In this document: positions 1 through 64,000 of the stretch, piece after piece | Layout: every line of letters begins with the position of its first letter | Position numbering within the stretch: the first letter of the stretch is position 1 | Source: Streptomyces mirabilis | Lineage (GTDB): Bacteria > Actinomycetota > Actinomycetes > Streptomycetales > Streptomycetaceae | Assembly (NCBI RefSeq): GCF_039503195.1 | Contig: NZ_JBCJKP010000001.1 | Coordinates: 3,906,001 to 3,970,000 of the forward strand | Length of the DNA stretch: 64,000 bases | Direction: 5' to 3' | Position numbers and translations under genes: made by a program | The notes under the pieces: model-generated | What the model saw: the letters and a program-made list of their open reading frames with translations, nothing else | The model's database searches: none | Told to the model about the DNA's origin: nothing

Positions 1-625
1 CGTGCAGGGGGTTGACCTGCACGAATCCGGCGCCGAGCGCCCGGCCGGCCCAGGCGGTGAGTTCGGCGAGGTCGCCGAGGTCGCCCATGCCCCAGGAGCG
101 CCGGGAGAGGAGGGAGTAGAGCTGGACGAGAAGTCCGTACGTGCGTCCGGGCGGCGCGGGCAGCCGGGCGGGGGCGGCGACGAGGTGGGCCTCGGCGGTG
201 CGGCCGTCGGGGGCGGTGGCGTGCAGCGTGTGGACGCCGGGCGGAAGCTGCTCGGCGGCGGCGCGGGTCTCGCCCTGTTCGGTGGTGATGCGCAGGCGGG
301 TGCCGGTCGGCAGTCCGGCGAGCGCGGCGGGCGGGCTGGCGCCCCAGCACACCACCGTCGGCGGCAGCAGCCGCTCCCGTGTCTCGGCCTCGCTGGCGGC
401 GAGGGCCGCGCGGACGGCGTCCGGGGTGCTCGCGTCGACGCCGAGCGCCGCCAGGGCCGCGACGACCGCGGTGTCCGTGGCCGCGACCGTACGGTCGGGG
501 GAGGGGCTGTAGGAGGTGGCGACGCCGTGCAGTGCGGCGAGCCGCGCCAGCGGTGTGTGCGGGTCGGGAGGGCCGGCCGGCGAGGAGCCGGTGGGCGACG
601 GGTCCGCGGGCGGGCGAGGCGCCAT
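1..625 (-). CDS. malQ: 4-alpha-glucanotransferase (amylomaltase), 5' part, cut by window edge
   Basis: About 208 codons are visible, starting at ATG 625 and running off the left edge. The first 130 or so residues are a low-complexity, Ala/Pro-rich N-terminal extension. After them comes the recognisable start of the GH77 domain: YGLLVQLYSLLSRRSWGMGD, then GDLAELTAWA, then GFVQVNPLH, which is the typical WGxGDxxDL...FVQxNPLH region of MalQ. Members of this family transfer maltosyl/glucan units between alpha-1,4-glucans in cytoplasmic maltodextrin metabolism. The catalytic residues lie beyond the window. The start codon follows the TAG stop of the upstream small gene at once (TAG-ATG), so translation is probably coupled to it. 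Confidence 0.88.
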   Translation of the reverse strand, partial: MAPRPPADPSPTGSSPAGPPDPHTPLARLAALHGVATSYSPSPDRTVAATDTAVVAALAALGVDASTPDAVRAALAASEAETRERLLPPTVVCWGASPPAALAGLPTGTRLRITTEQGETRAAAEQLPPGVHTLHATAPDGRTAEAHLVAAPARLPAPPGRTYGLLVQLYSLLSRRSWGMGDLGDLAELTAWAGRALGAGFVQVNPLH

Positions 626-865
626 CTATACCCCCGAGATGTCCGTGGCGGCGCCGGTGGAGACGGGCTCGCTGGTCAGGTGCGCGGCGTCGGCCAGCGG
701 CGGTTCACTGGTCAGCGGCTCGGCGTCGGGGAGGGGAGGTTCGCTGGTCAGCGGCGGTTCGACGGAGGCGCCCTCGGCGCTGAAGACGCACGCGTGGGGC
801 TCGACGGGGGGCTCCGTCGGGCGTTTGGAAAGGGCCGAGAGCAGAAGGTGTGCCGATGCGGCCAC
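626..865 (-). CDS. Small hypothetical protein upstream of malQ (79 aa)
   Basis: I do not recognise a family. The start is GTG 865, chosen because a perfect AAGGAGG lies six bases upstream; such a match is rarely accidental. The N-terminus (MAASAHLLLSALSKRPTEPP) is followed by an acidic, Pro/Ser/Thr-rich tail with three imperfect copies of LTSEPPLPDAE-like units. There is no signal peptide or membrane segment, so it is probably a disordered cytoplasmic peptide. Its stop abuts the malQ ATG, which implies co-transcription and coupled translation. A regulatory role for malQ is possible but is only inferred from position. Confidence 0.62.
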   Translation of the reverse strand: MAASAHLLLSALSKRPTEPPVEPHACVFSAEGASVEPPLTSEPPLPDAEPLTSEPPLADAAHLTSEPVSTGAATDISGV

Positions 866-1059
866 GGTGGCCTCCTTGTCGTGTACGTCGCGTACGGGAC
901 GGGCGGGTTACCGCAGCCCTACCCAGCGGGCGCCACGACAGACGTACACGGACGAACAACGTGCTTCTGGTCACATTCCGCCCCCGCGCGAGGCCGCCGG
1001 CGTGACGCGTCCAATTCGCCCCACATATCCCCTATTGAATTGACTTGAATCGACCTATC

Positions 1060-1119
1060 CCGCCCGCGGGAAGGGGGCGGTCGCAAGCGGCTGTCGCCGC
1101 CGGAGGGTCAAGCGGCGAC
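1060..1119 (-). terminator. Two hairpins at the 3' end of the ABC operon
   Basis: An eight-base perfect stem (GTCGCCGC at 1093-1100 with GCGGCGAC at 1112-1119) surrounds the stop codon of the ABC ATPase gene. A second stem (CCGCCC at 1060-1065 with GGGCGG at 1075-1080) lies just downstream. There is no U-tract, which is common for Streptomyces terminators. Function is inferred. Confidence 0.4.
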
Positions 1120-1851
1120 GCCCCGGCTTCTGAGCAGTTCGGTGTACGCGGCTTCGGCGGCGCGTCCGGCGAGGGTTCCGGGCGGGGTGTGGGTCAGGAA
1201 GGTGTCGGTGTTCCCGTGGTGGAGGACCGTCCCCCCGTACATGACGGTGACGTGGTCCGCCTCCTCGGCGAGGTCGGCGACGTCGTGCGTGGACAGCAGG
1301 ACCCGCACGTCGCCGGTCAGGCCGCGCAGGATGTCGCGGAACACGCGGCGCTGGTAGGGGTCCATGCCGGCGGTGGGCTCGTCCAGCAACAGGACCTGCG
1401 CTCCGTGCACGAGCGCCCCCGCGACGCCGACACGCCGCAACTGGCCGCCGGAGAGCCGGTTCGTGCGGGTGTCGGTCTGGTCGGCCAGCTCCACCTTCAG
1501 GAGGGCCTTGCGGGCCTGCTTCCAGGCGTCGGCACGGTTCATGCCCTTGAGCCAGCCGATGTAGGCGACGTACTCACGCGCCGTGAGCGTGGGCATGGGC
1601 ACGATGTCCTGCGGCATCCAGGCGACAGCCCGCCGGTACGCCGACGTGCCCGCCGACCCGCCGTCCAGGGTCACGCGTCCCTTCTGCGGTGTGGTCACCG
1701 AGGCCGCGAGCTTCAGCAGGGTGGATTTGCCGGCGCCGTTGGGACCGAGCAGGACGGTGAGGCCGTCCGGCAGGGCGTAGGAGAAGTCCTCCAGGACCGG
1801 CCGCTTCCAGCGCCGGTAGCCGTAGGTGCAGTTGCTGAGTTCGAGTGTCAC
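1108..1851 (-). CDS. ABC transporter ATP-binding protein
   Basis: The product is a 247-residue single ABC domain. It has Walker A GPNGAGKST (about 36-44), a Q-loop region near MPQD, signature LSGGQLRR (about 132-139), Walker B VLLLDEPTAG (about 150-159) and a switch His in STHD. It resembles the ATPase subunits of CcmA/YadG-type export or membrane-modifying systems, and would drive the membrane proteins encoded upstream. The GTG start at 1851 has GAGGA upstream and overlaps the previous stop (GTGA). An open frame continues upstream of this GTG, but it is the reverse-frame shadow of the preceding gene. The substrate is unknown. Confidence 0.87.
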   Translation of the reverse strand: MTLELSNCTYGYRRWKRPVLEDFSYALPDGLTVLLGPNGAGKSTLLKLAASVTTPQKGRVTLDGGSAGTSAYRRAVAWMPQDIVPMPTLTAREYVAYIGWLKGMNRADAWKQARKALLKVELADQTDTRTNRLSGGQLRRVGVAGALVHGAQVLLLDEPTAGMDPYQRRVFRDILRGLTGDVRVLLSTHDVADLAEEADHVTVMYGGTVLHHGNTDTFLTHTPPGTLAGRAAEAAYTELLRSRGVAA

Positions 1852-2426
1852 GCTGTTTTCCTCGACGAACGGATCTGGGCGGCAAGGCCGATGGCGAACA
1901 CCGCCAGGGAGGCGGCTGCCGCATACGGGTTGTCCGCGGGGAGCGCGATGACGGTCCAGAGGTGCGGCACGTTCCCTCGGAACCCCACGAGTACGACGGT
2001 GAGCAGCCAGCCCACTGGGATCATCACCGCCGTCTGACCCGCCCATGCCCGTCCGAGCAGCATCAGGCCGGTCAGGAACACCGCGTTGCGGCCCCCGGCC
2101 GTGGCCGCGGCCGAACCCTGCACGGCGGCGATGAGAACGCCGCACAGCACGGCCGCGGCCATGACCGTGGCGACGAGCCCGTTGTCGAGCCGCGTCAGGG
2201 ACCGGACGCCGGAAACCTCGGCCGCGGGAAGCCTCGATTCCAGAACCGCCATCAGGAAGGCGAGCAGCGGGACGGGGACGAACAGCGAGAGCGCGACCCG
2301 GGGGCTGCCGACGAGGGACGGCAGCAGCACCGTGGTGCCCTGCACCACGTACAGTCCGGCGCCGAAGACAAGCAGGGCGAGCGGCAGCAGCAGGTGTCCC
2401 CGGCGGGCCTTGAACCACCACGTCAC
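1848..2426 (-). CDS. Hypothetical membrane protein of ABC operon (192 aa)
   Basis: The protein is strongly hydrophobic, with about five predicted helices (near residues 12-30, 43-62, 85-105, 118-142 and 160-180). It starts at ATG 2426, which overlaps the stop of the upstream gene (ATGA), and its own stop overlaps the GTG of the ATPase gene. The position between a larger membrane protein and an ATPase suggests a permease subunit. I see no family motif beyond hydrophobicity. Confidence 0.75.
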   Translation of the reverse strand: MTWWFKARRGHLLLPLALLVFGAGLYVVQGTTVLLPSLVGSPRVALSLFVPVPLLAFLMAVLESRLPAAEVSGVRSLTRLDNGLVATVMAAAVLCGVLIAAVQGSAAATAGGRNAVFLTGLMLLGRAWAGQTAVMIPVGWLLTVVLVGFRGNVPHLWTVIALPADNPYAAAASLAVFAIGLAAQIRSSRKTA

Positions 2427-3703
2427 GAGGCCTTCGCCTCACAGGTGTCGAGCGTCTGCCTGATCCACTTGGCCTGATCGGCCCGCGGCTCGGCCAGCAC
2501 CTTGGTGACGGTGGCCTCTACCTGCTTCTCCAGCTTCTGGGCCAGGGGATCCAGGCCCTCCTGCTCCCGGCGTTTCCGGTAGGCCTGCTCCTGGCCGGTC
2601 TTCAGGGCCCCCCACAGCCAGGCCGAGTGGGCGGAAAGGGCAGGGACCTGCTCACAGCGGAAATGCAGGGTTCGCACCATGATCTGATACACCGCGTCAC
2701 CGCTCTGCACCGGGCCGGTCAGCTCCATGCGCCACACCGTGTCCGTGGAGGGCTTCTGCCGACGCCCGTCGACGTAGCTGTCGGTGATCAGACGGGGTTG
2801 CGCCGAGGTCGCCCCGGCGTCACGCAGCACGCGCAGCGCGTTCGCGGTGTCGCGCTGAACCTGCGGAAGCGCTCGCGAGTCGAACTCCGGTACACACATG
2901 CGCGGCGCGCCGCCCACGCACTTCATCTCCACGTGCCCACCGGTGAGGGGCGGAGTGGCCGACCAGTCGACGGCTGTGCGGTAGGCCCCGAGGACACCGC
3001 CGACGGCCACCACGGCGGCGACCACGACCCGCAGCGCGCGCCACCCGTAGGGCAGCCACAGGATCATCAGCCCGACGGCTATGCCGCCGGCCAGCAGCAC
3101 GGGCACCGCCGCCGTGACGAGGCTGGGCACCTCTCCGAAACCGAGGGTGTCGAACTGTCCGGAAACATGGCGGGGCCAGTAGGGCAGCACCGCCCTGGTG
3201 AAGGCGACGGTGATCCAGTCGGCCACGGCCAGGATCGGCGTGGCGATGACGCGGGGGATCCAGCAGCCGACGGCGAATCCGAGGACGGCGTGCGCGACGC
3301 ACAGAACCATCCCGGCGAGCGGCAGCCGCAGGCTGTCGAGGGTCGGCGCGGTCGCCGATCGCGCCAGTGAGACCGCCGGGGGGAGCAGCAGGACGAGCCA
3401 GGACAGCACGATCACCGGAGCAAGGGCATTGGCCGCGATGCGGTAACGCGAACGGGCCGGCGCCAGCGCCCATATCCGGGCGCTCCTCAGACGTCCACTC
3501 TCCCAGCAGGCAAGTCCCGCTGCCGCCGCGTAAGCCAACGCATAGAGAGTTTGCAGCGGCTCCGCGACAAGGCTCGGCGCATAATGGTAATAGCTTGAGA
3601 GAGGGGCCGTTTCTCCTACCACATAGTAAAGGAACGTCAATAGGAGAATGACGGGGGCAGCCCATCGCACGCTACCGCTGCGCAGACTGGTGCTGAATTT
3701 CAT
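2423..3703 (-). CDS. Membrane protein with C-terminal extracytoplasmic-type domain, first gene of ABC operon
   Basis: The product has 426 residues. The N-terminal half carries about six transmembrane segments (near 14-32, 46-63, 89-110, 131-150, 195-215 and 222-242). The C-terminal ~180 residues are soluble, contain four Cys residues (MKCVGGAPRMC, FRCEQ, DTCEAKAS) and are rich in charged helices near the end. I associate this layout with the DUF7224-type membrane partner of actinobacterial ABC systems, but that is from memory. It is the first gene of a three-gene operon joined by four-base overlaps. Its upstream spacer is only 69 bp and contains a perfect hairpin. Confidence 0.75.
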   Translation of the reverse strand: MKFSTSLRSGSVRWAAPVILLLTFLYYVVGETAPLSSYYHYAPSLVAEPLQTLYALAYAAAAGLACWESGRLRSARIWALAPARSRYRIAANALAPVIVLSWLVLLLPPAVSLARSATAPTLDSLRLPLAGMVLCVAHAVLGFAVGCWIPRVIATPILAVADWITVAFTRAVLPYWPRHVSGQFDTLGFGEVPSLVTAAVPVLLAGGIAVGLMILWLPYGWRALRVVVAAVVAVGGVLGAYRTAVDWSATPPLTGGHVEMKCVGGAPRMCVPEFDSRALPQVQRDTANALRVLRDAGATSAQPRLITDSYVDGRRQKPSTDTVWRMELTGPVQSGDAVYQIMVRTLHFRCEQVPALSAHSAWLWGALKTGQEQAYRKRREQEGLDPLAQKLEKQVEATVTKVLAEPRADQAKWIRQTLDTCEAKAS

Positions 3704-3734
3704 TGAGTCTCACTGAACCACTCGTCGGCCGGAC

Positions 3735-3759
3735 AGGGGTGCCCTGACAGGGCACCCCT
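3735..3759 (-). terminator. Perfect 10-bp hairpin between secreted-protein gene and ABC operon
   Basis: AGGGGTGCCC (3735-3744), loop TGACA, then GGGCACCCCT (3750-3759). It lies 13 bases after the stop of the secreted-protein gene and 31 bases before the start of the three-gene ABC operon on the same strand. It could be a full terminator, or a partial one that lets some transcription continue into the operon. Confidence 0.75.
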
Positions 3760-3772
3760 CAGAGCTGTGATG

Positions 3773-4195
3773 TCAGCCGTCGACCTTGGTGGTGTCCACG
3801 ACGAGCTTGCTCACGCTGAGCTGCGGCCCGAAGGTGGATCCACCGATCTTCATGATCTGGAAGTAGTAGTCTCTCTTGCCGGACGGCAGGTCGGTCCACT
3901 CGCCGTTGCTGACGCCACCGTTGAAGCAGGCGGTGTACGTCTTGTTGTCGTACGCCTTGTCGGGCGCGAGAGAGATGTCGTTCCAGACCTGCACGTCGGT
4001 GCTCTTCGAGCCGTCGGTCGTGCAGCCGTGGAAGGTGATCTGCGAGTACAGCTCGTCCGACCAGCGACGGGACTCGAAGCCCACGCTCGCGCCCGTGATG
4101 GAGCTCTCCCAGTTGGCCTCGGCGATGGGGGCCAGGGCAAGGGTGATCACAGCCGCCGTGCCGGCCACCATGGATATACGTGCACCACGCTTCAT
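3773..4195 (-). CDS. Small secreted protein (140 aa)
   Basis: An N-terminal signal peptide is clear: Lys/Arg-rich start, a hydrophobic stretch (about 8-25), then cleavage near AEAN. The mature part is about 113 residues, with two Cys (in FHGCTTDG and TACFNGG) that may form one disulfide. It looks like a compact beta-rich domain (repeated short WSDELYSQITF, DYYFQIMKIG strands). I do not recognise the family. The start is ATG 4195, with GAGGAGAG about six bases upstream. Downstream on the same strand lie a strong hairpin and then the ABC operon, so the exporter and this protein may be functionally linked. Confidence 0.8.
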   Translation of the reverse strand: MKRGARISMVAGTAAVITLALAPIAEANWESSITGASVGFESRRWSDELYSQITFHGCTTDGSKSTDVQVWNDISLAPDKAYDNKTYTACFNGGVSNGEWTDLPSGKRDYYFQIMKIGGSTFGPQLSVSKLVVDTTKVDG

Positions 4196-4294
4196 TTTTT
4201 ATTCTCTCCTCGTAAAGCACGGGGAAAGGTAATCGTAAAGTAGAAAACGTCCTCCCCCGTGCGTCTTCAGGGCTACCGCCCGAGATCCAAAGTT

Positions 4295-4306
4295 ATCAGC
4301 GCTGAT
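4295..4306. promoter_or_regulatory. 12-bp perfect palindrome upstream of the secreted-protein gene
   Basis: ATCAGCGCTGAT is a perfect inverted repeat about 100 bp upstream of the ATG at 4195, in an unusually AT-rich stretch for this genome. It could be an operator. No regulator gene for it is identified. Confidence 0.28.
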
Positions 4307-5036
4307 CATGAACGGTCAACCTTCCGTTTGCCTCACGGTGGTTGCATTCGCCTCGTCCATGTGCGTACGGGTTTGGATTCGTGGCCAGAAATATGCCGAG
4401 GTAGTCCACATTGACCTTGATGCCCCAGCAGCCGCGGCGGGTCGAAGCAATCCCCGTCGGCGAGTCTGCGGCAGCAAAGAGGGAGCGATCAATGCTGGTA
4501 ATGGCGGAGCAAAGTTCGACTTTGCACTCATAGCGACAGTGAAGGCGTCGACGGCCGGCACAACCATGGCCCCAGGTGGACGTCACGCCGGTTCGCCCGC
4601 GCGATTCCGACGGAGGGGGACGCAGCGGTCCGCTCCATGATCAAAAGGATCTTCGAACCGTACTCGTCCCGGCCGACGCACCCGCCGTGACCGCCGCCGT
4701 GCCCCTGTCCACCCGCCGCCGGGGGCCGGCCACGCAGATCGCCGCCAGGGTGCCGCGGGCCGTTACTCGGCCGGGCCCAGCTCCTGAAATCGGCCCTGCC
4801 ACTGCTGCGGCGCTCGGTGCACCCGGCACAGCCGCGCTACGCCCGACCTGCGGGACACGGCCGCCCTGCCCTGCCACACGGCCGTCCCGCCCTGCGCACA
4901 CGGCCGTCCCGCCCTGCGGACACGGCCGGTTCCCCGGGAGGCACGGGGTCCTCCTGGGGAGCGGAAACGGGGCGGCGGGGATATCCGGGCTGCCGTACGA
5001 CGCACCAGGCCTTGTGGGCCGTACAAGCAACACGAA
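4307..5036. other. Intergenic stretch without a supported gene
   Basis: The first ~250 bp are comparatively AT-rich. The remainder is very GC-rich and contains a short tandem repeat (4855-4929). Open frames on both strands here lack ribosome sites, family motifs and gene-like codon bias, so I call none of them. Confidence 0.55.
4855..4929. repeat. 22-bp tandem repeat, about 3.5 copies
   Basis: The unit ACACGGCCGTCCCGCCCTGC plus two bases (GC or GG) starts at 4855 (21 bp, diverged), 4876, 4898 and 4920 (partial). The second and third copies differ by one base. It lies in non-coding DNA downstream of the HNH gene. Confidence 0.8.
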
Positions 5037-5075
5037 GGCCCGGATCGTCAGGCGGAAATGCCGTCGATCCGGGCC
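5037..5075 (-). terminator. 11-bp stem spanning the end of the HNH gene
   Basis: GGCCCGGATCG (5037-5047) pairs perfectly with CGATCCGGGCC (5065-5075), with a 17-base loop that contains the stop codon. It probably ends transcription of the HNH gene. Confidence 0.5.
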
Positions 5076-5584
5076 ATCGCATCCTCCGCGCCGTACGGCT
5101 GCAGGTAGGGCAGCCAGCGCGGGTCCCTATGCCCCGTTCCGATGATGCGCCAGGCGAGCCCCGTCGGCGGGGCGGGTTTGTGGCGCAGGCGCCAGCCGAT
5201 CTCGACCAGGTGGCGGTCGGCCTTGGTGTGGTTGCAGCGGCGGCATGACGCCACCACGTTGTCCCAGGCGTGCTGACCTCCGCGGGAGCGCGGGATGACG
5301 TGGTCGACGCTGGTTGCGACGCCACCGCAGTACATGCACCGGCCGCCGTCGCGGGCGAACAGTGCCCGACGGGTCAGCGGAACGGGCCCCCTGTAAGGGA
5401 CCCGTACGAACCTCTTCAGCCGGACCACGCTGGGTGCGGGGACAGTAACGGTCTCGCTGTGCATGAAGGCGCCGGATTCCTCGAGGCAGATGGCCTTGTT
5501 CTCAAGGACGAGGACGAGCGCGCGGCGGAGCGGTACGACGCCGAGTGGCTCGTACGACGCGTTGAGGACCAGGACGTGCGGCAC
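5048..5584 (-). CDS. HNH endonuclease family protein
   Basis: The product has 178 residues. The start is GTG 5584, with AAGGAGG seven bases upstream; the open frame extends 60 codons further, but the conserved family start is the VPHVLVLNASYEPLG segment. The C-terminal half carries the HNH/zinc motif: CMYCGG, then HVIPRSRGG, then NVVASCRRCNHTKADR, i.e. two CxxC pairs and the His/Asn/His core (about 95-150). Members are widespread in actinobacteria as single genes. They are predicted metal-dependent DNA nucleases, and the physiological substrate is unknown to me. The gene is transcribed divergently from the MscS gene. Confidence 0.9.
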   Translation of the reverse strand: MPHVLVLNASYEPLGVVPLRRALVLVLENKAICLEESGAFMHSETVTVPAPSVVRLKRFVRVPYRGPVPLTRRALFARDGGRCMYCGGVATSVDHVIPRSRGGQHAWDNVVASCRRCNHTKADRHLVEIGWRLRHKPAPPTGLAWRIIGTGHRDPRWLPYLQPYGAEDAMARIDGISA

Positions 5585-5857
5585 GGATGCCTCCTTGTAC
5601 GCCGGCGGCGCGTGGCTCGCGCCGGGACGATCTGCAGTCAGTCTCCCCTCTTGCCTGGTGGAAGCGCCACCATGTCCCGGTAACGGGCTGGGAGTGTTTT
5701 CGACCACACCCTCTTTCATCCCCAGGTGAGTACGGTCTCTCCCTGGAACATTGCAACGATCCACACACGATGCCCCGTTAGTGTGGTGGTTCTGCCCGCC
5801 GCTGTCCTCACATGTCCCCGAGCCGCGGGCGGACCGCTACGCCTGGAGGTACCTGCC

Positions 5858-6967
5858 GTGTTCTTGACCGCCCTGTTGGCCTCGGGGTCCACCCCGTCGC
5901 CGTCCCCCTCGGCGACGACGGACCCGACGACCGCCACGCTTCAGGACGCCCAGCAGAGCGCGACCAACGCCGCCAGCTGGGTCGAGCAGAACTGGTCCAC
6001 GTGGCTGGCGATCGGTCTGCGCGTCCTGTTGATCCTGGTGATCGCTGGGGTACTGAGAGTGGTGGTGCGGCGGGCGATCACCAAGCTGATAGATCGCATG
6101 ACCCGCACGGTCCAGGCGGTCGACGGCACGGCCCTGGGCGGCCTGCTGGTGAACGTCGAGCGCCGCCGGCAGCGCTCGCAGGCGATCGGCTCGGTCCTCC
6201 GCTCGGTCGCGTCCTTCCTGATCATGGGCACCGCCGCGCTGATGATCCTGGGCACGTTCCAGATCAACCTGGCCCCGCTGCTGGCCTCCGCCGGTGTCGC
6301 GGGTGTGGCGATCGGTTTCGGCGCCCGCAACCTGGTCACGGACTTCCTCTCCGGCGTCTTCATGATCCTTGAGGACCAGTACGGCGTCGGCGACACGATC
6401 GACGCGGGGGTCGCCTCCGGCGAGGTCATAGAGGTGGGCCTGCGCGTGACGAAGCTGCGCGGCGACAACGGCGAGATCTGGTACGTCCGCAACGGCGAGG
6501 TCAAACGCATCGGCAACCTCTCCCAGGGCTGGGCCACGGCCGGCGTCGACGTCACGGTCCGCTCGCACGAGGACCTGGACAAGGTGAAGCGCACCCTCGA
6601 CGAGGTCGCCGAGGCGATGACCAAGGAAGAGCCCTGGAACGAGCGCCTGTGGGGCCCCATCGAGGTCCTCGGCCTGGACAGCGTCCTGCTCGACTCGATG
6701 GTCGTCCGCCTCTCGGCGAAGACCATGCCCGGCAAGTCCCTCTCCGTCGAACGCGAACTCCGCTGGCGCGTCAAGCGCGCCTTCGACGCCGCGGACATCC
6801 GCATCGTCGGGGGCCCCACGGTGCCCCCGGAGGAGGAGCCCGTCGACCCGTCCGCCGCGGTGGCGGCCCCGTCGGTCCTCGGCAACCCCGCCTCCCCCCA
6901 GTCGGAGGCGACCGCCCCCATCCCGGCCCCCGCCTCGGCCCCCGCCACGTCGAGCGCGCCGAAGTAG
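5858..6967 (+). CDS. Small-conductance mechanosensitive ion channel (MscS family)
   Basis: The product has 369 residues from GTG 5858, chosen because GGAGGT lies seven bases upstream. Three transmembrane helices are seen near residues 49-70, 112-132 and 140-165. The last is the pore-lining Gly/Ala-rich helix (ASAGVAGVAIGFGARNLVTD) that defines MscS. The cytoplasmic vestibule follows (FMILEDQYGVGDTI, then EVIEVGLRVTKLR), and the tail is Pro/Ala-rich and disordered. MscS channels open under membrane tension and release solutes during osmotic downshock. A strong terminator follows 20 bp after the stop. Confidence 0.92.
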   Translation: MFLTALLASGSTPSPSPSATTDPTTATLQDAQQSATNAASWVEQNWSTWLAIGLRVLLILVIAGVLRVVVRRAITKLIDRMTRTVQAVDGTALGGLLVNVERRRQRSQAIGSVLRSVASFLIMGTAALMILGTFQINLAPLLASAGVAGVAIGFGARNLVTDFLSGVFMILEDQYGVGDTIDAGVASGEVIEVGLRVTKLRGDNGEIWYVRNGEVKRIGNLSQGWATAGVDVTVRSHEDLDKVKRTLDEVAEAMTKEEPWNERLWGPIEVLGLDSVLLDSMVVRLSAKTMPGKSLSVERELRWRVKRAFDAADIRIVGGPTVPPEEEPVDPSAAVAAPSVLGNPASPQSEATAPIPAPASAPATSSAPK

Positions 6968-6986
6968 GCCCCGGCCGTACGTGACA

Positions 6987-7021
6987 GGGGGCGGCACCCG
7001 GGTGTTCCGGGCGCCGCCCCC
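6987..7021 (+). terminator. Rho-independent-type hairpin after MscS gene
   Basis: GGGGGCGGC (6987-6995) pairs with GCCGCCCCC (7013-7021), 20 bases after the stop codon. There is no clear U-tract. Confidence 0.75.
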
Positions 7022-7109
7022 GCTCACGTAGGAGCAGGTCCACAGCTCCGGCATCAGCCGTCGATTCACGTACGGCGATCTCGTCGACCGGCCGCTCGAC
7101 CTCACATGC

Positions 7110-7919
7110 TCAGCCGTCAGCCGGTCCGCTCACGCCCCTCGCGTAGAACTTCCCCACATAGGCGCCGGAAGGAAGGTCGCTCTCCCGCATGAGCGCGAAG
7201 ACCTCGGCCCCCTCCCCCGGCGCCCCGCCGTTCCGGAACGCCTCGGCGAAGCCGGTGTACTCGGTCTCCCCCAGCGCCGCGCGGTACTCGCCCGCCTCGG
7301 CCTCCGCGCAGCCGATGGCCTCGTCCGGGGAGCCGGCGGTCCACAGCGTCACCCGCTCCTCGTAGACACCCAGTTCACGATGGCGGAAGACACACCGAAC
7401 GCCGTACCACGACCGCTCATCCACGGACGGTCCCGGACTCCAGCCCGGTCGCCCCGGCTGTCTGGCACACCGCGGCGAACGAGGACCCCTTGCCCAGTCC
7501 GGCCACCCCCAGAAGTCCTCACCGTCCCGGACGACGTCCCCCGAGGGCGCGTCGAAGGACATCGAGCCCCAGACGGACTGCTTCCCCCACCCGGGACGCC
7601 ACCGGAAGTGGATCTCCTCCTGGCCCTTCTCGGCCACGAGGAACGCCCGCTCCGATGCCGCCAGCTTTTCGCGGACCCGCTCCTGCCACCCGTCCGAGAC
7701 CGGCACCGGGCGCAGGACGTGCGTCTGCCGGTCGTCCAGCGCCTCGGCGGAGAGCGGGATGCCGACCGCACCGGCCCGGCGCCGCAGCGACCGCACTATG
7801 AACAACAACCTGCGAAGGTGACCGCGTATCGACCCCGCCGCCATCCCCCTCCGGCGTCGCATCACCGTCCCAACGGCGCAGATCACCCCAGAGCTCCGCA
7901 CCCCCTCCCACCTGTACAT
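7110..7919 (-). CDS. Hypothetical protein, start uncertain (up to 269 aa)
   Basis: The C-terminal third (WYGVRCVFRH... LPSGAYVGKFY) resembles the small DUF4288-type fold found in many bacteria. The middle (QTHVLRPVPVSDGWQERV, VWGSMSFDAPSGDVV) is Trp-rich and soluble. The first ~45 residues are Arg-rich and read like untranslated shadow, so the real start may be well inside, for instance near 7800. No convincing ribosome site marks any start. A Pro/Arg-rich stretch around residues 145-165 breaks the conservation-like pattern and could mark a local frame problem. No function is proposed. Confidence 0.5.
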   Translation of the reverse strand: MYRWEGVRSSGVICAVGTVMRRRRGMAAGSIRGHLRRLLFIVRSLRRRAGAVGIPLSAEALDDRQTHVLRPVPVSDGWQERVREKLAASERAFLVAEKGQEEIHFRWRPGWGKQSVWGSMSFDAPSGDVVRDGEDFWGWPDWARGPRSPRCARQPGRPGWSPGPSVDERSWYGVRCVFRHRELGVYEERVTLWTAGSPDEAIGCAEAEAGEYRAALGETEYTGFAEAFRNGGAPGEGAEVFALMRESDLPSGAYVGKFYARGVSGPADG

Positions 7920-7942
7920 CTGCCGATCGTGACGAGGCCGTG

Positions 7943-8068
7943 ATGCGTCCGGGGCGCGCCCTCGAAATGCGCAACGACATGGGGCCGGACGACGCCTCGA
8001 GCTGCACCACGACGTCCACGACCGCCACGGGCACGGGCACGGCCACGGGCGACCACGTCGACGTGTGA
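7943..8068 (+). CDS. Possible small ORF (41 aa), Thr/Gly-rich tail
   Basis: ATG 7943 (or GTG 7940) has GACGAGG just upstream. Third codon positions are almost all G/C, as in real genes here. The peptide has one Cys and a Thr/Gly-rich tail (TTTSTTATGTGTATG). A very strong hairpin starts 35 bases after the stop, which is its only support beyond codon use. No homology is recognised. Confidence 0.25.
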   Translation: MRPGRALEMRNDMGPDDASSCTTTSTTATGTGTATGDHVDV

Positions 8069-8102
8069 CCGAGGACAGGCCCTCCCCCGACTCACCCCAA
8101 GT

Positions 8103-8140
8103 CGCCCCCGCCGCAGACGGATTCGTCTGCGGCGGGGGCG
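8103..8140. terminator. Perfect 17-bp stem-loop
   Basis: The left arm at 8103-8119 and right arm at 8124-8140 are perfectly complementary, with a four-base loop (GATT). This is the strongest hairpin in the window. It sits between the hypothetical gene and the csnR promoter and would insulate the csn operon from upstream transcription. It is symmetrical, so it could act in either direction. Confidence 0.75.
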
Positions 8141-8224
8141 GCTTCGCGCGTCTGGGGGAAGTCCGGGGCGAGGATGCGGACTCCGCCCCAGGTAACGACT
8201 CTGTTGCCTCGGGGGTGGTTTCTC

Positions 8225-8254
8225 TTGACGCCTCCGCGGCCCGCGGCCTACCTT
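8225..8254 (+). promoter_or_regulatory. Probable csnR promoter
   Basis: A -35 box TTGACG (8225-8230) and a -10-like TACCTT (8249-8254) are separated by 18 bases, as for the housekeeping sigma factor. The predicted transcript start would be near 8261, just before the operator. Confidence 0.6.
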
Positions 8255-8265
8255 CCTCCCACCAA

Positions 8266-8280
8266 TAGGAAACTTTCCTA
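8266..8280. promoter_or_regulatory. CsnR-type operator
   Basis: TAGGAAACTTTCCTA is a perfect odd-centred palindrome just after the predicted -10 box. From memory it matches the AGGAAA-S-TTTCCT operator described for the ROK repressor CsnR in front of chitosanase genes and csnR itself. Its position means that bound repressor would block elongation, giving autoregulation. Confidence 0.78.
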
Positions 8281-8350
8281 ACAATGATCTTGCAGTGGAC
8301 TTCCCCACGGCCACCCTGGGAAGCTGAGCGACTGGGCAGTTGAAAGGCAG

Positions 8351-9574
8351 GTGTCGACCAACATGGCAGGATCCGCCGGTACGCCGGGCACCCCGCGCGT
8401 CCTGCGCGCCATGAACGACCGCGCCGCCCTCGATCTGCTGCTCGCGCACGGACCGCTCTCGCGGACCAGGATCGGAAAGCTGACCGGGCTGTCCAAGCCC
8501 ACCGCCTCCCAGCTCCTCGCCCGGCTGGAGGCCGCCGGACTCGTGCTGGCCACCGGCACGAGCGAGGGGCGGCCGGGCCCCAACGCCCAGTTGTACGCCG
8601 TCAATCCGAGGGCCGCCCACGCGGCGGGCCTGGACGTCACGCCCGAGCGCATCCTCGCCGCCGTCGCCGATGTCACCGGCCGCACCGTGGGCGAGTACGA
8701 GCTGCCCACCCCGGGCCGGCACCCCGCGCAGCCCGTCGTACGCCAGGTCGCCGACGCCCTCGACGGCGCGGTGAAGGCGGCGGGGCTGGCCCGCGGCGAC
8801 GTCCACCGGCTCGTCATCGGTACACCCGGCGCCTTCGACCCCAACACCGGCCGCCTGCGGTACGCCTCCCACCTGCCCGGCTGGCACTCCCCCAGCCTCC
8901 TCGACGAGCTCGCGGCCGCGCTGCCGATGCCCGTCGAGTACGAGAACGACGTCAACCTGGTGGCCATCGCCGAGCAGCGGCTCGGCGCGGCGCGCGGACA
9001 CGAGGACTTCGTGCTGCTCTGGAACGAGGGCGGCCTCGGCGCCGCCCTCGTCCTCGGCGGCCGACTGCACCGCGGCTGGACCGGCGGTGCCGGCGAGGTC
9101 GGCTTCCTGCCCGTGCCCGGCGCACCCCTCGTACGCCAGGTGACCAAGGCCAACAGCGGTGGTTACCAGGAGCTGGCCGGCTCCCAGGCCATTCCCAAGC
9201 TCGCCCGCGAGCTGGGCATCCAGCCGGTGCCGACCGGGCCCTACGCCGAGGTCGCCGCCGCCCTCGTCGAACAGGCCGCCCGCATCAACGAGGGGCCGCA
9301 CCTGCGGCTCCTGGAGACGTACGCGACCGGTCTCGCCACCGGTCTCGCCTCACTCGTCTCCGTGCTCGACCCCGAACTCGTCGTGCTCAGCGGCGCCTCA
9401 CTCACCGCCGGCGGTGAACCGCTGCGCGTCCTGGTGCAGGCCGAACTGGAGGAGCTGGCCGCCTCCCGACCGCGTCTCGTGGTCGGCGACGTACACGAAC
9501 ACCCCGTGCTGCGCGGCGCGTTGGAGAGCGCGCTGGCGGCCACCCGCGACGAGGTCTTCGACACCTCCCGCTGA
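8351..9574 (+). CDS. csnR: ROK-family transcriptional repressor CsnR
   Basis: The product has 407 residues. An N-terminal winged-helix domain (about 20-75; SRTRIGKLTGLSKPTASQLL is the helix-turn-helix) is followed by a ROK sugar-kinase-like domain (VIGTPGAFDPNTG; NDVNLVAIAEQ; WTGGAGEVGF). The CxCGxxGC zinc cluster common in ROK proteins is absent. This family senses sugars or sugar oligomers; CsnR is known as the repressor of chitosan-degradation genes. It is the first gene of csnR-K, with its palindromic operator 70 bp upstream. GTG 8351 is taken as the start because of GAAAGG just upstream; ATG 8363 is an alternative. Confidence 0.87.
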   Translation: MSTNMAGSAGTPGTPRVLRAMNDRAALDLLLAHGPLSRTRIGKLTGLSKPTASQLLARLEAAGLVLATGTSEGRPGPNAQLYAVNPRAAHAAGLDVTPERILAAVADVTGRTVGEYELPTPGRHPAQPVVRQVADALDGAVKAAGLARGDVHRLVIGTPGAFDPNTGRLRYASHLPGWHSPSLLDELAAALPMPVEYENDVNLVAIAEQRLGAARGHEDFVLLWNEGGLGAALVLGGRLHRGWTGGAGEVGFLPVPGAPLVRQVTKANSGGYQELAGSQAIPKLARELGIQPVPTGPYAEVAAALVEQAARINEGPHLRLLETYATGLATGLASLVSVLDPELVVLSGASLTAGGEPLRVLVQAELEELAASRPRLVVGDVHEHPVLRGALESALAATRDEVFDTSR

Positions 9575-9657
9575 GTCCCACCCCTCGACCGACTCCCCGT
9601 CCCGCGAACCGTCCCGCGAACACCACCACCGCCGCCCTGCCGTAGGGAGACCCCGCC

Positions 9658-10995
9658 ATGCCCGGAATATCCAGGAAAGTCGCCACTGCTCTCGCCGCTT
9701 CCGCCTCGCTCGTCCTCCTCACCACCGCCTGTACCGGCCAGTCGTCCTCGGGCGCGAGCGACGACGCCTCCAAGGACACGACGATCAACTTCTGGCACGC
9801 CTGGAGCGCGCCCGGCGAGATCGCGGGCGTGAAGGCCCTGGTCGCGGGCTTCGAGAAGACGCACCCCAACATCCACGTCAACATCGTCGCCAACATGACC
9901 GACGACAAGATCAACCAGGCCCTGCGCTCCGGCGGCGACAAGGCTCCCGACGTGATCTCCTCGTTCACCACCAACAACGTGGGCAAGTTCTGCTCCTCCG
10001 GCGCCCTTGTCGATCTCAACCCCTTCTTCAAGAAGGCGGGAATCGACCCGGCGACGACCTTCCCGAAGGCGATGAACGAGTACACCCAGTTCGACGGCAA
10101 CCGCTGTACGGTTCCGCTGCTCGGTGACGCCTACGGCCTCTACTACAACAAGGACGCGTTCAAGAAGGCCGGGATCTCCAGCCCCCCGAAGACCTGGTCC
10201 GAATTCGAGGCGGACGCGAAGAAGCTCACCGTCTCCCAGGGCGACTCCTACTCCCAGCTGGGCTTCATGCCGAACTACCACGGCTGGGAGTCCACCACCG
10301 AGCACTACTTCGGCCAGTTCTCCCCGACGTACTTCGACAGCAGCGGCAAGTCGAACCTCGCCAAGGACCCCGCATTCACCGCCGGATTCACCCTCCAGAA
10401 GAAGCTCGTCGACGAACTCGGCGGCTACCAGAAGCTGGAGAAGTACCGCTCCAAGCTCGGTGACGAATGGGGCCCCAAGCACCCCTTCCACACCGGCCAG
10501 GTCGCCATGCAGCTGGACGGCGAATGGCGGCTCGGCATGGCCGAGGACGCCAAGCCGAACTTCGAGATCGGCGTCGCCCCGCTGCCCGTTCCCGACGACC
10601 AGGCCGACCAGTACGGCAAGGGCTACATCACCGGCACCATCGCGGGCATCGCGGCCACCAGCAAGAAGCAGAACGCGGCCTGGGAACTGGTCAAATACAT
10701 GACCACGGACACGGACGCGGTGGTCGGTTTCGCCAACGCCATTCACAACGTGCCCTCGACGCTGGCCGCGCTCAAGTCGCCGAAGCTGAAGTACGACCCG
10801 CGCTTCAAGACGTTCCTGGACATCGCCTCGAACCCGAACTCGACGACGACTCCCGCGTCCATCAACGGCGGCACCTACCTCGTGACGATCCAGCAGTTCG
10901 GATACGACTACGAGAGCGGCAAGGCGAAGGATCTGAAGGCGGGTCTGCAGACGACCGCCGCTCAGATCGACACGGACATCGCGCAGGCGAAGTAG
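9658..10995 (+). CDS. csnE: Chitosan-oligosaccharide ABC transporter, substrate-binding lipoprotein
   Basis: The product has 445 residues. It has a lipoprotein signal with lipobox LTTAC (Cys25), then a family-1 extracellular solute-binding fold. Typical segments are TINFWHAWSAPGEI, APDVISSFTTNNV, YGLYYNKDAFKKAG and the C-terminal ITGTIAGIAATSKKQNAAWE. GGGAG precedes ATG 9658. By synteny with csnR-K it binds glucosamine oligomers outside the membrane and hands them to CsnF/CsnG. Trp/Tyr-rich segments (NYHGWESTTEHYFG) fit a carbohydrate site. Specificity is inferred from context, not from residues. Confidence 0.88.
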   Translation: MPGISRKVATALAASASLVLLTTACTGQSSSGASDDASKDTTINFWHAWSAPGEIAGVKALVAGFEKTHPNIHVNIVANMTDDKINQALRSGGDKAPDVISSFTTNNVGKFCSSGALVDLNPFFKKAGIDPATTFPKAMNEYTQFDGNRCTVPLLGDAYGLYYNKDAFKKAGISSPPKTWSEFEADAKKLTVSQGDSYSQLGFMPNYHGWESTTEHYFGQFSPTYFDSSGKSNLAKDPAFTAGFTLQKKLVDELGGYQKLEKYRSKLGDEWGPKHPFHTGQVAMQLDGEWRLGMAEDAKPNFEIGVAPLPVPDDQADQYGKGYITGTIAGIAATSKKQNAAWELVKYMTTDTDAVVGFANAIHNVPSTLAALKSPKLKYDPRFKTFLDIASNPNSTTTPASINGGTYLVTIQQFGYDYESGKAKDLKAGLQTTAAQIDTDIAQAK

Positions 10996-11010
10996 CAGAC
11001 GGGCACGGAC

Positions 11011-11952
11011 ATGAGCACCGTCACACTCGCTTCGAAGCGGCGCCGATCGGCGCTGCGCACCCTCGCCTTCATGTCGCCGTGGCTGATCGGCTTCGCGGTC
11101 TTCTTCGCCTATCCGCTGCTGTCGACCGTCTATTTCTCGTTCATGCACTACGACGGCTTCAAACCGCCGACGTGGAGCGGGACCAAGAACTGGACCTACG
11201 TCTTCGAGCACTACCCGCTGTTCTGGCCCGCGCTGCGCAACACCCTGTGGCTGGTGCTGGTCATGGTCAGCCTGCGGGTCGTCTTCGGACTCGGCGTGGG
11301 CCTGCTGATCACGAAGATCAAGACGGGCACGGGCGTCTTCCGCACCTTCTTCTACCTCCCCTACCTCGCCCCGCCCGTCGCCGCGACGATGGCCTTCGCC
11401 TTCCTCCTCAACCCCGGTACGGGACCGGTCAACTCGCTCCTGGAGAAGGTCGGCATCCCGGCCCCCGGCTGGTTCAACGACCCCAGCTGGTCCAAGCCGG
11501 CCCTCACCCTGCTGGCCCTGTGGGGGATCGGCGACCTGATGGTCATCTTCATGGCCGCGCTGCTCGACGTGCCGACGGAGCAGTACGAGGCGGCGGAGCT
11601 GGACGGCGCCTCGGCCTGGCAGCGGTTCCGGTACGTCACGCTGCCCAACATCTCGCCGATCGTGATGTTCGCCGTGGTCACCGGCGTGATCCAGACCATG
11701 CAGTACTACACCCAGCCACTGATCGCCGGGAAGGTCGCCTCAGGCGTCATCCAGGGCGCCGGTACGCAGTTCGAGCCCGGCTACCCCGACAAGTCGACGC
11801 TCACCCTGCCGCAGCTCGTCTACAACCTCGGCTTCCAGCGCTTCGACTACGGCTCCGCCTGTGTGGTCGCGCTCGTGCTCTTCGCCCTGTCCATGGTGTT
11901 CACCGCGTTCCTGATGCGGCGCCGGGGCGGTCTCATCCAGGCAGGTGACTGA
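11011..11952 (+). CDS. csnF: Sugar ABC transporter permease (MalF type)
   Basis: The product has 313 residues and six transmembrane helices, the first near residues 20-45. The binding-protein-dependent permease signature (EAA loop) is clear: YEAAELDGASAWQRFRYVTL (about 192-211). The gene starts 15 bp after csnE and ends 5 bp before csnG, so the three are co-translated. It forms the transmembrane channel with CsnG. No ATPase gene is present in the operon; such Streptomyces sugar importers use the shared MsiK ATPase. Confidence 0.9.
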   Translation: MSTVTLASKRRRSALRTLAFMSPWLIGFAVFFAYPLLSTVYFSFMHYDGFKPPTWSGTKNWTYVFEHYPLFWPALRNTLWLVLVMVSLRVVFGLGVGLLITKIKTGTGVFRTFFYLPYLAPPVAATMAFAFLLNPGTGPVNSLLEKVGIPAPGWFNDPSWSKPALTLLALWGIGDLMVIFMAALLDVPTEQYEAAELDGASAWQRFRYVTLPNISPIVMFAVVTGVIQTMQYYTQPLIAGKVASGVIQGAGTQFEPGYPDKSTLTLPQLVYNLGFQRFDYGSACVVALVLFALSMVFTAFLMRRRGGLIQAGD

Positions 11953-11957
11953 CAGCC

Positions 11958-12851
11958 ATGACACAAGTACTCGACAAGCCCGTGGAGTTGCGGGCCCCGG
12001 TCTCGCCCGCCGAGCGCACCGCCCGTCGCAAGGCGCTCCTGGAGTGGGTCGCGATCCACGCCCTGGGCGTCGCCGCCGCCCTCTTCTTCGTCCTCCCCTT
12101 CGTCTTCGTCTTCCTGACCTCCCTGATGAGCGACTCGCAGGCACTCAGCCGCGACCTCATCCCGCACACCTGGGAGTGGGGCAACTACAAGAAGGTCTTC
12201 GACACCCCGGGCTTCCTCACCTGGTGGAAGAACACACTGCTGTACGCCGGTGCCGGCACCGTCCTGACGGTCGTGTCGTCGATCCCCGTCGCCTACGCCC
12301 TCGCCAAGTTCCGCTTCCGCGGCCGGAACCTGTCACTGATGCTGGTCATCTCGATGATGATGCTGCCGCCGCAGGTCGTCATCATCCCGATGTACCTCTT
12401 TTGGGCGAAACAGCTGGACCTGTCCGGCACGCTGTGGCCGCTGATCATCCCGATGGCCTTCGGCGACGCGTTCTCCATCTTCCTGCTCCGCCAGTTCCTG
12501 ATGACCATCCCGAACGAGTACCTCGACGCGGCGAAGGTCGACGGCTGCGGGGACCTGAAGACCCTGCTGAAGGTCGTCCTGCCGATGGCGAAGCCGGGGA
12601 TCGCAGCCGTGGGCCTCTTCCAGTTCTTCTACGCCTGGAACGACTACTTCGGCCCGCAGATCTACGCCTCCGAGAACCCCGGCGCCTGGACCCTCTCCTA
12701 CGGCCTGGAGTCGTTCAAGGGCGCGCACCACACCGACTGGAACCTCACCATGGCCGCGACCGTGCTGGTCATGGCCCCCGTGATCCTCGTGTTCTTCTTC
12801 GCACAGAAGGCGTTCGTCGAGGGCGTCACGCTCACCGGAGTGAAGGGTTGA
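11958..12851 (+). CDS. csnG: Sugar ABC transporter permease (MalG type)
   Basis: The product has 297 residues. Helix 1 is near 33-58, followed by five more. The EAA loop reads LDAAKVDGCGDLKTLLKVVL (about 191-210). The C-terminus (FVEGVTLTGVKG) is the hallmark end of MalG-type permeases. It is the second permease of the chitosan-oligosaccharide importer and lies directly upstream of csnH, with 5 bp between them. Confidence 0.9.
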   Translation: MTQVLDKPVELRAPVSPAERTARRKALLEWVAIHALGVAAALFFVLPFVFVFLTSLMSDSQALSRDLIPHTWEWGNYKKVFDTPGFLTWWKNTLLYAGAGTVLTVVSSIPVAYALAKFRFRGRNLSLMLVISMMMLPPQVVIIPMYLFWAKQLDLSGTLWPLIIPMAFGDAFSIFLLRQFLMTIPNEYLDAAKVDGCGDLKTLLKVVLPMAKPGIAAVGLFQFFYAWNDYFGPQIYASENPGAWTLSYGLESFKGAHHTDWNLTMAATVLVMAPVILVFFFAQKAFVEGVTLTGVKG

Positions 12852-12856
12852 CACAC

Positions 12857-14122
12857 ATGAAACTCACCGTGGTCGGCGGAGGGTCGACCTACACGCCCGA
12901 ACTCATCGACGGCTTCGCCCGGTTGCGGGACACCCTGCCGGTCGAGGAACTGGTCCTCGTCGACCCGGCCGCCGACCGCCTGGAGCTGGTGGGCGGCCTG
13001 GCACGACGCATCTTCGCCAAGCAGGAACACCCCGGCCGGATCGTCACGACCTCCGACCTGGACAAGGGGGTCGAAGGCGCCGACGCGGTCCTGCTCCAGC
13101 TGCGCGTCGGCGGCCAGGCGGCCCGCGAGCAGGACGAGACCTGGCCGCTGGAGTGCGGCTGCATCGGCCAGGAGACGACGGGCGCGGGCGGTCTGGCCAA
13201 AGCGCTGCGCACGGTGCCGGTGGTACTGGACATCGCGGAGCGCGTCCGCCGTACCAACCCCGCCGCCTGGATCATCGACTTCACCAACCCGGTCGGGATC
13301 GTGACGCGCGCACTGCTCCAGGCGGGCCACAGGACGGTCGGGCTGTGCAACGTGGCGATCGGCTTCCAGCGGAAGTTCGCCGGGATGCTCGGGGTCGCCC
13401 CCGTGGACGTCCATCTGGACCACGTGGGTCTCAACCACCTCAGCTGGGAGACCGGGGTGCGCCTCGGCGGCCCCGAGGGCGAGAACGTCCTGCCGAAGCT
13501 GCTGGCCGAACACGGCGACACGATCGCCGACGACCTGCGCCTGCCGCGCACCCTCGTGGACCGCCTGGGCGTGGTCCCCTCCTACTACCTGCGCTACTTC
13601 TACGCGCACGACGAGGTCGTACGAGAACTGCGGACGAAGCCGTCACGGGCGGCGGAGGTCGCGGCGATGGAGCGGGAGTTGCTGACGATGTACGGCGATC
13701 CGGCGCTCGACGAGAAGCCGGAGCTGCTCGCCAAGCGGGGCGGCGCGTACTACTCCGAGGCGGCCGTCGACCTCGCCGCCGCGCTGCTCGGCGGGAGCGG
13801 CAGCCCCTATCAGGTGGTCAACACCTACAACAAGGGCACCTTGCCCTTCCTCCCGGACGACGCGGTGATCGAGGTGCAGGCGGCCGTCGGTCCGCACGGC
13901 CCGACACCACTGCCGGTCCTGCCGGTCGACCCCCTGTACGCGGGGCTCATGGCGGCCGTGACGTCCTACGAGGACCTGGCCCTGGAAGCCGCTCTGCGCG
14001 GTGGCCGCGACCGGGTCTTCCGGACCCTCCTCGCCCACCCCCTCATCGGCCAGTACGAGTACGCCGACGCCCTGACCGACCAACTGATCGCGCACAACCG
14101 GGAGCACCTCGCGTGGGCATGA
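12857..14122 (+). CDS. csnH: Glycoside hydrolase family 4 enzyme (6-phospho-beta-glucosidase type)
   Basis: The product has 421 residues from ATG 12857. The N-terminal NAD-binding site is VVGGGSTYTPELIDGFARL. Further GH4 features are the LLQLRVGGQAARE strand, CGCIGQETTG, IDFTNPVGIVTRALL, the metal-ligand segment VGLCNV, and LNHLSW. GH4 enzymes use NAD+ and a divalent metal and cleave through redox chemistry at C3, usually on 6-phospho-glycosides. In this operon the substrate is probably a (phosphorylated) glucosamine oligomer brought in by CsnEFG. The open frame extends far upstream, but only this ATG fits the family. Confidence 0.88.
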   Translation: MKLTVVGGGSTYTPELIDGFARLRDTLPVEELVLVDPAADRLELVGGLARRIFAKQEHPGRIVTTSDLDKGVEGADAVLLQLRVGGQAAREQDETWPLECGCIGQETTGAGGLAKALRTVPVVLDIAERVRRTNPAAWIIDFTNPVGIVTRALLQAGHRTVGLCNVAIGFQRKFAGMLGVAPVDVHLDHVGLNHLSWETGVRLGGPEGENVLPKLLAEHGDTIADDLRLPRTLVDRLGVVPSYYLRYFYAHDEVVRELRTKPSRAAEVAAMERELLTMYGDPALDEKPELLAKRGGAYYSEAAVDLAAALLGGSGSPYQVVNTYNKGTLPFLPDDAVIEVQAAVGPHGPTPLPVLPVDPLYAGLMAAVTSYEDLALEAALRGGRDRVFRTLLAHPLIGQYEYADALTDQLIAHNREHLAWA

Positions 14123-15132
14123 CGTCATCCGGACCCGGCGCCGGGACGGCCGCCGGATCCGACCCGGCGGGCATGGTCCTGGCCATCGACGCGGGGAACA
14201 GCAAGACCGACGTCGCGGTCGTGTCCGTGGACGGACGGGTGGTCGGGGCCGCGCGCGGCGGGGGATTCCGGCCGCCGGTGGTCGGGGTCGCCACGGCCGT
14301 GGACACCGTGGGCGAGGCCGTCGCCCGCGCCTTCGCCGAGGCGGGCGTCGACTCCGTGGCCCATGTCTCGGCCTGTCTCGCCAACGCCGATCTTCCCGTG
14401 GAGGAGGAGCAGTTGGCGGTCGCGCTGCACGCGCGCGCGTGGGGCACGAGCGTGGAGGTGCGCAACGACACGTTCGCGATCCTGCGCGCCGGGATAGCGG
14501 AGCCGCGTGGGGTCGCCGTCGTGTGCGGCGCGGGTATCAACTGCGTCGGCATGCGTCCCGACGGCCGCACCGCCCGTTTCCCGGCGCTCGGTCGGATCTC
14601 CGGTGACTGGGGCGGTGGTTGGGGCCTGGCGGAGGAGGCCCTGTGGTACGCGGCCCGCGCGGAGGACGGCCGGGGCGGGCCCACGGCCCTGGCCCACACC
14701 CTTCCGGCCCACTTCGGTCTGTCCTCCATGTACGCCCTGATCGAGGCGCTGCACCTGGAGCACATCGAGCACGACCGCCGGCATGAACTGACCCCGGTGC
14801 TGTTCGCGACGGCGGCGGAGGGTGATGAGGTCGCTCGCGCTCTCGTGGACCGGCTCGCGGACGAGGTCGTCGCGATGGCCACGGTCGCTCTGACCCGCCT
14901 CGACCTCCTCACCGAGGAGACCCCCGTCCTCCTCGGGGGTGGTGTCCTTGCCGCCCGCCATCCCCAACTCGACGACCGGATCCGCGAGCTCCTGTCGGCC
15001 CAGGCCCCCAAGGCGGTCCCCCAGGTGATCTCGTCCCGCCCCGTGCTGGGCGCCGCCCTCCTGGGCCTGGACCACGTCCACGCCCCCACCGAGGTCCACA
15101 CCCGCGTACGGGCCTTCTACGAGGGAGGTTGA
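14119..15132 (+). CDS. csnK: BadF/BadG-type sugar kinase (N-acetylglucosamine kinase-like)
   Basis: The product has 337 residues from ATG 14119, which overlaps the csnH stop (ATGA). The ASKHA fold is clear: phosphate-1 motif VLAIDAGNSKTDVAVV, then VRNDTFAIL, then AVVCGAGINCVG and GRISGDWGGGWGL, then PVLLGGGVLA for adenosine. Family members phosphorylate glucosamine or N-acetylglucosamine with ATP. It is the last csn gene, and would feed the released sugar into amino-sugar metabolism. A repeated intergenic element follows the stop. Confidence 0.86.
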   Translation: MTSSGPGAGTAAGSDPAGMVLAIDAGNSKTDVAVVSVDGRVVGAARGGGFRPPVVGVATAVDTVGEAVARAFAEAGVDSVAHVSACLANADLPVEEEQLAVALHARAWGTSVEVRNDTFAILRAGIAEPRGVAVVCGAGINCVGMRPDGRTARFPALGRISGDWGGGWGLAEEALWYAARAEDGRGGPTALAHTLPAHFGLSSMYALIEALHLEHIEHDRRHELTPVLFATAAEGDEVARALVDRLADEVVAMATVALTRLDLLTEETPVLLGGGVLAARHPQLDDRIRELLSAQAPKAVPQVISSRPVLGAALLGLDHVHAPTEVHTRVRAFYEGG

Positions 15133-15219
15133 GGGGCCTCGTCCTCGAACGCCGGACGACCCCAGGCTTTCAGGGGCGCGGGGAACCGCGCGACCGGCCC
15201 CCACCGGCCCGCACCCGAA
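15133..15219 (+). repeat. Streptomyces-type interspersed intergenic element
   Basis: The stretch with GGGGCCTCGTCCTCGAACGC, then TTTCAGGGGCGCGGGGAAC, then CGCGCGACCGGCCC is a sequence I recognise as a family repeated many times in Streptomyces intergenic regions. It follows the csnK stop at once. Copy number elsewhere cannot be seen here. Confidence 0.5.
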
Positions 15220-15454
15220 AAGACCACCCCTCGCACATACCCCGCGTACCGGCGCATTCGAAAGGGAACCGAACACACACCGGCCGCGTATTCATGGTCA
15301 AGGGGGGTGGCGCGGAGCGCCGCGGTCGCGCTGCCGTCCGAACGGGCCACCGCTGTACGAAGGATGGGCTGCAATCCGAACAAGATCGAGTCAAGGCCTG
15401 TGCGGATGTCAGTCCCGGCGGCGATACTTGCGGCCGTGCACCTCTTTTCGTGCT

Positions 15455-15507
15455 CCCGCGTACGCGGGGGAGGTGACCGACGGATGACCATGGGGGAGGT
15501 CAAGTGA
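15455..15507 (+). promoter_or_regulatory. Leader of the signalling operon: palindrome and 7-codon ORF
   Basis: CCCGCGTACGCGGG (15455-15468) is a perfect 14-bp palindrome. GGAGGTGA then precedes ATG 15484, which opens a seven-codon frame (MTMGEVK) whose TGA (15505-15507) overlaps the GTG start of the next gene. The spacer from 15220 to here has no other feature I can support. Confidence 0.35.
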
Positions 15508-17003
15508 CACAGCCGCCGAAGGGCACGGCGCCACCGGGGCAGCCGGCCACGCCCACGATGCCGGCCGTCCCGCCGCAGTCCGGCGCGACAGCGGCCCAGT
15601 ACGGCGCGACAGCGACGGCGCCGCGGTCCGGGCCCGCCTCGCCGCCGGGCAGACCCGCCACGCCCGACACCGCCCCCGCACGCCGCACCGCCTGGGCGGA
15701 GGGGGTGGACCGCCTGCGTGCCGCGGCGACGACGGAACCGGGCCGGCTGCGCCTCATCGGCGCCGTCCTCGCCCTCCTGGTCATCGCGTTCGGCACGGTC
15801 ACCGCCTGGCAGATGACCGAACGTTCGAGCGCGGCGGACGACGTGCTGCACAGCAGCCAGCCCCTGAGCGCCGGCGCCGCGGACATCTACCGTTCGCTCG
15901 CGGACGCCAACACCGCGGCCTCCAGCGGCTTCCTCGCGGGCGGCCAGGAGAGCGCGGACACCCGCGACCGGTACGAGAAGGACATCCGGACGGCCGCGCA
16001 GGGGCTCATCACCGCCGCCGCCAACTCCGATCCGGGATCCCCGTCCACGGACACGATCGCCAAACTCAACAAGCTGCTGCCGGAGTACAAGGGCCTGATC
16101 GAGCGGGCCCGCGCCAACAACCGGCAGGGCTACCCGCTCGGCGGCGCCTACCTGCGGTACGCGAACGAGAAGATGCAGCAGCAGATGCTCCCCGCGGCCG
16201 AGGATCTCTACAAGCGGGAGAACGCCCGGCTGAGCGCCGACTACGCCGACGCGAAGCCCTACCCGTGGGCCGCGATCGGTCTCGGCGTCCTCGCGCTCGG
16301 CGGGCTCGTCTGGGCCCAGCGACGCCACTACCGCCGTACGAACCGGGTGTTGAACCAGGGACTGGTCGCCGCCACGGCCGCCTCCGCGGTGGTGCTGCTC
16401 TGGCTGGTGGTCGGACACAGCGTGGCCCGGGCCGGGCTGAACTCCTCGTACGAACACGGGGTCCGCTCGCTGAACGTGCTGCACGACGCCCGGATCGCCT
16501 CCCTGAAGGCGCGCGGCAACGAGAACCTCACACTGGTCAGTCGGGGCGCGGAGACCAAGCAGGTGTCCGCGACGGAGGTCATGGACCTCTACGACTACGA
16601 CTTCCAGCAGGACATGAAGACCCTCACCAAGGGCCTGGCGCTGGCCGAGGGCCTCGCCGACGACACGGCGGGCAAGAAGCCCGTCGCGGCCGCGACGGCC
16701 AACATGAAGGTCTGGAAGTCCCGCCACCAGGAGGCCCGCACGGCCGACGACTCGGGCGACTACCAGGGCGCTTTGAACAAGGTGATCGGTTCGGCGGCCG
16801 ACAAGCCGACCGGTGAGTGCTTCGACGGCGTGGACACCAACCTCGCGGCGGCGCTGACGCACGAGGAGACTGAGTTCAAGCAGGCGGCGGGCAACGGCCG
16901 GGACGCGATGAGCGGGCTCCCCGCGGGCGCGGGCGTCCTCGCGGCGCTGGCCGCGGCGGGCGCCCTGCTGGGCATCGGACGCAGGCTTTCGGAGTACCGG
17001 TGA
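15504..17003 (+). CDS. glnX: GlnX-like four-helix membrane sensor protein
   Basis: The product has 499 residues. The cytoplasmic N-terminus is disordered (Pro/Ala/Thr, 1-65). Transmembrane helices lie near 84-101, 252-270, 284-306 and 473-491. Two helical extracytoplasmic domains (about 105-250 and 310-470) separate them. This is the layout of GlnX, which in mycobacteria and corynebacteria passes the state of the extracellular amino-acid sensor GlnH to the kinase PknG. The assignment rests on topology plus the gene neighbours; sequence identity was not tested. The GTG start has GGGGGAGG six bases upstream. Its stop overlaps the next start. Confidence 0.75.
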   Translation: MTQPPKGTAPPGQPATPTMPAVPPQSGATAAQYGATATAPRSGPASPPGRPATPDTAPARRTAWAEGVDRLRAAATTEPGRLRLIGAVLALLVIAFGTVTAWQMTERSSAADDVLHSSQPLSAGAADIYRSLADANTAASSGFLAGGQESADTRDRYEKDIRTAAQGLITAAANSDPGSPSTDTIAKLNKLLPEYKGLIERARANNRQGYPLGGAYLRYANEKMQQQMLPAAEDLYKRENARLSADYADAKPYPWAAIGLGVLALGGLVWAQRRHYRRTNRVLNQGLVAATAASAVVLLWLVVGHSVARAGLNSSYEHGVRSLNVLHDARIASLKARGNENLTLVSRGAETKQVSATEVMDLYDYDFQQDMKTLTKGLALAEGLADDTAGKKPVAAATANMKVWKSRHQEARTADDSGDYQGALNKVIGSAADKPTGECFDGVDTNLAAALTHEETEFKQAAGNGRDAMSGLPAGAGVLAALAAAGALLGIGRRLSEYR

Positions 17004-18052
17004 GAGGGGGAGTGGTGAAAGGGGGCATGGCGATGACCGCACGACGTCTGAGGGCGAGCCTGAAGGGCTGGGGCGGCGTGGGTGCGATGGCCCTCGCCCT
17101 GGCCGTCACCGCGCTCTTCGCCCTGTTGCTGCCGCTGAGCAGCGCCCGCGGGGACGGCAGCACGGGCACCGGCGGCCAGGGCGTGGGCCAGGGCATCCAG
17201 GCCAGGGCCGACACGTGCACCGACCCGCAGAACCAGAGCCCCTCCCCGTCCTCCGACGACAGCGGCAAGACGATCACGGCCATCAAGCAGCGCGGCTATC
17301 TGTCGGTGGGCGTCGACCAGAACAGCTACCGCTGGGGCTACCGCGATCCGAACAACACGGCGAAGAGCAGCGACCTGGAGGGCTTCGACATCGATCTCGC
17401 GCACGAGATCGCGAGGGACATCCTCGGCGACCCGAACGCCGTCCGTTTCCACGCCATCCCCACCAACCAGCGCATCCCCGCGATCAAGTCCGGTCAGGTC
17501 GACATGGTGGTGCGCACCATGACGATCACCTGCTCCCGCCTCGAGGACGTGGCCTTCTCGGCCCCCTACTTCCTGACCGGGCAGCAGGTCCTGGCCCCCA
17601 AGACCTCGGACATCAAGGGGTACGACAAGACGCTGGCGGGCAAGCGGATCTGCTCGGCGGCGGGCTCGACGGCGTACGACAAGCTGTCGGCCGACAAGAA
17701 GGCGGGCACGCTCGCCTCCTCCGCGGACATCACCACCACCGTGCCCAACCAACTCGACTGCCTGGTGCGGCTGCAGCTCGGTCAGGTCGACGCCGTGGTG
17801 ACCGACGGCGCGCTCGCCGCCAGCCAGGCGGCGCAGGACCCCACGGTCGAGCTGAAGGGCAGGACCTTCACCGAGGACTACTACGGCGTGGCGATGAAGT
17901 TGGGCGCCGACGATCTGGTACGCCGGGTCAACCAGGTACTCGTGGACTACCGCAAGAGCGGCGGCTGGCAGGCCTCGTACACCAAGTGGCTGTCCGCGAC
18001 CCTGAAGGCGGACTCCCCGTCGGCGACTCCGCCCACGGCGCACTACAAGTAA
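17000..18052 (+). CDS. glnH: GlnH-like amino-acid binding protein, membrane-anchored
   Basis: A hydrophobic signal/anchor (about 25-50) has no lipobox, unlike mycobacterial GlnH. A family-3 solute-binding fold follows: GYLSVGVDQNSYRWGYRDP, LEGFDIDLAHEIARDILG, IPTNQRIPAIKSGQVDMVV, VAFSAPYFLTGQQVL. These bind Glu/Asp/Gln-type ligands; LEGFDIDLA and the Arg in VVRTMT are the usual alpha-carboxylate site. Several starts are possible (GTG 17000, GTG 17015, ATG 17027, ATG 17033); AAAGGGGG sits best for ATG 17033. There is no amino-acid permease nearby, so sensing rather than uptake is likely. Confidence 0.82.
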   Translation: MRGGVVKGGMAMTARRLRASLKGWGGVGAMALALAVTALFALLLPLSSARGDGSTGTGGQGVGQGIQARADTCTDPQNQSPSPSSDDSGKTITAIKQRGYLSVGVDQNSYRWGYRDPNNTAKSSDLEGFDIDLAHEIARDILGDPNAVRFHAIPTNQRIPAIKSGQVDMVVRTMTITCSRLEDVAFSAPYFLTGQQVLAPKTSDIKGYDKTLAGKRICSAAGSTAYDKLSADKKAGTLASSADITTTVPNQLDCLVRLQLGQVDAVVTDGALAASQAAQDPTVELKGRTFTEDYYGVAMKLGADDLVRRVNQVLVDYRKSGGWQASYTKWLSATLKADSPSATPPTAHYK

Positions 18053-18134
18053 CGGAAACCGGGTAACGGCGGCGCGGACGACGCGGCCGACGGGAACGCA
18101 AGCAACGGGCACGATCGAGAGCGAGAGGTGATCG

Positions 18135-19460
18135 ATGGGCGTCACGGGACCCCCCGAGCCGGTGATGGACCGGGACGAGGTGGACCGTGCGCTGGCGCGG
18201 CTCGGCGCGGAGCACGAGGCCATCGAGACCTCGCTCCTCGCCCTCCAGGACCACGCGGGCCGCAGACTCCTCGAAGGCGCCGAGCTCACGGGCACGACCA
18301 AGGAGCGCTGGTCGACCGCGGACGCGTCGATCACGCTGCTGTGGGCGTACTTCGACGCGTACACGGACGCGCTGCGCTCCGCCCGCGACATCCGTTCCCG
18401 GCGACGCTGGTCGAGCCGTGAGGACCTGGTCGAGCTGACCGAACTGCTGCGCGGCGCGGGCATCACGGTCGCCGGTTCGACGACCGCCGCGGCGAACGCG
18501 CCGACGCTCTCCGGCACCGGAAAGCTCAGCGAGCGTTTCTCCCTGGTGGCGCTGGTGGAGCGGATGAACGAGCTGTACGCGTCCTCGCTCGACATGGTCG
18601 TCGCAGCGGACGCCGTCTGGTCCGCACTGCCCGCCCGGATCGATTTACTGGCCGCGGAGCTCCAGCGCACCCGCCAGCTCGCGCACTCCGTGGGCGTACG
18701 CCCCGGTGAGCACCCGGCGGGCGACGACCTGGAGCGGATCACCCGGACGCTCAGCACCCTGCGTCAGCAGGTCGTCTCCGACCCGCTGGCCTTCTGGGTG
18801 CCCACGAAGGGCAGTTCGGCACCCGGCGGTGGACGTCCCGACACGACGACGTACGACCGCGAGGCGCGCGCCCTGGAGGACGTGCGCCGGGAGATCGACG
18901 CGGTGCTCACCGTCCGCCAGGACGCGGAGGCCCGTCTCGTGCGGCTGCGGGACGTGCTCAGTCGCGCCGACCGCACGCTCGCGGAGGCGAGGAGCGCCCG
19001 CGGTGAGGTACTGGCGAAGATCGCCGCGTCCGAGGTGCCGGCCGTCAGCGGACCGCCGACGGTGCTGCAGGAGCAGTTGGCGACGGCCGCGGAGTACCGC
19101 AGACACGCCCAGTGGCACCGTCTGTCGCCCCTCCTGGAGGCACTGGAGGAGAAGGCCGAGGACGAGCTGCTGCGCGCCCGCGAGTCGTTGACCGCGGTCA
19201 CCGCGCCGCTCGCGGTCCGCGCGGAGCTGCGCGGCCGCCTCGACGCGTACAAGGCGAAGGTGGCCCGGCACGGCCTCGCGGAGGACCCGTTCCTCATCGA
19301 GCGCTACGACGCGGCCCGACGCATGCTGTGGAGCGCGCCCTGCGATCTGCGGGTGGCGGAGGACGCGGTGCTGCGCTATCAGCGGGCCGCCGTCGATCTG
19401 CTCAGCCCGCGGGTGCCCGAACAGGGCGGGCCCACCGACCGTAGGGGGCCACACGCGTGA
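18135..19460 (+). CDS. Alpha-helical/coiled-coil protein of the PknG operon (441 aa)
   Basis: No family is recognised. The protein is soluble, almost wholly helical and rich in Ala, Leu, Arg and Glu. Coiled-coil stretches lie near 240-300 (EARALEDVRREIDAVLTVRQ and onward) and 320-370. The start ATG 18135 has GAGAGGTGA upstream. It lies between the GlnH-like protein and the PknG kinase. A role as scaffold or adaptor between membrane sensor and kinase is a guess from position only. Confidence 0.75.
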   Translation: MGVTGPPEPVMDRDEVDRALARLGAEHEAIETSLLALQDHAGRRLLEGAELTGTTKERWSTADASITLLWAYFDAYTDALRSARDIRSRRRWSSREDLVELTELLRGAGITVAGSTTAAANAPTLSGTGKLSERFSLVALVERMNELYASSLDMVVAADAVWSALPARIDLLAAELQRTRQLAHSVGVRPGEHPAGDDLERITRTLSTLRQQVVSDPLAFWVPTKGSSAPGGGRPDTTTYDREARALEDVRREIDAVLTVRQDAEARLVRLRDVLSRADRTLAEARSARGEVLAKIAASEVPAVSGPPTVLQEQLATAAEYRRHAQWHRLSPLLEALEEKAEDELLRARESLTAVTAPLAVRAELRGRLDAYKAKVARHGLAEDPFLIERYDAARRMLWSAPCDLRVAEDAVLRYQRAAVDLLSPRVPEQGGPTDRRGPHA

Positions 19461-19479
19461 GCGTTGAAGGTGATGCAGT

Positions 19480-21042
19480 GTGAGTGAGCAGCAGAAGTGC
19501 CAGCGGCCCGGTTGCCCGGGGTCGTACGAGGACGTGGGCGGCGGCGAGCTGTACTGCGACACGTGCGGTCTCGCACCCGTCGTCTCGGCGAACGGCATGG
19601 TGGGCTCGCCCCCGACCGGACTCACCGCGGGCGGCAAGGGCTCGCGCGGCTCCGGCAGCAGTTCGCGGGCGAGTTCTCGCAGTTCCAGTTCCCGTACGTC
19701 CTCGCGCTCATCACAGTCGCGGCGCTCGGTCTCCGGACGTCTGTCGCGCTCGCTGTCCGGCAACGCGAGCAGCCGCTCGGTGTCGGTGCGCAGTTCGGGC
19801 TCGACCGCCGCCTCCAGTGGCCGCGGACGGCTCGGCGTCGGGCTGGTGCAGGTGCCGGACGTGCCGCGGCCCGACCCGCGCGCGATGGTGCAGGAGAACC
19901 CGGAGGTACCCGAGCGGAAGCGGTTCTGCTCGCGCTCCGACTGCGGGGCGCCGGTGGGCCGTTCGCGCGGTGAGCGGGTGGGGCGCACCGAGGGGTTCTG
20001 CACCAAGTGCGGTCACCCGTACTCGTTCGTGCCGAAGCTGCACACGGGCGACATCGTGCACGGCCAGTACGAGGTGGTGGGCTGTCTCGCGCACGGCGGG
20101 CTCGGCTGGGTCTACCTCGCCGTCGACCGCGCCGTCTCCGACCGCTGGGTGGTCCTCAAGGGCCTGCTCGACACCGGCGACCAGGACGCGATGGCGGCGG
20201 CGATCTCCGAGCGGCGCTTCCTCGCGGAGATCGAGCACGCCAACATCGTGCGGATCTACAACTTCGTGGAGCACCTGGACCAGCGGACGGGCTCGCTGGA
20301 CGGGTACATCGTCATGGAGTACGTCGGCGGCAAGTCGCTGAAGGAGATCGCCAACGACCGTCGGACAGCGGACGGCAAGCGCGATCCGCTGCCGGTGGAG
20401 CAGGCCTGCGCGTACGGCATCGAGGCACTGGAGGCGCTCGGCCATCTGCACAGCCGCAATCTGCTCTACTGCGACTTCAAGGTCGACAACGCGATCCAGA
20501 CCGAGGACCAGCTCAAGCTGATCGACATGGGCGCGGTGCGCAGGATGGACGACGACGAGTCGGCCATCTACGGCACGGTGGGCTACCAGGCGCCGGAGGT
20601 GGCCGAGGTCGGTCCCTCGGTGGCGAGTGACCTCTACACGGTCGCCCGCACCCTGGCCGTGCTGACCTTCGACTTCCAGGGGTACACGAACATCTTCGTG
20701 GACTCCCTGCCGGACCCGGACACCATCGAGGTCTTCCGGACGTACGAGTCCTTCTACCGGCTCCTGGTGCGCGCCACCGACCCCGATCCGGCGCGCCGGT
20801 TCGCGTCCGCGCAGGAGATGGCGGAGCAGCTGACGGGTGTGCTCAGGGAGGTCGTGTCCCTCCAGACGGGGCGGGCGCGCCCGGCCCTGTCCACCCTGTT
20901 CGGGCCGGAACTGAAGGTCACCGACACGGAGTTGTTCGGGAAGCTGGACGGGGACGTGTCACGGCTGGGGGCACGCGCGGTGCCCCTGCGGGGAGAAGGC
21001 GCGCGCCCGCGCCGCCCCCCGGCAGCAACGGAACGGGGGTGA
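19480..21042 (+). CDS. pknG: PknG-type serine/threonine protein kinase (zinc ribbon, rubredoxin-like and kinase domains)
   Basis: The product has 520 residues from GTG 19480 (GAAGGTGA upstream). Order: a zinc ribbon (C7, C12, C26, C29), a long Ser/Arg-rich linker (about 50-110), a rubredoxin-like double CxnC motif (FCSRSDCG...FCTKCG, about 150-180), then the kinase. The glycine loop LAHGGLGWVYLAVDR and VVLKGL match PknG. The catalytic loop is YCDFKVDN, the metal motif IDMGAV replaces DFG as in PknG, and GYQAPEV is the APE motif. The frame ends just after the kinase with GARPRRPPAATERG. In known PknG a TPR domain follows in the same chain; here it is in the next, overlapping frame. Confidence 0.88.
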   Translation: MSEQQKCQRPGCPGSYEDVGGGELYCDTCGLAPVVSANGMVGSPPTGLTAGGKGSRGSGSSSRASSRSSSSRTSSRSSQSRRSVSGRLSRSLSGNASSRSVSVRSSGSTAASSGRGRLGVGLVQVPDVPRPDPRAMVQENPEVPERKRFCSRSDCGAPVGRSRGERVGRTEGFCTKCGHPYSFVPKLHTGDIVHGQYEVVGCLAHGGLGWVYLAVDRAVSDRWVVLKGLLDTGDQDAMAAAISERRFLAEIEHANIVRIYNFVEHLDQRTGSLDGYIVMEYVGGKSLKEIANDRRTADGKRDPLPVEQACAYGIEALEALGHLHSRNLLYCDFKVDNAIQTEDQLKLIDMGAVRRMDDDESAIYGTVGYQAPEVAEVGPSVASDLYTVARTLAVLTFDFQGYTNIFVDSLPDPDTIEVFRTYESFYRLLVRATDPDPARRFASAQEMAEQLTGVLREVVSLQTGRARPALSTLFGPELKVTDTELFGKLDGDVSRLGARAVPLRGEGARPRRPPAATERG

Positions 21043-22037
21043 ACGGGACCCCGCCGCTCCCCCTGGCACCCGCTCCGGTCCCGGCCGCTCTGGTCAAGCC
21101 GCTGAACGCCGCGGCGACCGCGCTCGCGCTGCCGGTCCCCCGGGTCGACCCGGGCGACCCCAACGCCGGTTTCCTCGCGGGTCTGATGGCCTCGGCTCCC
21201 GCGGAGCTGATCACCGCGCTGCACGCGGCGCCCATCGGCTCCCTGGAGCTGCGCCTGCGCGAGCTGCGGGCCCGGCTGGAGATGGGCGAACTGGCCAGTG
21301 CGAACAGGGCATTGGAGGCGCTGGAGGCGGACCACCCCGACGACTGGCGGGTGGTCTGGTACCGGGGCGTCGCGGCCCTGGCGACCGGGGAGCACGAGAC
21401 CGCGGCGCTGTCCTTCGACGCGATCTACGACGCCTTCCCGGGCGAGCCCGCGCCGAAGCTGGCCCTCGGCCTGTGCGCGGAGGTGCTCGGTCAGCTGGAC
21501 AACGCGGGCGAGTACTACCGCCTGGTGTGGACGACCGACCCCAGCTATGTCAGCTCGGCGTTCGGCCTGGCCCGCGTGCAGCTCGCGGCGGGCGACCGCC
21601 GCGGCTCCGTACGCACACTGGAGTCCGTACCGGAGTCGTCGATCCACTACACGGCGGCGCGGGTCGCGGCGGTGCGGGCGCGGCTGCGGCAGCGGCTGGC
21701 CGAGGAGGCGGCGGCAGCGGCGTTCCTGGACGATCTGACAGCGGCGGCCGGACAGGTCGAGGCTCTGGACGGATACGGTCTGGACGCGGTGCGGCGCGAG
21801 CAGTTGTCGACGGAGGTCCTGGGCTGCGCCCTGGACTGGGTACTCTCCGGTAGCCGGAGTTCCGCCCCGTACTCCGGCGGCGGACCGGTACTGCTCGGCA
21901 GTGAGGTGGACGAGCGCGGTCTGCGTTTCGCACTGGAGCGTTCGTACCGCACGCTGGCCCGCCTCGCGCGGGGCGGCGAGGAGAGGATCGACCTGGTGGA
22001 ACGTGCCAACCGTTACCGCCCCCGGACGTGGGTGTGA
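21039..22037 (+). CDS. PknG C-terminal TPR domain as separate ORF
   Basis: The 332 residues correspond to the TPR part of PknG: VPRVDPGDPNAGFLAG, IGSLELRLRELRARLEMGEL, then helical repeats (DDWRVVWYRGVAALATGE, APKLALGLCAEVLGQLDNAG). The nominal GTG 21039 overlaps the kinase stop (GTGA) and has no clear ribosome site. Upstream in the same frame, codons from about 21003 read APAPPPGSNGTG, a natural linker, while the kinase frame ends in an Arg-rich run. This suggests a -1 type frame change within the GC-run 21001-21020, by mutation, sequencing error or programmed slippage. Confidence 0.8.
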   Translation: MNGTPPLPLAPAPVPAALVKPLNAAATALALPVPRVDPGDPNAGFLAGLMASAPAELITALHAAPIGSLELRLRELRARLEMGELASANRALEALEADHPDDWRVVWYRGVAALATGEHETAALSFDAIYDAFPGEPAPKLALGLCAEVLGQLDNAGEYYRLVWTTDPSYVSSAFGLARVQLAAGDRRGSVRTLESVPESSIHYTAARVAAVRARLRQRLAEEAAAAAFLDDLTAAAGQVEALDGYGLDAVRREQLSTEVLGCALDWVLSGSRSSAPYSGGGPVLLGSEVDERGLRFALERSYRTLARLARGGEERIDLVERANRYRPRTWV

Positions 22038-22040
22038 TTG

Positions 22041-23441
22041 ATGTCCCAGATGCCCCAGCCGACGGCCCTTTCGCGGTGCCCCAGTTGCGAGGAGCCCCTG
22101 GAGGCGGGTGACCGTTTCTGCGGTGCGTGCGGGTACGACCTGTCGGCGGTGCCCGCACCGCCCCAGGACCACCCCACGATCGCCATGAACGGCTCGTCGA
22201 CACGCCCCTCCGAGGCCGCCGCGTCCCTGGACTGGCCGCTCGCGCCGGAGCCGGCGAGCTCCGACACGTCCGCGCCGGTGCACCGGGCGACCGACATCCG
22301 GGGCACGGACTCGGGCGGCTCCGAACTCCCCCACCCGGACACGGAGTCCGCGGCGGCCCAGCATCCGGGCGACCAGCCCTCGGGTGGGCAGCCTTCGGGC
22401 GTACGGTTCGACCGGCCCCCGGAGCCCGACGAGTACCCGCTCGCCCCGCCGGCCGGAGCCCCCGCCGGGCCCGTCGTCGATCCGCGGACCGCGGACCTCG
22501 GCTCACCCGTCACGCCCCCCGCGGGCACCAAACTGTGCGTCGCCTGCCGCTCCGGCCATGTGGACAGCGACGGCTACTGCGAGAACTGCGGGCACGCCCA
22601 GCCGCGCGAACGGGACCACATGGAGCAGGAATTGGGTGCGGTTGCCGCGGTCAGTGACCGGGGTCTGCGCCACCACCGCAACGAGGACGCGTTCGCGATC
22701 TCCTCGACCGCGCTGCCGGACGGCTCCCCCGCGGTCGTCGCGATCGTCTGCGACGGGGTCTCCTCGGCGACCCGCCCCGACGAGGCCTCGCTCGCCGCGT
22801 CCCGGGCCGCGGGCGAGGCGCTGTTGGCGGCGCTGCCGCTCGGCACCCACCCGCAGCAGGCCATGCACGAGGCGATCCTCGCGGCCGCCGAGGCCGTCAA
22901 CTCGCTGGCCGAGGCGCCCCCCGCGCACGAGGAACACGCTCCGCACCAGAACGCGCCCGCCTGCACCCTCGTCGGTGCCGTCGTCACCCCCGCCCTGCTG
23001 ATCGTCGGCTGGGTCGGCGACAGCCGCGCCTACTGGGTCCCCGTAGACCGGAGTTCACCCCCCGCCCGGCTCACCGAGGACGACTCCTGGGCCGCGCAGA
23101 TGGTCGCCGCGGGCCTGATGAGCGAGGCACAGGCGTACGCCGACGAGCGCGCCCACGCCATCACGGGCTGGCTCGGCGCGGACGCGTACGAACTGGAGCC
23201 GCACACCGCTTCCTTCAAGCCGGACCGGCCGGGTGTGGTGGTGGTGTGCACCGACGGGCTGTGGAACTACGCGGAGGCGGCCGAGGAGATGGCCGAGGTG
23301 GTGCCGCTGGACGCCGCCGAAAGGCCCCTGCACAGCGCCCAGGTCCTGGTGGGTCATGCCCTGGACGGCGGGGGCCACGACAACGTAACAGTGGCCGTCG
23401 TGCCGTTCCCCGCCCCGCCGCAGGGGGCAGGATCGGCCTGA
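22041..23441 (+). CDS. PP2C-family serine/threonine phosphatase with two zinc ribbons
   Basis: About 466 residues; ATG 22041 follows the TPR stop almost directly (TTG 22038 is also possible), so translation is coupled. A first zinc ribbon CPSC...CGACG (about 13-32) and a second CVAC...CENCG (about 165-185) are joined by a disordered Pro/Asp-rich linker. The PP2C domain follows: DRGLRHHRNEDAF, IVCDGVSS, GWVGDSRAYWV, VVCTDGLWNY and GHDNVTVAVV carry the metal-binding Asp residues. It probably reverses phosphorylation by the adjacent PknG. Confidence 0.9.
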   Translation: MSQMPQPTALSRCPSCEEPLEAGDRFCGACGYDLSAVPAPPQDHPTIAMNGSSTRPSEAAASLDWPLAPEPASSDTSAPVHRATDIRGTDSGGSELPHPDTESAAAQHPGDQPSGGQPSGVRFDRPPEPDEYPLAPPAGAPAGPVVDPRTADLGSPVTPPAGTKLCVACRSGHVDSDGYCENCGHAQPRERDHMEQELGAVAAVSDRGLRHHRNEDAFAISSTALPDGSPAVVAIVCDGVSSATRPDEASLAASRAAGEALLAALPLGTHPQQAMHEAILAAAEAVNSLAEAPPAHEEHAPHQNAPACTLVGAVVTPALLIVGWVGDSRAYWVPVDRSSPPARLTEDDSWAAQMVAAGLMSEAQAYADERAHAITGWLGADAYELEPHTASFKPDRPGVVVVCTDGLWNYAEAAEEMAEVVPLDAAERPLHSAQVLVGHALDGGGHDNVTVAVVPFPAPPQGAGSA

Positions 23442-23558
23442 GGCCGCGAAAAGGCGCAATCCGTGCCCACGGGGACGGCCTCGGACCGGAGGGGACCGGT
23501 CCGCATACAGTCATCACCTCCGCCAACCGACGGAGGTCTTGAGGGGGACGAAGAAGGC

Positions 23559-24905
23559 ATGGCCAATTTCTCGAAGTCGAACGTGCCGCAGTTCTCGGTC
23601 GACGTGTACCAGAACGAGTACCTGCCCGAGGGCGGCCGCGAGGTCAACGCGATCGTCACGGTGAGTGCCACCGGCGGCGGCACCGTCGGGAGCGCGGTCG
23701 GCGCGCCCCACCTGTACGCGGCGGGCCGGGGCCCGGACGCCGCCGTGGCGATCATGGTCGACTGCTCCGGCTCGATGGACTACCCGCCGACCAAGATGCG
23801 CAATGCCCGCGAGGCCACGGCCGCCGCGATCGACACCCTGCGCGACGGCGTGCACTTCGCGGTGATCGGCGGCACGCACATCGCCAAGGAGGTCTACCCC
23901 GGCAATGGGCGCCTCGCGGTGGCCGACGCGGCGACCCGCGGCCAGGCCAAGGAGGCACTGCGCAGGCTGAGCGCGGGCGGCGGTACGGCGATCGGCACCT
24001 GGCTGCGTCTCGCCGACCGGCTGCTGTCCTCGGCCGACGTGTCGATCCGGCACGGCATCCTGCTCACCGACGGCCGCAACGAACACGAGTCGCCGCAGGA
24101 CCTCAAGGCCGCCCTCGACTCCTGTGCCGGACGTTTCACCTGTGACGCGCGTGGAGTGGGTACGGACTGGGAGGTCAAGGAGGTCACCGGGATCGCCTCG
24201 GCCCTGCTCGGCACCGCCGACATCGTCGCGGACCCGGCCGCCCTGTCCGCCGACTTCACACAGATGATGGAGACGGCGATGGGCAAGGAGGTCGCGGACG
24301 TCGCGCTGCGCCTGTGGACGCCGGTCGGAACCGAGATCAAGTTCGTCAAGCAAGTGGCCCCCACGGTCGAGGAGCTGACCGGCCGTCGCACCGAGGCGGG
24401 CCCGCGCGCCGGCGACTACCCCACCGGGTCCTGGGGCGACGAGTCCCGCGACTACCACGTGTGTGTCGAGGTCCCCTCGGCCGGAGTGGGCCAGGAGATG
24501 CTGGCGGCCCGGGTCTCGCTCGTCGTGCCGCAGGGCGACGGCGGCGTGCGCAACCTCGGCGCCCAGGGGCTCATCAAGGCGGTGTGGACCGACGACATGG
24601 TGGCCTCGACGAGGATCAACGCCCAGGTAGCGCACTACACAGGTCAGGCGGAACTGGCGCAAGTCATCCAACAGGGTCTGGATCTGCGCAAATCGGGAGA
24701 TGTCGACGGAGCAACGGCCAAGCTGGGCCGGGCCGTTCAGCTCGCGAGTGCGTCGGGCAACGCCGATACTGCGAAACTGCTTGCGAAGGTGGTGGACGTG
24801 GTCGATGCCGCGGCAGGTACTGTGCGATTGAAGGCAAGGGTCGAAGAGGCTGACGAAATGACCCTTGAGACACGGTCCACAAAGACTGTTCGTGTAAAGA
24901 AGTAG
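23559..24905 (+). CDS. VWA-domain protein (448 aa)
   Basis: The start is ATG 23559 (MANFSKSNVPQFSVDVYQNE), although the frame is open 32 codons further up. The von Willebrand A domain (about 60-235) has a complete metal site: DCSGS (DxSxS), the Thr in GGGTAIG, and Asp in ILLTDGRN. The C-terminal part is beta-rich, then a short TPR-like helical pair (LRKSGDVDGATAKLGRAVQL). VWA proteins of this kind accompany kinase-PP2C pairs in TerY-type phosphorylation triads, where they are assumed to be scaffolds or substrates. Several Thr near the C-terminus could be phosphosites. Confidence 0.88.
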   Translation: MANFSKSNVPQFSVDVYQNEYLPEGGREVNAIVTVSATGGGTVGSAVGAPHLYAAGRGPDAAVAIMVDCSGSMDYPPTKMRNAREATAAAIDTLRDGVHFAVIGGTHIAKEVYPGNGRLAVADAATRGQAKEALRRLSAGGGTAIGTWLRLADRLLSSADVSIRHGILLTDGRNEHESPQDLKAALDSCAGRFTCDARGVGTDWEVKEVTGIASALLGTADIVADPAALSADFTQMMETAMGKEVADVALRLWTPVGTEIKFVKQVAPTVEELTGRRTEAGPRAGDYPTGSWGDESRDYHVCVEVPSAGVGQEMLAARVSLVVPQGDGGVRNLGAQGLIKAVWTDDMVASTRINAQVAHYTGQAELAQVIQQGLDLRKSGDVDGATAKLGRAVQLASASGNADTAKLLAKVVDVVDAAAGTVRLKARVEEADEMTLETRSTKTVRVKK

Positions 24906-24978
24906 CGAGCCCGGTTCCCGCTGGGAACTGGAGAAACCCGGTCATAACGGCCGGACAAGGAGAGGGGGAAGCGCCGAC

Positions 24979-26364
24979 ATGCCGACCTGCCCGAACGGAC
25001 ACCAGTCGGGTTCCGACGACTGGTGCGAGGTCTGCGGTCACCGCATGGCCGGTGCCGTGCCTCCGCCCCCTCCACCGCCGCCGCCCGCCGCCGGTTACGG
25101 CTATCCGCCGCCCGGCTCGCCCCCGCCGTCCGGTCCCGGGGGCCCGGGTGGACCCGGCGTCCCCGGTGGGCGCCCGCACCTGTCCGCCGTGCCCAATCCC
25201 GAGCCGGAGCTCTGCCCGCAGTGCCGTACGCCCCGTGAGGGCGGTGCGCCGTTCTGCGAGGAGTGCCGGTGGAACTTCCTGACGAACACGGCGACCTCGT
25301 ACACCCCGGCGGCGCCGCGTCCGCAGTCGCCCGCGCCCGGAATGCCCAATCCGGCGCTGCGCTTCCAGCAGCCTCCGCAGGGTCAGGGGCAGCCGGGCGG
25401 TCCCGCGACCGGTCCCGGTCACGACCCGTTCGACTACCAGAGCTCGCGGCCCTCGCAGATGAACCGCCCCGCGGAACCGATTCCGCCCTACGGGCAGGAC
25501 CCGTCGGGCTTCCGCGGCGACCCGTCCCGGCAAGGTAGTCCTTCCGGCCCCGGTGGTCCCGGTGGTCCCGGTGGCTTCGGCGGTCCTGGTCCTGGTCCCG
25601 GCGGCTTCGGTGCGGACCCGTCGCGTCCGGTTCCGCCGCCGCCCGGGCCCACGCCCGGCGGTCCCGGCGCCCCGCAGGCCTTCACCCAGCAGCCGGCCGC
25701 TCCCACCTTCCCGCAGCAGGGCCCGCCCGGGCCCGGCGGTCCGCAGTCCGGGGGCCCGTCCTTCGGTGGCGGTGAGGACGACTGGGTGATCTCCCCGCCG
25801 TCGGGCAATTCGCCCGGCGGACCGGGTGGCCCCGGCGGACGCCCCAGTGGTCCCGGTGGTCCCGGTGCGGGGCAGGGCGGCGGCTACGGCTATCCGCAGC
25901 CCGGCGCGACGCAGGCCCCGCCCGGCCCCGGTCCCGACTACCAGCAGCAGCGCCAGCCGCTGTCCTGGAGCGCGACGATCGGTCCCGACCGCGAGTACTT
26001 CATGGCGATGATGCAGCGCTCCGGCCCCGAGGCCGCGGGCCTGAACCTGCCCGCGTACTCACCGGAGCAGCAGCGCCCGCTCACCGGCAACCAGATGACG
26101 ATCGGCCGCCGTCGGCACTCCACCGGCGACACCCCCGACATCGACCTCTCGGTGCCCCCGGAGGACCCGGGCGTCTCGCACCAGCACGCGGTCCTGGTCC
26201 AGCAGCCGGACGGCAGCTGGGCGGTCGTCGACCAGAACTCGACCAACGGCACCACGGTCAACGGCGGCGAGGAGCCCATCCAGCCCTTCGTGCCGGTCCC
26301 GCTCCAGGACGGCGACCGGGTGCACGTCGGCGCCTGGACGACGATCACCATCAGGCGAGGCTGA
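24979..26364 (+). CDS. Zinc-ribbon, Pro/Gly-rich, FHA-domain protein
   Basis: The product has 461 residues. Zinc ribbons CPNG...CEVCG and CPQC...CEECR (within 1-95) are followed by about 250 residues of Pro/Gly repeats (GGPGGPGG type) and a C-terminal FHA domain (about 375-461). The FHA phosphothreonine-binding residues are present: the GRRRHS strand, SHQH and QNSTNGT. FHA proteins read phospho-Thr made by kinases such as PknG; GarA/OdhI is the known PknG partner. No GarA-type ETTS motif is visible, so this is a different reader. GGAGAGGGGG precedes ATG 24979. Confidence 0.88.
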   Translation: MPTCPNGHQSGSDDWCEVCGHRMAGAVPPPPPPPPPAAGYGYPPPGSPPPSGPGGPGGPGVPGGRPHLSAVPNPEPELCPQCRTPREGGAPFCEECRWNFLTNTATSYTPAAPRPQSPAPGMPNPALRFQQPPQGQGQPGGPATGPGHDPFDYQSSRPSQMNRPAEPIPPYGQDPSGFRGDPSRQGSPSGPGGPGGPGGFGGPGPGPGGFGADPSRPVPPPPGPTPGGPGAPQAFTQQPAAPTFPQQGPPGPGGPQSGGPSFGGGEDDWVISPPSGNSPGGPGGPGGRPSGPGGPGAGQGGGYGYPQPGATQAPPGPGPDYQQQRQPLSWSATIGPDREYFMAMMQRSGPEAAGLNLPAYSPEQQRPLTGNQMTIGRRRHSTGDTPDIDLSVPPEDPGVSHQHAVLVQQPDGSWAVVDQNSTNGTTVNGGEEPIQPFVPVPLQDGDRVHVGAWTTITIRRG

Positions 26365-26397
26365 CGGCGGAGGCCGCGACAGAAGTCACGGCCGGAG

Positions 26398-27381
26398 TCA
26401 CGGCAGCGGCCAGGCGTACGGCCCCTCGGGGTCGTCCAGCCACGCCCAGGCGTCCGCGCCGTCGACCGTGACCCCGTACCGCTCGCGCACGGGCCGGCTC
26501 TCGCGCTCCCACAGCTCGTACGCCTCGTACGGGTCGAGGCCGCTCCCTGCCAGGGTCAGCAGGAACCGGAACAGCTCGTCGCCGCGGGCCCGACGCGGCA
26601 GCTCGCGCAGGTCCTGCGGCTCCGACTCCTCGGGTCGGCTCGCGCCGCGCAGGGGCACGAAGTAGGCCGGCGTGTGCAGGAAGCGCCCCTCGGCGTGTTC
26701 GGCGTCCCGGACGCGCAGCGCGATCAGGCCGGTGGCCAGCGGCGCCAGGATGCGGGCGCCGGGACGGCACTGGGCGAGCCACGGCCGCGGGATCGAGATC
26801 AGCGTGCAGGTGGCGATGATCCGGTCGAAGGGGGCGCGCTCGGGGACCCCGCGGGCTCCGTCCCCGGTGACGACGGTCGGGTGGTACCCGGCGGCGGCCA
26901 GGTGCCGGCGCGCGGACTCGGTGATCTCCGGGTCGAGGTCGACCGTGGTCACCAGGCGGTCGCCGAGACGGTGGGCGAGCAGCGCCGCGTTGTAGCCGGT
27001 GCCGGCGCCGATCTCGAGGACGGCGTTCCCCTCCCGTACCTCCAGCGCGGTCAGCATCATCGCCATCAGCGACGGCTGGCTGCTGGAGGAGACCAACTCG
27101 CCGTCGCGCACCCGGGTGGCCAGCGGAGCGTCCGCGTAGGCGCCGCGCACCCAGCGCTCCCGGCTGCGCGGGTCGGGGTCCTCGCCCCACACCCGCTCGA
27201 AGCCGCCCACGGCACCGACGTAGTAGTACGGCACGAAGAGGTGGCGCGGGACCTCCTCGAACGCCGCCCGCCACACCGGGTCGGCGGCCCAGGCCCCACT
27301 CCGGTCGATCTCGCGCACCAGGGCGGCCCGCGCCAGGGCGGCGAGGTGGTCGAGGTCGTGATCGAGAGCGTGCGCGCTCAT
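26398..27381 (-). CDS. Protein-L-isoaspartate O-methyltransferase-like protein
   Basis: The product has 327 residues. The PCMT-type fold starts with VPRHLFVPYYYVG and SSSSQPSLMAMMLTALEV, then the SAM-binding motif I VLEIGAGTGYNAALLAH (about 120-136), VDLDPEI and GDGARGVPERAPFDRIIATC. The C-terminal ~100 residues extend beyond the classic enzyme, as in the actinobacterial long form. Classical members repair isoaspartyl residues; related long forms may modify other substrates, so the exact reaction is uncertain. The gene is convergent with the FHA gene (33 bp between stops). Confidence 0.82.
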   Translation of the reverse strand: MSAHALDHDLDHLAALARAALVREIDRSGAWAADPVWRAAFEEVPRHLFVPYYYVGAVGGFERVWGEDPDPRSRERWVRGAYADAPLATRVRDGELVSSSSQPSLMAMMLTALEVREGNAVLEIGAGTGYNAALLAHRLGDRLVTTVDLDPEITESARRHLAAAGYHPTVVTGDGARGVPERAPFDRIIATCTLISIPRPWLAQCRPGARILAPLATGLIALRVRDAEHAEGRFLHTPAYFVPLRGASRPEESEPQDLRELPRRARGDELFRFLLTLAGSGLDPYEAYELWERESRPVRERYGVTVDGADAWAWLDDPEGPYAWPLP

Positions 27382-27494
27382 ACCTCCACTGTGCGGCGGG
27401 ACGGGCCGCGAGGCGAGTGCCGCACCCGCCGGGCCGCTGGGCCGCTGGTCCTAAGCCTTGCGTCCTCGGTCACCCGGTCTGAGACGATGGTGAG

Positions 27495-27899
27495 GTGAAA
27501 GAGATTCGGCGCGGCACGCTTCAGGAGCAGACCTTCTACGAGCAGGTCGGCGGCGAGGAGACCTTCCGGCGCCTCGTGCATCGTTTCTACGAGGGAGTGG
27601 CCGAAGACCCGCTGCTGCGAGCCATGTACCCCGAGGAGGACCTGGGCCCGGCCGAGGAACGCTTCACGCTGTTCCTGATCCAGTACTGGGGCGGCCCGAC
27701 CACGTACAGCGACAACCGCGGTCACCCCCGGCTGCGGATGCGGCACGCCCCGTTCGCCGTCGACCAGGCGGCACACGATGCCTGGCTGGCGCACATGCGG
27801 GTGGCCGTCGACGAACTCGGCCTCTCCGAGGAGCACGAGCACACGCTGTGGAACTACCTGACGTACGCGGCGGCGTCGATGATCAACACGGCCGGCTGA
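27495..27899 (+). CDS. glbO: Group II truncated haemoglobin (HbO type)
   Basis: The product has 134 residues. The 2-on-2 globin pattern is present: TFYEQVGGEETFRRLVHRFY, the CD region IQYWGGPTTYS, the proximal His in RMRHAPF and Trp G8 in HDAWLAHM. These haem proteins bind O2 and probably handle O2/NO chemistry or peroxide. It starts at GTG 27495 and is divergent from the PCMT-like gene, sharing a 113-bp upstream region. Confidence 0.92.
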   Translation: MKEIRRGTLQEQTFYEQVGGEETFRRLVHRFYEGVAEDPLLRAMYPEEDLGPAEERFTLFLIQYWGGPTTYSDNRGHPRLRMRHAPFAVDQAAHDAWLAHMRVAVDELGLSEEHEHTLWNYLTYAAASMINTAG

Positions 27900-27917
27900 G
27901 AGCGGTCGGGGGCCGGG

Positions 27918-28015
27918 GGATCGAGCCGGTCGCGGCCCGGGGAAGATCGGGCCGATCGGAGCCAGGGGGATCGAGTCGATCGGGGCCGGGAGGATCGAGT
28001 CGATCGGGGCCGGGC
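27918..28015. repeat. 24-bp tandem repeat in a convergent intergenic region
   Basis: Four head-to-tail units start near 27918, 27945, 27968 and 27992. The last two are identical over 23 bases (GGATCGAGTCGATCGGGGCC, then GGG); the first two are diverged. Each unit contains short palindromes (TCGAGTCGA, CGATCG). It lies between the converging stops of the globin and the following minus-strand gene. Confidence 0.85.
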
Positions 28016-28038
28016 AATCCCTCGCTCGAAGACGGGGA

Positions 28039-28734
28039 TCAGCGGACGCTGACGTCCAGTGCCCCGAGTCCCGCCCTGCGGACGGCGATCGATCCGTAGG
28101 GCGTACGCAGCCGCAGCCACGCCCCGGACGAGTACAGCCCCAACGGACTCTCGCCCGGGTCGGCCTGACGCACCGGCAGCAGGAAACCGAGCGACTGCGC
28201 CGCGTGCACGGCCCGCACCTGAAGGCCGGTGTCACCGATCGGCCGGGACCAGATCTCCCGTCCTATGCGGTCGAGTTCGGCGCGGGTACGGGCCTCGGGC
28301 GCCAACTCCCTTGTACGGGAGCGGAATTCGGCGACTGCGGTGGCGACCATCGCGCGTACGGCATCCGGACCGGGCAGTCCCGGCTCCGGCTGCCAGCCTC
28401 CGCGGGGCGGGAGGACCCCGGCCCACGGCGGTCCGGTGACGGCCCCGGGAACGCTGACGGTGGCCGCCGACTCGTCGATGGACTCCAGGAGTTCACCGGC
28501 GGAGACGGTCACGTCGAGGGTGACGTCGAGACCGTTCTCGTACGGCTTGGCGAGCCGCGCCGTACGGATCGCGAGGACCTCGAACGACGGCGGCCGGCCG
28601 AAGACCGCGAGCGCGGTGCCGGACGCCTGGAGGCGTACGGCGGCGGCGCGGTCGTAGTGGATCAGCCGGGCGAGGAAGGCGGCGAGGTCCGCCGCCTCCC
28701 CGTCGTCGGTGAGGTGCAGCGCGGTCACGGTCAT
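28039..28734 (-). CDS. Conserved-looking hypothetical protein (231 aa)
   Basis: No family is recognised. It is a soluble alpha/beta protein with a compact N-terminal part (LHLTDDGEAADLAAFLARLI, FEVLAIRTARLAKPYENGLD) and a central helix (VRAMVATAVAEFRSRTRELA). There is no signal or membrane segment. The ATG at 28734 overlaps the stop of the upstream thioesterase gene (ATGA), so it is co-translated with it, and both follow ettA. Confidence 0.72.
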   Translation of the reverse strand: MTVTALHLTDDGEAADLAAFLARLIHYDRAAAVRLQASGTALAVFGRPPSFEVLAIRTARLAKPYENGLDVTLDVTVSAGELLESIDESAATVSVPGAVTGPPWAGVLPPRGGWQPEPGLPGPDAVRAMVATAVAEFRSRTRELAPEARTRAELDRIGREIWSRPIGDTGLQVRAVHAAQSLGFLLPVRQADPGESPLGLYSSGAWLRLRTPYGSIAVRRAGLGALDVSVR

Positions 28735-29144
28735 GCCGCGACGGCCTCGTCAGCCTGGTCGTCCCGGTACTCCTCCAGGAACTCGCGCTCCTCGGCGGTG
28801 AGGCGGCGCGGGCGCTGGGCCTCGAAGTCGAACGGCACGACCACGGTCGCGGCCCGGACGTAGAGCTGGTCCGCGTCCTTGACCTCGTACGTGATCGTGA
28901 ACGCCGCGGCCCTTATCTGGGTGATCCACAGCTCGATGTCCACCGGCTCGCGCCGGTGGACGAGCTGCCGCTTGTAGTCGATCTCGTGGCGCGCCACCAC
29001 GGACCCCTGCTTGAACTGCTTGTCCGGGCGGGTCAGGAAGTCGATACGTGCTTCCTCCAGGTAGCGGAGGAAGACCGCGTTGTTGACGTGGCCGTACGCG
29101 TCCATGTCCGCCCAGCGCAGCGGGCAGCGGTAGATGTGCCGCAA
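28731..29144 (-). CDS. Acyl-CoA thioesterase, hot-dog fold (4HBT family)
   Basis: The product has 137 residues. The 4-hydroxybenzoyl-CoA thioesterase signature is clear: LRWADMDAYGHVNNAVFLRY (catalytic Asp in DMDAYGH), then EEARIDFL. The only start that fits the family is TTG 29144, because a stop (the TGA of ettA) lies three codons upstream in the same frame. It hydrolyses acyl-CoA; the substrate is unknown. The gene lies six bases after ettA and overlaps the next gene by four bases. Confidence 0.88.
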   Translation of the reverse strand: MRHIYRCPLRWADMDAYGHVNNAVFLRYLEEARIDFLTRPDKQFKQGSVVARHEIDYKRQLVHRREPVDIELWITQIRAAAFTITYEVKDADQLYVRAATVVVPFDFEAQRPRRLTAEEREFLEEYRDDQADEAVAA

Positions 29145-29150
29145 GATCGA

Positions 29151-30815
29151 TCAGCCCCGGGTCAGCTTCTTGTAGGTGGCACGGTGCGGGCGCGCGGCGT
29201 CCGCGCCGAGGCGCTCGATCTTGTTCTTCTCGTACGACTCGAAGTTCCCCTCGAACCAGAACCACTTCGAGTCACCCTCGTAGGCGAGGATGTGCGTCGC
29301 GACCCGGTCCAGGAACCAGCGGTCGTGGGAGACGACCACGGCCGCACCCGGGAACTCCAGCAGCGCGTTCTCGAGCGAGGACAGCGTCTCGACGTCGAGG
29401 TCGTTGGTCGGCTCGTCGAGGAGCAGCAGGTTGCCGCCCTGCTTGAGGGTGAGGGCGAGGTTGAGCCGGTTGCGCTCACCACCGGAGAGGACGCCGGCCG
29501 GCTTCTGCTGGTCGGGGCCCTTGAAGCCGAAGGCGGAGACGTACGCGCGCGACGGCATCTCGACCTGGCCCACGTTGATGTAGTCCAGCTCGTCCGAGAC
29601 GACGGCCCACAGCGACTTCTTCGGGTCGATGTTCTCGCGGCTCTGGTCGACGTACGAGATCTTGACGGTCTCGCCGACCTTGATCGTGCCGGAGTCCGGC
29701 GTCTCGAGTCCCTGGATCATCTTGAAGAGCGTGGTCTTGCCGGCGCCGTTCGGGCCGATGACGCCGACGATCCCGTTGCGCGGCAGCGTGAAGGAGAGGT
29801 CGTCGATGAGGACCTTCTCCCCGAAGGCCTTGGAGAGGTTGTTGACCTCGACGACGATGGAGCCCAGACGCGGGCCCGGCGGGATCTGGATCTCCTCGAA
29901 GTCCAGCTTCCGCATCTTGTCGGCCTCGGCCGCCATCTCCTCGTAGCGGGACAGACGCGCCTTGGACTTGGCCTGACGCCCCTTGGCGTTCGACCGCACC
30001 CACTCGAGCTCTTCCTTGAGTCGCTTCGCCCGCTTGGCGTCCTTCTGGCCCTCGACCTTGAGGCGGGAGGCCTTCTTGTCGAGGTACGTGGAGTAGTTGC
30101 CCTCGTAGGGGTGCGCGCGACCACGGTCGAGCTCGAGGATCCACTCGGCGACGTTGTCGAGGAAGTACCGGTCGTGGGTGACGGCGACGACGGTGCCGGG
30201 GTACTTCGCGAGGTGCTGCTCCAGCCACTGCACGGACTCGGCGTCCAGGTGGTTGGTGGGCTCGTCGAGGAGCAGCAGGTCGGGCGCCTCGATCAGCAGC
30301 TTGCACAGCGCGACGCGGCGCTTCTCACCACCGGAGAGGTTGGTGACCGGCCAGTCGCCGGGCGGGCAGCCCAGGGCGTCCATGGCCTGCTCCAGCTGGG
30401 CGTCCAGGTCCCACGCGTTGGCGTGGTCCAGGTCCTCCTGGAGCTTGCCCATCTCGTCCAGCAGCGCGTCCGAGTAGTCGGTCGCCATCAGCTCGGCGAC
30501 CTCGTTGAAGCGCTTGAGCTTGCCCATGATCTCGGCGGCACCGTCCTGGACGTTCTCCAGGACGGTCTTGGACTCGTCGAGCGGGGGCTCCTGCAGCAGC
30601 ATCCCGACGCTGTAGCCGGGCGACAGGAACGCGTCACCGTTGGAGGGCTGCTCGAGCCCCGCCATGATCTTGAGAACGGTGGACTTACCAGCACCGTTCG
30701 GACCGACCACACCGATCTTCGCACCCGGCAGGAAGCTCAAGGTGACGTCGTCGAGAATCACCTTGTCGCCGTGCGCCTTGCGCGTCTTGCGCATGGTGTA
30801 AATGAACTCAGCCAA
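29151..30815 (-). CDS. ettA: ABC-F ATPase EttA (energy-dependent translational throttle)
   Basis: The product has 554 residues from TTG 30815, the same length as E. coli EttA and the same N-terminus (AEFIYTMRKTRK against AQFVYTM). The open frame upstream to 31232 is not family sequence. Two ABC domains: Walker A GPNGAGKST (first) and GPNGAGKTT (second), signatures LSGGEKRR and LSGGERNR, Walker B LLLLDEPTNHLD and LLLLDEPTNDLD. Between them lies the arm/linker rich in Lys/Arg/Glu (about 245-310). EttA sits in the ribosomal E site and tunes elongation to the ATP/ADP ratio. There are no transmembrane segments. Confidence 0.94.
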   Translation of the reverse strand: MAEFIYTMRKTRKAHGDKVILDDVTLSFLPGAKIGVVGPNGAGKSTVLKIMAGLEQPSNGDAFLSPGYSVGMLLQEPPLDESKTVLENVQDGAAEIMGKLKRFNEVAELMATDYSDALLDEMGKLQEDLDHANAWDLDAQLEQAMDALGCPPGDWPVTNLSGGEKRRVALCKLLIEAPDLLLLDEPTNHLDAESVQWLEQHLAKYPGTVVAVTHDRYFLDNVAEWILELDRGRAHPYEGNYSTYLDKKASRLKVEGQKDAKRAKRLKEELEWVRSNAKGRQAKSKARLSRYEEMAAEADKMRKLDFEEIQIPPGPRLGSIVVEVNNLSKAFGEKVLIDDLSFTLPRNGIVGVIGPNGAGKTTLFKMIQGLETPDSGTIKVGETVKISYVDQSRENIDPKKSLWAVVSDELDYINVGQVEMPSRAYVSAFGFKGPDQQKPAGVLSGGERNRLNLALTLKQGGNLLLLDEPTNDLDVETLSSLENALLEFPGAAVVVSHDRWFLDRVATHILAYEGDSKWFWFEGNFESYEKNKIERLGADAARPHRATYKKLTRG

Positions 30816-31336
30816 GAGAAACCGTCCGGACGCTTGAAATCGGCAGTGGGCAGATACACCCCATCTTGCCTGACCGCCACCCCTGGGGGGAAACCCGTTC
30901 GGCCGGGGGGCCGTGACCTGGCCTTTCACCGACCGCCTCGGTAGCTGTCCTGTCACTGGTTGTCGTCGCCGGTCACTGCCGAGCGACCTCGCACGGCCCA
31001 GGAACCTGGGAACGGCCCAGAGATGATCACTCGTCGGTCGTCGTCCGGACAGAAACGGCGTCACCTGTCGGCACTCCGGGGCCCGTGGGCACCGTGTGGG
31101 GGCGGCATCGAATGCGCCTCCCCCGTCGATGGCGGCGACCGGCGTCGGGACCGTCCTTGGGGTGATCGCAGTCATGACCGCGTCATGCGCCCCCCAAACT
31201 CCGCCGTTCGAGTGGATCAAGCCTCCACGCAATGGAGTCCGTGCGCTTGTTGATCATGCTCCCTCTAGCGTGAAGTTGCGCATCGGCCCCTGCCGTGCCG
31301 CCCCAACTCCCCCGGTCACCAAGCGAGGTCGCACCC
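30816..31336. other. Divergent intergenic region between ettA and the secreted-protein pair
   Basis: About 520 bp with no supported gene. It must hold the ettA promoter (minus strand) and the promoter of the secreted pair (plus strand), but I see no convincing -35/-10 pair. The DNA near 31190-31270 is less GC-rich. Confidence 0.5.
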
Positions 31337-31864
31337 ATGAGAATTCGTAGCGTCATCAGCCCCTTGATCGCCGGAGCGGCGGTGGCAGTGCTGGCATCCC
31401 CGACGCCGGCTTCGGCGGCGGACACGCCGGTGACCGTCCAGGTCTCGTCAGGGACGCTCGACATCAGTGTCCCGGCGGGTCCCGTAAACCTCGGCACCGT
31501 CGGCGTGAGCGGCAGTCCGCAGTCGGTCTCCAGCCAGCTGGGCAACGTCACGGTGACCGACGGTCGAGGCGGCACCGCGGGCTGGACCGCCACGGCAAGC
31601 GCGGTCGACTTCACCGGCCCTCAGAACATCTCCGTATCCGCTCCCGGCTCCAGCAGTTACACCACACCGTCGGCCTCGGTCAGCGGCACCGCCACTGTCA
31701 CCGCGAGCGACTTGAACCCGCTCTATCCCCCCGGCCCCGTCCAGGTGGCCACCGGCGTGAGCGGCATCAACTCGGCCACCTGGAACCCGACGATCCATCT
31801 CACCATCCCCGCGAACGCGCTGGCGGGAACGTACAACTCGACGATCACTCACTCCGTCGCCTGA
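31337..31864 (+). CDS. Secreted WxL-like surface protein
   Basis: The product has 175 residues from ATG 31337 (GAGG upstream). The signal peptide spans about 1-27 (cleavage near SASA/AD). The mature chain is Thr/Ser/Val/Gly-rich beta sandwich with a central GGTAGWTATASAVDF and a C-terminal ATWNPTIHLTIPANALAGTY. This recalls the second half of WxL domains, which bind peptidoglycan non-covalently in Firmicutes; the WxL tripeptide itself is not exact. The next gene encodes a DUF916-like partner, the usual companion of WxL proteins. Confidence 0.72.
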   Translation: MRIRSVISPLIAGAAVAVLASPTPASAADTPVTVQVSSGTLDISVPAGPVNLGTVGVSGSPQSVSSQLGNVTVTDGRGGTAGWTATASAVDFTGPQNISVSAPGSSSYTTPSASVSGTATVTASDLNPLYPPGPVQVATGVSGINSATWNPTIHLTIPANALAGTYNSTITHSVA

Positions 31865-31908
31865 GACCTCGTACGTCCTTACCGCAAAAAAGGAAACCGT
31901 AAAGCCCT

Positions 31909-32940
31909 GTGCCCAGGTTCTTCTCCCTTGCGGTGCTCTTGGCCACGGCGCTTGCCGTGGCCACCGGCACCGCTTCGGCCACATCCCTCGTATCGGACCC
32001 GGTACAGCGACCGAACCCCCCGGACGCCGTGGGAATTCGGCTCGTCGATGTCCCCGCCGACCTCATCAAAGACCCACGGGCACGGCAGTACATCGTCGAC
32101 AGCCTGAAACCCGGTGTCACCGTCAGGCGGCGCATCGAGGTGTCGAACAAGTCGGCCGACGCCTTGCATGTCGCGGTCTACCCCGGCGCCGCCGATATCC
32201 GCCGGGGTTCCTTCGTCGGTGCTGCCGGCAACACCGGTAACGAGCTCACCACCTGGATCAAGCCCGGTCAGCTGAGCCTGGACATCCCCGCTCACTCCAG
32301 AGCCCGTGACACCGTGACCATCGCCATTCCGAAGGACGCTGCCCCCGGCGAGCGATACGGCGTGGTGTGGGCGCAGGTCAGCGGTCGCGACCTGGGCAGC
32401 GGCATCACCTTGGTCAGCCGCACCGGAATCCGGCTCTACCTCTCAGTGGGCGGCAACAATCCCCCGCGTGCCCGCTTCACGGTGGACGACATGACGGCTG
32501 GGCGTGATGCCAGTGGGCGCGCCGTCGTACACGCCAAGGTCCACAACACCGGTGGCCGCGCTCTGGACCTCACCGGCGCCCTGAAGATGTCCCAGGTATC
32601 CGGAAGCATCAGCGCCGGGCCCTACCCGGTCGACTCCGGAAAGAGCTTGGCGCCCGGCCAGTCCACGTCGGTGAACGTCATCGTGACCGATCAGGTCACG
32701 GACGGCCCGTGGGACGTCTCCCTCACGTTGAAAAGCGGGTTGTTGGAGGTGACGCATGAAGCTCGGATCACCTTCCCGAAGGGGCCGGGCATGGCCGCGG
32801 CAGTCCTTTCGCATCCTGATCAGCAAAGCCCGCTGAACTGGAGAATCATCTCGGCATCGATGGCTCTGGTCCTCATGCTTTTCGCCACGCTCGCGATCAT
32901 CCGTCCTTATCGGCGCAGCGCCAGAGGCGATGATTCCTGA
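31909..32940 (+). CDS. DUF916-like (WxL partner) secreted protein with C-terminal membrane anchor
   Basis: The product has 343 residues. The signal peptide spans about 1-24. Immunoglobulin-like domains follow: one with GVRLVDVP-type start, RRRIEVSNKSADALHVAVYPG and APGERYGVVWAQVSG, and a second with VVHAKVHNTGGRALDLTGAL. A transmembrane helix near 305-325 (IISASMALVLMLFATLAII) ends in a short basic tail. This architecture matches DUF916/DUF3324-type cell-surface proteins paired with WxL proteins. GTG 31909 follows an AAGGAAA site at long spacing. Confidence 0.75.
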   Translation: MPRFFSLAVLLATALAVATGTASATSLVSDPVQRPNPPDAVGIRLVDVPADLIKDPRARQYIVDSLKPGVTVRRRIEVSNKSADALHVAVYPGAADIRRGSFVGAAGNTGNELTTWIKPGQLSLDIPAHSRARDTVTIAIPKDAAPGERYGVVWAQVSGRDLGSGITLVSRTGIRLYLSVGGNNPPRARFTVDDMTAGRDASGRAVVHAKVHNTGGRALDLTGALKMSQVSGSISAGPYPVDSGKSLAPGQSTSVNVIVTDQVTDGPWDVSLTLKSGLLEVTHEARITFPKGPGMAAAVLSHPDQQSPLNWRIISASMALVLMLFATLAIIRPYRRSARGDDS

Positions 32941-33137
32941 GCCTCGCGGAGCACGACCGCGCCGACAGCCGGCCTGTCACTGGTTCAACGGGCTTGGCAC
33001 AGGCGGTTCGTAGTCGTTCGATCACTCCTTGTCGCCACCGGGCGTCATCCCGTGCGGAGTCGGGGGAAGAAGCACACTCTGGTAGTAGGGGCCGAGGCCC
33101 GTATCAGGGACCGGGGCCCGCCTCGGAGGTGATCGCA

Positions 33138-33446
33138 ATGACACAGATGACACAGTCGCAACCGGCCGCCGCGCAGGCACGGACCGCGGTCGGCTGGCAC
33201 GTCGAGATCGAGTTCGAGGAGGACGACCACCGCACCCGCGCCGCCGCTCTCCTCCGGCTCCCCGACGGGAACGAGGTACGCGCTCACGGGTACGCCAGCC
33301 GCCACCCCTCCGACTCCAACCAGCCGAGAGTCGGCGAGGAGGTCGCGGGCGCGCGGGCGCTCAACGAACTGGCGATGAAGCTGTTGACCAAGGCGCACGA
33401 CGAGATCGACGAGGCGTCGGGAAGGACCTCGCATCCGCTGAGGTGA
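33138..33446 (+). CDS. DUF1876 family protein
   Basis: The product has 102 residues from ATG 33138, with GGAGGTGA at good spacing. The family pattern is clear: WHVEIEFEEDDHRTRAAALL, then GYASRHPSDSNQPRVGEEVA, then ARALNELAMKLL. It is a small soluble protein common in actinobacteria; the function is unknown to me, and the fold is related to double-stranded-RNA-binding-like alpha/beta proteins. It stands alone. Confidence 0.88.
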   Translation: MTQMTQSQPAAAQARTAVGWHVEIEFEEDDHRTRAAALLRLPDGNEVRAHGYASRHPSDSNQPRVGEEVAGARALNELAMKLLTKAHDEIDEASGRTSHPLR

Positions 33447-33598
33447 GCCACCTCTCGTAACGGCTGAGGTGAGCCTTCGCGACAGGGGCGGGGTGGGGCC
33501 GGCAGGAGTGGCGTGTGGCCGACCAGGGCAGTGTGGGCCTGGCGCATGCTGTTCTCAGCGATCCGGTCCGCATCCCCGTCCCACCCCGAAGGACGCCC

Positions 33599-34549
33599 AT
33601 GCCCAAGAAGATCGTCATCGACTGCGACCCCGGGCTCGACGACGCCATCGCCATCCTGCTCGCCGCCGGGAACCCCGACGTCGAGATCGTCGCCATCACG
33701 ACCGTCGCGGGCAACCAGACCATCGAGAAGGTCACCCTGAACGCCCGGCAGGTCTGCACCCTGGCGGGCCTGCGCGGCGTACCGGTCGCGGCCGGTGCCG
33801 CCGGTCCCCTCGTCCGGGACCAGACCCTCGCCGCCGAGATCCACGGGGACACCGGGATGGACGGCCCCGCCTTCATCCCTCCGGCCATGGAGACCGACCC
33901 CCGGCACGCCGTCGATCTGATCATCGAGACGGTCCTCGCCCACCCCGGTGAGATCACCCTCGTCCCCACCGCACCCCTGACCAACATCGCGCTGGCGCTG
34001 CGCCGGGAGCCCCGTATCGCCGAACTGGTCAAGGAGGTCGTCCTGATGGGCGGGTCGTACACCCGCGGCAACATCACACCGGCGGCCGAGTTCAACATCC
34101 ACGCCGACCCCGAGGCGGCCGCGATCGTCTTCTCCGCGGGCTGGCCCCTGACCATGGTCGGCCTCGATCTGACGGCTCAGGCCGCCGCCACACCTGAACT
34201 GCTGTCCCGCATCGGGGCGTTGGGCACACCCGTGTCCAGGTTCGTCGTCGACCTCCTCGACCACTACAACGCCAACGTCGGCCAGGTGCACGGCGCGATG
34301 GCCACCATCCACGACGCGTGCGCGGTCGGCCGGGCCATCGACCCGAGCCTGATGGAGGTCACGCCGGCCCATGTCGAGGTCGAGCTGCGGGGTACGGCGA
34401 CCTACGGCATGACGGTCACCGACTTCCGCGGCCGCTCCGGCCCGGCGAACACCTCCGTGGCGACGAAGCTGCAGACCGAGCGCCTGTGGGACCTGCTCAT
34501 CGGCTCGCTGGAAACCATCGCCGCGACCACCGCGCGAACCTCCGCGTAG
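33599..34549 (+). CDS. Nucleoside hydrolase (IunH/RihA-type)
   Basis: The product has 316 residues from ATG 33599 (GAAGGA upstream); an open frame of 28 further codons upstream lacks family sequence. The Asp cluster that binds Ca2+ and ribose is present: IDCDPGLDDAIAILLA, then ITTVAGNQTIEKVTLNA, VVLMGGSYTRGN and EFNIHADPEAA. Such enzymes split the N-glycosidic bond of purine or pyrimidine ribonucleosides for salvage. No other salvage gene is adjacent. Confidence 0.92.
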   Translation: MPKKIVIDCDPGLDDAIAILLAAGNPDVEIVAITTVAGNQTIEKVTLNARQVCTLAGLRGVPVAAGAAGPLVRDQTLAAEIHGDTGMDGPAFIPPAMETDPRHAVDLIIETVLAHPGEITLVPTAPLTNIALALRREPRIAELVKEVVLMGGSYTRGNITPAAEFNIHADPEAAAIVFSAGWPLTMVGLDLTAQAAATPELLSRIGALGTPVSRFVVDLLDHYNANVGQVHGAMATIHDACAVGRAIDPSLMEVTPAHVEVELRGTATYGMTVTDFRGRSGPANTSVATKLQTERLWDLLIGSLETIAATTARTSA

Positions 34550-34581
34550 CGGCACGTCGCGGACCTCCGCGTAGCGGCACG
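34538..34581 (+). repeat. 19-bp direct repeat, period 25, at the end of the nucleoside hydrolase gene
   Basis: ACCTCCGCGTAGCGGCACG occurs at 34538-34556 (containing the last codons and the stop) and again at 34563-34581. It is a short tandem duplication of the gene end. Confidence 0.8.
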
Positions 34582-34708
34582 GGAAGGCACTGGGCGTCAC
34601 TCCCGGGCACCCGTCTTTTCCACCGCCCGGTGCCGCAGGGCGAGTGCGGGATGACTCGCGCGTACTCACTGGTCCTTGGTGAGGACCTGCGAGGTCGCGG
34701 ACTCCGGC

Positions 34709-35323
34709 TCAGAGGCTCGCTCCGCCGCCCAGCAACCGGGCGAGTGCGCTCACCGTTCCGTCGATCTCGCGGGCGCACTCGTACAGCACGGAGGGGGGCC
34801 TCCCCCACGGGTCCGAGATGTCGTCCCCGGCCGGCGGGACCGGGGCGACGGCACCCCGACGGCGGGCGGCGGCCGCGACCACGACGTCGAAACCGTCCAC
34901 GACCGGCGGGACTTGCCCGTCCGGTACGTCGCCGTGCGTGGTCGCCGTACCTTCCCCGCCCCGCACCGTGCCGACTCCCCCCGCAGCGAGACGTACGAAC
35001 TCCTTCAGGGTGAAGCAGCGCCGCAGCGCCGTCGGCACGAGCCGTACGGCGGCCTCCCGGTGTTCGTGCGCGAGCCCGAGGACCAGCGCTGCTTCCGCGA
35101 CGAGCTGTGCGCTGAGCGGGCGGGCCGCGAAGCCGGAGCCGTCACCGCCCAGTTCCTCCAGCACCGACCGGGTGGAGGCCTCCATGCCGGACCAGGGCCG
35201 CGCCTGCGTTCCGGCGCTCTCCGGCCGTACGGCCGAACCGGGCGGAAGCCTCGCGGCCAGCAGCCGCTCGGCGAGCACCGAGCGGTGCACGTTGCCCGTG
35301 CAGACGAACAGGACCCGGGTCAT
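34709..35323 (-). CDS. Low-molecular-weight protein tyrosine phosphatase (Wzb/CpsB-like role)
   Basis: The product has 204 residues from ATG 35323, which overlaps the stop of the upstream kinase gene (ATGA). The P-loop CTGNVHRS (CX5R) sits at residues 8-15 and the general-acid Asp in ISDPWGR. A disordered Gly/Thr-rich insertion (about 115-145) makes it longer than the usual ~150 residues. In polysaccharide loci this enzyme dephosphorylates the partner BY-kinase and so controls chain length and export. The pairing with the adjacent kinase supports that role. Confidence 0.88.
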   Translation of the reverse strand: MTRVLFVCTGNVHRSVLAERLLAARLPPGSAVRPESAGTQARPWSGMEASTRSVLEELGGDGSGFAARPLSAQLVAEAALVLGLAHEHREAAVRLVPTALRRCFTLKEFVRLAAGGVGTVRGGEGTATTHGDVPDGQVPPVVDGFDVVVAAAARRRGAVAPVPPAGDDISDPWGRPPSVLYECAREIDGTVSALARLLGGGASL

Positions 35324-36771
35324 TTCCCGCCCGCGAGACGTGTCGTCGCGGCGGCCTCCTTCCCGGGGTCCGACACACGAGGAGCGGGCAGCTCGCCGTA
35401 CGACCCGTAGGTGCCGTAGCGATCGCCCCTGGGCACCGGAGCCATGTTGAAGACGGTGCCGAGGACGCGGACACTCACGCGGTCCAGCGATTCCGCGGCG
35501 GTGCGGACCTGATCCCGGCTGGTCTTCGCGGCGCGCACGACGAGCAGTGCGCCCTGGGCGAAGGAGGCCAGTCCGAGCGTGTCGGCGACCGGCAGCAGCG
35601 GCGCGGTGTCGACGATCACGACCTCGTAGGTGTCCGCCAGTTCGCGCAGCACCTCTTCCATGCGCGCCGAGGCGAGCAGCTCCGTGGGATTCGGCGGTAC
35701 GGCGCCGCTGGCGAGAACCGAGAGCCGGCCGCCGGCCTGCTGCATCACGTCCTCGATGCGGGCCTGTCCGATGAGCACGGTGGTCAGACCGGCGTCCTGG
35801 ACGAGACCGAAGGTCGACGCCACACACGGTCGGCGCAGGTCGCCGTCCACGAGGCAGGTGGAGAGACCTGTCTCGGCGAGCGAGAGGGCGAGGTTCACCG
35901 CGGTGTTGGTCTTGCCCTCACCAGGCACCGAACTTGTCACCGCGATGATCCGGGGCGGCTCGTCGACCTGCGAGAACTGCAGGTTGGTGCGCAGCTTGCG
36001 GAAGGCCTCGGCACGGTGGGAGTGCACGTCGGCGCTGACGAGCGGTTGCTTGGGGACGTTCCTGTCGTACGGGATGGTGCCGAGACCCGGCAGCGCGGTG
36101 AACTCTCCCAGCGCCTCGCTGGTCTTGAGCGTGGTGTCGAGGGTCTCGCGCAGGGCGACGAGGCCGGCACCGAGCAGCAGGCCGCCGAACACTCCTGCGG
36201 CCAGGTTCAGCAGCGGGCGAGGTGAGACCGGGCCTACGGGGGCGACAGCTTCCTGGGTGACGCCCAGGGAGACGGGCGAGGCGGGCGGGGCATCGTCCGC
36301 GTGGTTCTTTCCGGACCGCTGGACGGCGCGCTTGGGCGTCTCCAGCCTCTCGACGACCGCGCTGAACCGCTCCGCCACCGCGTTGGCGATGCGTGCCGCA
36401 CGCCTGGGCTCGGTGTCCCGGACGGTGATGTCGATGAGCACGGTGTTGAGCGGGGCGACGGCGGTGATCCGGGACGCCAGTTCCTCCGGGGTGGTACGCA
36501 GCCGCAGCTCCTTCACCACAGGCCGGGTCACCTGACGGGTGGTCACGATCGCGGCGTACGACTGAACGCGCGCCTGCGAGAAGCTCTGCCCCTGGTTCAG
36601 CTGGACGGTGTCCTCACCGGTGTGGGTGGCGACGAAGAGCTGGGTCCTGGCCTCGTAGACGGGTGTGCTCAAGCTCGTCACGGCGAGCGCCGCCCCGGTC
36701 GCGAGAACGAGACAGACCACGACGGTCGGCCAGCGTCTGACAAGAGCCTTCAGGAATCCGTGGAGATCCAA
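35320..36771 (-). CDS. Polysaccharide co-polymerase fused to BY-type tyrosine kinase (Wzc/CapAB type)
   Basis: The product has 483 residues from TTG 36771 (GAGGGG six bases upstream). The Wzz-type chain-length domain has transmembrane helices near 14-34 and 190-212. The cytoplasmic ATPase has Walker A SSVPGEGKTNTAVN, Walker A' LVDGDLRRP and Walker B VVIVDTAPL. A C-terminal Tyr cluster (RYGTYGSYG) is the likely autophosphorylation site. With the downstream phosphatase it regulates Wzy-dependent exopolysaccharide length. An open frame upstream of the TTG has no family sequence. Confidence 0.88.
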   Translation of the reverse strand: MDLHGFLKALVRRWPTVVVCLVLATGAALAVTSLSTPVYEARTQLFVATHTGEDTVQLNQGQSFSQARVQSYAAIVTTRQVTRPVVKELRLRTTPEELASRITAVAPLNTVLIDITVRDTEPRRAARIANAVAERFSAVVERLETPKRAVQRSGKNHADDAPPASPVSLGVTQEAVAPVGPVSPRPLLNLAAGVFGGLLLGAGLVALRETLDTTLKTSEALGEFTALPGLGTIPYDRNVPKQPLVSADVHSHRAEAFRKLRTNLQFSQVDEPPRIIAVTSSVPGEGKTNTAVNLALSLAETGLSTCLVDGDLRRPCVASTFGLVQDAGLTTVLIGQARIEDVMQQAGGRLSVLASGAVPPNPTELLASARMEEVLRELADTYEVVIVDTAPLLPVADTLGLASFAQGALLVVRAAKTSRDQVRTAAESLDRVSVRVLGTVFNMAPVPRGDRYGTYGSYGELPAPRVSDPGKEAAATTRLAGGK

Positions 36772-36954
36772 GCTGCACCCCTCATAGGACCGAGGGAACC
36801 ACCCGAAATGGAATGTTCTGTTCCCTATGTGTGCAGCCGACGATAGGGACTCACGCACGTCAACCGGGGGAGCCGCCCCTGTGTCGGCCCGCCGAACGAG
36901 GGCCATTGGGAAGCAAGTGCTCCACCATCCGGTGAGTTCTGGTCGGCGTCACGC

Positions 36955-37012
36955 CAGTCGGTACCTATATATCCCATTTATTCCATGTATCTAGATGGTT
37001 GGTACCCAGATC
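36955..37012. promoter_or_regulatory. AT-rich divergent promoter region
   Basis: A strikingly AT-rich island (TATATAT at about 36967, then ATTTATTCCATGTATCTAGA) lies between the divergent kinase/phosphatase and surface-protein operons. GGTACC occurs on both sides of it. Promoters for both operons probably lie here; exact boxes are not clear. Confidence 0.4.
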
Positions 37013-37069
37013 TTGCTCACGGCCGACGCTGCGGCTTGGCCCGGACTGAAGTCGAGGAGAGTGAAGAAG

Positions 37070-37618
37070 ATGACGACATCGCCAAGATGGCGGGTTGCTC
37101 TGGCATCGGCAGCATCGGCTGCCGTGCTCGTCGCGGCACCGCTTTTGGGGGCGCAGACCGCCCATGCGCAATACCCGCCACCGCCCCCGAGCCTCACCCT
37201 CAGCCGCACCACGCTGCCCGCCGGAGGTGCACTGACCTTCGTCGGCACCGGCTTCGCCGCCAGGCAACTGGTCACCGTGTCGGTGCTCTCGAAGGAAGTC
37301 GTCCTGGGCAGGTACAGGGCGACCAGGACAGGAGTCGTCACAGGCAAGGTGACCATCCCCAGGCGCACCGTGCTGGGCGGCCACACGTTCAAACTGACCG
37401 CCCGCCACCCCAACCTGACGCTTTCCGTCAACATCAGCGTGCAGGGCAGGCTCGGTCAGCCAGGCAGCCGACCCGGCGGCTCGGGGAACCCCCATCACCG
37501 CCCGGACCTCGCGGAAACAGGCAGCGAAAAGGCCCTGGCACTGGGCGGCACCGCGGCGGGGCTGATCGCGGCGGGCGGGGGCACGATGCTGGCCGTGCGC
37601 CGTCGCCGCAGTTCATGA
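37070..37618 (+). CDS. Sortase-anchored surface protein (LAETG)
   Basis: The product has 182 residues. The signal peptide spans about 1-33 (AHA/QY). The mature part has a short Pro stretch, then one Ig-like beta domain (about 40-125), a Gly/Pro/His linker and the sorting signal: LAETG (147-151), hydrophobic helix, then RRRRSS. LAxTG is the class E sortase motif used in Streptomyces (as for chaplins). The start is ATG 37070 with GAGGA upstream; GTG 37061 is an alternative. No sortase gene lies in the window, so anchoring would depend on a sortase encoded elsewhere. The stop overlaps the next ATG. Confidence 0.85.
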   Translation: MTTSPRWRVALASAASAAVLVAAPLLGAQTAHAQYPPPPPSLTLSRTTLPAGGALTFVGTGFAARQLVTVSVLSKEVVLGRYRATRTGVVTGKVTIPRRTVLGGHTFKLTARHPNLTLSVNISVQGRLGQPGSRPGGSGNPHHRPDLAETGSEKALALGGTAAGLIAAGGGTMLAVRRRRSS

Positions 37619-39501
37619 CGGAGCGGGACAGCGGCACGGCGGAACCAAGGCGTCCCGGCCCCGGCCGAGGCGCCTTCCGCATGCGCAGGCCCGGCCACTC
37701 CCGCGAGGGGGCACCGGGCCGCCGTCGTGTACTCAGGAACACCGTGCTGGCCGCCGCGGCGCTCCCCCTGGCCGGCGCCGTCTGGATCGGTGTCACCGGG
37801 CTGCTCGCCCGTTCGGAGTTGATCGCGGCCGGGCGGGACCTCGACGCGCTGCGGCAGTCGCTGGCGCCCGTGCCCGGCGCCCCCTCCGGTGCCGTGCCCG
37901 CGTCCGTCCAGGAGCGGGAACGGGAGGTGCGGTCCGCCGCCGCCCACGCCGCTCGGGCGCATCGCCTCACCACCGGCCCGGCCTGGTACCCCGCAGCCGC
38001 GCTGCCCTTCTTCGGCGGCCCGGTCAGGACCGTGCGCGGAGCCGCGTACGCGGCCGACCGGCTGGCCGGCGATGTGCTGTCCCCGCTGGTGCGGGCCCTG
38101 CCACCGGCCACGCCGGACGGCCGCGGTGACGGGATGTCCGAGGCGCTGATGACCCTGCAGAAGCACGCGCCGGAAGTCGTCCGGGCCGCCCGCGCCGCGG
38201 TCGAGGTGCAGGCCTACGTGCACGGGCTGCCCCGGTCCACCTGGTTGCCGGCGGCCGACCGGGCCCGGGCGGGGCTCGCGCGGCAGATCGACCGCCTCGG
38301 CCCGGTGATGACCGACGCCTCCCTGGCGGCCCGCGTCCTGCCGTCCCTGCTCGGCGCTGGAGGGGAACGGCGTTACTTCCTCGCGTTCCAGAACATCGCC
38401 GAGGCGCGTGGCACCGGGGGCGTTCCGGGGGCTTTCGCCGTGCTGTCGGCCGACCGGGGTCATCTGTCCTTCGAGCGCTTCGGCAACAACACCGAGATGG
38501 CCACGACGAAGACGGACCTCGACCTGGGAGCCGACTTCACGGCCCGCTACCAGGGCAGCGAGCCCACTCGCGTGTGGGCCAACTCCAACATGAGCCCGCA
38601 CTTCCCCTACGCGGCCCGCATCTGGGCCGCGGCGTGGCGCGAACACACCGGCGAGCGCGTGGACGGCGCGTTCGCCGTCGACCCCGCCACGCTGAGCCGT
38701 CTGCTGCGCGTCACCGGACCGGCCCGCATGGCGGGCGGCACCGAGCTGACCGCCGACAACGTCGTGGACCTCACCGAACGGGCCAGCTACGCGATGTACG
38801 ACGACGTCGCCCGGCGCAAGGCGTTCTTCGTCGAGGCGGCCCGCGCCGCCGCCGGGCCCCTGATCTCCGCGACCGGCGACATGCGCCGGCTGCCCGCCCT
38901 GCTCGTCGCCCTGAACGACGCCCAGCGGGACGGACGGCTGAAGGTGTGGAGCGCGCATGCCGCGGAGCAACGTCTCCTCGAGTCGCGCTCCTACTCGGGC
39001 GCTCTCCCGGACACTCCCGGCCCCTTCGCGGGGCTGGTGGTGAACAACGCCGCCGGCTCCAAACTGGACTACTACCTCGACCGAAGCCTGGTCTGGGAAG
39101 CGAACGGCTGCTCCCTCGACGACCGCCCGGTCACCGCGACGGTGACCCTGACCAACCGGGCCCCGGTCTCCGGGCTGCCCGGTTACGTCACCTTGCGGGA
39201 GGACTCCCCGCCCTACCGCACCCGGCCGGGTGACAACCGGCTCCTGGTGTCGTACTACGCGGGCGTCGGCGCCTCCCTGACCGGCGCCACCCTGGACGGC
39301 CGCCCGGCGCAGCTCGCACCCGGCGTCGAACGCGGCCACTCCGTGTACACGCTGGACCTGGAACTGCCCGCCCACTCCAGCCGCACGCTGGTACTGCACC
39401 TGCTGGAGCCGCACGCGGACCGCACCCCGGTCCTTCTGCGACAGTCCCTGGTGACGCCACTGCGAGCCACGCTGAAACCGGGCGGTGCCTGCCGTGTCTG
39501 A
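37615..39501 (+). CDS. DUF4012 domain protein (628 aa)
   Basis: The start is ATG 37615, overlapping the previous stop (ATGA). A basic cytoplasmic N-terminus is followed by one transmembrane helix (about 40-62) and a large extracytoplasmic part. The DUF4012 core reads RRYFLAFQNIAEARGTGGVP, FERFGNNTEM, FPYAARIWAAAWREHTGERV and GAFAVDPATLSRLLRVTGP. Family members occur beside exopolysaccharide genes in actinobacteria; their biochemical role is unknown to me. Translational coupling with the sortase-anchored protein suggests that they act together at the cell surface. Confidence 0.86.
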   Translation: MTERDSGTAEPRRPGPGRGAFRMRRPGHSREGAPGRRRVLRNTVLAAAALPLAGAVWIGVTGLLARSELIAAGRDLDALRQSLAPVPGAPSGAVPASVQEREREVRSAAAHAARAHRLTTGPAWYPAAALPFFGGPVRTVRGAAYAADRLAGDVLSPLVRALPPATPDGRGDGMSEALMTLQKHAPEVVRAARAAVEVQAYVHGLPRSTWLPAADRARAGLARQIDRLGPVMTDASLAARVLPSLLGAGGERRYFLAFQNIAEARGTGGVPGAFAVLSADRGHLSFERFGNNTEMATTKTDLDLGADFTARYQGSEPTRVWANSNMSPHFPYAARIWAAAWREHTGERVDGAFAVDPATLSRLLRVTGPARMAGGTELTADNVVDLTERASYAMYDDVARRKAFFVEAARAAAGPLISATGDMRRLPALLVALNDAQRDGRLKVWSAHAAEQRLLESRSYSGALPDTPGPFAGLVVNNAAGSKLDYYLDRSLVWEANGCSLDDRPVTATVTLTNRAPVSGLPGYVTLREDSPPYRTRPGDNRLLVSYYAGVGASLTGATLDGRPAQLAPGVERGHSVYTLDLELPAHSSRTLVLHLLEPHADRTPVLLRQSLVTPLRATLKPGGACRV

Positions 39502-40324
39502 GCGCCTGCGCCGCACCGGGGCGGTGCTCCTGGGGGTGCTGCTGCTCGCGTCGTGCGCGACGGGAGAGTACGCCCCGGACGATCCGGCAGGCGGGGCCGC
39601 GGGTGGGCGGCGGGTCGCCGCGCACCGGGTCGAGCACCTGCGGGTCAAGGTGCTCAAGTCCTTTCCGCACGACCCGCGAGCGTTCACCCAGGGACTCGAG
39701 ATGGCCGGCGACACGCTCTACGAAGGCACCGGCATCTCCGGCCGGTCCTCGGTGCGGGCAGGGCCTTTGGGCAAGAAGCCCACGGTCCGCACGGCACTCC
39801 CCGCGCCCTTGTTCGGTGAGGGCATCACCGTGCTCGGCCGAACCCTGTGGCAGCTCACCTGGCGGAACCGGATCGCCATCGAGCGCGACGCCAGGACACT
39901 CAGGGAACTGCGTCGCGTCCCGTACCCGGACGACGGCTGGGGCGTGTGCCTCGAGCGGGCCCGGCACCGGCTGGTGACCAGCGACGGCTCGTCACGGCTG
40001 ACGTTCCGTGACCCCAGGTCGCTCGCGAAGACGGGCGAGGTCGCCGTGACCGAAGGGGGCCAGCCGGTGACGGAGCTGAACGAGTTGGAGTGCGTCGGTG
40101 CCGCTGTTTATGCGAACGTGCTCTTCACCGACCGGATCGTGCGCATCGATCCCGTCACCGGAGCGGTGACGGCGAGCATCGACGCCTCGGGCCTGCTGCG
40201 CGACGACGAACTCGTCCCGGGGTCCGCGCTGAACGGTATCGCGGCGGTCCCCGGCACCCATCAGTTCCTGATCACCGGGAAGTTCTGGCCCAGAATGTTC
40301 CGCGTCGCGCTGGCCCCGGCCTGA
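39485..40324 (+). CDS. Glutaminyl-peptide cyclotransferase (plant/bacterial type), lipoprotein
   Basis: The product has 279 residues. The lipobox LASC (Cys24) marks it as a membrane-tethered lipoprotein. The five-bladed propeller family shows FTQGLE, LYEGTG, FGEGITVLG, WQLTW, GWGVC, LNELEC and LNGIAA. The enzyme converts N-terminal Gln to pyroglutamate on exported proteins. It overlaps the end of the DUF4012 gene by 17 bp, so it belongs to the same operon. One possible target is the sortase-anchored protein, whose mature N-terminus begins with Gln after AHA (QYPPPP). Confidence 0.88.
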   Translation: MPAVSERLRRTGAVLLGVLLLASCATGEYAPDDPAGGAAGGRRVAAHRVEHLRVKVLKSFPHDPRAFTQGLEMAGDTLYEGTGISGRSSVRAGPLGKKPTVRTALPAPLFGEGITVLGRTLWQLTWRNRIAIERDARTLRELRRVPYPDDGWGVCLERARHRLVTSDGSSRLTFRDPRSLAKTGEVAVTEGGQPVTELNELECVGAAVYANVLFTDRIVRIDPVTGAVTASIDASGLLRDDELVPGSALNGIAAVPGTHQFLITGKFWPRMFRVALAPA

Positions 40325-40522
40325 CGGACGGGCGACCCCGCCCACCTTTTCAGTGCCCTCCCGTGGACCCCTCGCCTCCCGGCCCGGGCTGTCCGCATAT
40401 GCGCGAGGCATGGAGCTCTGCTCATCGGGTGAGAGTTGCTCGAAGCCCAGCGTCGCGCCCCGCTGTTCACCGGACAGCCGTTCACACTCGAATAGTCCTT
40501 TTTTGATGCGCTTGGAGGGCGA

Positions 40523-42013
40523 ATGTGGCTGTTCGGGGAGACGATGCCCCACGTACCAGTGGCAAGACCTGCGCAGACACAGGTCATCCGGGAGCGGCCG
40601 ACCGGGCGCCGCACCGGCAAGCCCGTCTGGTACGCGCCGGCCGCCGTCATCGGCGACGTGACCGGCGCAGCCGTGCCGGTGTATCTGGCCTTCGCGCTGA
40701 CCGGCGGCACGCATGCCGTGGCCTACGCGATAGTGGCGGCCGCAGCATGGCTGCTCGTGCGCGGCGCACGGGACCGCTACGGCGAGCGCCGTCTCGGTGA
40801 GCGCGACAACATCGGCCCCGCGACGCAGGACTGGCTGGTGCTGGTCGGACTGCTCGCGGTGGTGCGGGCGGCGACAGGCGAGGAGTCCCCGTTCCTCCTT
40901 GCACTGGCCGCCCTGGTGCCCTGCGCCCCGACGAGCGCCGTCGTACACAATCTGATCCACCGTCACCTGGTCGCCCGGCGCCGCGACGGCCGGACCGTCC
41001 GCAGGGCCCTGGTGATCGGGGAGGCCGACGCCGTCGACGGTCTGGTGAGCCACCTCGCGAAGCGGACCGACCACGAGTTCGTCGTCGTCGGGGTGTGCCC
41101 GATCGGCGACGAGGACCCGCACACACTGGCCCCGGTCGCCACCCGTATCGGCCGACAGGCACCGCCGCACCCGTCTGCCGACTCCGCCCCGGTACTGGAC
41201 GCGGCCCGGCGGCTCTACGCGGACGTGGTCCTGGTCGTGCCGGGACCGTACATGAACGGAACGCGCCTGCGGAGGCTGTCGTGGGCCCTGCACGGCGAAG
41301 AGTGCCCGCTCGTGGTCGTACCGGGTCTGACCGAGGTCGCCGGGCGCCGGGTGGGCGTCCTCTCCGTGGCCGGGCTCACCATGCTGGCCGTGGCCCCGCC
41401 CCTGAGTCGGGGGGTCGCGACGCTGCTCAAGTCGGTGACGGACCGGCTGGGCGCGGCGCTGCTGATCGTGCTGCTCGCCCCGGTGTTCGTGGCGGTGGCC
41501 CTCGCCGTACGGATGGACTCCCCGGGCCCCGCCGTGCACCGGCAGACGCGCATCGGACGCGACGGAAAACCGTTCACCATGGCCAAGTTCCGCACCATGG
41601 TCGTCGACGCGGAGCGGCTGAGGCATCAGCTGACCGGGACCAACGAGCAGGACGGCCGCATGTTCAAGATCCGCCGTGATCCGCGGATCACCCGCGTCGG
41701 CCGGGTGCTGCGCCGCTCCTCCCTGGACGAACTGCCCCAGCTGTTCAACGTGGTGCGGGGACACATGTCCCTGGTCGGTCCGCGACCGCCGCTGCCCGAC
41801 GAGGCCGCCGGTTACGACGAGGTGGAGCGGCGCCGGCTGGCCGTCAAGCCCGGACTCACCGGCCTGTGGCAGGTCAGCGGCCGCTCCGACCTCTCCTGGG
41901 CCGAGACGGTCGCCCTGGACCTCAGGTACGTGGACAACTGGTCGCCGTCGGGGGACCTCGAGGTGCTGTGCCGGACGGTGGGCGCCGTAGTAGCGGGCAG
42001 AGGCGCCTACTGA
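40523..42013 (+). CDS. Polyprenyl-phosphate glycosyl-1-phosphate transferase (repeat-unit initiating enzyme)
   Basis: The product has 496 residues from ATG 40523 (GGAGG four bases upstream). The N-terminal membrane part (about 40-150) and a Rossmann-like middle domain are followed by the C-terminal catalytic domain. This has a membrane helix (about 310-335), then the signature VHRQTRIGRDGKPF, MAKFRTM, SSLDELPQLFNVVRGHMSLV and LTGLWQVSGRSDL. It transfers a sugar-1-phosphate from a nucleotide sugar to undecaprenyl phosphate at the inner face of the membrane, the first step of the repeat unit later flipped by Wzx. The 200 bp upstream are non-coding. Confidence 0.92.
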   Translation: MWLFGETMPHVPVARPAQTQVIRERPTGRRTGKPVWYAPAAVIGDVTGAAVPVYLAFALTGGTHAVAYAIVAAAAWLLVRGARDRYGERRLGERDNIGPATQDWLVLVGLLAVVRAATGEESPFLLALAALVPCAPTSAVVHNLIHRHLVARRRDGRTVRRALVIGEADAVDGLVSHLAKRTDHEFVVVGVCPIGDEDPHTLAPVATRIGRQAPPHPSADSAPVLDAARRLYADVVLVVPGPYMNGTRLRRLSWALHGEECPLVVVPGLTEVAGRRVGVLSVAGLTMLAVAPPLSRGVATLLKSVTDRLGAALLIVLLAPVFVAVALAVRMDSPGPAVHRQTRIGRDGKPFTMAKFRTMVVDAERLRHQLTGTNEQDGRMFKIRRDPRITRVGRVLRRSSLDELPQLFNVVRGHMSLVGPRPPLPDEAAGYDEVERRRLAVKPGLTGLWQVSGRSDLSWAETVALDLRYVDNWSPSGDLEVLCRTVGAVVAGRGAY

Positions 42014-42108
42014 GCAACTGCCCGCCCCGCCAACACGCCCGACAGCACCGACGACAGCCGCTGATGTCCACCGCATCCACCAGCACCGGCGATCCCCCTG
42101 GAGGGCTC

Positions 42109-43383
42109 ATGCCGCCCGGAACCCCCACCGACCACTCACCCGGGGACCGCTTCGGACCTGACCACCACACCCCGGGGGACCGCCTCAGCTCGCCGCTGGA
42201 GGCCACGGACGTGCTCGCCCTGGCGGACCGGCTCTTCCGGTGGGCCGACGCCCGCGACTGGGCGGGCCCGGACCCGTACGACGGGCTGACCGGCCCGCTG
42301 GGACGGCTGGCCGTGCACCGTGTGCTTCGGCAGGTGCTCCTGCAGACCGTCAAACGCAGCCGGATCGACCTGCGTCCGGTCCTGGGCATTCACCCGCTGC
42401 GCACCGCGACGGCCGCCGGAACCGCGGCCGGCGCCTGCGCCAGGCTCTCGGCCTCCCCCGTGTGGCGGGAGCGCGCCCGCCGACTGGGCCGGTCGTCGGC
42501 CGCCGAGCAGCTGTCCGGGCGCTACGCCGGCCTGTGGCGTTACGAGTTCGACGTGCAGACCCGCTGGGCGTACTACCCCGCCTCCCTCCCGAACCTCGTG
42601 GCCACCACCTTCTGCGCGGACGGCTGTCTGGACACCGGGACGCTCGGCGACGAGTCGGTACGGACCCTCGCTCACGGGCTCCTGGAACACCTCCACAACG
42701 GCGAGTTCTTCACCTACACACCGGCCAGCGACGTCCTCGTCCACAACGCCAACCTCATGGGTGCCGCGCTCGCCGCCCGCCTGGCCCGCACCGGGACGCT
42801 GCCCGGAGGACTGGCGGACCGCCTGGTCGATGCCGCCCGTGGTGCGGTCGAGGTGAGCCTGAACAGTCAGCGCCCCGACGGCTCGTGGCCATACGGACGT
42901 GGCCCGCGACTGGACTGGGTGGACGGCTTCCACACCGGATACGTGCTGCTGCGCCTCGAACGAGCGGGGACGCTGCTCGGCATGGATGTCCGGGTCCCTC
43001 TCGAACGGGGGGCGAACCACTACCTGCGGGACCTGTTCGACGGCCCCCTTCCCCGCTACTTCGCGGGCGGGCGGACCAGACGGGACCCGAACAACGACGC
43101 GACAGCGGTACGAATGGCGGCGTGGGCGGCCGAACGCGGCTTCGCCGCGACCGACTTCGCGTACGCCGTGCTGGCGGCCGTGGTGGACCGCTACCCGGGC
43201 CTCGGCACGGGCACGCCCACAGGTGCCGCCTCGGGCAACCGGCCCCTGTGGGAGTCGCCCCGTTGGAGCGTCGCGCCCCTGCTGGACGCGCTGACCGCCC
43301 TGCACACCGTTCTGCCGGCCCGGGACACGCCGCCCAGTCCGCGTCGGCCGTCGGCCGATCAGCCGAGCGCGCGGACCGTGTAG
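42109..43383 (+). CDS. Alpha/alpha-toroid polysaccharide-locus protein
   Basis: The product has 424 residues from ATG 42109, chosen for GGAGGG just upstream; ATG 42064 lacks a ribosome site. It is soluble and helical, with a typical toroid motif SQRPDGSWPYGRGPRLDWVD followed by FHTGYVLLRLERA, as in terpene-cyclase-like and uronate-processing (alpha/alpha)6 barrels. I recall similar proteins labelled VpsJ in biofilm polysaccharide loci, but this was not tested. It is likely a polysaccharide-modifying enzyme; the reaction is unknown. The stop converges with the AsnB-like gene (overlap of 25 bp). Confidence 0.75.
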   Translation: MPPGTPTDHSPGDRFGPDHHTPGDRLSSPLEATDVLALADRLFRWADARDWAGPDPYDGLTGPLGRLAVHRVLRQVLLQTVKRSRIDLRPVLGIHPLRTATAAGTAAGACARLSASPVWRERARRLGRSSAAEQLSGRYAGLWRYEFDVQTRWAYYPASLPNLVATTFCADGCLDTGTLGDESVRTLAHGLLEHLHNGEFFTYTPASDVLVHNANLMGAALAARLARTGTLPGGLADRLVDAARGAVEVSLNSQRPDGSWPYGRGPRLDWVDGFHTGYVLLRLERAGTLLGMDVRVPLERGANHYLRDLFDGPLPRYFAGGRTRRDPNNDATAVRMAAWAAERGFAATDFAYAVLAAVVDRYPGLGTGTPTGAASGNRPLWESPRWSVAPLLDALTALHTVLPARDTPPSPRRPSADQPSARTV

Positions 43384-45266
43384 CCGGACAGGACGTCCGA
43401 GGCCCGGCCCGGGCCTCCGGTGACGTTGCACTCCCACCAGACAGCAGCGCAGAACAGCCCGAACACCGCGAGGCCCCGGTCACGGACGCCCCGGACGTGT
43501 TCGGTGACGAGCCGGTCGGCGACCCGCCGGTCGAACACGTCGTCGAACACCGGGGACCGCCGCACCTCGGGCCACAACCGGGCGCCGTGCTCACGCAGCA
43601 GCGACCGCACCGGCGCTCCGAACCCCGTCTTGGGACGCCGGGCGACGAACTCGGGAACCCCGGACGCGACCGCCGCCGCGCGGAAGCGCGCCTTGCCGTT
43701 GCCGAGCCGTAGCTGGTCCTCCGCGACGGCGCCCAGGGCGCAGGCCACCACCGGCTCACCCAGGAACGGAACCCGCAGCTCCACGCTCGCGCGCATCGAG
43801 GCACGGTCGCCGTACAGCAGATTCAGGCCCGGCAGGAACAGCCGCCGGTCGCATTCCGCGAGCGCCGCGAGGGGCGTCCCACCGTCGTCGAGCACAGCGC
43901 CCGCCACTTCGCGGTGCCGTTCGGTGACCGCCTCCAGCCCCACGAGGGGCGAGAGGGCCATCCACTCCTGCCCGGAGTAGTACGCCTGCGTCGCCCAGGA
44001 CCAGTCGCGGGGACCGAGCTGGAGCAGACGTCCGAACTTGTCGGCACGTCCCCGGTAGCGCCGCGGCCGAGGCACGACGGCGGTGGCGCCGAAGGCGGGG
44101 CGCGCCCAGCCGGGGAGCCGCTGCAGCAACTGCACGGCCTGGTAGCGCTCGTATCCGAGGAACAGTTCCTCGACCCCGAGCCCCGACAGCAGCACGGTCG
44201 CCTCGCTGCGTGCGGCGCGGGAGAGTTGCATCAGGGCGAAGGCGGCGGGGTCGCCGAAAGGCAGCTCCATCGTGGTGACCAGCTCCGGAATACGGCGCAG
44301 CACATCGACGTCCAGGTCGACCCATGTCAGCGGCAGGCCCAGCCATCGGGCGACCCGGGCGGCGTACGGGGCATCGTCCTCGAACGGCTCGGCGGAGGCC
44401 GCCGCGCCGCGGCCCGACCTGGCCGCGAAGGCCGGCCCGGTGAAGCCCTTCCTTGCCATCTCGACGCCCAGCCAGGTGCTGTCCAGGCCTCCGCTGAGCA
44501 ACAGTCCCACCGGAACGTCCGCGTGCACTTGCCGAGCGACCGACTCCTGGACCGCGGCACCGATGTTCCCGGCCGGTGTCACGGGCCCGGCCTGCCACCA
44601 CGGTGACGTGTGCACGTACCGCGGAGGCCGCTGGGCCAGCACAGTTCCAGCCGGCACCACCCGCACACGCTGCCAGCCCGTCCGCGGTGGCGGCGTCCAC
44701 AGGAACATGGCACCCTGCGCCACCGCGACCGCGTCGGCATCGCCCGCCAGCCGGGCTGCCCGCAGCGGTTCGATCTCACTGGCGAGCGCCGCCAGGCGGC
44801 CCGCGCCGTCCGACGCGGCGTACAGCGGTTTGACGCCCAGCCGGTCCCGCCCGTAGCGCAGCTCTCCGTCGGGCAGAACGAGGACGAAGGCGAACATCCC
44901 GTCCACCTGGTCGAGCAGCCGCGACGCGTCCGGCTGCAGGAGCAGCTCGTAGAGGACTTCGGTGTCGCCCTCGGTCCTGAATGCCACGTGCCGCTTCCGC
45001 AGCGTCTCGCGCAGCTGCGGGGCGTTGTAGATCTCGCCGTTGTAGACCATCACGCCACGGTCAGGGCAGCCGAAGGGCTGATCACTCCTCTGATCGAGGT
45101 CCACCACGGCCAGACGGCGGAAGTGCAGCGCTGCGTGCCAGTCCGGCCCGTGGATGTTCAAGTGGCCGCTCGCGTCGGGTCCCCGATGCGCGAGCGCCGT
45201 GCACGGATCGGCGCCCGACGACGGGAACTGTGCACTCCGATTGAGGAGGACGACGAAGCCGCACAT
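43359..45266 (-). CDS. Asparagine synthase-like glutamine amidotransferase
   Basis: The product has 635 residues from ATG 45266. Cys2 (MCGFVVLLN) is the Ntn nucleophile of the class II glutaminase, with MVYNGEIYN and RDRLGVKPLY in the same domain. The synthetase domain has the PP-loop LLLSGGLDSTWLG and LSGLGVEELFLGYERY. In exopolysaccharide clusters such proteins are thought to amidate uronic acids rather than make asparagine. The nearby WecC would supply UDP-ManNAcA as a uronic acid. The ATG overlaps the stop of the upstream oxidoreductase gene. Confidence 0.88.
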   Translation of the reverse strand: MCGFVVLLNRSAQFPSSGADPCTALAHRGPDASGHLNIHGPDWHAALHFRRLAVVDLDQRSDQPFGCPDRGVMVYNGEIYNAPQLRETLRKRHVAFRTEGDTEVLYELLLQPDASRLLDQVDGMFAFVLVLPDGELRYGRDRLGVKPLYAASDGAGRLAALASEIEPLRAARLAGDADAVAVAQGAMFLWTPPPRTGWQRVRVVPAGTVLAQRPPRYVHTSPWWQAGPVTPAGNIGAAVQESVARQVHADVPVGLLLSGGLDSTWLGVEMARKGFTGPAFAARSGRGAAASAEPFEDDAPYAARVARWLGLPLTWVDLDVDVLRRIPELVTTMELPFGDPAAFALMQLSRAARSEATVLLSGLGVEELFLGYERYQAVQLLQRLPGWARPAFGATAVVPRPRRYRGRADKFGRLLQLGPRDWSWATQAYYSGQEWMALSPLVGLEAVTERHREVAGAVLDDGGTPLAALAECDRRLFLPGLNLLYGDRASMRASVELRVPFLGEPVVACALGAVAEDQLRLGNGKARFRAAAVASGVPEFVARRPKTGFGAPVRSLLREHGARLWPEVRRSPVFDDVFDRRVADRLVTEHVRGVRDRGLAVFGLFCAAVWWECNVTGGPGRASDVLSGYTVRALG

Positions 45267-47539
45267 CAGATCGTGGCGGCGGAGGAGGAGCCGCTGGACG
45301 GCCTCGGTACGGCGGTGGCGCCGGCGGTGCCGGGAACTGGGCAGCCCAGTGCCCTGGCCAGGGCCGGTGTGGAAGGAGCCGCCTCCACCGCGCGGTCGGC
45401 CGTGACCGCCTGGGCGGCGCGGCAGGCCACCAGCGAACTCCACAGCGCCGAGGCGAAGTCCGCCTCACGGGCGGACTCCTCGTCAACGGTCCGGTTCCGG
45501 ACCAGACGGACGAGGGCGCGCATCTGAGCGGCGTGCCCCTTCGGTGCGCCGCGGTACTTCGTGGTGGCGGGTCTGCCCCCGTTCCACACGGTGAGCGAGC
45601 GGAAGTCGTCGATCCTGGCGGCCAGGCCGTCGGTGGCGACCTCGAGGAGTTCCTTGGGAGCGCCGGACGGTGTCAGCCCTCCGTACACGATCGACGCGGT
45701 CGAGGCGTCGTCGTAGGTGAGCTGAAGGGTGACGCTCTGCGCGGTGCCCGGGTCCCGCACATCCACCCCGGTGGCCCGCACGTCTACCGGCCGCCCGGGA
45801 ATGAGGAAGCCCACCGCGTCGATGAAGTGGCACACCTCGCCGAGCAGCCGACCGCCCTGCAGGGGGTCGAAGTACCAGTGGCCGGGCGGGAGACGACCGG
45901 CGAAGACCCGGTAGTTGATCTGGAGGGGCGCGCCCGCCGGGAGCGCGGCCCGAAGGACTCGCATCGCGGGGGCGAACCGCCGGTTGAACCCGGCCATCGC
46001 CGGGGCACCGGAGGCCAGCCACGCGTCCGCGAGGTCCTCCAGCTCCGCCTCCGTGAGGCCCAGCGGCTTCTCGCAGTACAGGGCGGCGCCGCCGCGCAGG
46101 ACCTGCGCCGCGTACCGGCCGTGGCTGTCGTGGCGGCTGAGCACCATCACACAGTCGGCGTCGCCGGAGGCGAGGCCGGTGTCGGTGTTTTCCGCGATTG
46201 TACGGAAACCCCAGCGCCTGCCCTGGTGGGCGGCGGACAGTCCGCGTCCACTCGCAACCCACGAGAACTCGACGCCGGACTCCCGCTTCAGCTGGGGGAA
46301 GAGCATCTTCGTGGCGAAGTTGCCCGCGCCGATGGCGGCGATCCGCAGTGTGCTGCTCGGGACGGTCCAGGTGCGCGGGCCCGTCGGCGGTGCAGGTGGG
46401 GGCGCGAGCTGCGCGGTGCCGGGATAGCGCAGCAGCAGGGCCACGCTCCGGCCGGTGTCCGACGCCTTCAGGGCCTCGTACGCGTCGGCCGCCTCCTCGA
46501 TCGGGAAGACGCGGGGCTTCAGGTCCGTGAAGTCCAGCGCGCCCGTCGCCAGGAGACGGAGCACCTCCGCGAGGTTGCGCCGCTCCGTCCACGGTACGTA
46601 CCCCTCGGGATAGGGCTGGCCGCCTTCCTCGAAGCGCGGGTCGTAGCGGCCCGGACCGTAGGACCGGGCGTAACGGGTCGTCAATTCCTTCCCGTAGTAC
46701 GACGCCCGGGGCGGGACGACGTGCACGTCGCCGACGACCACCACGGTGGCGCGGTCGCGGGCCAGGCGGCCGGCGAACTCGACCGGATCGGAGCTGGTGG
46801 TCGCCGCCGTGATGAGGACCGCGTCCGCGCCGGCGCCTCCCCAGCGCCGGGACAGCACCCTGGACAGGTCGGCCGCCGCACGCGGATACGCCACCAGCCC
46901 TGCCGAATCGGCGAGCGCCACCATGGCCGGGTTGGGATCGATACCGAGCGCGTCGTACCCGTAGGCGCGCAGCAGGTGGAGTGTGATCTGGCCGACCAGC
47001 CCCAGGCCGATGACTGCGATCCGCGAGCCCGGCACCGTGTCGGCCTGGTGGATGCCCTGGAGCGCGACCGCTCCGACCGTGGCGAAGGCCGCCCACTGGG
47101 TCTCGACTCCTTCCGGTACCGGCACCACGAGGTTGCGGGGCACGGCGACGATCTCCGCGTGCGATGCGTAGCGGGCCCCGGCGGCAGCGACGCGCATTCC
47201 GGGACGGATGTCGTCGACGCCCTGGCCCGTCTCGAGGACCGTTCCCGCGCAGGAGTATCCAAGCTGCATGGGCCGATCCAGCCGGTCCTGGACCATCCGG
47301 TAGGTGTCGACGAACCCGGTCTGCTTAAGGGTGTCGAGAACCTGCCTCACCTGCTCAGGGCGCTGCCGCGCCTTGCCCACAAGACTCTGCGCACCGGTTG
47401 AGACTGTGGCTCGCTCCGTACCCGCACTGATGAGTGAGTAGTCGTTGCGAATCACCACCGTCCCGGCGGCTGCTCCAGGAGCGGGAATTTCTCCCACCGT
47501 GATGGACCCGGTACGCGGGGACAGGAGCACTGCTTTCAT
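45266..47539 (-). CDS. Two-domain oxidoreductase: zinc alcohol dehydrogenase-like plus Gfo/Idh/MocA-like
   Basis: The product has 757 residues from ATG 47539. The N-terminal ~350 residues are a medium-chain dehydrogenase (AGTERATVSTGAQSLVGKAR, LGYSCAGTVLETG, IAVIGLGLVGQITLHLL). The C-terminal part is a Gfo/Idh/MocA oxidoreductase: IAAIGAGNFATKMLFPQL, CEKPLGLTEAELEDL with the catalytic Lys, and HFIDAVGFLI. This natural fusion is common in bacterial capsule/exopolysaccharide loci, usually beside AsnB-like and heparinase-like genes. It probably oxidises or epimerises a nucleotide sugar; the substrate is unknown. Its start is 217 bp from the divergent wecB. Confidence 0.87.
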   Translation of the reverse strand: MKAVLLSPRTGSITVGEIPAPGAAAGTVVIRNDYSLISAGTERATVSTGAQSLVGKARQRPEQVRQVLDTLKQTGFVDTYRMVQDRLDRPMQLGYSCAGTVLETGQGVDDIRPGMRVAAAGARYASHAEIVAVPRNLVVPVPEGVETQWAAFATVGAVALQGIHQADTVPGSRIAVIGLGLVGQITLHLLRAYGYDALGIDPNPAMVALADSAGLVAYPRAAADLSRVLSRRWGGAGADAVLITAATTSSDPVEFAGRLARDRATVVVVGDVHVVPPRASYYGKELTTRYARSYGPGRYDPRFEEGGQPYPEGYVPWTERRNLAEVLRLLATGALDFTDLKPRVFPIEEAADAYEALKASDTGRSVALLLRYPGTAQLAPPPAPPTGPRTWTVPSSTLRIAAIGAGNFATKMLFPQLKRESGVEFSWVASGRGLSAAHQGRRWGFRTIAENTDTGLASGDADCVMVLSRHDSHGRYAAQVLRGGAALYCEKPLGLTEAELEDLADAWLASGAPAMAGFNRRFAPAMRVLRAALPAGAPLQINYRVFAGRLPPGHWYFDPLQGGRLLGEVCHFIDAVGFLIPGRPVDVRATGVDVRDPGTAQSVTLQLTYDDASTASIVYGGLTPSGAPKELLEVATDGLAARIDDFRSLTVWNGGRPATTKYRGAPKGHAAQMRALVRLVRNRTVDEESAREADFASALWSSLVACRAAQAVTADRAVEAAPSTPALARALGCPVPGTAGATAVPRPSSGSSSAATI

Positions 47540-47755
47540 TTCTTGCCTTTTCGGAAGAGAGACAGGCGCGCGACGCACTGTAGGGAGGGAAATTTACCCG
47601 GCAACCGCGCACTTTCTGGAAAAGGGCCAGCCGGACGAACATCTTCATGCGCAGGAGTGAACATGCCGGGGACGTGTCGGGCATGCGCACAGAAACCCGT
47701 TTCGCTGGTGATCGGCAAGCGTCCACGCCCGGCGCATGCCCGGAAGGAGACCCTG

Positions 47756-49060
47756 GTGAAACGATTGATGGTCGTCTACGGAACCAGACCGGAGGCCATC
47801 AAGATGGCTCCCGTCATCGAGGCGCTCCACCGCTCCCCGCATTTCGAACCGACGGTGACGGTTACCGCCCAGCACCGTGAACTGCTCGACCAGGTCCATT
47901 CCCTTTTCGGTATCCGGCCCGATCACGACCTGGACATTCTGCGTAAGCACCAGACGCTTTCCGACATCACCGTGCGGGTCCTGAACGGCCTTTGTCCGCT
48001 GCTGCGCAGTGAGCGCCCGGACGCGGTGCTGGTCCAGGGGGACACGACCACGGTCTTCGCCGGAGCCCTCGCCGCCTTCTACCACCGGATTCCCATCGTC
48101 CATCTGGAGGCGGGACTGCGCACCGACGACAGGTACGCGCCCTTTCCTGAGGAGATCAACCGTCGGCTGGCAACCCAGCTGGCCACCCTCCATCTGGCGC
48201 CCACCCCCCACGCTCGGGACAACCTGATCCGGGACGGCGTCGCCCCCTCGTCTGTCGTGGTGACCGGGAACACGGTGATCGACGCCCTGCACTGGGCGGT
48301 CGAGCGGAAGGCGCACTATGAGGACCTGGCACTGGCCGATCTGGACGACACGGCCCGCCGGGTCCTGCTGGTGACGGCTCATCGCCGTGAGTCGTGGGGC
48401 AGTGGAATGGAGTCCGTCGGCGGTGCCCTGGCCGATCTGGCCCGCGCCGAGCCCGAGTTGCTCATCGTGTTCCCACTGCATCCCAACCCAGTGGTGCGGG
48501 CGGCGATCCTGCCGCAGGTGGAGCGCATCGAGAACGTACGGCTCACGGAGCCGCTGGCGTACGGCGCATTCGCCCGGCTGATGAACCGCTCGCACCTCAT
48601 CCTGACCGACAGCGGTGGGCTCCAGGAGGAGGGGCCGGGCCTCGGCAAACCGGTACTGGTCATGCGGGACACCACGGAGCGTCCGGAGGCCGTCCAGGCG
48701 GGCACGAGCCGGCTGGTCGGGACCGACCGCGACCACATCGTGAAACAGGTGCGCGAGCTCCTGCACGACCGGGAGGCCTACGCCTCGATGGCGAGGGCGA
48801 TCAACCCGTTCGGCGACGGCCGGGCCGCCGAACGGGTCGTACGGGCGATCGGCCACTGGATGGGGCTGTGCGGACGCCCGGACGAGTTCGGCTCCGCGTC
48901 AGCGCCAGAACCCGCGGGTGTCGAAAACGGCCTTGCCGCGCAGCACGCTCCGCTTGATGCCCCGGAAGGCGTCGTGGTCGACGAGCAGCACGACGACGTC
49001 CGCGTCGCGCACGGCGGTGGCGACGTCGACGAGTTCGACCCTGCCCGTACCAGACAGTGA
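47756..49060 (+). CDS. wecB: UDP-N-acetylglucosamine 2-epimerase (non-hydrolysing), extended C-terminus
   Basis: GTG 47756 has AAGGAGA six bases upstream. Family motifs: VVYGTRPEAIKMAPVI, QHRELLDQV, VQGDTTTVFAGAL, IVHLEAGLRTDDRYAPFPEE, GNTVIDAL, VTAHRRESWG and TDSGGLQEEGP. It interconverts UDP-GlcNAc and UDP-ManNAc; with the WecC next to it this gives UDP-ManNAcA for the polysaccharide. The normal family end is near GLCGRPDEFG (48890). The frame stays open for another ~53 residues, antisense to the 3' end of wecC, giving 434 residues instead of about 380. Confidence 0.93.
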   Translation: MKRLMVVYGTRPEAIKMAPVIEALHRSPHFEPTVTVTAQHRELLDQVHSLFGIRPDHDLDILRKHQTLSDITVRVLNGLCPLLRSERPDAVLVQGDTTTVFAGALAAFYHRIPIVHLEAGLRTDDRYAPFPEEINRRLATQLATLHLAPTPHARDNLIRDGVAPSSVVVTGNTVIDALHWAVERKAHYEDLALADLDDTARRVLLVTAHRRESWGSGMESVGGALADLARAEPELLIVFPLHPNPVVRAAILPQVERIENVRLTEPLAYGAFARLMNRSHLILTDSGGLQEEGPGLGKPVLVMRDTTERPEAVQAGTSRLVGTDRDHIVKQVRELLHDREAYASMARAINPFGDGRAAERVVRAIGHWMGLCGRPDEFGSASAPEPAGVENGLAAQHAPLDAPEGVVVDEQHDDVRVAHGGGDVDEFDPARTRQ

Positions 49061-50140
49061 GGCCGGCAACTCGGTGATGTGCGGCTCGGCGACCAGCATA
49101 CGGCCGACCTGACGCTCGGCCAGCTGGGCCGTGATGTGCAGCGCGGGGCTCTCCCGCAGGTCGTCGATGTTCGCCTTGAACGATAGGCCCAGGCAGGCGA
49201 TCAGGGGATCCCTGAACCGGCTCGCCGTCCGGACGACCTCCTCGATGACGTAGTCCGGCCTCGCGTCGTTGACCTCGCGGGCCAGCCGGATGAGACGCGC
49301 ATGCTGCGGAGCCGTGTCCACGATGAACCAGGGGTCCACGGCGATGCAGTGACCGCCGACACCCGGGCCAGGCTGCAGGATGTTGACACGGGGGTGACGG
49401 TTGGCCAGGGCGAAGACGTCACTGGCATCGATGCCGAGGTGGTCGCAGACCATGGACAACTCGTTGGCGAAGGCGATGTTGACGTCCCGGAAGGCGTTCT
49501 CGCTGAGCTTGGCCAGCTCCGCCGTCGTGGCGTCGGTGAGGTGGCACTCCCCCTTGGTGAACACCTCGTAGAGCATCCGTGCCCGCTCGGCGCAGCCGTC
49601 TCCGACACCGCCGATGACGCGGTCGTTCGTCACGATCTCGATCATCGTCCGCCCCGGCAGGACGCGTTCGGGGCAGTGGGCGACCTGCACGTCGGGCGCG
49701 TCCCCCGGCTCATGCGGGAAGGACAGGTCGGGCCGGTGCTTGCCCAGCCACCGGGACAGCTCCACGGTCGTACCGGGAGGCGAGGTGGACTCGAGGATGA
49801 CCAGATCACCCTCCTTGAGTACCTCGGCCACCGAGGCCGCAGCACTGCGCACATAGGAGAGGTCGGCCGTGCGGTCCTCCCGAAGCGGGGTGGGGACGGC
49901 GATGATGAAGGCGTCCGCGGGTTCGGGCGCGCTCGTAGCCCGCAACCGTCCCATGGCCACGGCACCGCTGACGGCCACCGCCAGGTCAGGTTCGACAAAG
50001 GGGGCCCGGCCCGCATTGATGAGCTCGACCGTGGCCGGATTGACGTCGACTCCGATGACATCGATTCCGTTGGTGGCGAGTGCGGCGGCGGTGGGCAGAC
50101 CGATGTAACCGAGGCCGACGATGCAGATACGGGAGAACAC
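48899..50140 (-). CDS. wecC: UDP-N-acetyl-D-mannosamine dehydrogenase
   Basis: The product has 413 residues from GTG 50140. The N-terminal NAD-binding site is ICIVGLGYIGLPTAAALATN. The catalytic Cys is in GVGGHCIAVDPWFIV, and AELAKLSENAFRDVNIAFANE carries the conserved Lys/Asn. The UDP-binding C-terminal domain has GLSFKANIDDLRESP. It oxidises UDP-ManNAc to UDP-ManNAcA in two NAD+-dependent steps. It converges on wecB with a 162-bp overlap. The product may be amidated by the AsnB-like protein. Confidence 0.93.
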   Translation of the reverse strand: MFSRICIVGLGYIGLPTAAALATNGIDVIGVDVNPATVELINAGRAPFVEPDLAVAVSGAVAMGRLRATSAPEPADAFIIAVPTPLREDRTADLSYVRSAAASVAEVLKEGDLVILESTSPPGTTVELSRWLGKHRPDLSFPHEPGDAPDVQVAHCPERVLPGRTMIEIVTNDRVIGGVGDGCAERARMLYEVFTKGECHLTDATTAELAKLSENAFRDVNIAFANELSMVCDHLGIDASDVFALANRHPRVNILQPGPGVGGHCIAVDPWFIVDTAPQHARLIRLAREVNDARPDYVIEEVVRTASRFRDPLIACLGLSFKANIDDLRESPALHITAQLAERQVGRMLVAEPHITELPASLSGTGRVELVDVATAVRDADVVVLLVDHDAFRGIKRSVLRGKAVFDTRGFWR

Positions 50141-50227
50141 CAGGAGAAATACCTTTCCGGACGTGCCACGGGTGAATGGACTGATGGCAGACCTGGGCGA
50201 ACCACACCGGTACGGCGCCCCGGCCCT

Positions 50228-50926
50228 TCAGGTGACGGTTTGGCAGACCAGGACTTGTCCCTCGGAGAAGCCCGGCCGTACGTGGGCCGCGACCCGGGAG
50301 ACGGCATCGTAGAAGCGCGCCCGGGCGCCCTTGCCGGAGTCGACGTGATAAAAGAACCAGCGCTTCGGGCGCAGCCCGCAGTCCGAGACGAGGCGGGCCA
50401 GCGAAGCCGGTGTGAAAACATAGACATGGTCCGGATGGATGATCTCCAGGCCCACCAACGTGTTGATCATGTTCTTGGCAGCCAAGCCGTTGGGAGTCGA
50501 GAGGATCAGCTCGACACCGTCGCCCGCTTCCCGCATGAGGGCTGCGAGGCCGTGCAGGAACGAGGCGGCATCCCGCACATGTTCGATGACATCACCGGCC
50601 AGTACGACCTCAGGCCTGAACTTGATCAGATCGCCTCTGTCGCTCGGATCTGCCACGTCGGCGACCGAGTATTCACCGCCCAGGTGCTCACGCAGGAGCT
50701 CGACGCCGGCGCGGTCGACATCCACACCGTGCACAGCCGATGCCGCCAGCAAGAGCTTGGTGTGCAGAAGTGATGCGCACTTCAGTTTCTCGGCGGTCAA
50801 CGGGGAATCGGCGCAGCCGACGTGGAGGACACGGCGTCCAGCACAGAGGTTCAGCAGCAGATCGTCGCGATCTCTCATCACCGGCGCACTGACAAGCTGT
50901 TGAGAAAAGAATCCAGTTTTCGGCAC
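50228..50926 (-). CDS. SAM-dependent class I methyltransferase
   Basis: The product has 232 residues from GTG 50926 (GAGGAGAGA upstream); the longer GTG 50944 lies inside that ribosome site. Motif I is RVLHVGCADSPLT, followed by VHGVDVDRAGVELL and VLAGDVIEHVRDAASFL. Its place after wecC suggests O-methylation of a sugar or repeat unit; the acceptor is unknown. The first codons (PKTGFFSQQLVSAPVM) are unusually polar for this family. Confidence 0.82.
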   Translation of the reverse strand: MPKTGFFSQQLVSAPVMRDRDDLLLNLCAGRRVLHVGCADSPLTAEKLKCASLLHTKLLLAASAVHGVDVDRAGVELLREHLGGEYSVADVADPSDRGDLIKFRPEVVLAGDVIEHVRDAASFLHGLAALMREAGDGVELILSTPNGLAAKNMINTLVGLEIIHPDHVYVFTPASLARLVSDCGLRPKRWFFYHVDSGKGARARFYDAVSRVAAHVRPGFSEGQVLVCQTVT

Positions 50927-51027
50927 GACGTCTCTCCTCTTCACCGCTCACGCTTCACCCGGAGAGTAGCGATGATTCATCGCACCGTTGCGGACTGACA
51001 CACCACGAGTGACTGTGGAGAGAATTT

Positions 51028-51210
51028 ATGCTTCCGGATTACATTACCGTTCTTCTGAGGACACGATCACCAACCGCCCGAGAGGCATGCGGAGGCGTCC
51101 TCGCCCATCCGTTCATCAGGAATCTCGATGAGCAGTTCACCGTCGCGATCTTGATTCGCGCTGGTGGGAACGCCCGCAGAGAGCCTGTCGGGGCTCTGCG
51201 CTTCCCTTAG
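51028..51210 (+). CDS. Possible small ORF (60 aa)
   Basis: ATG 51028 has GGAGAG five bases upstream. A small stem-loop (GGTGA-GAAAA-TCACC, 51210-51224) begins at the last base of the stop. Codon bias is weaker than in neighbours, and no family is recognised. The rest of 50927-51518 holds nothing I can support. Confidence 0.28.
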   Translation: MLPDYITVLLRTRSPTAREACGGVLAHPFIRNLDEQFTVAILIRAGGNARREPVGALRFP

Positions 51211-51518
51211 GTGAGAAAATCACCCCATCCGGGTACTCGGCGTAGGAGATTTCCGCACCTGTATAAGGGTATAAGGGTTGCACATCGTCCGGCCAATGGC
51301 AGAATTAATGAATACCCCAAGTGAATGGGAGAGGCCGGTACGTAATGCACTACGCTCCTGGCGAGAACGGAATAATTTGCACCAGCCCCTCGAACACTCG
51401 CACCCGGAGGAAATGCCCTGGCCCGCAAACGCACCCGTTCTCAGGCGCAGTCCATCTGGCCAGGATGTTCGTCGTGTTGACACCCGACCGCCCACTCGGC
51501 ACGCAACTTGGAAAGGCC

Positions 51519-52292
51519 TCACGGTGCCGTGGTCAGTGTCCGCCCGGCAACCTTCGCTGCCACCCGAACGAAACCCTTGGCTGGCGGCCGCCAGATCGGC
51601 CTCGTCAGACGCAGCCAATCCGGCATCTGCCGACTGAGGGCCAACTCGGCTTCGCGTTGCGACTCCGAGCGACTTCGGACCGTCAGTGACCCGGGGTGAT
51701 AGCGGATTTCACCGAGAACTGAGGCGACATAGCGCAACCTTCCATGGGCGGCGAGCCTCCGGTGGAAATCGACATCGAATGCAAGCCGGAAGCTGTTGTC
51801 CAGCCCTCCGACAGCCTCGACCGCTGTGCGCCGGTAAAGGCAACCGGGTTGGAAAACCATGTTGTGCCCCAGGTGCAACAACAGGGAACCCACTCGTCCA
51901 GGGCGCATGGCCTTGAAGGCTTTGCCACCGGCATCGATATACCGCACCTGACCGTATGCCATCGCGGCTTCAGGATAACGCTCGAGGGCACGAAGTGCCG
52001 CGACAATCGAACCCGATGGCAGCCGGTCGTCGTCACCCAGCCAGCCCAGGACGTCGACACTGTCACCGAAATGTCTCCAGCCCGTCATGACAGCGTCCAC
52101 AATCCCAGAACCGTTCTGGGGGATCACGGCGATATGGGGAGATGTTGCTCTCTTCACGTCGATCACCGCACTGGGAGATGATGCGACGACGAGACGGAGT
52201 CCGGCATACTCCTGCCCGGTCAGTGAATTCAGGCACTCCTCCAGCAGCGCAGGGCGCTCACCGAGTGTGGGTACCACCATTCCAACCTGCAT
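51519..52292 (-). CDS. Family 2 glycosyltransferase
   Basis: The product has 257 residues from ATG 52292 (AGGAGG eight bases upstream). GT-A fold: VGMVVPTLGERPALLEECL, then VLGWLGDDDRLPSGSIVAAL with the DDD metal/nucleotide motif, then NMVFQPGCLYRRTAVEAVGG and FDVDFHRRLAAHG. It adds one sugar of the repeat unit at the cytoplasmic membrane face; donor and acceptor are unknown. It is the last gene of a wzx-wzy-GT operon on the minus strand. Confidence 0.88.
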   Translation of the reverse strand: MQVGMVVPTLGERPALLEECLNSLTGQEYAGLRLVVASSPSAVIDVKRATSPHIAVIPQNGSGIVDAVMTGWRHFGDSVDVLGWLGDDDRLPSGSIVAALRALERYPEAAMAYGQVRYIDAGGKAFKAMRPGRVGSLLLHLGHNMVFQPGCLYRRTAVEAVGGLDNSFRLAFDVDFHRRLAAHGRLRYVASVLGEIRYHPGSLTVRSRSESQREAELALSRQMPDWLRLTRPIWRPPAKGFVRVAAKVAGRTLTTAP

Positions 52293-52319
52293 CAGTTTGG
52301 CCTCCTGCTTCACCGAGTT

Positions 52320-53642
52320 TTAGGGAGCGTCGAAGCGGGACCACATCCAAGTCCCGCGATAAAGCACAGCCGCCGTTGCAGCGGTGCCGAGATAGAGACC
52401 CTCGAGCCTGGGCCACGGAGAGAACAAGAGGTCCCAGCCAAGTTGCGCGAACAAGAACGCGAAGAGCAATGCGTACGCCCCGGAACCGCCCTTGACCGCG
52501 GCAACCAGGGCCAGCAGAACGAGCAGGACAGGAAGAAGAATTCCGGGAAGCGCAATGATGCCGGTCTCTGCCCAGAGCTGAAAAAGAACCGAGTGCAGAT
52601 AGAGTCCCCTACCGAAATAGTAGTTCTCTCGGCGCTCGTTGAAATCGACATCCCCGGCACGCAGTTGCCCCAGGAACTCACTCCGAGTCTTGTGACTCAC
52701 GTCGGGTACCAGGCCCCGGCCCATGAGCGGAGACTCCTTGATGATCACATATGATGCGGCAATTTCCGGGCGTGCCCCCAAGAGCACCCCGCCTTCCACC
52801 TGGCTCTGCCCTTCCCATCGATATTGCTGCTCCGCCCCCAACTTTCCACTGGAGGCGAGGTATCCGTAAGTGCTTGCGACGGCAGCAACAAGCGAGATCA
52901 AGCCGACGACGACCAGCAGGGTCCTCTTCCAACTGATCCTTGCTTCACGTCGCCCGGCCAGCATTGCCACCACGCCGGCCAAGCAGACGATCAGAAATTC
53001 TGAGCGGAACCCCAGAAAAAGACTCACCAGTGCCACGGAGATCACCAAGAGAGTGGCGATGGCACGCTTCCGCCGAGCAAGAAGCGCAAAGGCGGCAAGG
53101 ACAGCCACCAGGCTGACCACAGGGCCGTATCCGTATTTCCATGCATCGGCGGTGGGGTGGATTCTCAGCCAAATAAAGATGTTCAATGTCAGTCCGGCGA
53201 CGAACGCGACAACGTACACGCGGACGACAGCGGGCCTGCACTGGAGAGCCCACATTGCACCGCAGAGACTCACAAGAACGGCAAGCGGGCGGGACAGGAC
53301 AAGGACCATGTCATGAGCCGAGTCGCCCACCGCGGCTTCGGTGAAAGTTGCACCGAGTAGCCAGACAAGCAGGATAAGAAGGTTCCAGCGTGCCATTTTC
53401 CAGCGCCACGCAGCGGCGAGGGCGACAGGTGCCATCACCAGCACAACGGCGTGCCCGACGGTTACACCGGCCTGCTGGTAAGGCCCCCATGCATTGCCCA
53501 GGCCGATAGCCGCTGCCACAATCAGGGAGCTGCTGTCCTTGCGTGACGAGCGCAGCGGCTCCGACTCCTTGAGGAGCACCCTCTGTACCCTTGCACCGCC
53601 GTTTCTCGAGCTGGTCAGGGACGACGTCTCCGTGTCATGCAT
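52320..53642 (-). CDS. O-antigen ligase/polymerase-like membrane protein (Wzy)
   Basis: The product has 440 residues from ATG 53642, overlapping the upstream wzx by eight bases. About ten to twelve transmembrane helices are visible. A large extracytoplasmic loop (about 270-350) contains VIIKESPLMGRGLVPDVSH and GLYLHSVLFQLWAETGIIAL, the H-xx-Q/E pattern typical of Wzy/WaaL. It polymerises lipid-linked repeat units outside the membrane. Its neighbour wzx and the initiating transferase complete the Wzx/Wzy pathway. Confidence 0.86.
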   Translation of the reverse strand: MHDTETSSLTSSRNGGARVQRVLLKESEPLRSSRKDSSSLIVAAAIGLGNAWGPYQQAGVTVGHAVVLVMAPVALAAAWRWKMARWNLLILLVWLLGATFTEAAVGDSAHDMVLVLSRPLAVLVSLCGAMWALQCRPAVVRVYVVAFVAGLTLNIFIWLRIHPTADAWKYGYGPVVSLVAVLAAFALLARRKRAIATLLVISVALVSLFLGFRSEFLIVCLAGVVAMLAGRREARISWKRTLLVVVGLISLVAAVASTYGYLASSGKLGAEQQYRWEGQSQVEGGVLLGARPEIAASYVIIKESPLMGRGLVPDVSHKTRSEFLGQLRAGDVDFNERRENYYFGRGLYLHSVLFQLWAETGIIALPGILLPVLLVLLALVAAVKGGSGAYALLFAFLFAQLGWDLLFSPWPRLEGLYLGTAATAAVLYRGTWMWSRFDAP

Positions 53643-55053
53643 GGGACATGGACCTCCGGAAATTGGGGAGGAAAAGGCAGGTCGTGACGGCGATGACCGA
53701 TCCGATGACAGGCCCGCTCGCACCGACATGTCGTGTCAGGACGATCGAGAGCGCGAGATTCACCCCAGCCATGACTCCGGCCCTCTTCGCCTGGAACTTG
53801 AGCCCGGCGGCGTCGGTCAACCACATGCTGCTCGGGTAGGCAGCGGCCTGGACCAGCAGCAGGGCCGCGAAGGCAGCCATGAGACCGACACCGACCTCGA
53901 CCTGACCGTGCAGCATCCATGAGGTGACGGCGGGGCCGAAGAGGATCAGCCCCGCGCCGATGACCGCGCCGCCGACTGCGAAGTACACGGTCAAGCGGGT
54001 GACATCCCGTGGGGACGGTGCCTCCGGGGTATCACGTTGCCGGGCGAAGATGGCCCACAGGGGAAGACCGGTCGTGCTGGCCAGGGCGACGGCGGGTGCG
54101 AACAGGCGCGCACCGGCCGAGTAGGCGGCGACGGCATCAGGGTCGGCCACATGGACGAGGACCAACCGGTCGGTCGCGAAGGCCACGGCCAAGGCGATAT
54201 TGACGGCTGCCATGGGCGCCGCAAGATGCCAGATGCGTGTGGCGGCGTGCCGCTGACCAAGACTTCGCAGCACCAGGCCGAACAAGGGGATACCGAGCGT
54301 GCGCCCGGCCAGCAGCAGGCAGGTCGCGCCCACCAGACACTGCGAAGCGAAGCCCGACGCGATGAAGGCCGTGGGCGGTGCATGCACGGCGCCGGACAGG
54401 CAGATGAGCCCCAACGTGAGCACACTGCCCACCGTCTGGACGATCAGCGAAATATGAGTCCGGTTCAGTGCAATCAACACTGAATTTCCCAGGTTCAGCG
54501 GAAGACTGCATCCGAACAACGTGAACGCGACCGCGACCGATGCCTCAACAGATGGCTGCGACTCGGAACTGAGCAGCGTGCCCCACAGGCCCAGGCAGGC
54601 AGGAACAATGCCCACAAGGGCACTCAGGAGTCCCACGCACGTCAGCGCGCGTGCGCTGGTGATAACCGCGCCCTGCAATTCCCGGTAATGGGCCCCACGT
54701 CCCCTCTCCATGGCCCCCATAATCGCTGCGCCTGTCCCGAGATCACTGAGGGGCAACAGAGATGGCAGTGTGGTGACGAGCGCAAAGAAAGCGAATCCTG
54801 AAGGGCCGAGAGTATCAACCACTGTCCGGGTCGCGACGAGCGTGGAGATCGCGGCGATGGGAAGGTTCGCCGCTTTGACGCCGAACGAGCGACCAGCCGC
54901 ACGCAGGTGAGGAGTGAGGACAGCATGGGGCGTGTGCCGGAAGCTGCTCGCCTCAGGCGCTGACCGAGTTCGATCCGACTGAGTTTCCTTCGGTCCGGGC
55001 GACGGGATCGATGCCTTCTCCTTTGCGGTGTCGGGCTGTCTCCCCTGGATCAC
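53635..55053 (-). CDS. Polysaccharide flippase (Wzx, MATE/MVF superfamily)
   Basis: The product has 472 residues from GTG 55053. The first ~55 residues are polar and cytoplasmic, then about twelve transmembrane helices begin with FGVKAANLPIAAISTLVATR. LSDLGTGAAIMGAME and ATDRLVLVHVADPDAVAAYS are typical of Wzx-type flippases. It moves undecaprenyl-linked repeat units across the membrane. It is the first gene of the operon wzx-wzy-GT2. Confidence 0.86.
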   Translation of the reverse strand: MIQGRQPDTAKEKASIPSPGPKETQSDRTRSAPEASSFRHTPHAVLTPHLRAAGRSFGVKAANLPIAAISTLVATRTVVDTLGPSGFAFFALVTTLPSLLPLSDLGTGAAIMGAMERGRGAHYRELQGAVITSARALTCVGLLSALVGIVPACLGLWGTLLSSESQPSVEASVAVAFTLFGCSLPLNLGNSVLIALNRTHISLIVQTVGSVLTLGLICLSGAVHAPPTAFIASGFASQCLVGATCLLLAGRTLGIPLFGLVLRSLGQRHAATRIWHLAAPMAAVNIALAVAFATDRLVLVHVADPDAVAAYSAGARLFAPAVALASTTGLPLWAIFARQRDTPEAPSPRDVTRLTVYFAVGGAVIGAGLILFGPAVTSWMLHGQVEVGVGLMAAFAALLLVQAAAYPSSMWLTDAAGLKFQAKRAGVMAGVNLALSIVLTRHVGASGPVIGSVIAVTTCLFLPNFRRSMSHA

Positions 55054-55227
55054 GATGCGGCCGGCCTTACTGAACTATGAGAGTGGAAAACCATGTGCGG
55101 ACGTCCCTTCATGGAGAAGCGCGTCGACATGCTACGTCACCGTTGTCGAAAGGTGATGTATGTTCACCCGTGCTGAAAGGAAAAGGAATTCGGACGTATG
55201 ACCGTTTCATCTTGAGGAGTGCGCAGA

Positions 55228-56217
55228 GTGGGACCGACTTCCGTCGACCGTCATGACTTTCCCGCGACCGGGCTACGCGTGGCTGTCCCCGTGTCGCGGG
55301 AACACCCCTCGCACTACGCAGTGAGGGATCTCGTTTCGGAACTTATCAGTCAAGGCGCCGTTGGGAGGCCAATCACGACGCCGCCGCTGATCAGTCGGGC
55401 GATCGCCAAGGCCCAGGTCTCACTCCCCCGTCGATGGCGTCGCCGTCAGGAGCCGGTAATTGTTCCCATGATGGGAGCCCGATTCGATCAGCTCTACGCA
55501 GCCGGCCTCAAGGGAGATGTCGTGCCCTACTGCTGGGACGTGTGGGAACCGTCCTGGCCCTTGTGGGCCCGCCGGCTGCGGGCACTTCGCCCTCCGGCCG
55601 TCTTTGTCACGGCACAGCAGTCGGCCCGATTCCTCGGCGATGCTCTGCCTCAGTCTCAGGTAATCCATCTCCCCGAGGCCACACGGTTGGACCGGCACGA
55701 TTCCGGTACATGCCTGGCGGCAAGGACGGTCGGTGTCCTGGAGCTCGGACGTCGGCATCCGGTTTGGCACAAGGCGGTGACGGAACCTCTGCGGTGCCGT
55801 TCATCCCTTCCCCACTTGTATGAAGCAGGACCAGGCCGACTTGTGTACCCGGATGAGCACGCCCTGCGGCGCGGTCTGTCGCAGGCGATGATCTCCGTCT
55901 GCTTCCCCTCATCGCTCACCCACCCGCAGCGATCGGGAACTGTGGAGACGATGACCCAACGCTACCTGGAAAGCATGGCGTCGGGATGTCTCGTTCTCGG
56001 ACAGGCCCCTCCGGAGCTGGTGTCACTGATGGGATTCAATCCGGTCGTCGAGATCGACTGGCGCGACCCGGTTCAACAAGTGCTGGACATTCTGGCTTCA
56101 CCGAGCAGATGGCAGCCTGCCGTGGACAGAGCACTGAGCCGACTGCAGGAGGTCGGAGACTGGAGTGTACGGGTCCGCGCAGCCCTGGAGAGAATCCGCA
56201 TAATCGGACTTCTGTGA
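55228..56217 (+). CDS. Glycosyltransferase-like protein
   Basis: The product has 329 residues from GTG 55228 (GAGGAG eight bases upstream; GTG 55219 overlaps that site). It is soluble, with an N-terminal VAVPVSREHPSHYAVRDLVSE, then DVVPYCWDVWEPSW. The C-terminal part has ISVCFPSSLTHPQRSGTVETMTQRYLESMASGCLVLG, the GT-B-type donor-site pattern with a conserved Glu and a 'one region of the cell-surface sugar transferases' look. It is assigned to GT1/GT4-like enzymes with moderate certainty. It is transcribed divergently from wzx. Confidence 0.72.
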   Translation: MGPTSVDRHDFPATGLRVAVPVSREHPSHYAVRDLVSELISQGAVGRPITTPPLISRAIAKAQVSLPRRWRRRQEPVIVPMMGARFDQLYAAGLKGDVVPYCWDVWEPSWPLWARRLRALRPPAVFVTAQQSARFLGDALPQSQVIHLPEATRLDRHDSGTCLAARTVGVLELGRRHPVWHKAVTEPLRCRSSLPHLYEAGPGRLVYPDEHALRRGLSQAMISVCFPSSLTHPQRSGTVETMTQRYLESMASGCLVLGQAPPELVSLMGFNPVVEIDWRDPVQQVLDILASPSRWQPAVDRALSRLQEVGDWSVRVRAALERIRIIGLL

Positions 56218-56334
56218 CGGGCCTTCACCGGGAGCAGTGCCTCGTGTGACACGCAGCTTGGGCGGAAATGAGGCGCGCCATCCGGTTGACTGCGCTATTC
56301 TTTCACCGGCTGGCGTGAGGGGAAGCAGGGCTGT

Positions 56335-56363
56335 TTTTACAAATTTTCCACCTAGCCATATTA
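56335..56363 (+). promoter_or_regulatory. Possible promoter before the methyltransferase gene
   Basis: TTTTAC (56335-56340) and ATATTA (56358-56363) with a 17-base spacer lie in one of the most AT-rich stretches of the window, 70 bp before the next start. Confidence 0.3.
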
Positions 56364-56432
56364 GCTTTCAACGCCCTCTGTTAATACGCTGCCAGAAACC
56401 CGTCTTGTCCAAATTGCCCCTCGGAGAAAGTC

Positions 56433-57083
56433 ATGCTCAAATCAGCGATCACCGACTATGCAACGCCGGGGTCAATTTCCCACTCGGCTCGCGCACGCCG
56501 ATGGGCGGAAATGATGCGATGCTTTCCCGAGCTGGCCGAGATGAGGGTACTGGATCTGGGAGGAACACCCGAATCCTGGAACCATGCACCCGTGCTGCCG
56601 GCCCAGGTGGTGTGTGTCAATATCCACCCGAAGCACGCCACCATCCATGGGCCGGTGACCGGGTTCGTCGCCGACGCCTGCGATCTGCCGGACACCTTCA
56701 GGTCCGAGCACTTCGACCTCGTGTACTCGAACTCACTGATGGAGCACGTAGGGGGCCATGATCGGCGCAAGCGCTTCGCGGACGCCGTGCATGCCAAGGC
56801 CGACCATCACTGGGTCCAGACTCCTTATCGTTACTTCCCGGTCGAACCTCACTGGCTTTTCCCCGGAATGCAGTGGTTTCCGTTCCGGACCAGGGTTGCG
56901 ATCTCCCAGTACTGGCCGCACGGCCCGTCCTCCCACGATAATATCCGGAAGGCCGCAGCGGACGTTGCCGACGTGGAGTTGCTCTCCGCGACAGAGATGC
57001 GCTCCTATTTCCCCGGCTCACAGATCTGGTTCGAACGTTTCGCTGGGCTTCCTAAGTCCCTGGTGGCAAGAAAAATGAATTAA
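56433..57083 (+). CDS. SAM-dependent methyltransferase
   Basis: The product has 216 residues from ATG 56433 (GGAGAAA upstream). Motif I region: MRVLDLGGTPESWNHAP, then VVCVNIHPKH, then FDLVYSNSLMEHVGGHDRRK. The C-terminal half (WVQTPYRYFPVEPHWLFPGM) is typical of small methyltransferases beside glycosyltransferases in polysaccharide loci. The acceptor is unknown. It lies 25 bp upstream of a GT2 gene and is probably co-transcribed with it. Confidence 0.85.
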   Translation: MLKSAITDYATPGSISHSARARRWAEMMRCFPELAEMRVLDLGGTPESWNHAPVLPAQVVCVNIHPKHATIHGPVTGFVADACDLPDTFRSEHFDLVYSNSLMEHVGGHDRRKRFADAVHAKADHHWVQTPYRYFPVEPHWLFPGMQWFPFRTRVAISQYWPHGPSSHDNIRKAAADVADVELLSATEMRSYFPGSQIWFERFAGLPKSLVARKMN

Positions 57084-57108
57084 TGAACCGTAGCGAGCAC
57101 ACTTCGAG

Positions 57109-58068
57109 ATGAAAGAATTGATCGCCAGCCAACCAGCCTCCGTTCCCGGCACGCTGAAGACCATCCTCATCACCGTGCCGACGACAGGTGGACGGCCCGT
57201 GCGTCCTCTGCTCTACGAGCTCGTCGACCAGGCGCGCGCCGCAGAGAGCGCCGGTGGCCGCACCGTTTCGGTCGTCCTGCTCGACAACTCGGCGGCTGGC
57301 TCGGAGTCGGCCCGCATGGGTGCAGCGGCCTGTGGAGTCGAGTACGTTCGGGTACCGGCTCCCGGTTTCTCCCAGGTCCGCAATGCGGCAATGGATGCGG
57401 CCGGACAGTACGACGCACTGGTCTTCATCGATGACGACGAACGGCCGGCCCCCGGATGGCTCTGCGCGCTGGTGACCAGTGCCGAGGCCAACACCGCCGA
57501 CGTTGTCGTGGGCCCTGTCGTGGTCCGCCTGCCTCCCAACGCGCCTCGCTGGCTCGACGGAGGCCGGCTGATTCGCCAGGTACGGTCCCAGGAAGACGGG
57601 CCGTTGGAAGGGTTCGCCGCATCCGGCAACACCTTGGTGCGCATGTCTACGGTCCGCCGAATGGGCCTGCGCTTCAACTCCGCGTTCGACGTGACCGGCG
57701 GCGAGGACTCGGTCTTCTTTCACGAGCTGACCAAATGCGGAGCAAGGGTCTTCTTCACCCGCGCAGCACTTGTTTTTGAAATCCAAGACCAGGACAGGAT
57801 GACCCTGCAGGGGCTCGTCCGCCGATCCTACGGCAGGGGACGTACCTCAGCCGTCGTGGAGTCCAAGATCATGGATATTCCGATGCACACTCGCGTGATT
57901 CGGAGAGCGGGTAAATTCACTCGGGCGCTCTACTGGATCCTTTCCGGTACGGTACTCTGGCGCCCGATCGACTGCGTGCGGGGCATGCTGGACATTGCCT
58001 TCGTATGCGGCTGGATCACGACGCTCGTCGCTGCTTTGCCCCGCACCGCGATCAGCCGCTGGAAGTGA
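57109..58068 (+). CDS. Family 2 glycosyltransferase
   Basis: The product has 319 residues. GT-A fold: ILITVPTTGGRPVRPLLYEL, then FSQVRNAAMDAAGQYDALVF and IDDDERPAPGWL (DDD), then SGNTLVRMSTVRRMG and GGEDSVFFHELTKCG (ED motif). A hydrophobic C-terminal segment (about 290-312) suggests membrane association. It adds a sugar to the growing repeat unit. Its 3' end overlaps the convergent GT4 gene by 17 bp. Confidence 0.87.
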   Translation: MKELIASQPASVPGTLKTILITVPTTGGRPVRPLLYELVDQARAAESAGGRTVSVVLLDNSAAGSESARMGAAACGVEYVRVPAPGFSQVRNAAMDAAGQYDALVFIDDDERPAPGWLCALVTSAEANTADVVVGPVVVRLPPNAPRWLDGGRLIRQVRSQEDGPLEGFAASGNTLVRMSTVRRMGLRFNSAFDVTGGEDSVFFHELTKCGARVFFTRAALVFEIQDQDRMTLQGLVRRSYGRGRTSAVVESKIMDIPMHTRVIRRAGKFTRALYWILSGTVLWRPIDCVRGMLDIAFVCGWITTLVAALPRTAISRWK

Positions 58069-59275
58069 GAGGAAAGCGTGCCTCAAGCAACCCGGCCACA
58101 CCTTCCGTGAATCGGGCACTCATCCCCTCCACTGTGTACCTGTCGGCATCCGACGCGCAGCCTCCCTTGAGCCGGGTCATCAGCCTGGGGCTGGACAGGG
58201 TCTTCACCACTGCTTCCGCATACTCCTCCGGCCCGCCCTCAACCACCAGGGAGTTACGGCCGTGGTCCAGGTACTCGGCGGACTCCGGGCTGCGATAGGC
58301 CCAGGCGGCCGTCATCACTGGGGTGCGCAGTGCGAACGAATCGACCGCGCAGAGTCCAACCATCCCAGGCATGAGCATGAGCTGCGACGCGGCGCCCAGC
58401 AACGCGCGCCGCTCGTCGTGGACGGGCCCCAGGTACACCACGCCCTCTCCGCGCGCAGCCGACGCCTCGATCAATGACCGGCACTCGCCGTCACCCGCGA
58501 CGAGAAGCTTGAACTCGGGCATTCGCTTGACGATGTGAGCCACGGCTTCCAAGAGAAACGGAATCCGTTTGGTCGTATGAAAGCGCCCGAGGTAGAGCCC
58601 AGTACGTCCGGGTACCAGCCCATGCCGGGAGGAGAACTCGGCGACCTGCTCATCCGTGACCCGCTTCCGGGCCTCCGCCAGAGCTGTGGTGTCCGTGGCA
58701 TTCCGCACCACAGTGATGCGATCGCGCGGAAATCCCTGTGCAGCTACGTGGTCCGCGCCTCCCGCCGTATAGGCGAAGAACCATTTCGCCTGCCGGGTCA
58801 GGACACGCTTCGCTGTCTGCAGCAGAGGTCCCACTTCCTTGTCGCAAGTCCGGCCGTTGCCCCACATTGCCACGGCAGGGCCGGATCCGCCCCGTGCCTG
58901 CCGCCACACCTCCCTGGCGAGCAAGGGGAACGTCTCCAGATTGTGGAGAGCCTGTTCTACGACCACCACGTCCGACCTACGGGGAAGATCTCCGAGCCGC
59001 CTCACATGAACCGGGAACCCGGCGATCCGCCAGGAGTGCTGGACCAGCCGGACGGCGCATTCCAACTCGGCACTTCCCCGATCGCGGTCCTCACCCGCGT
59101 CCGGAGGCGGCGAACTGTGTGCGACAACCAACTCCGCTCCCAGTTGCTTGTGGAGATCAGCTGCGAGTCTGCGGAAGAACGGCACTCGATAGTGCGAAAG
59201 ATACGGTTGCACAATGGTGATTCTCCGCTGATGCACAATCTCACCTCTTCTGCTGGACGGCAGGCTCGCTGCCAT
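58052..59275 (-). CDS. Family 4 glycosyltransferase
   Basis: The product has 407 residues from ATG 59275 (GAGGG upstream). The GT-B fold starts with ITIVQPYLSHYRVPFFRRLA; the C-terminal GT4 domain shows GLYLGRFHTTKRIPFLLEAV, LLVAGDGECRSLIEA and VDSFALRTPVMTAAWAYRSP, where the usual E-x7-E donor motif is partly replaced. It is the last gene of the minus-strand group gmd-colD-colC-GT4, so it is a candidate to transfer the deoxysugar made by those enzymes. That is inferred from position. Confidence 0.86.
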   Translation of the reverse strand: MAASLPSSRRGEIVHQRRITIVQPYLSHYRVPFFRRLAADLHKQLGAELVVAHSSPPPDAGEDRDRGSAELECAVRLVQHSWRIAGFPVHVRRLGDLPRRSDVVVVEQALHNLETFPLLAREVWRQARGGSGPAVAMWGNGRTCDKEVGPLLQTAKRVLTRQAKWFFAYTAGGADHVAAQGFPRDRITVVRNATDTTALAEARKRVTDEQVAEFSSRHGLVPGRTGLYLGRFHTTKRIPFLLEAVAHIVKRMPEFKLLVAGDGECRSLIEASAARGEGVVYLGPVHDERRALLGAASQLMLMPGMVGLCAVDSFALRTPVMTAAWAYRSPESAEYLDHGRNSLVVEGGPEEYAEAVVKTLSSPRLMTRLKGGCASDADRYTVEGMSARFTEGVAGLLEARFPLTSSG

Positions 59276-59297
59276 TAATGCACCCTCATATGCACGC

Positions 59298-60227
59298 TCA
59301 GAACAGATTGTTCAAATACCAGCCGTAGGTGCGCTTCAGTCCTTCATCGAACCCGATGCGATGATGCCAACCGGCCTTGTGCAGCCGAGTGACATCCAGC
59401 AGTTTTCTCGGCATCCCGTCCGGCTTCGCAGGGTCGAACAGCAGTCTTCCTTCGTAGCCCACCAGACTGCGGATATGCTCGGCCAGGTCTCGGATCGAGA
59501 TGTCCTCTCCTGTTCCGACGTTGAGAAATTGCCTGTCCTTATAGCTGCGGAGCAGCCAAACAGCAGCATCGGCCAAGTCGTCCACATACAGGAACTCACG
59601 CCGGCTCGATCCAGTGCCCCAAATGGTGACGTCGGGAGAGCCTGCTCCCTTTGCCTGGTGGATCCTGCGCAGCAGAGCGGGGATCACATGGGACGTCTCG
59701 GGATCGAAGTTGTCGCCTTCCCCATAGACGTTGGTCGGCATACAGGAGATGAAGTTCATCCCGTACTGGGTGTGGATGTACTCGCACAGTTTCATCCCGG
59801 CGATCTTGGCGTAGGCGTAAGCCTCGTTGGTGGGTTCCGGCTTTCCCTCCATGAGGTACTCCTCCCGCATCGGCTGCGGGCACGCGCGGGGGTAGATACA
59901 GGAGCTGCCCAGGAACAGGAACGTCTCCACGCCCGCGTCCTTGGCCGACCAGATGAGGTTGTTCTGAATCTGCAGGTTCTCATGGAGGAACTCGGCGGGA
60001 TGGCTCATGTTGGCCTTGATGCCGCCGACCCGCGCGGCACTGTCAACGATGTAGCGGGGCCGCTCCGTCATGACGAAGTCCCGTACGGCCCGTTGATCCG
60101 TGAGGTCGAGTTCCGCGCGCGTGGCCAAGAGCAGGTTCTCGCATCCCTCGGCGCGCAGCCGCCGGACGATCGCCGCGCCAACCATGCCGGTGTGCCCTGC
60201 CACATAGATCTTTGCTCGCCGCTCCAT
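59298..60227 (-). CDS. GDP-4-keto-deoxymannose 5-epimerase/4-reductase (Fcl or ColC type)
   Basis: The product has 309 residues from ATG 60227 (GTG 60230 is equally possible, AGAGGA upstream). SDR fold: IYVAGHTGMVGAAIVRRL, the catalytic Ser in LGSSCIYPRACPQPM, the YxxxK pair in NEAYAYAKIAGMKLCE, and the Cys/His epimerase residues in NFISCMPTNVYGEGDNFDPE. Fcl makes GDP-L-fucose; ColC catalyses the same epimerisation and reduction on a 3-deoxy substrate to give GDP-L-colitose. The directly upstream ColD-like gene favours ColC. Residues alone do not decide. Confidence 0.85.
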   Translation of the reverse strand: MERRAKIYVAGHTGMVGAAIVRRLRAEGCENLLLATRAELDLTDQRAVRDFVMTERPRYIVDSAARVGGIKANMSHPAEFLHENLQIQNNLIWSAKDAGVETFLFLGSSCIYPRACPQPMREEYLMEGKPEPTNEAYAYAKIAGMKLCEYIHTQYGMNFISCMPTNVYGEGDNFDPETSHVIPALLRRIHQAKGAGSPDVTIWGTGSSRREFLYVDDLADAAVWLLRSYKDRQFLNVGTGEDISIRDLAEHIRSLVGYEGRLLFDPAKPDGMPRKLLDVTRLHKAGWHHRIGFDEGLKRTYGWYLNNLF

Positions 60228-60250
60228 CACGCTTGTCCTCTCGACCCTCC

Positions 60251-61414
60251 TCAGCCGCTCAGCAGGCCACACAGCGTTGTCAGCTCTTCCTCGGTCATCT
60301 CGGGGTTGTTGCCGAAGTAGAAGCCGTTCGTGTGGACGATCCGCGCGTTCGGCTGCTCGGACGTGTCCTGGACGTACTTCCGGTAGAACGGCTGCTGAGG
60401 AACGTCGCCGGCGATCACGGGGCGGATCTCCACGCCCGCCGCCTCGAACTCGGCACGGTACTTCTCGCCCAGCTCCGCGGACCTGCAGACGACCGGCATG
60501 GCGAAGTTGGACACGGAGTCCATGTGTGCCAGGTCGTACTGGTGGAAGTCGTCGTTGCCGGCCATCGCCGCACAGAAGCGGTCGAAGTTGGCCGCGCGCG
60601 CGTCCACGATCTCGTCCCAGTGGCGGATCTGCTGGTTGCCGATGAACCCATTGATCTCGGTGGGCCGGAAGTTGAAGGCGAGATCATGGAACGTGTACCT
60701 GGCGTAGAAGTCGTCCACTCCGGCCTCGGCCCGCAGTCTCCGCTGTGTTGCCGTCGGCAGATTGCGGTCCCAGCCGTGTGCGCGGGAGATGACCAGGTGC
60801 TCGTACAACTCCTTGTCGTCGGTGCACACCATCCCGCCCTCGATGGTCGACAGATGGTGACCTACGAAGAAGGAGAACGTCGAGGCGACGCCGAAATTGC
60901 CGAGCAAGGTGCGATTTGCTTTCGAGCCGAGCGCCTCACAGTTGTCCTCGATCAGGAGGACGCCGCGCTCCTCGCACATGCGCTTCAGTTCCGGAAGGTC
61001 GTCGCAGAACCCCACGACGTTCGTCAGGAACAGCGCCTGGCATCGGGAGATGTGCGCCTCGAAGGTCCTGGGGGAGACGTTCAAGGTGTCCAACTCGCAG
61101 TCGATCGCGACCGGTTCCAGCCCGAGTTGAATCAGCGGCATGACGTTGGTCGGCCAAGTGAGGGCGGAGAAGCCGACACGCACCCCCCGCTGGACCCTCC
61201 CCTGGTTCAACAGGGCCTGGATCAGCAGCAGGTTGGCCGCGCTTCCGTTCGTGACGAAGACGGCATGTGCCCGCTCCTGCTTCTCGGCGAACGCCATCTC
61301 GAACGCGCGGCACTGCTCGCTCATGCTGAGCACGTCCTGGTTGAGGACGAAGTCGGCCAGGGCGCGCTTGGTCTCGGCTTCGTGGTAGAAGCTGGACTTG
61401 ATCAGTTTGATCAT
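60251..61414 (-). CDS. colD: PLP-dependent GDP-4-keto-6-deoxymannose 3-dehydratase (ColD-like), catalytic Lys replaced by His
   Basis: The product has 387 residues from ATG 61414 (AAAGGTGG upstream). DegT/DnrJ/EryC1 fold with NGSAANLLLIQALL and IEDNCEALGSK (PLP Asp). At the position of the PLP-forming Lys (KHITTGEGG in aminotransferases) it has His186 in VGHHLSTIEGGMV. From memory, E. coli ColD reads SHHIATMEGG with His188, and also shares RAHGWTRNLP (here RAHGWDRNLP) and the C-terminal NGLFVGNH (here NGFYFGNN). ColD removes the 3-hydroxyl with PLP and glutamate, not adding an amino group. A perosamine-synthase role is therefore unlikely. Confidence 0.87.
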   Translation of the reverse strand: MIKLIKSSFYHEAETKRALADFVLNQDVLSMSEQCRAFEMAFAEKQERAHAVFVTNGSAANLLLIQALLNQGRVQRGVRVGFSALTWPTNVMPLIQLGLEPVAIDCELDTLNVSPRTFEAHISRCQALFLTNVVGFCDDLPELKRMCEERGVLLIEDNCEALGSKANRTLLGNFGVASTFSFFVGHHLSTIEGGMVCTDDKELYEHLVISRAHGWDRNLPTATQRRLRAEAGVDDFYARYTFHDLAFNFRPTEINGFIGNQQIRHWDEIVDARAANFDRFCAAMAGNDDFHQYDLAHMDSVSNFAMPVVCRSAELGEKYRAEFEAAGVEIRPVIAGDVPQQPFYRKYVQDTSEQPNARIVHTNGFYFGNNPEMTEEELTTLCGLLSG

Positions 61415-61463
61415 GGTGACCACCTTTGCGGGAGGGGATGGCCTCTCCAGCCACCCGAACGGG

Positions 61464-62504
61464 TCAGCGCCGAGCGAGTGGGTGAGTGGGAGGGGGGACG
61501 ACAGGCGCCGTGACTTCGCCCTTCCCCAGGAGTGCCTGGAGTTCCGCGTCGATCATCAGGCCGGCCAACTCGGGTGTGTGCACCCTCGCCTGCCAGCCGA
61601 GAACCCGTGCGGCCTTCGACGTGTCCCCCATCAGGTCGTCGACCTCGGTGGGGCGCAGGTACCTCTCGTCGAAGCGCACGTGGTCGCGCCAGTCGAGGCC
61701 CACATGGGTGAAGCAGTGCTCGACGAAGTCCCGCACGCTGTAACTGGTGCCGGTGGCGATCACGTAGTCGTCCGGGCTGTCCTGCTGCAGCATCAGCCAC
61801 ATGGCCTCGACGTACTCCGCCGCGTATCCCCAGTCACGGCGCGCATCCAGGTTGCCGAGGTACAGGTTGTCCTGGAGCCCGGCTTTGATTCGGGCCGCCG
61901 CCATGGCCACCTTGCGGGTGACGAACGTGGGCCCCCGACGCGGCGACTCGTGGTTGAAGAGGATGCCGTTGACCGCGTAGAGCCCGTATGCCTCACGGTA
62001 GTTGCGTGTGATCCAGTACGCGTAGACCTTCGCCACTCCGTACGGGGAGCGCGGATGGAACGGGGTCCCTTCGTGCTGCGGCGGAGGCGACGCGCCGAAC
62101 ATCTCGGAACTGGACGCCTGGTAGAAGCGACAGGGCAGGCCGGTGTTCCGAATGGCCTCCAGCAGTCGCGTGGCGCCCAGCGCGGTCGTGTCCCCAGTGA
62201 ACAAAGGCTCGTCGAAGGAGACGCGCACATGCGACTGGGCGGCCAGGTGGTACACCTCGTCGGGCTGTACGCGCTCGAGGAGACCGGCGACCCTGCTGCC
62301 GTCCGTGAGATCGCCGTAGTGCAGGAACAGCCGGGCTTCCGGATCGTGCGGATCCTGGTAGAGATGGTCGATGCGACAGGTGGTGAACGTAGAAGCACGC
62401 CGAACGATCCCGTGGACGGTGTAACCCTTCTCCAGGAGTAGTTCGGCGAGGTAAGAGCCGTCCTGGCCGGTGATTCCGGTGATGAGTGCCGTTTTTACTG
62501 TCAC
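61464..62504 (-). CDS. gmd: GDP-mannose 4,6-dehydratase
   Basis: The product has 346 residues from GTG 62504 (AGGAG upstream; the open frame continues without family sequence). SDR motifs: [51 protein letters not shown], the catalytic [10 protein letters not shown] and [12 protein letters not shown] (YxxxK), [16 protein letters not shown] and [16 protein letters not shown]. It converts GDP-mannose to GDP-4-keto-6-deoxymannose, the shared precursor for colitose, fucose and perosamine. It is first of the three deoxysugar genes. GDP-mannose synthesis genes are not in the window. Confidence 0.94.
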
Positions 62505-62532
62505 ACGTACTCCTTGTGGCAAAGAGTTCTGG

Positions 62533-62822
62533 TCAACGAGCATGCGGTGTCAAACGCACCCACAGATGCCAGCCCATTAATTTTCCGCTGCCCAGTCCGT
62601 GAAGAGGCAGCGGTGGGGCGTGCAGGAAGTGCTTCTCGGTGTGCCGGACATCGAAATACGGGAAGTCACGCCGGACGCGCCGTACGTCGTAGACCTGCGA
62701 ATATGGGTTGTGCGGGCCGTCGGTGTTGCGGTGGATGAATTTCGACATGCGCAGATATCGCATGAGCCCGGTCTTGCGCGCGTTGTCCAAGTGCGCGCCA
62801 AGGAGTTCCCCGGTTCGGAGAG
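62533..62822 (-). pseudogene. Out-of-frame 3' remainder of the methyltransferase gene
   Basis: Read in the alternative frame this segment gives about 95 residues ending in [20 protein letters not shown], with good codon bias and no start codon of its own. It belongs to the gene at 62577-63401. If the frame change is real, the enzyme has lost its proper C-terminus. Confidence 0.6.
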
Positions 62823-63401
62823 CGCGCCCAGCCGCTCCAGGGAGTGGGCTGCCAGAAGCGCGGCCCGCCGCAGCAGCCCGATCGAGACGAGGTAGTTGAG
62901 CGACCAGCGGGCGTACAGCATGACCACCAGCTCCCCGCCGGGCTTCAGGACGCGGTGGATCTCCTTCTGGGCCCGCTGGATGTCGGGGACGTGATGGAGG
63001 ACCCCGTGGCTGAAGACGACGTCGAAGGACTCGTCCGGGAGGGGCAGGTCGAGGACACTCGCCTGGTGGAGACCCTCGAAGGGCAGTTCTCGCAGGGCCA
63101 GGCGCATCCCTGTCCGCCGGACCGCCGTCTCCGTCAGGTCCACTCCGGTCCACCGGGCGCCGCGCCGGATCAGCTGCTCCGCCTCGGCTCCCTGACCGAG
63201 ACCGATCTCCAGTACGTGACGCCCTCGGAGGTCCAAGCCGTCCAGGCATCGGGGAATGTGGGGTTCCAGCCGGTACTTGGCTGTGTCGTACCGGTGGAAG
63301 AACGCTTCGTAATCCTGTCTCTCCCTGCCCTCCGGTGCACCCAGGAGCTGATCACCGCACGGATGACTGGACCAGAAACCCTGGATTTCTACTTCCTCCA
63401 C
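62577..63401 (-). CDS. SAM-dependent methyltransferase, apparently frameshifted near its 3' end
   Basis: GTG 63401 (GGGGAG upstream) starts VEEVEIQGFWSSHPCG, a familiar methyltransferase N-terminus. Motif I HVLEIGLGQGAEAEQLI, then VDLTETAVRRTG, FDVVFSHGVLHHVPDI and HRVLKPGGELVVMLY are intact. After SLERLGALS the frame turns into Ser/Thr/Arg-rich nonsense and stops at 62577. A second frame continues with natural sequence (GELLGAHLDNARKTGLMRYL, SQVYDVRRVRRDFPYFDVRH) to a stop at 62533. The break lies at 62818-62822 (GAGAG), where loss of two bases would restore one frame. It heads the gmd-colD-colC group. Confidence 0.75.
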   Translation of the reverse strand: MEEVEIQGFWSSHPCGDQLLGAPEGRERQDYEAFFHRYDTAKYRLEPHIPRCLDGLDLRGRHVLEIGLGQGAEAEQLIRRGARWTGVDLTETAVRRTGMRLALRELPFEGLHQASVLDLPLPDESFDVVFSHGVLHHVPDIQRAQKEIHRVLKPGGELVVMLYARWSLNYLVSIGLLRRAALLAAHSLERLGALSEPGNSLARTWTTRARPGSCDICACRNSSTATPTARTTHIRRSTTYGASGVTSRISMSGTPRSTSCTPHRCLFTDWAAEN

Positions 63402-63831
63402 AGAGCTCCCCAACAGATTAATATATTTTCAATAACAGGGGACCCAGGGGATTCATCCCGGACCCCGTTGTTTTACTCACCGTGCCCAGAGTGACACAGC
63501 GGGAAGACGCTTGGGGGAGGCTCAGCGGAGGGTTACCGACCGCTGATTGCACCCGTGACACCCATTGACTTTCGGGCAGCCTACGACGTGTTGCCCTGGA
63601 CGCCCGGCCTTGTGAATGGTGTCATGCATTCCATTCAGTTTCGTTTGCGCCACCGAAGGGATTCCAAGTACGGTGCGGATTCTTCGTCGGCGTACCCGGA
63701 TCCGCCGTGTACCGCAGCACCATCCTGTTCCGGTACTCACAGACGCGGGCTGTTCCGCCTCCCCGGGCCGGTGCACGCCGAACTCGTGCCCTCGGGTCCT
63801 GGTTCTCCGACACGGTCCGGAGCTCGGCGGA
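63402..63831. other. Leader and intergenic DNA at the outer end of the polysaccharide locus
   Basis: Just upstream of the methyltransferase start lies an AT-rich run (about 63416-63442, with TTGAAAATATATTAAT on the minus strand), a likely promoter for the minus-strand deoxysugar group. A GGGATTCATCCC palindrome is next to it. Beyond, to 63831, I see no gene I can defend on either strand. Confidence 0.4.
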
Positions 63832-64000
63832 ATGGGCAGGGCCGCCGACTTCTTCACGCCGCTCCTCGAGAGCCAGTGCCGCGTTGTAGCCGTCGTCCCC
63901 CTGACCGCGGACCGCACCGGGTCGGACAGGTTCGAGGCTTCGTGGACAGCCAAGGCCCGTGCCACGGCGGCGGCCTTGGGACGATGCGCGTTTCTGCTCA
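63832..64000 (+). CDS. Possible 5' part of a gene cut by the right edge
   Basis: From ATG 63832 the plus strand is open to the window end and reads MGRAADFFTPLLESQCRVVA, then VPLTADRTGSDRFEASW, with genome-like codon bias. The frame is also open upstream to about GTG 63671 (LVLRHGPELGG precedes the ATG). No ribosome site fixes the start and no family is recognised. Confidence 0.3.
   Translation, partial: MGRAADFFTPLLESQCRVVAVVPLTADRTGSDRFEASWTAKARATAAALGRCAFLL

What the first reader, a model, noticed from the sequence alone, without database searches (positions are those of the whole stretch)
58052..63401. Colitose (3,6-dideoxy-L-sugar) pathway inside a Streptomyces exopolysaccharide locus
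Seen: gmd, a DegT-family enzyme with His186 in place of the PLP Lys, and an Fcl/ColC-type epimerase-reductase are consecutive on one strand. Known: in E. coli O55/O111 and related organisms, gmd (ColB), ColD and ColC convert GDP-mannose to GDP-L-colitose, and ColD is distinguished from aminotransferases by that Lys-to-His change. Inferred: this Streptomyces makes GDP-L-colitose or a close 3,6-dideoxy sugar and adds it to an exopolysaccharide, perhaps via the adjacent GT4. I do not recall 3,6-dideoxyhexoses as a described Streptomyces polysaccharide component.
Basis: partly seen in the sequence, partly recalled or inferred. Interest (0 to 1): 0.87.

Follow-up and report, generated by a model that had tools for sequence, protein, structure and literature searches.

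The report
Likely colitose pathway in Streptomyces
Three neighbouring genes in this soil bacterium's polysaccharide locus look like a complete route to colitose, a rare sugar best known from the surface of gut bacteria, and the key enzyme belongs to a large untested sister branch of the known colitose enzyme.

Summary
Window 59298-62543 (- strand) carries gmd, a DegT-family protein with His186 in place of the catalytic Lys, and an Fcl/ColC-type epimerase-reductase, consecutively, inside a polysaccharide locus. The DegT protein groups with ColD (100/98; unions with RfbH or with Lys enzymes rejected, p-AU 0.006, with a long-branch warning), shares residues that set ColD apart from RfbH, and lacks three of the four Cys that RfbH conserves. 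Yet it is only 31% identical to E. coli ColD and belongs to a large separate clade (Streptomyces, Saccharibacteria and other Patescibacteria, Bacteroidota). The reductase is closer to E. coli Fcl (52%) than to ColC (42%), but falls in a clade of reductases that sit beside these His-DegT genes, apart from ordinary Fcl of two other Streptomyces. Best reading: GDP-mannose to GDP-L-colitose in three steps, used in an extracellular polysaccharide. Product, stereochemistry and polymer are inferred; the adjacent GT4 is one of four candidate transferases. Rare in Streptomyces: 1 of 391 other genomes. RfbH-type enzymes, in 31 of 119 genomes of the order, sit in antibiotic trideoxysugar cassettes where neighbours were named. 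No paper on colitose in a Streptomyces polysaccharide turned up in the open-licence library searched.

The parts
61464..62543 (-). gmd, GDP-mannose 4,6-dehydratase (359 aa as listed; start probably GTG at 62504)
   Evidence: TIGR01472 502.6 bits, above cut-off 415; 55% identical to Gmd of the E. coli O55 colitose cluster; next own-genome match only 54.8 bits
60251..61414 (-). His186 DegT-family protein: predicted GDP-4-keto-6-deoxymannose 3-dehydratase (ColD sister clade), 387 aa
   Evidence: His at the Lys position, groups with ColD in trees, shares residues that distinguish ColD from RfbH, best PDB fold match ColD
60833..60865 (-). active-site segment VGHHLSTIEGG, residues 184-194, with His186
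   Evidence: Coordinates; alignment to ColD His188
59298..60227 (-). Fcl/ColC-type epimerase-reductase: predicted GDP-L-colitose synthase, 309 aa
   Evidence: NCBIfam Fcl 448 bits, below cut-off 500; 52% identical to E. coli Fcl, 42% to ColC; clade of His-DegT-associated reductases; ten Fcl active-site positions kept
58052..59275 (-). GT4 glycosyltransferase, one candidate for transfer of the sugar
   Evidence: PF13692 62 bits; 83% identical copy in the related genome G101, about 7.5 kb from the three genes there
57109..58068 (+). GT2 glycosyltransferase, convergent neighbour, second candidate
   Evidence: PF00535; 65% identical copy next to the three genes in G101
62577..63413 (-). SAM-dependent methyltransferase, reading frame apparently broken near 62805-62811
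   Evidence: PF08241; 289-aa homologue in G101 matches in two frames
53635..55053 (-). Wzx-like flippase (named by eye from position and hydrophobic sequence; no Pfam match)
   Evidence: No Pfam hit; 71% identical homologue in the syntenic G101 locus
52320..53729 (-). Wzy-like polymerase
   Evidence: PF04932 26.5 bits, below cut-off 31.7; 57% identical homologue in G101
55219..56217 (+). possible glycosyltransferase (by eye; no Pfam match)
   Evidence: No Pfam hit; 71% identical homologue in G101
51519..52313 (-). GT2 glycosyltransferase
   Evidence: PF00535; 69% identical in G101
47543..49060 (+). UDP-GlcNAc 2-epimerase (WecB type)
   Evidence: PF02350 387.5 bits
48899..50140 (-). UDP-sugar dehydrogenase
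   Evidence: PF03721, PF00984, PF03720
40523..42013 (+). initiating polyprenyl-phosphate sugar transferase
   Evidence: PF02397 216.8 bits
35320..36906 (-). Wzz/BY-kinase chain-length protein
   Evidence: PF02706 and PF13614

Best explanation
The three genes make GDP-L-colitose (3,6-dideoxy-L-xylo-hexose) from GDP-mannose for an extracellular polysaccharide. Gmd oxidises and dehydrates GDP-mannose to GDP-4-keto-6-deoxymannose. The His186 DegT protein, with PMP regenerated by glutamate as in ColD, removes the C3 hydroxyl to give GDP-4-keto-3,6-dideoxymannose. The Fcl-type enzyme then epimerises C5 and reduces C4 with NADPH to give GDP-L-colitose, which one of the locus glycosyltransferases adds to a repeat unit built and exported by the Wzx/Wzy/Wzz-like machinery. 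Shown by sequence: gene content, order, His186, kinship to ColD and recurrence of the three genes together in several phyla. Inferred: every reaction, the sugar's stereochemistry and its destination.
Against: Only 31% identity to E. coli ColD. The reductase is nearer to E. coli Fcl (52%) than to ColC (42%) and keeps the ten Fcl active-site positions checked, so GDP-fucose as product or co-product is not excluded. 47 of 80 loci lack an Fcl/ColC-type gene at 250 bits within 1.5 kb and 43 of 80 lack gmd there (some are cut by contig ends), so the clade as a whole may serve other sugars. Several of the shared residues also occur in Lys enzymes (R250 in 9 of 17, H215 in 5, E162 and E329 in 4 each). 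Relatives 62-67% identical to ColD act on GDP-heptose in C. jejuni (PMC10440746, passages). treekit warned that the ColD and window-clade branches are both long, so their union could be an artefact; the alignment behind the structure model contained four ColD rows. The GDP-mannose supply genes were not pinned down. The initiating transferase and Wzz genes found no match in the G101 stretches read.
Confidence: 0.72

Rival explanations
1. A 3,6-dideoxyhexose other than colitose: same C3 deoxygenation, but the reductase leaves a different configuration at C4 or C5 (for example ascarylose-like or a D-sugar).
For: The clade pairs elsewhere with SDR proteins much less like Fcl (L027, L029, L058, L085, L092: 137-222 bits on the Fcl model), so product variety within the clade is likely.
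Against: In the window the partner is a full Fcl/ColC-type enzyme with the ten Fcl active-site positions kept; Fcl and ColC both give the L-sugar (established knowledge, recalled).
Confidence: 0.12
2. The Gmd-Fcl pair makes GDP-L-fucose for the polysaccharide, and the DegT protein is a side activity, so fucose (alone or with colitose) is the real sugar.
For: Reductase 52% identical to E. coli Fcl, 448 bits on the Fcl model; Fcl active-site positions intact. Ste7 of the Streptomyces Ebosin cluster is described as a fucosyltransferase (PMC4347597, abstract in search listing).
Against: The reductase falls outside ordinary Fcl, in a His-DegT-associated clade (quick tree, support 91). gmd, DegT and reductase are kept together in G101 and in other phyla. 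The one column that separated this clade from Fcl under the thresholds used (E. coli Fcl Y150) carries the ColC residue, weak evidence.
Confidence: 0.1
3. The deoxysugar decorates a secondary metabolite rather than a polysaccharide.
For: Streptomyces use 3-dehydratases in antibiotic sugar cassettes.
Against: The locus holds Wzz/BY-kinase, an initiating sugar transferase, a Wzy-like gene, a presumed Wzx and UDP-sugar enzymes, and none of the 20 window proteins scanned with Pfam matched a polyketide or peptide synthase.
Confidence: 0.05

Closest known systems
GDP-L-colitose pathway of E. coli O55 (gmd, ColD/WbdK, ColC)
   Same: Same three enzyme types; His in place of Lys; shared active-site residues; inside a Wzx/Wzy polysaccharide cluster
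   Different: DegT protein 31% identical, separate sister clade; reductase 42% identical to ColC and in another clade; the three genes are consecutive here, while in O55 gmd lies about 10 kb from the other two
RfbH/E1 and SpnQ-type NDP-4-keto-6-deoxyhexose 3-dehydratases
   Same: DegT fold, His in place of Lys
   Different: Window protein lacks three of the four conserved Cys and lies outside the RfbH clade; no NDP-hexose 2,3-dehydratase among the 20 window proteins scanned
C. jejuni GDP-6-deoxy-4-keto-heptose C3-dehydratases (PMC10440746)
   Same: GDP-sugar C3 dehydration with PLP and glutamate, ColD family
   Different: Those are 62-67% identical to ColD and act on heptose; the window operon has a gmd above the TIGR01472 cut-off; heptose genes were not looked for
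GDP-L-fucose synthase Fcl
   Same: Fold, active-site positions, 52% identity of the window reductase to E. coli Fcl
   Different: Window enzyme lies in a clade associated with His-DegT genes, apart from the Fcl of two other Streptomyces

Membership tests
ColD-type GDP-4-keto-6-deoxymannose 3-dehydratase | DegT fold with His in place of the PLP Lys | tested here: met
ColD-type GDP-4-keto-6-deoxymannose 3-dehydratase | Falls inside the branch of ColD sequences (E. coli, Yersinia and kin) | tested here: not met
   Sister branch, not inside it; 8 ColD rows form their own branch at 100*, 6 of them at 100/100
ColD-type GDP-4-keto-6-deoxymannose 3-dehydratase | No [2Fe-2S] Cys set | tested here: met
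   Three of four RfbH-conserved Cys absent; the fourth is also present in ColD
ColD-type GDP-4-keto-6-deoxymannose 3-dehydratase | Turns over GDP-4-keto-6-deoxymannose with glutamate as amino donor | not testable with these tools
   Needs purified enzyme
RfbH/E1 family | Reaches NCBIfam cut-off (423) and carries four conserved Cys | tested here: not met
   185.8 bits; three Cys missing
DegT sugar aminotransferase | Catalytic Lys | tested here: not met
   His186; Lys in 17 of 17 Lys-group rows
GDP-mannose 4,6-dehydratase (gmd) | TIGR01472 cut-off | tested here: met
   502.6 against 415 bits
GDP-L-fucose synthase (Fcl) | NF047922 cut-off (500 bits) | tested here: not met
   448 bits; the cut-off is strict: of 149 phylum genomes 42 match at 1e-80 and 10 pass it, and the two Streptomyces Fcl score 470-478
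ColC GDP-L-colitose synthase | Groups with ColC of E. coli O55 | tested here: not met
   ColC groups with L074, on the other side of the tree (quick tree, midpoint root, only one named ColC in the set)
ColC GDP-L-colitose synthase | 5-epimerisation and 4-reduction of GDP-4-keto-3,6-dideoxymannose | not testable with these tools
   Needs purified enzyme

The most novel reading that the evidence does not exclude
The window enzyme stands for a third large lineage of nucleotide-sugar 3-dehydratases, sister to ColD, spread over Streptomyces, Saccharibacteria and other Patescibacteria, and Bacteroidota, with different reductase partners in different branches; the GDP-colitose synthase partner arose from Fcl-like ancestors separately from ColC, and some Streptomyces make a 3,6-dideoxyhexose-bearing extracellular polysaccharide.
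Probability: 0.5. Interest if true: 0.6.

Novelty: new member of a known kind. Interest (0 to 1): 0.47.

Why it matters
If true, a sugar known mainly from Gram-negative surface polysaccharides is also made by a few Streptomyces, and part of a large clade that databases now label CDP-6-deoxy-D-xylo-4-hexulose-3-dehydrase or aminotransferase (names) is misannotated: where gmd is next door it should read GDP-4-keto-6-deoxymannose 3-dehydratase. That would extend the predicted reach of GDP-3,6-dideoxy sugars into Patescibacteria and give three directly assayable enzymes.

Tried and rejected
Considered and rejected: (1) aminotransferase, because of His186 and the tree; (2) RfbH/E1 or SpnQ-type enzyme, because of the missing Cys, the separate clade and no NDP-hexose 2,3-dehydratase among the 20 window proteins scanned; (3) plain Fcl operon of the genus, because the window reductase does not group with the Fcl of G056 and G067; (4) the adjacent GT4 as the demonstrated colitosyltransferase: G101 keeps the GT4 (83%) but about 7.5 kb away beside a gmd remnant, and two GT2 genes and one possible glycosyltransferase gene are shared too.

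Led nowhere: E. coli CpsB found no match in the genome; the tool notes that such an empty answer shows nothing. PF00483 gave 10 matches that were not sorted further. A paper search on the words ColD and ColC was swamped by 'cold' and 'colchicine'. Contig lengths shared between the DegT and reductase hit lists (49 shared values among 120 and 118 typed, of 120 listed in each) suggest that both genes lie on the same contigs, but equal lengths are only indirect evidence. Contexts of RfbH genes were fetched for seven genomes (L146-L152); the RfbH gene was marked in my ORF lists in five of them, and ten neighbours from four of these were named with Pfam. L148 and L149 were not interpreted. The first own-genome text of this report counted His in 80 of 80 aligned rows; the check showed 79 aligned plus L096 read by motif.

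Papers: PMC7725333 section 24 and passages, PMC8987622 passages, PMC12409901 passages, PMC8204192 passages, PMC10440746 passages; others in search listings only (PMC4347597). PMC7725333 speaks of L-colitose as absent from TACK archaea, from which I infer prediction elsewhere; its supplementary tables were not available, so whether it predicts colitose for Streptomyces is not known.
Full report
What is there. On the - strand of 58052-63413 the order of transcription is methyltransferase, gmd, DegT protein, Fcl/ColC-type epimerase-reductase, GT4. The last four are separated by short gaps (49 bases between gmd and the DegT gene, 23 and 22 bases at the next two, with the starts 61414, 60227 and 59275). 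In own-genome protein searches the reductase and gmd have only remote further matches (best 41.8 and 54.8 bits) and the DegT protein has none; the Pfam DegT family has nine further matched stretches in the genome, the best 97.5 bits. The wider locus holds a Wzz/BY-kinase protein, an initiating sugar transferase, UDP-GlcNAc 2-epimerase, a UDP-sugar dehydrogenase, an asparagine-synthase-like amidotransferase and glycosyltransferases. The Wzy match is below Pfam's cut-off, and the Wzx name was given by eye.

The reductase. It is 52% identical to E. coli Fcl and 42% to ColC. A tree of 71 rows (quick, midpoint root) puts it with 17 other reductases that sit within 1.5 kb of His-DegT genes and four database homologues (support 91; 97* without L046), apart from 29 actinobacterial Fcl-family rows, two of them from Streptomyces, and E. 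coli Fcl. Of the 34 reductases beside His-DegT genes, the window's own included, 18 are in the window's clade, 11 in a second clade (mostly Bacteroidota), 3 next to ColC of E. coli (L030, L035, L074), and 2 among ordinary Fcl (L032, L097). The ten Fcl active-site positions checked are kept in the window protein (the choice of positions is recalled), so sequence alone does not tell ColC from Fcl activity.

Association. With a threshold of 250 bits and 1.5 kb, 33 of 80 loci have an Fcl/ColC-type neighbour, 37 of 80 a gmd neighbour, and 19 of 80 both. Some loci are cut by contig ends. Several loci have SDR genes much less like Fcl instead, and in L054, L058, L067, L092, L095 and L097 an RfbH-type gene lies in the same locus. 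The deeper clade therefore probably serves several sugars; the GDP-mannose reading applies to the branch with gmd.

Distribution. At E 1e-60, 2 of 392 Streptomyces genomes including the window's own have the DegT gene, and 2 of 199 relatives, the same two. The other one, G101, has gmd, DegT and reductase consecutive on one strand, and 15 of 23 window genes queried match in the stretches L143-L144; among the eight that do not are the initiating transferase and Wzz genes (the query set and stretches were chosen by me). Of the 120 listed database homologues 8 carry a Streptomyces name, the nearest from S. mirabilis at 97%. S. diastatochromogenes has DegT and reductase adjacent (L020).

RfbH in Streptomyces. 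NF011936 passes its cut-off in 31 of 119 genomes of the order. Named neighbours include NDP-hexose 2,3-dehydratase (L146, L152), a dTDP-sugar epimerase (L146), nucleotidyltransferases (L146, L150) and EryCIII-like glycosyltransferases (L147, L152), which point to antibiotic trideoxysugar cassettes.

Literature. Searches for colitose with Streptomyces (5 papers), with Actinobacteria (4 papers), dideoxyhexose with Streptomyces (11 papers), Patescibacteria-type terms with colitose (438 papers with two of the terms, 10 listed, none of these with colitose), GDP-colitose terms (11 papers), and mixed terms (only the first rows listed) showed no paper that, from its title, the start of its abstract or the passages read, reports colitose in a Streptomyces polysaccharide. 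The library is open-licence only and most listed papers were not opened. PMC10440746 (passages) shows that enzymes 62-67% identical to ColD act on GDP-heptose in C. jejuni, a warning that ColD kinship does not fix the substrate.

Verdict. A conserved, open and probably functional GDP-3,6-dideoxyhexose pathway, most likely colitose, with a ColD-sister enzyme. The product is not shown. Ordinary in chemistry, unusual in host and lineage.

Noticed in passing
window 62533-63413: The methyltransferase upstream of gmd matches a 289-aa homologue of G101 in two frames, changing near 62805-62811: a frameshift or a sequencing error.
   Followed up: partly
L143:1895-2092 (G101): A gmd remnant (66 residues, 80% identical) lies beside the GT4 homologue, about 7 kb from the intact gmd-DegT-reductase set, suggesting rearrangement with duplication.
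   Followed up: partly
L054, L058, L067, L092, L095: In these Patescibacteria loci an RfbH-type 3-dehydratase lies in the same locus as a gene of the window's clade (directly upstream of it in L058), with an SDR gene following the clade gene.
   Followed up: no
L027, L029, L033: gmd follows the His-DegT gene and is itself followed by an SDR much less like Fcl (136.8 and 156.1 bits on the Fcl model for L027 and L029): possibly a different GDP-3,6-dideoxyhexose.
   Followed up: partly
L036:16753-17919: A DegT-family protein with GHQ in place of GHH, a long branch near the window's clade.
   Followed up: no
L111-L140: RfbH-type 3-dehydratases in 31 of 119 Streptomycetales genomes, in antibiotic sugar cassettes where neighbours were named, although the family model is called a lipopolysaccharide protein.
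   Followed up: partly
window 41866-43383: A 505-aa protein without Pfam match, conserved in the polysaccharide loci of G101 (61%) and S. diastatochromogenes (86%).
   Followed up: no
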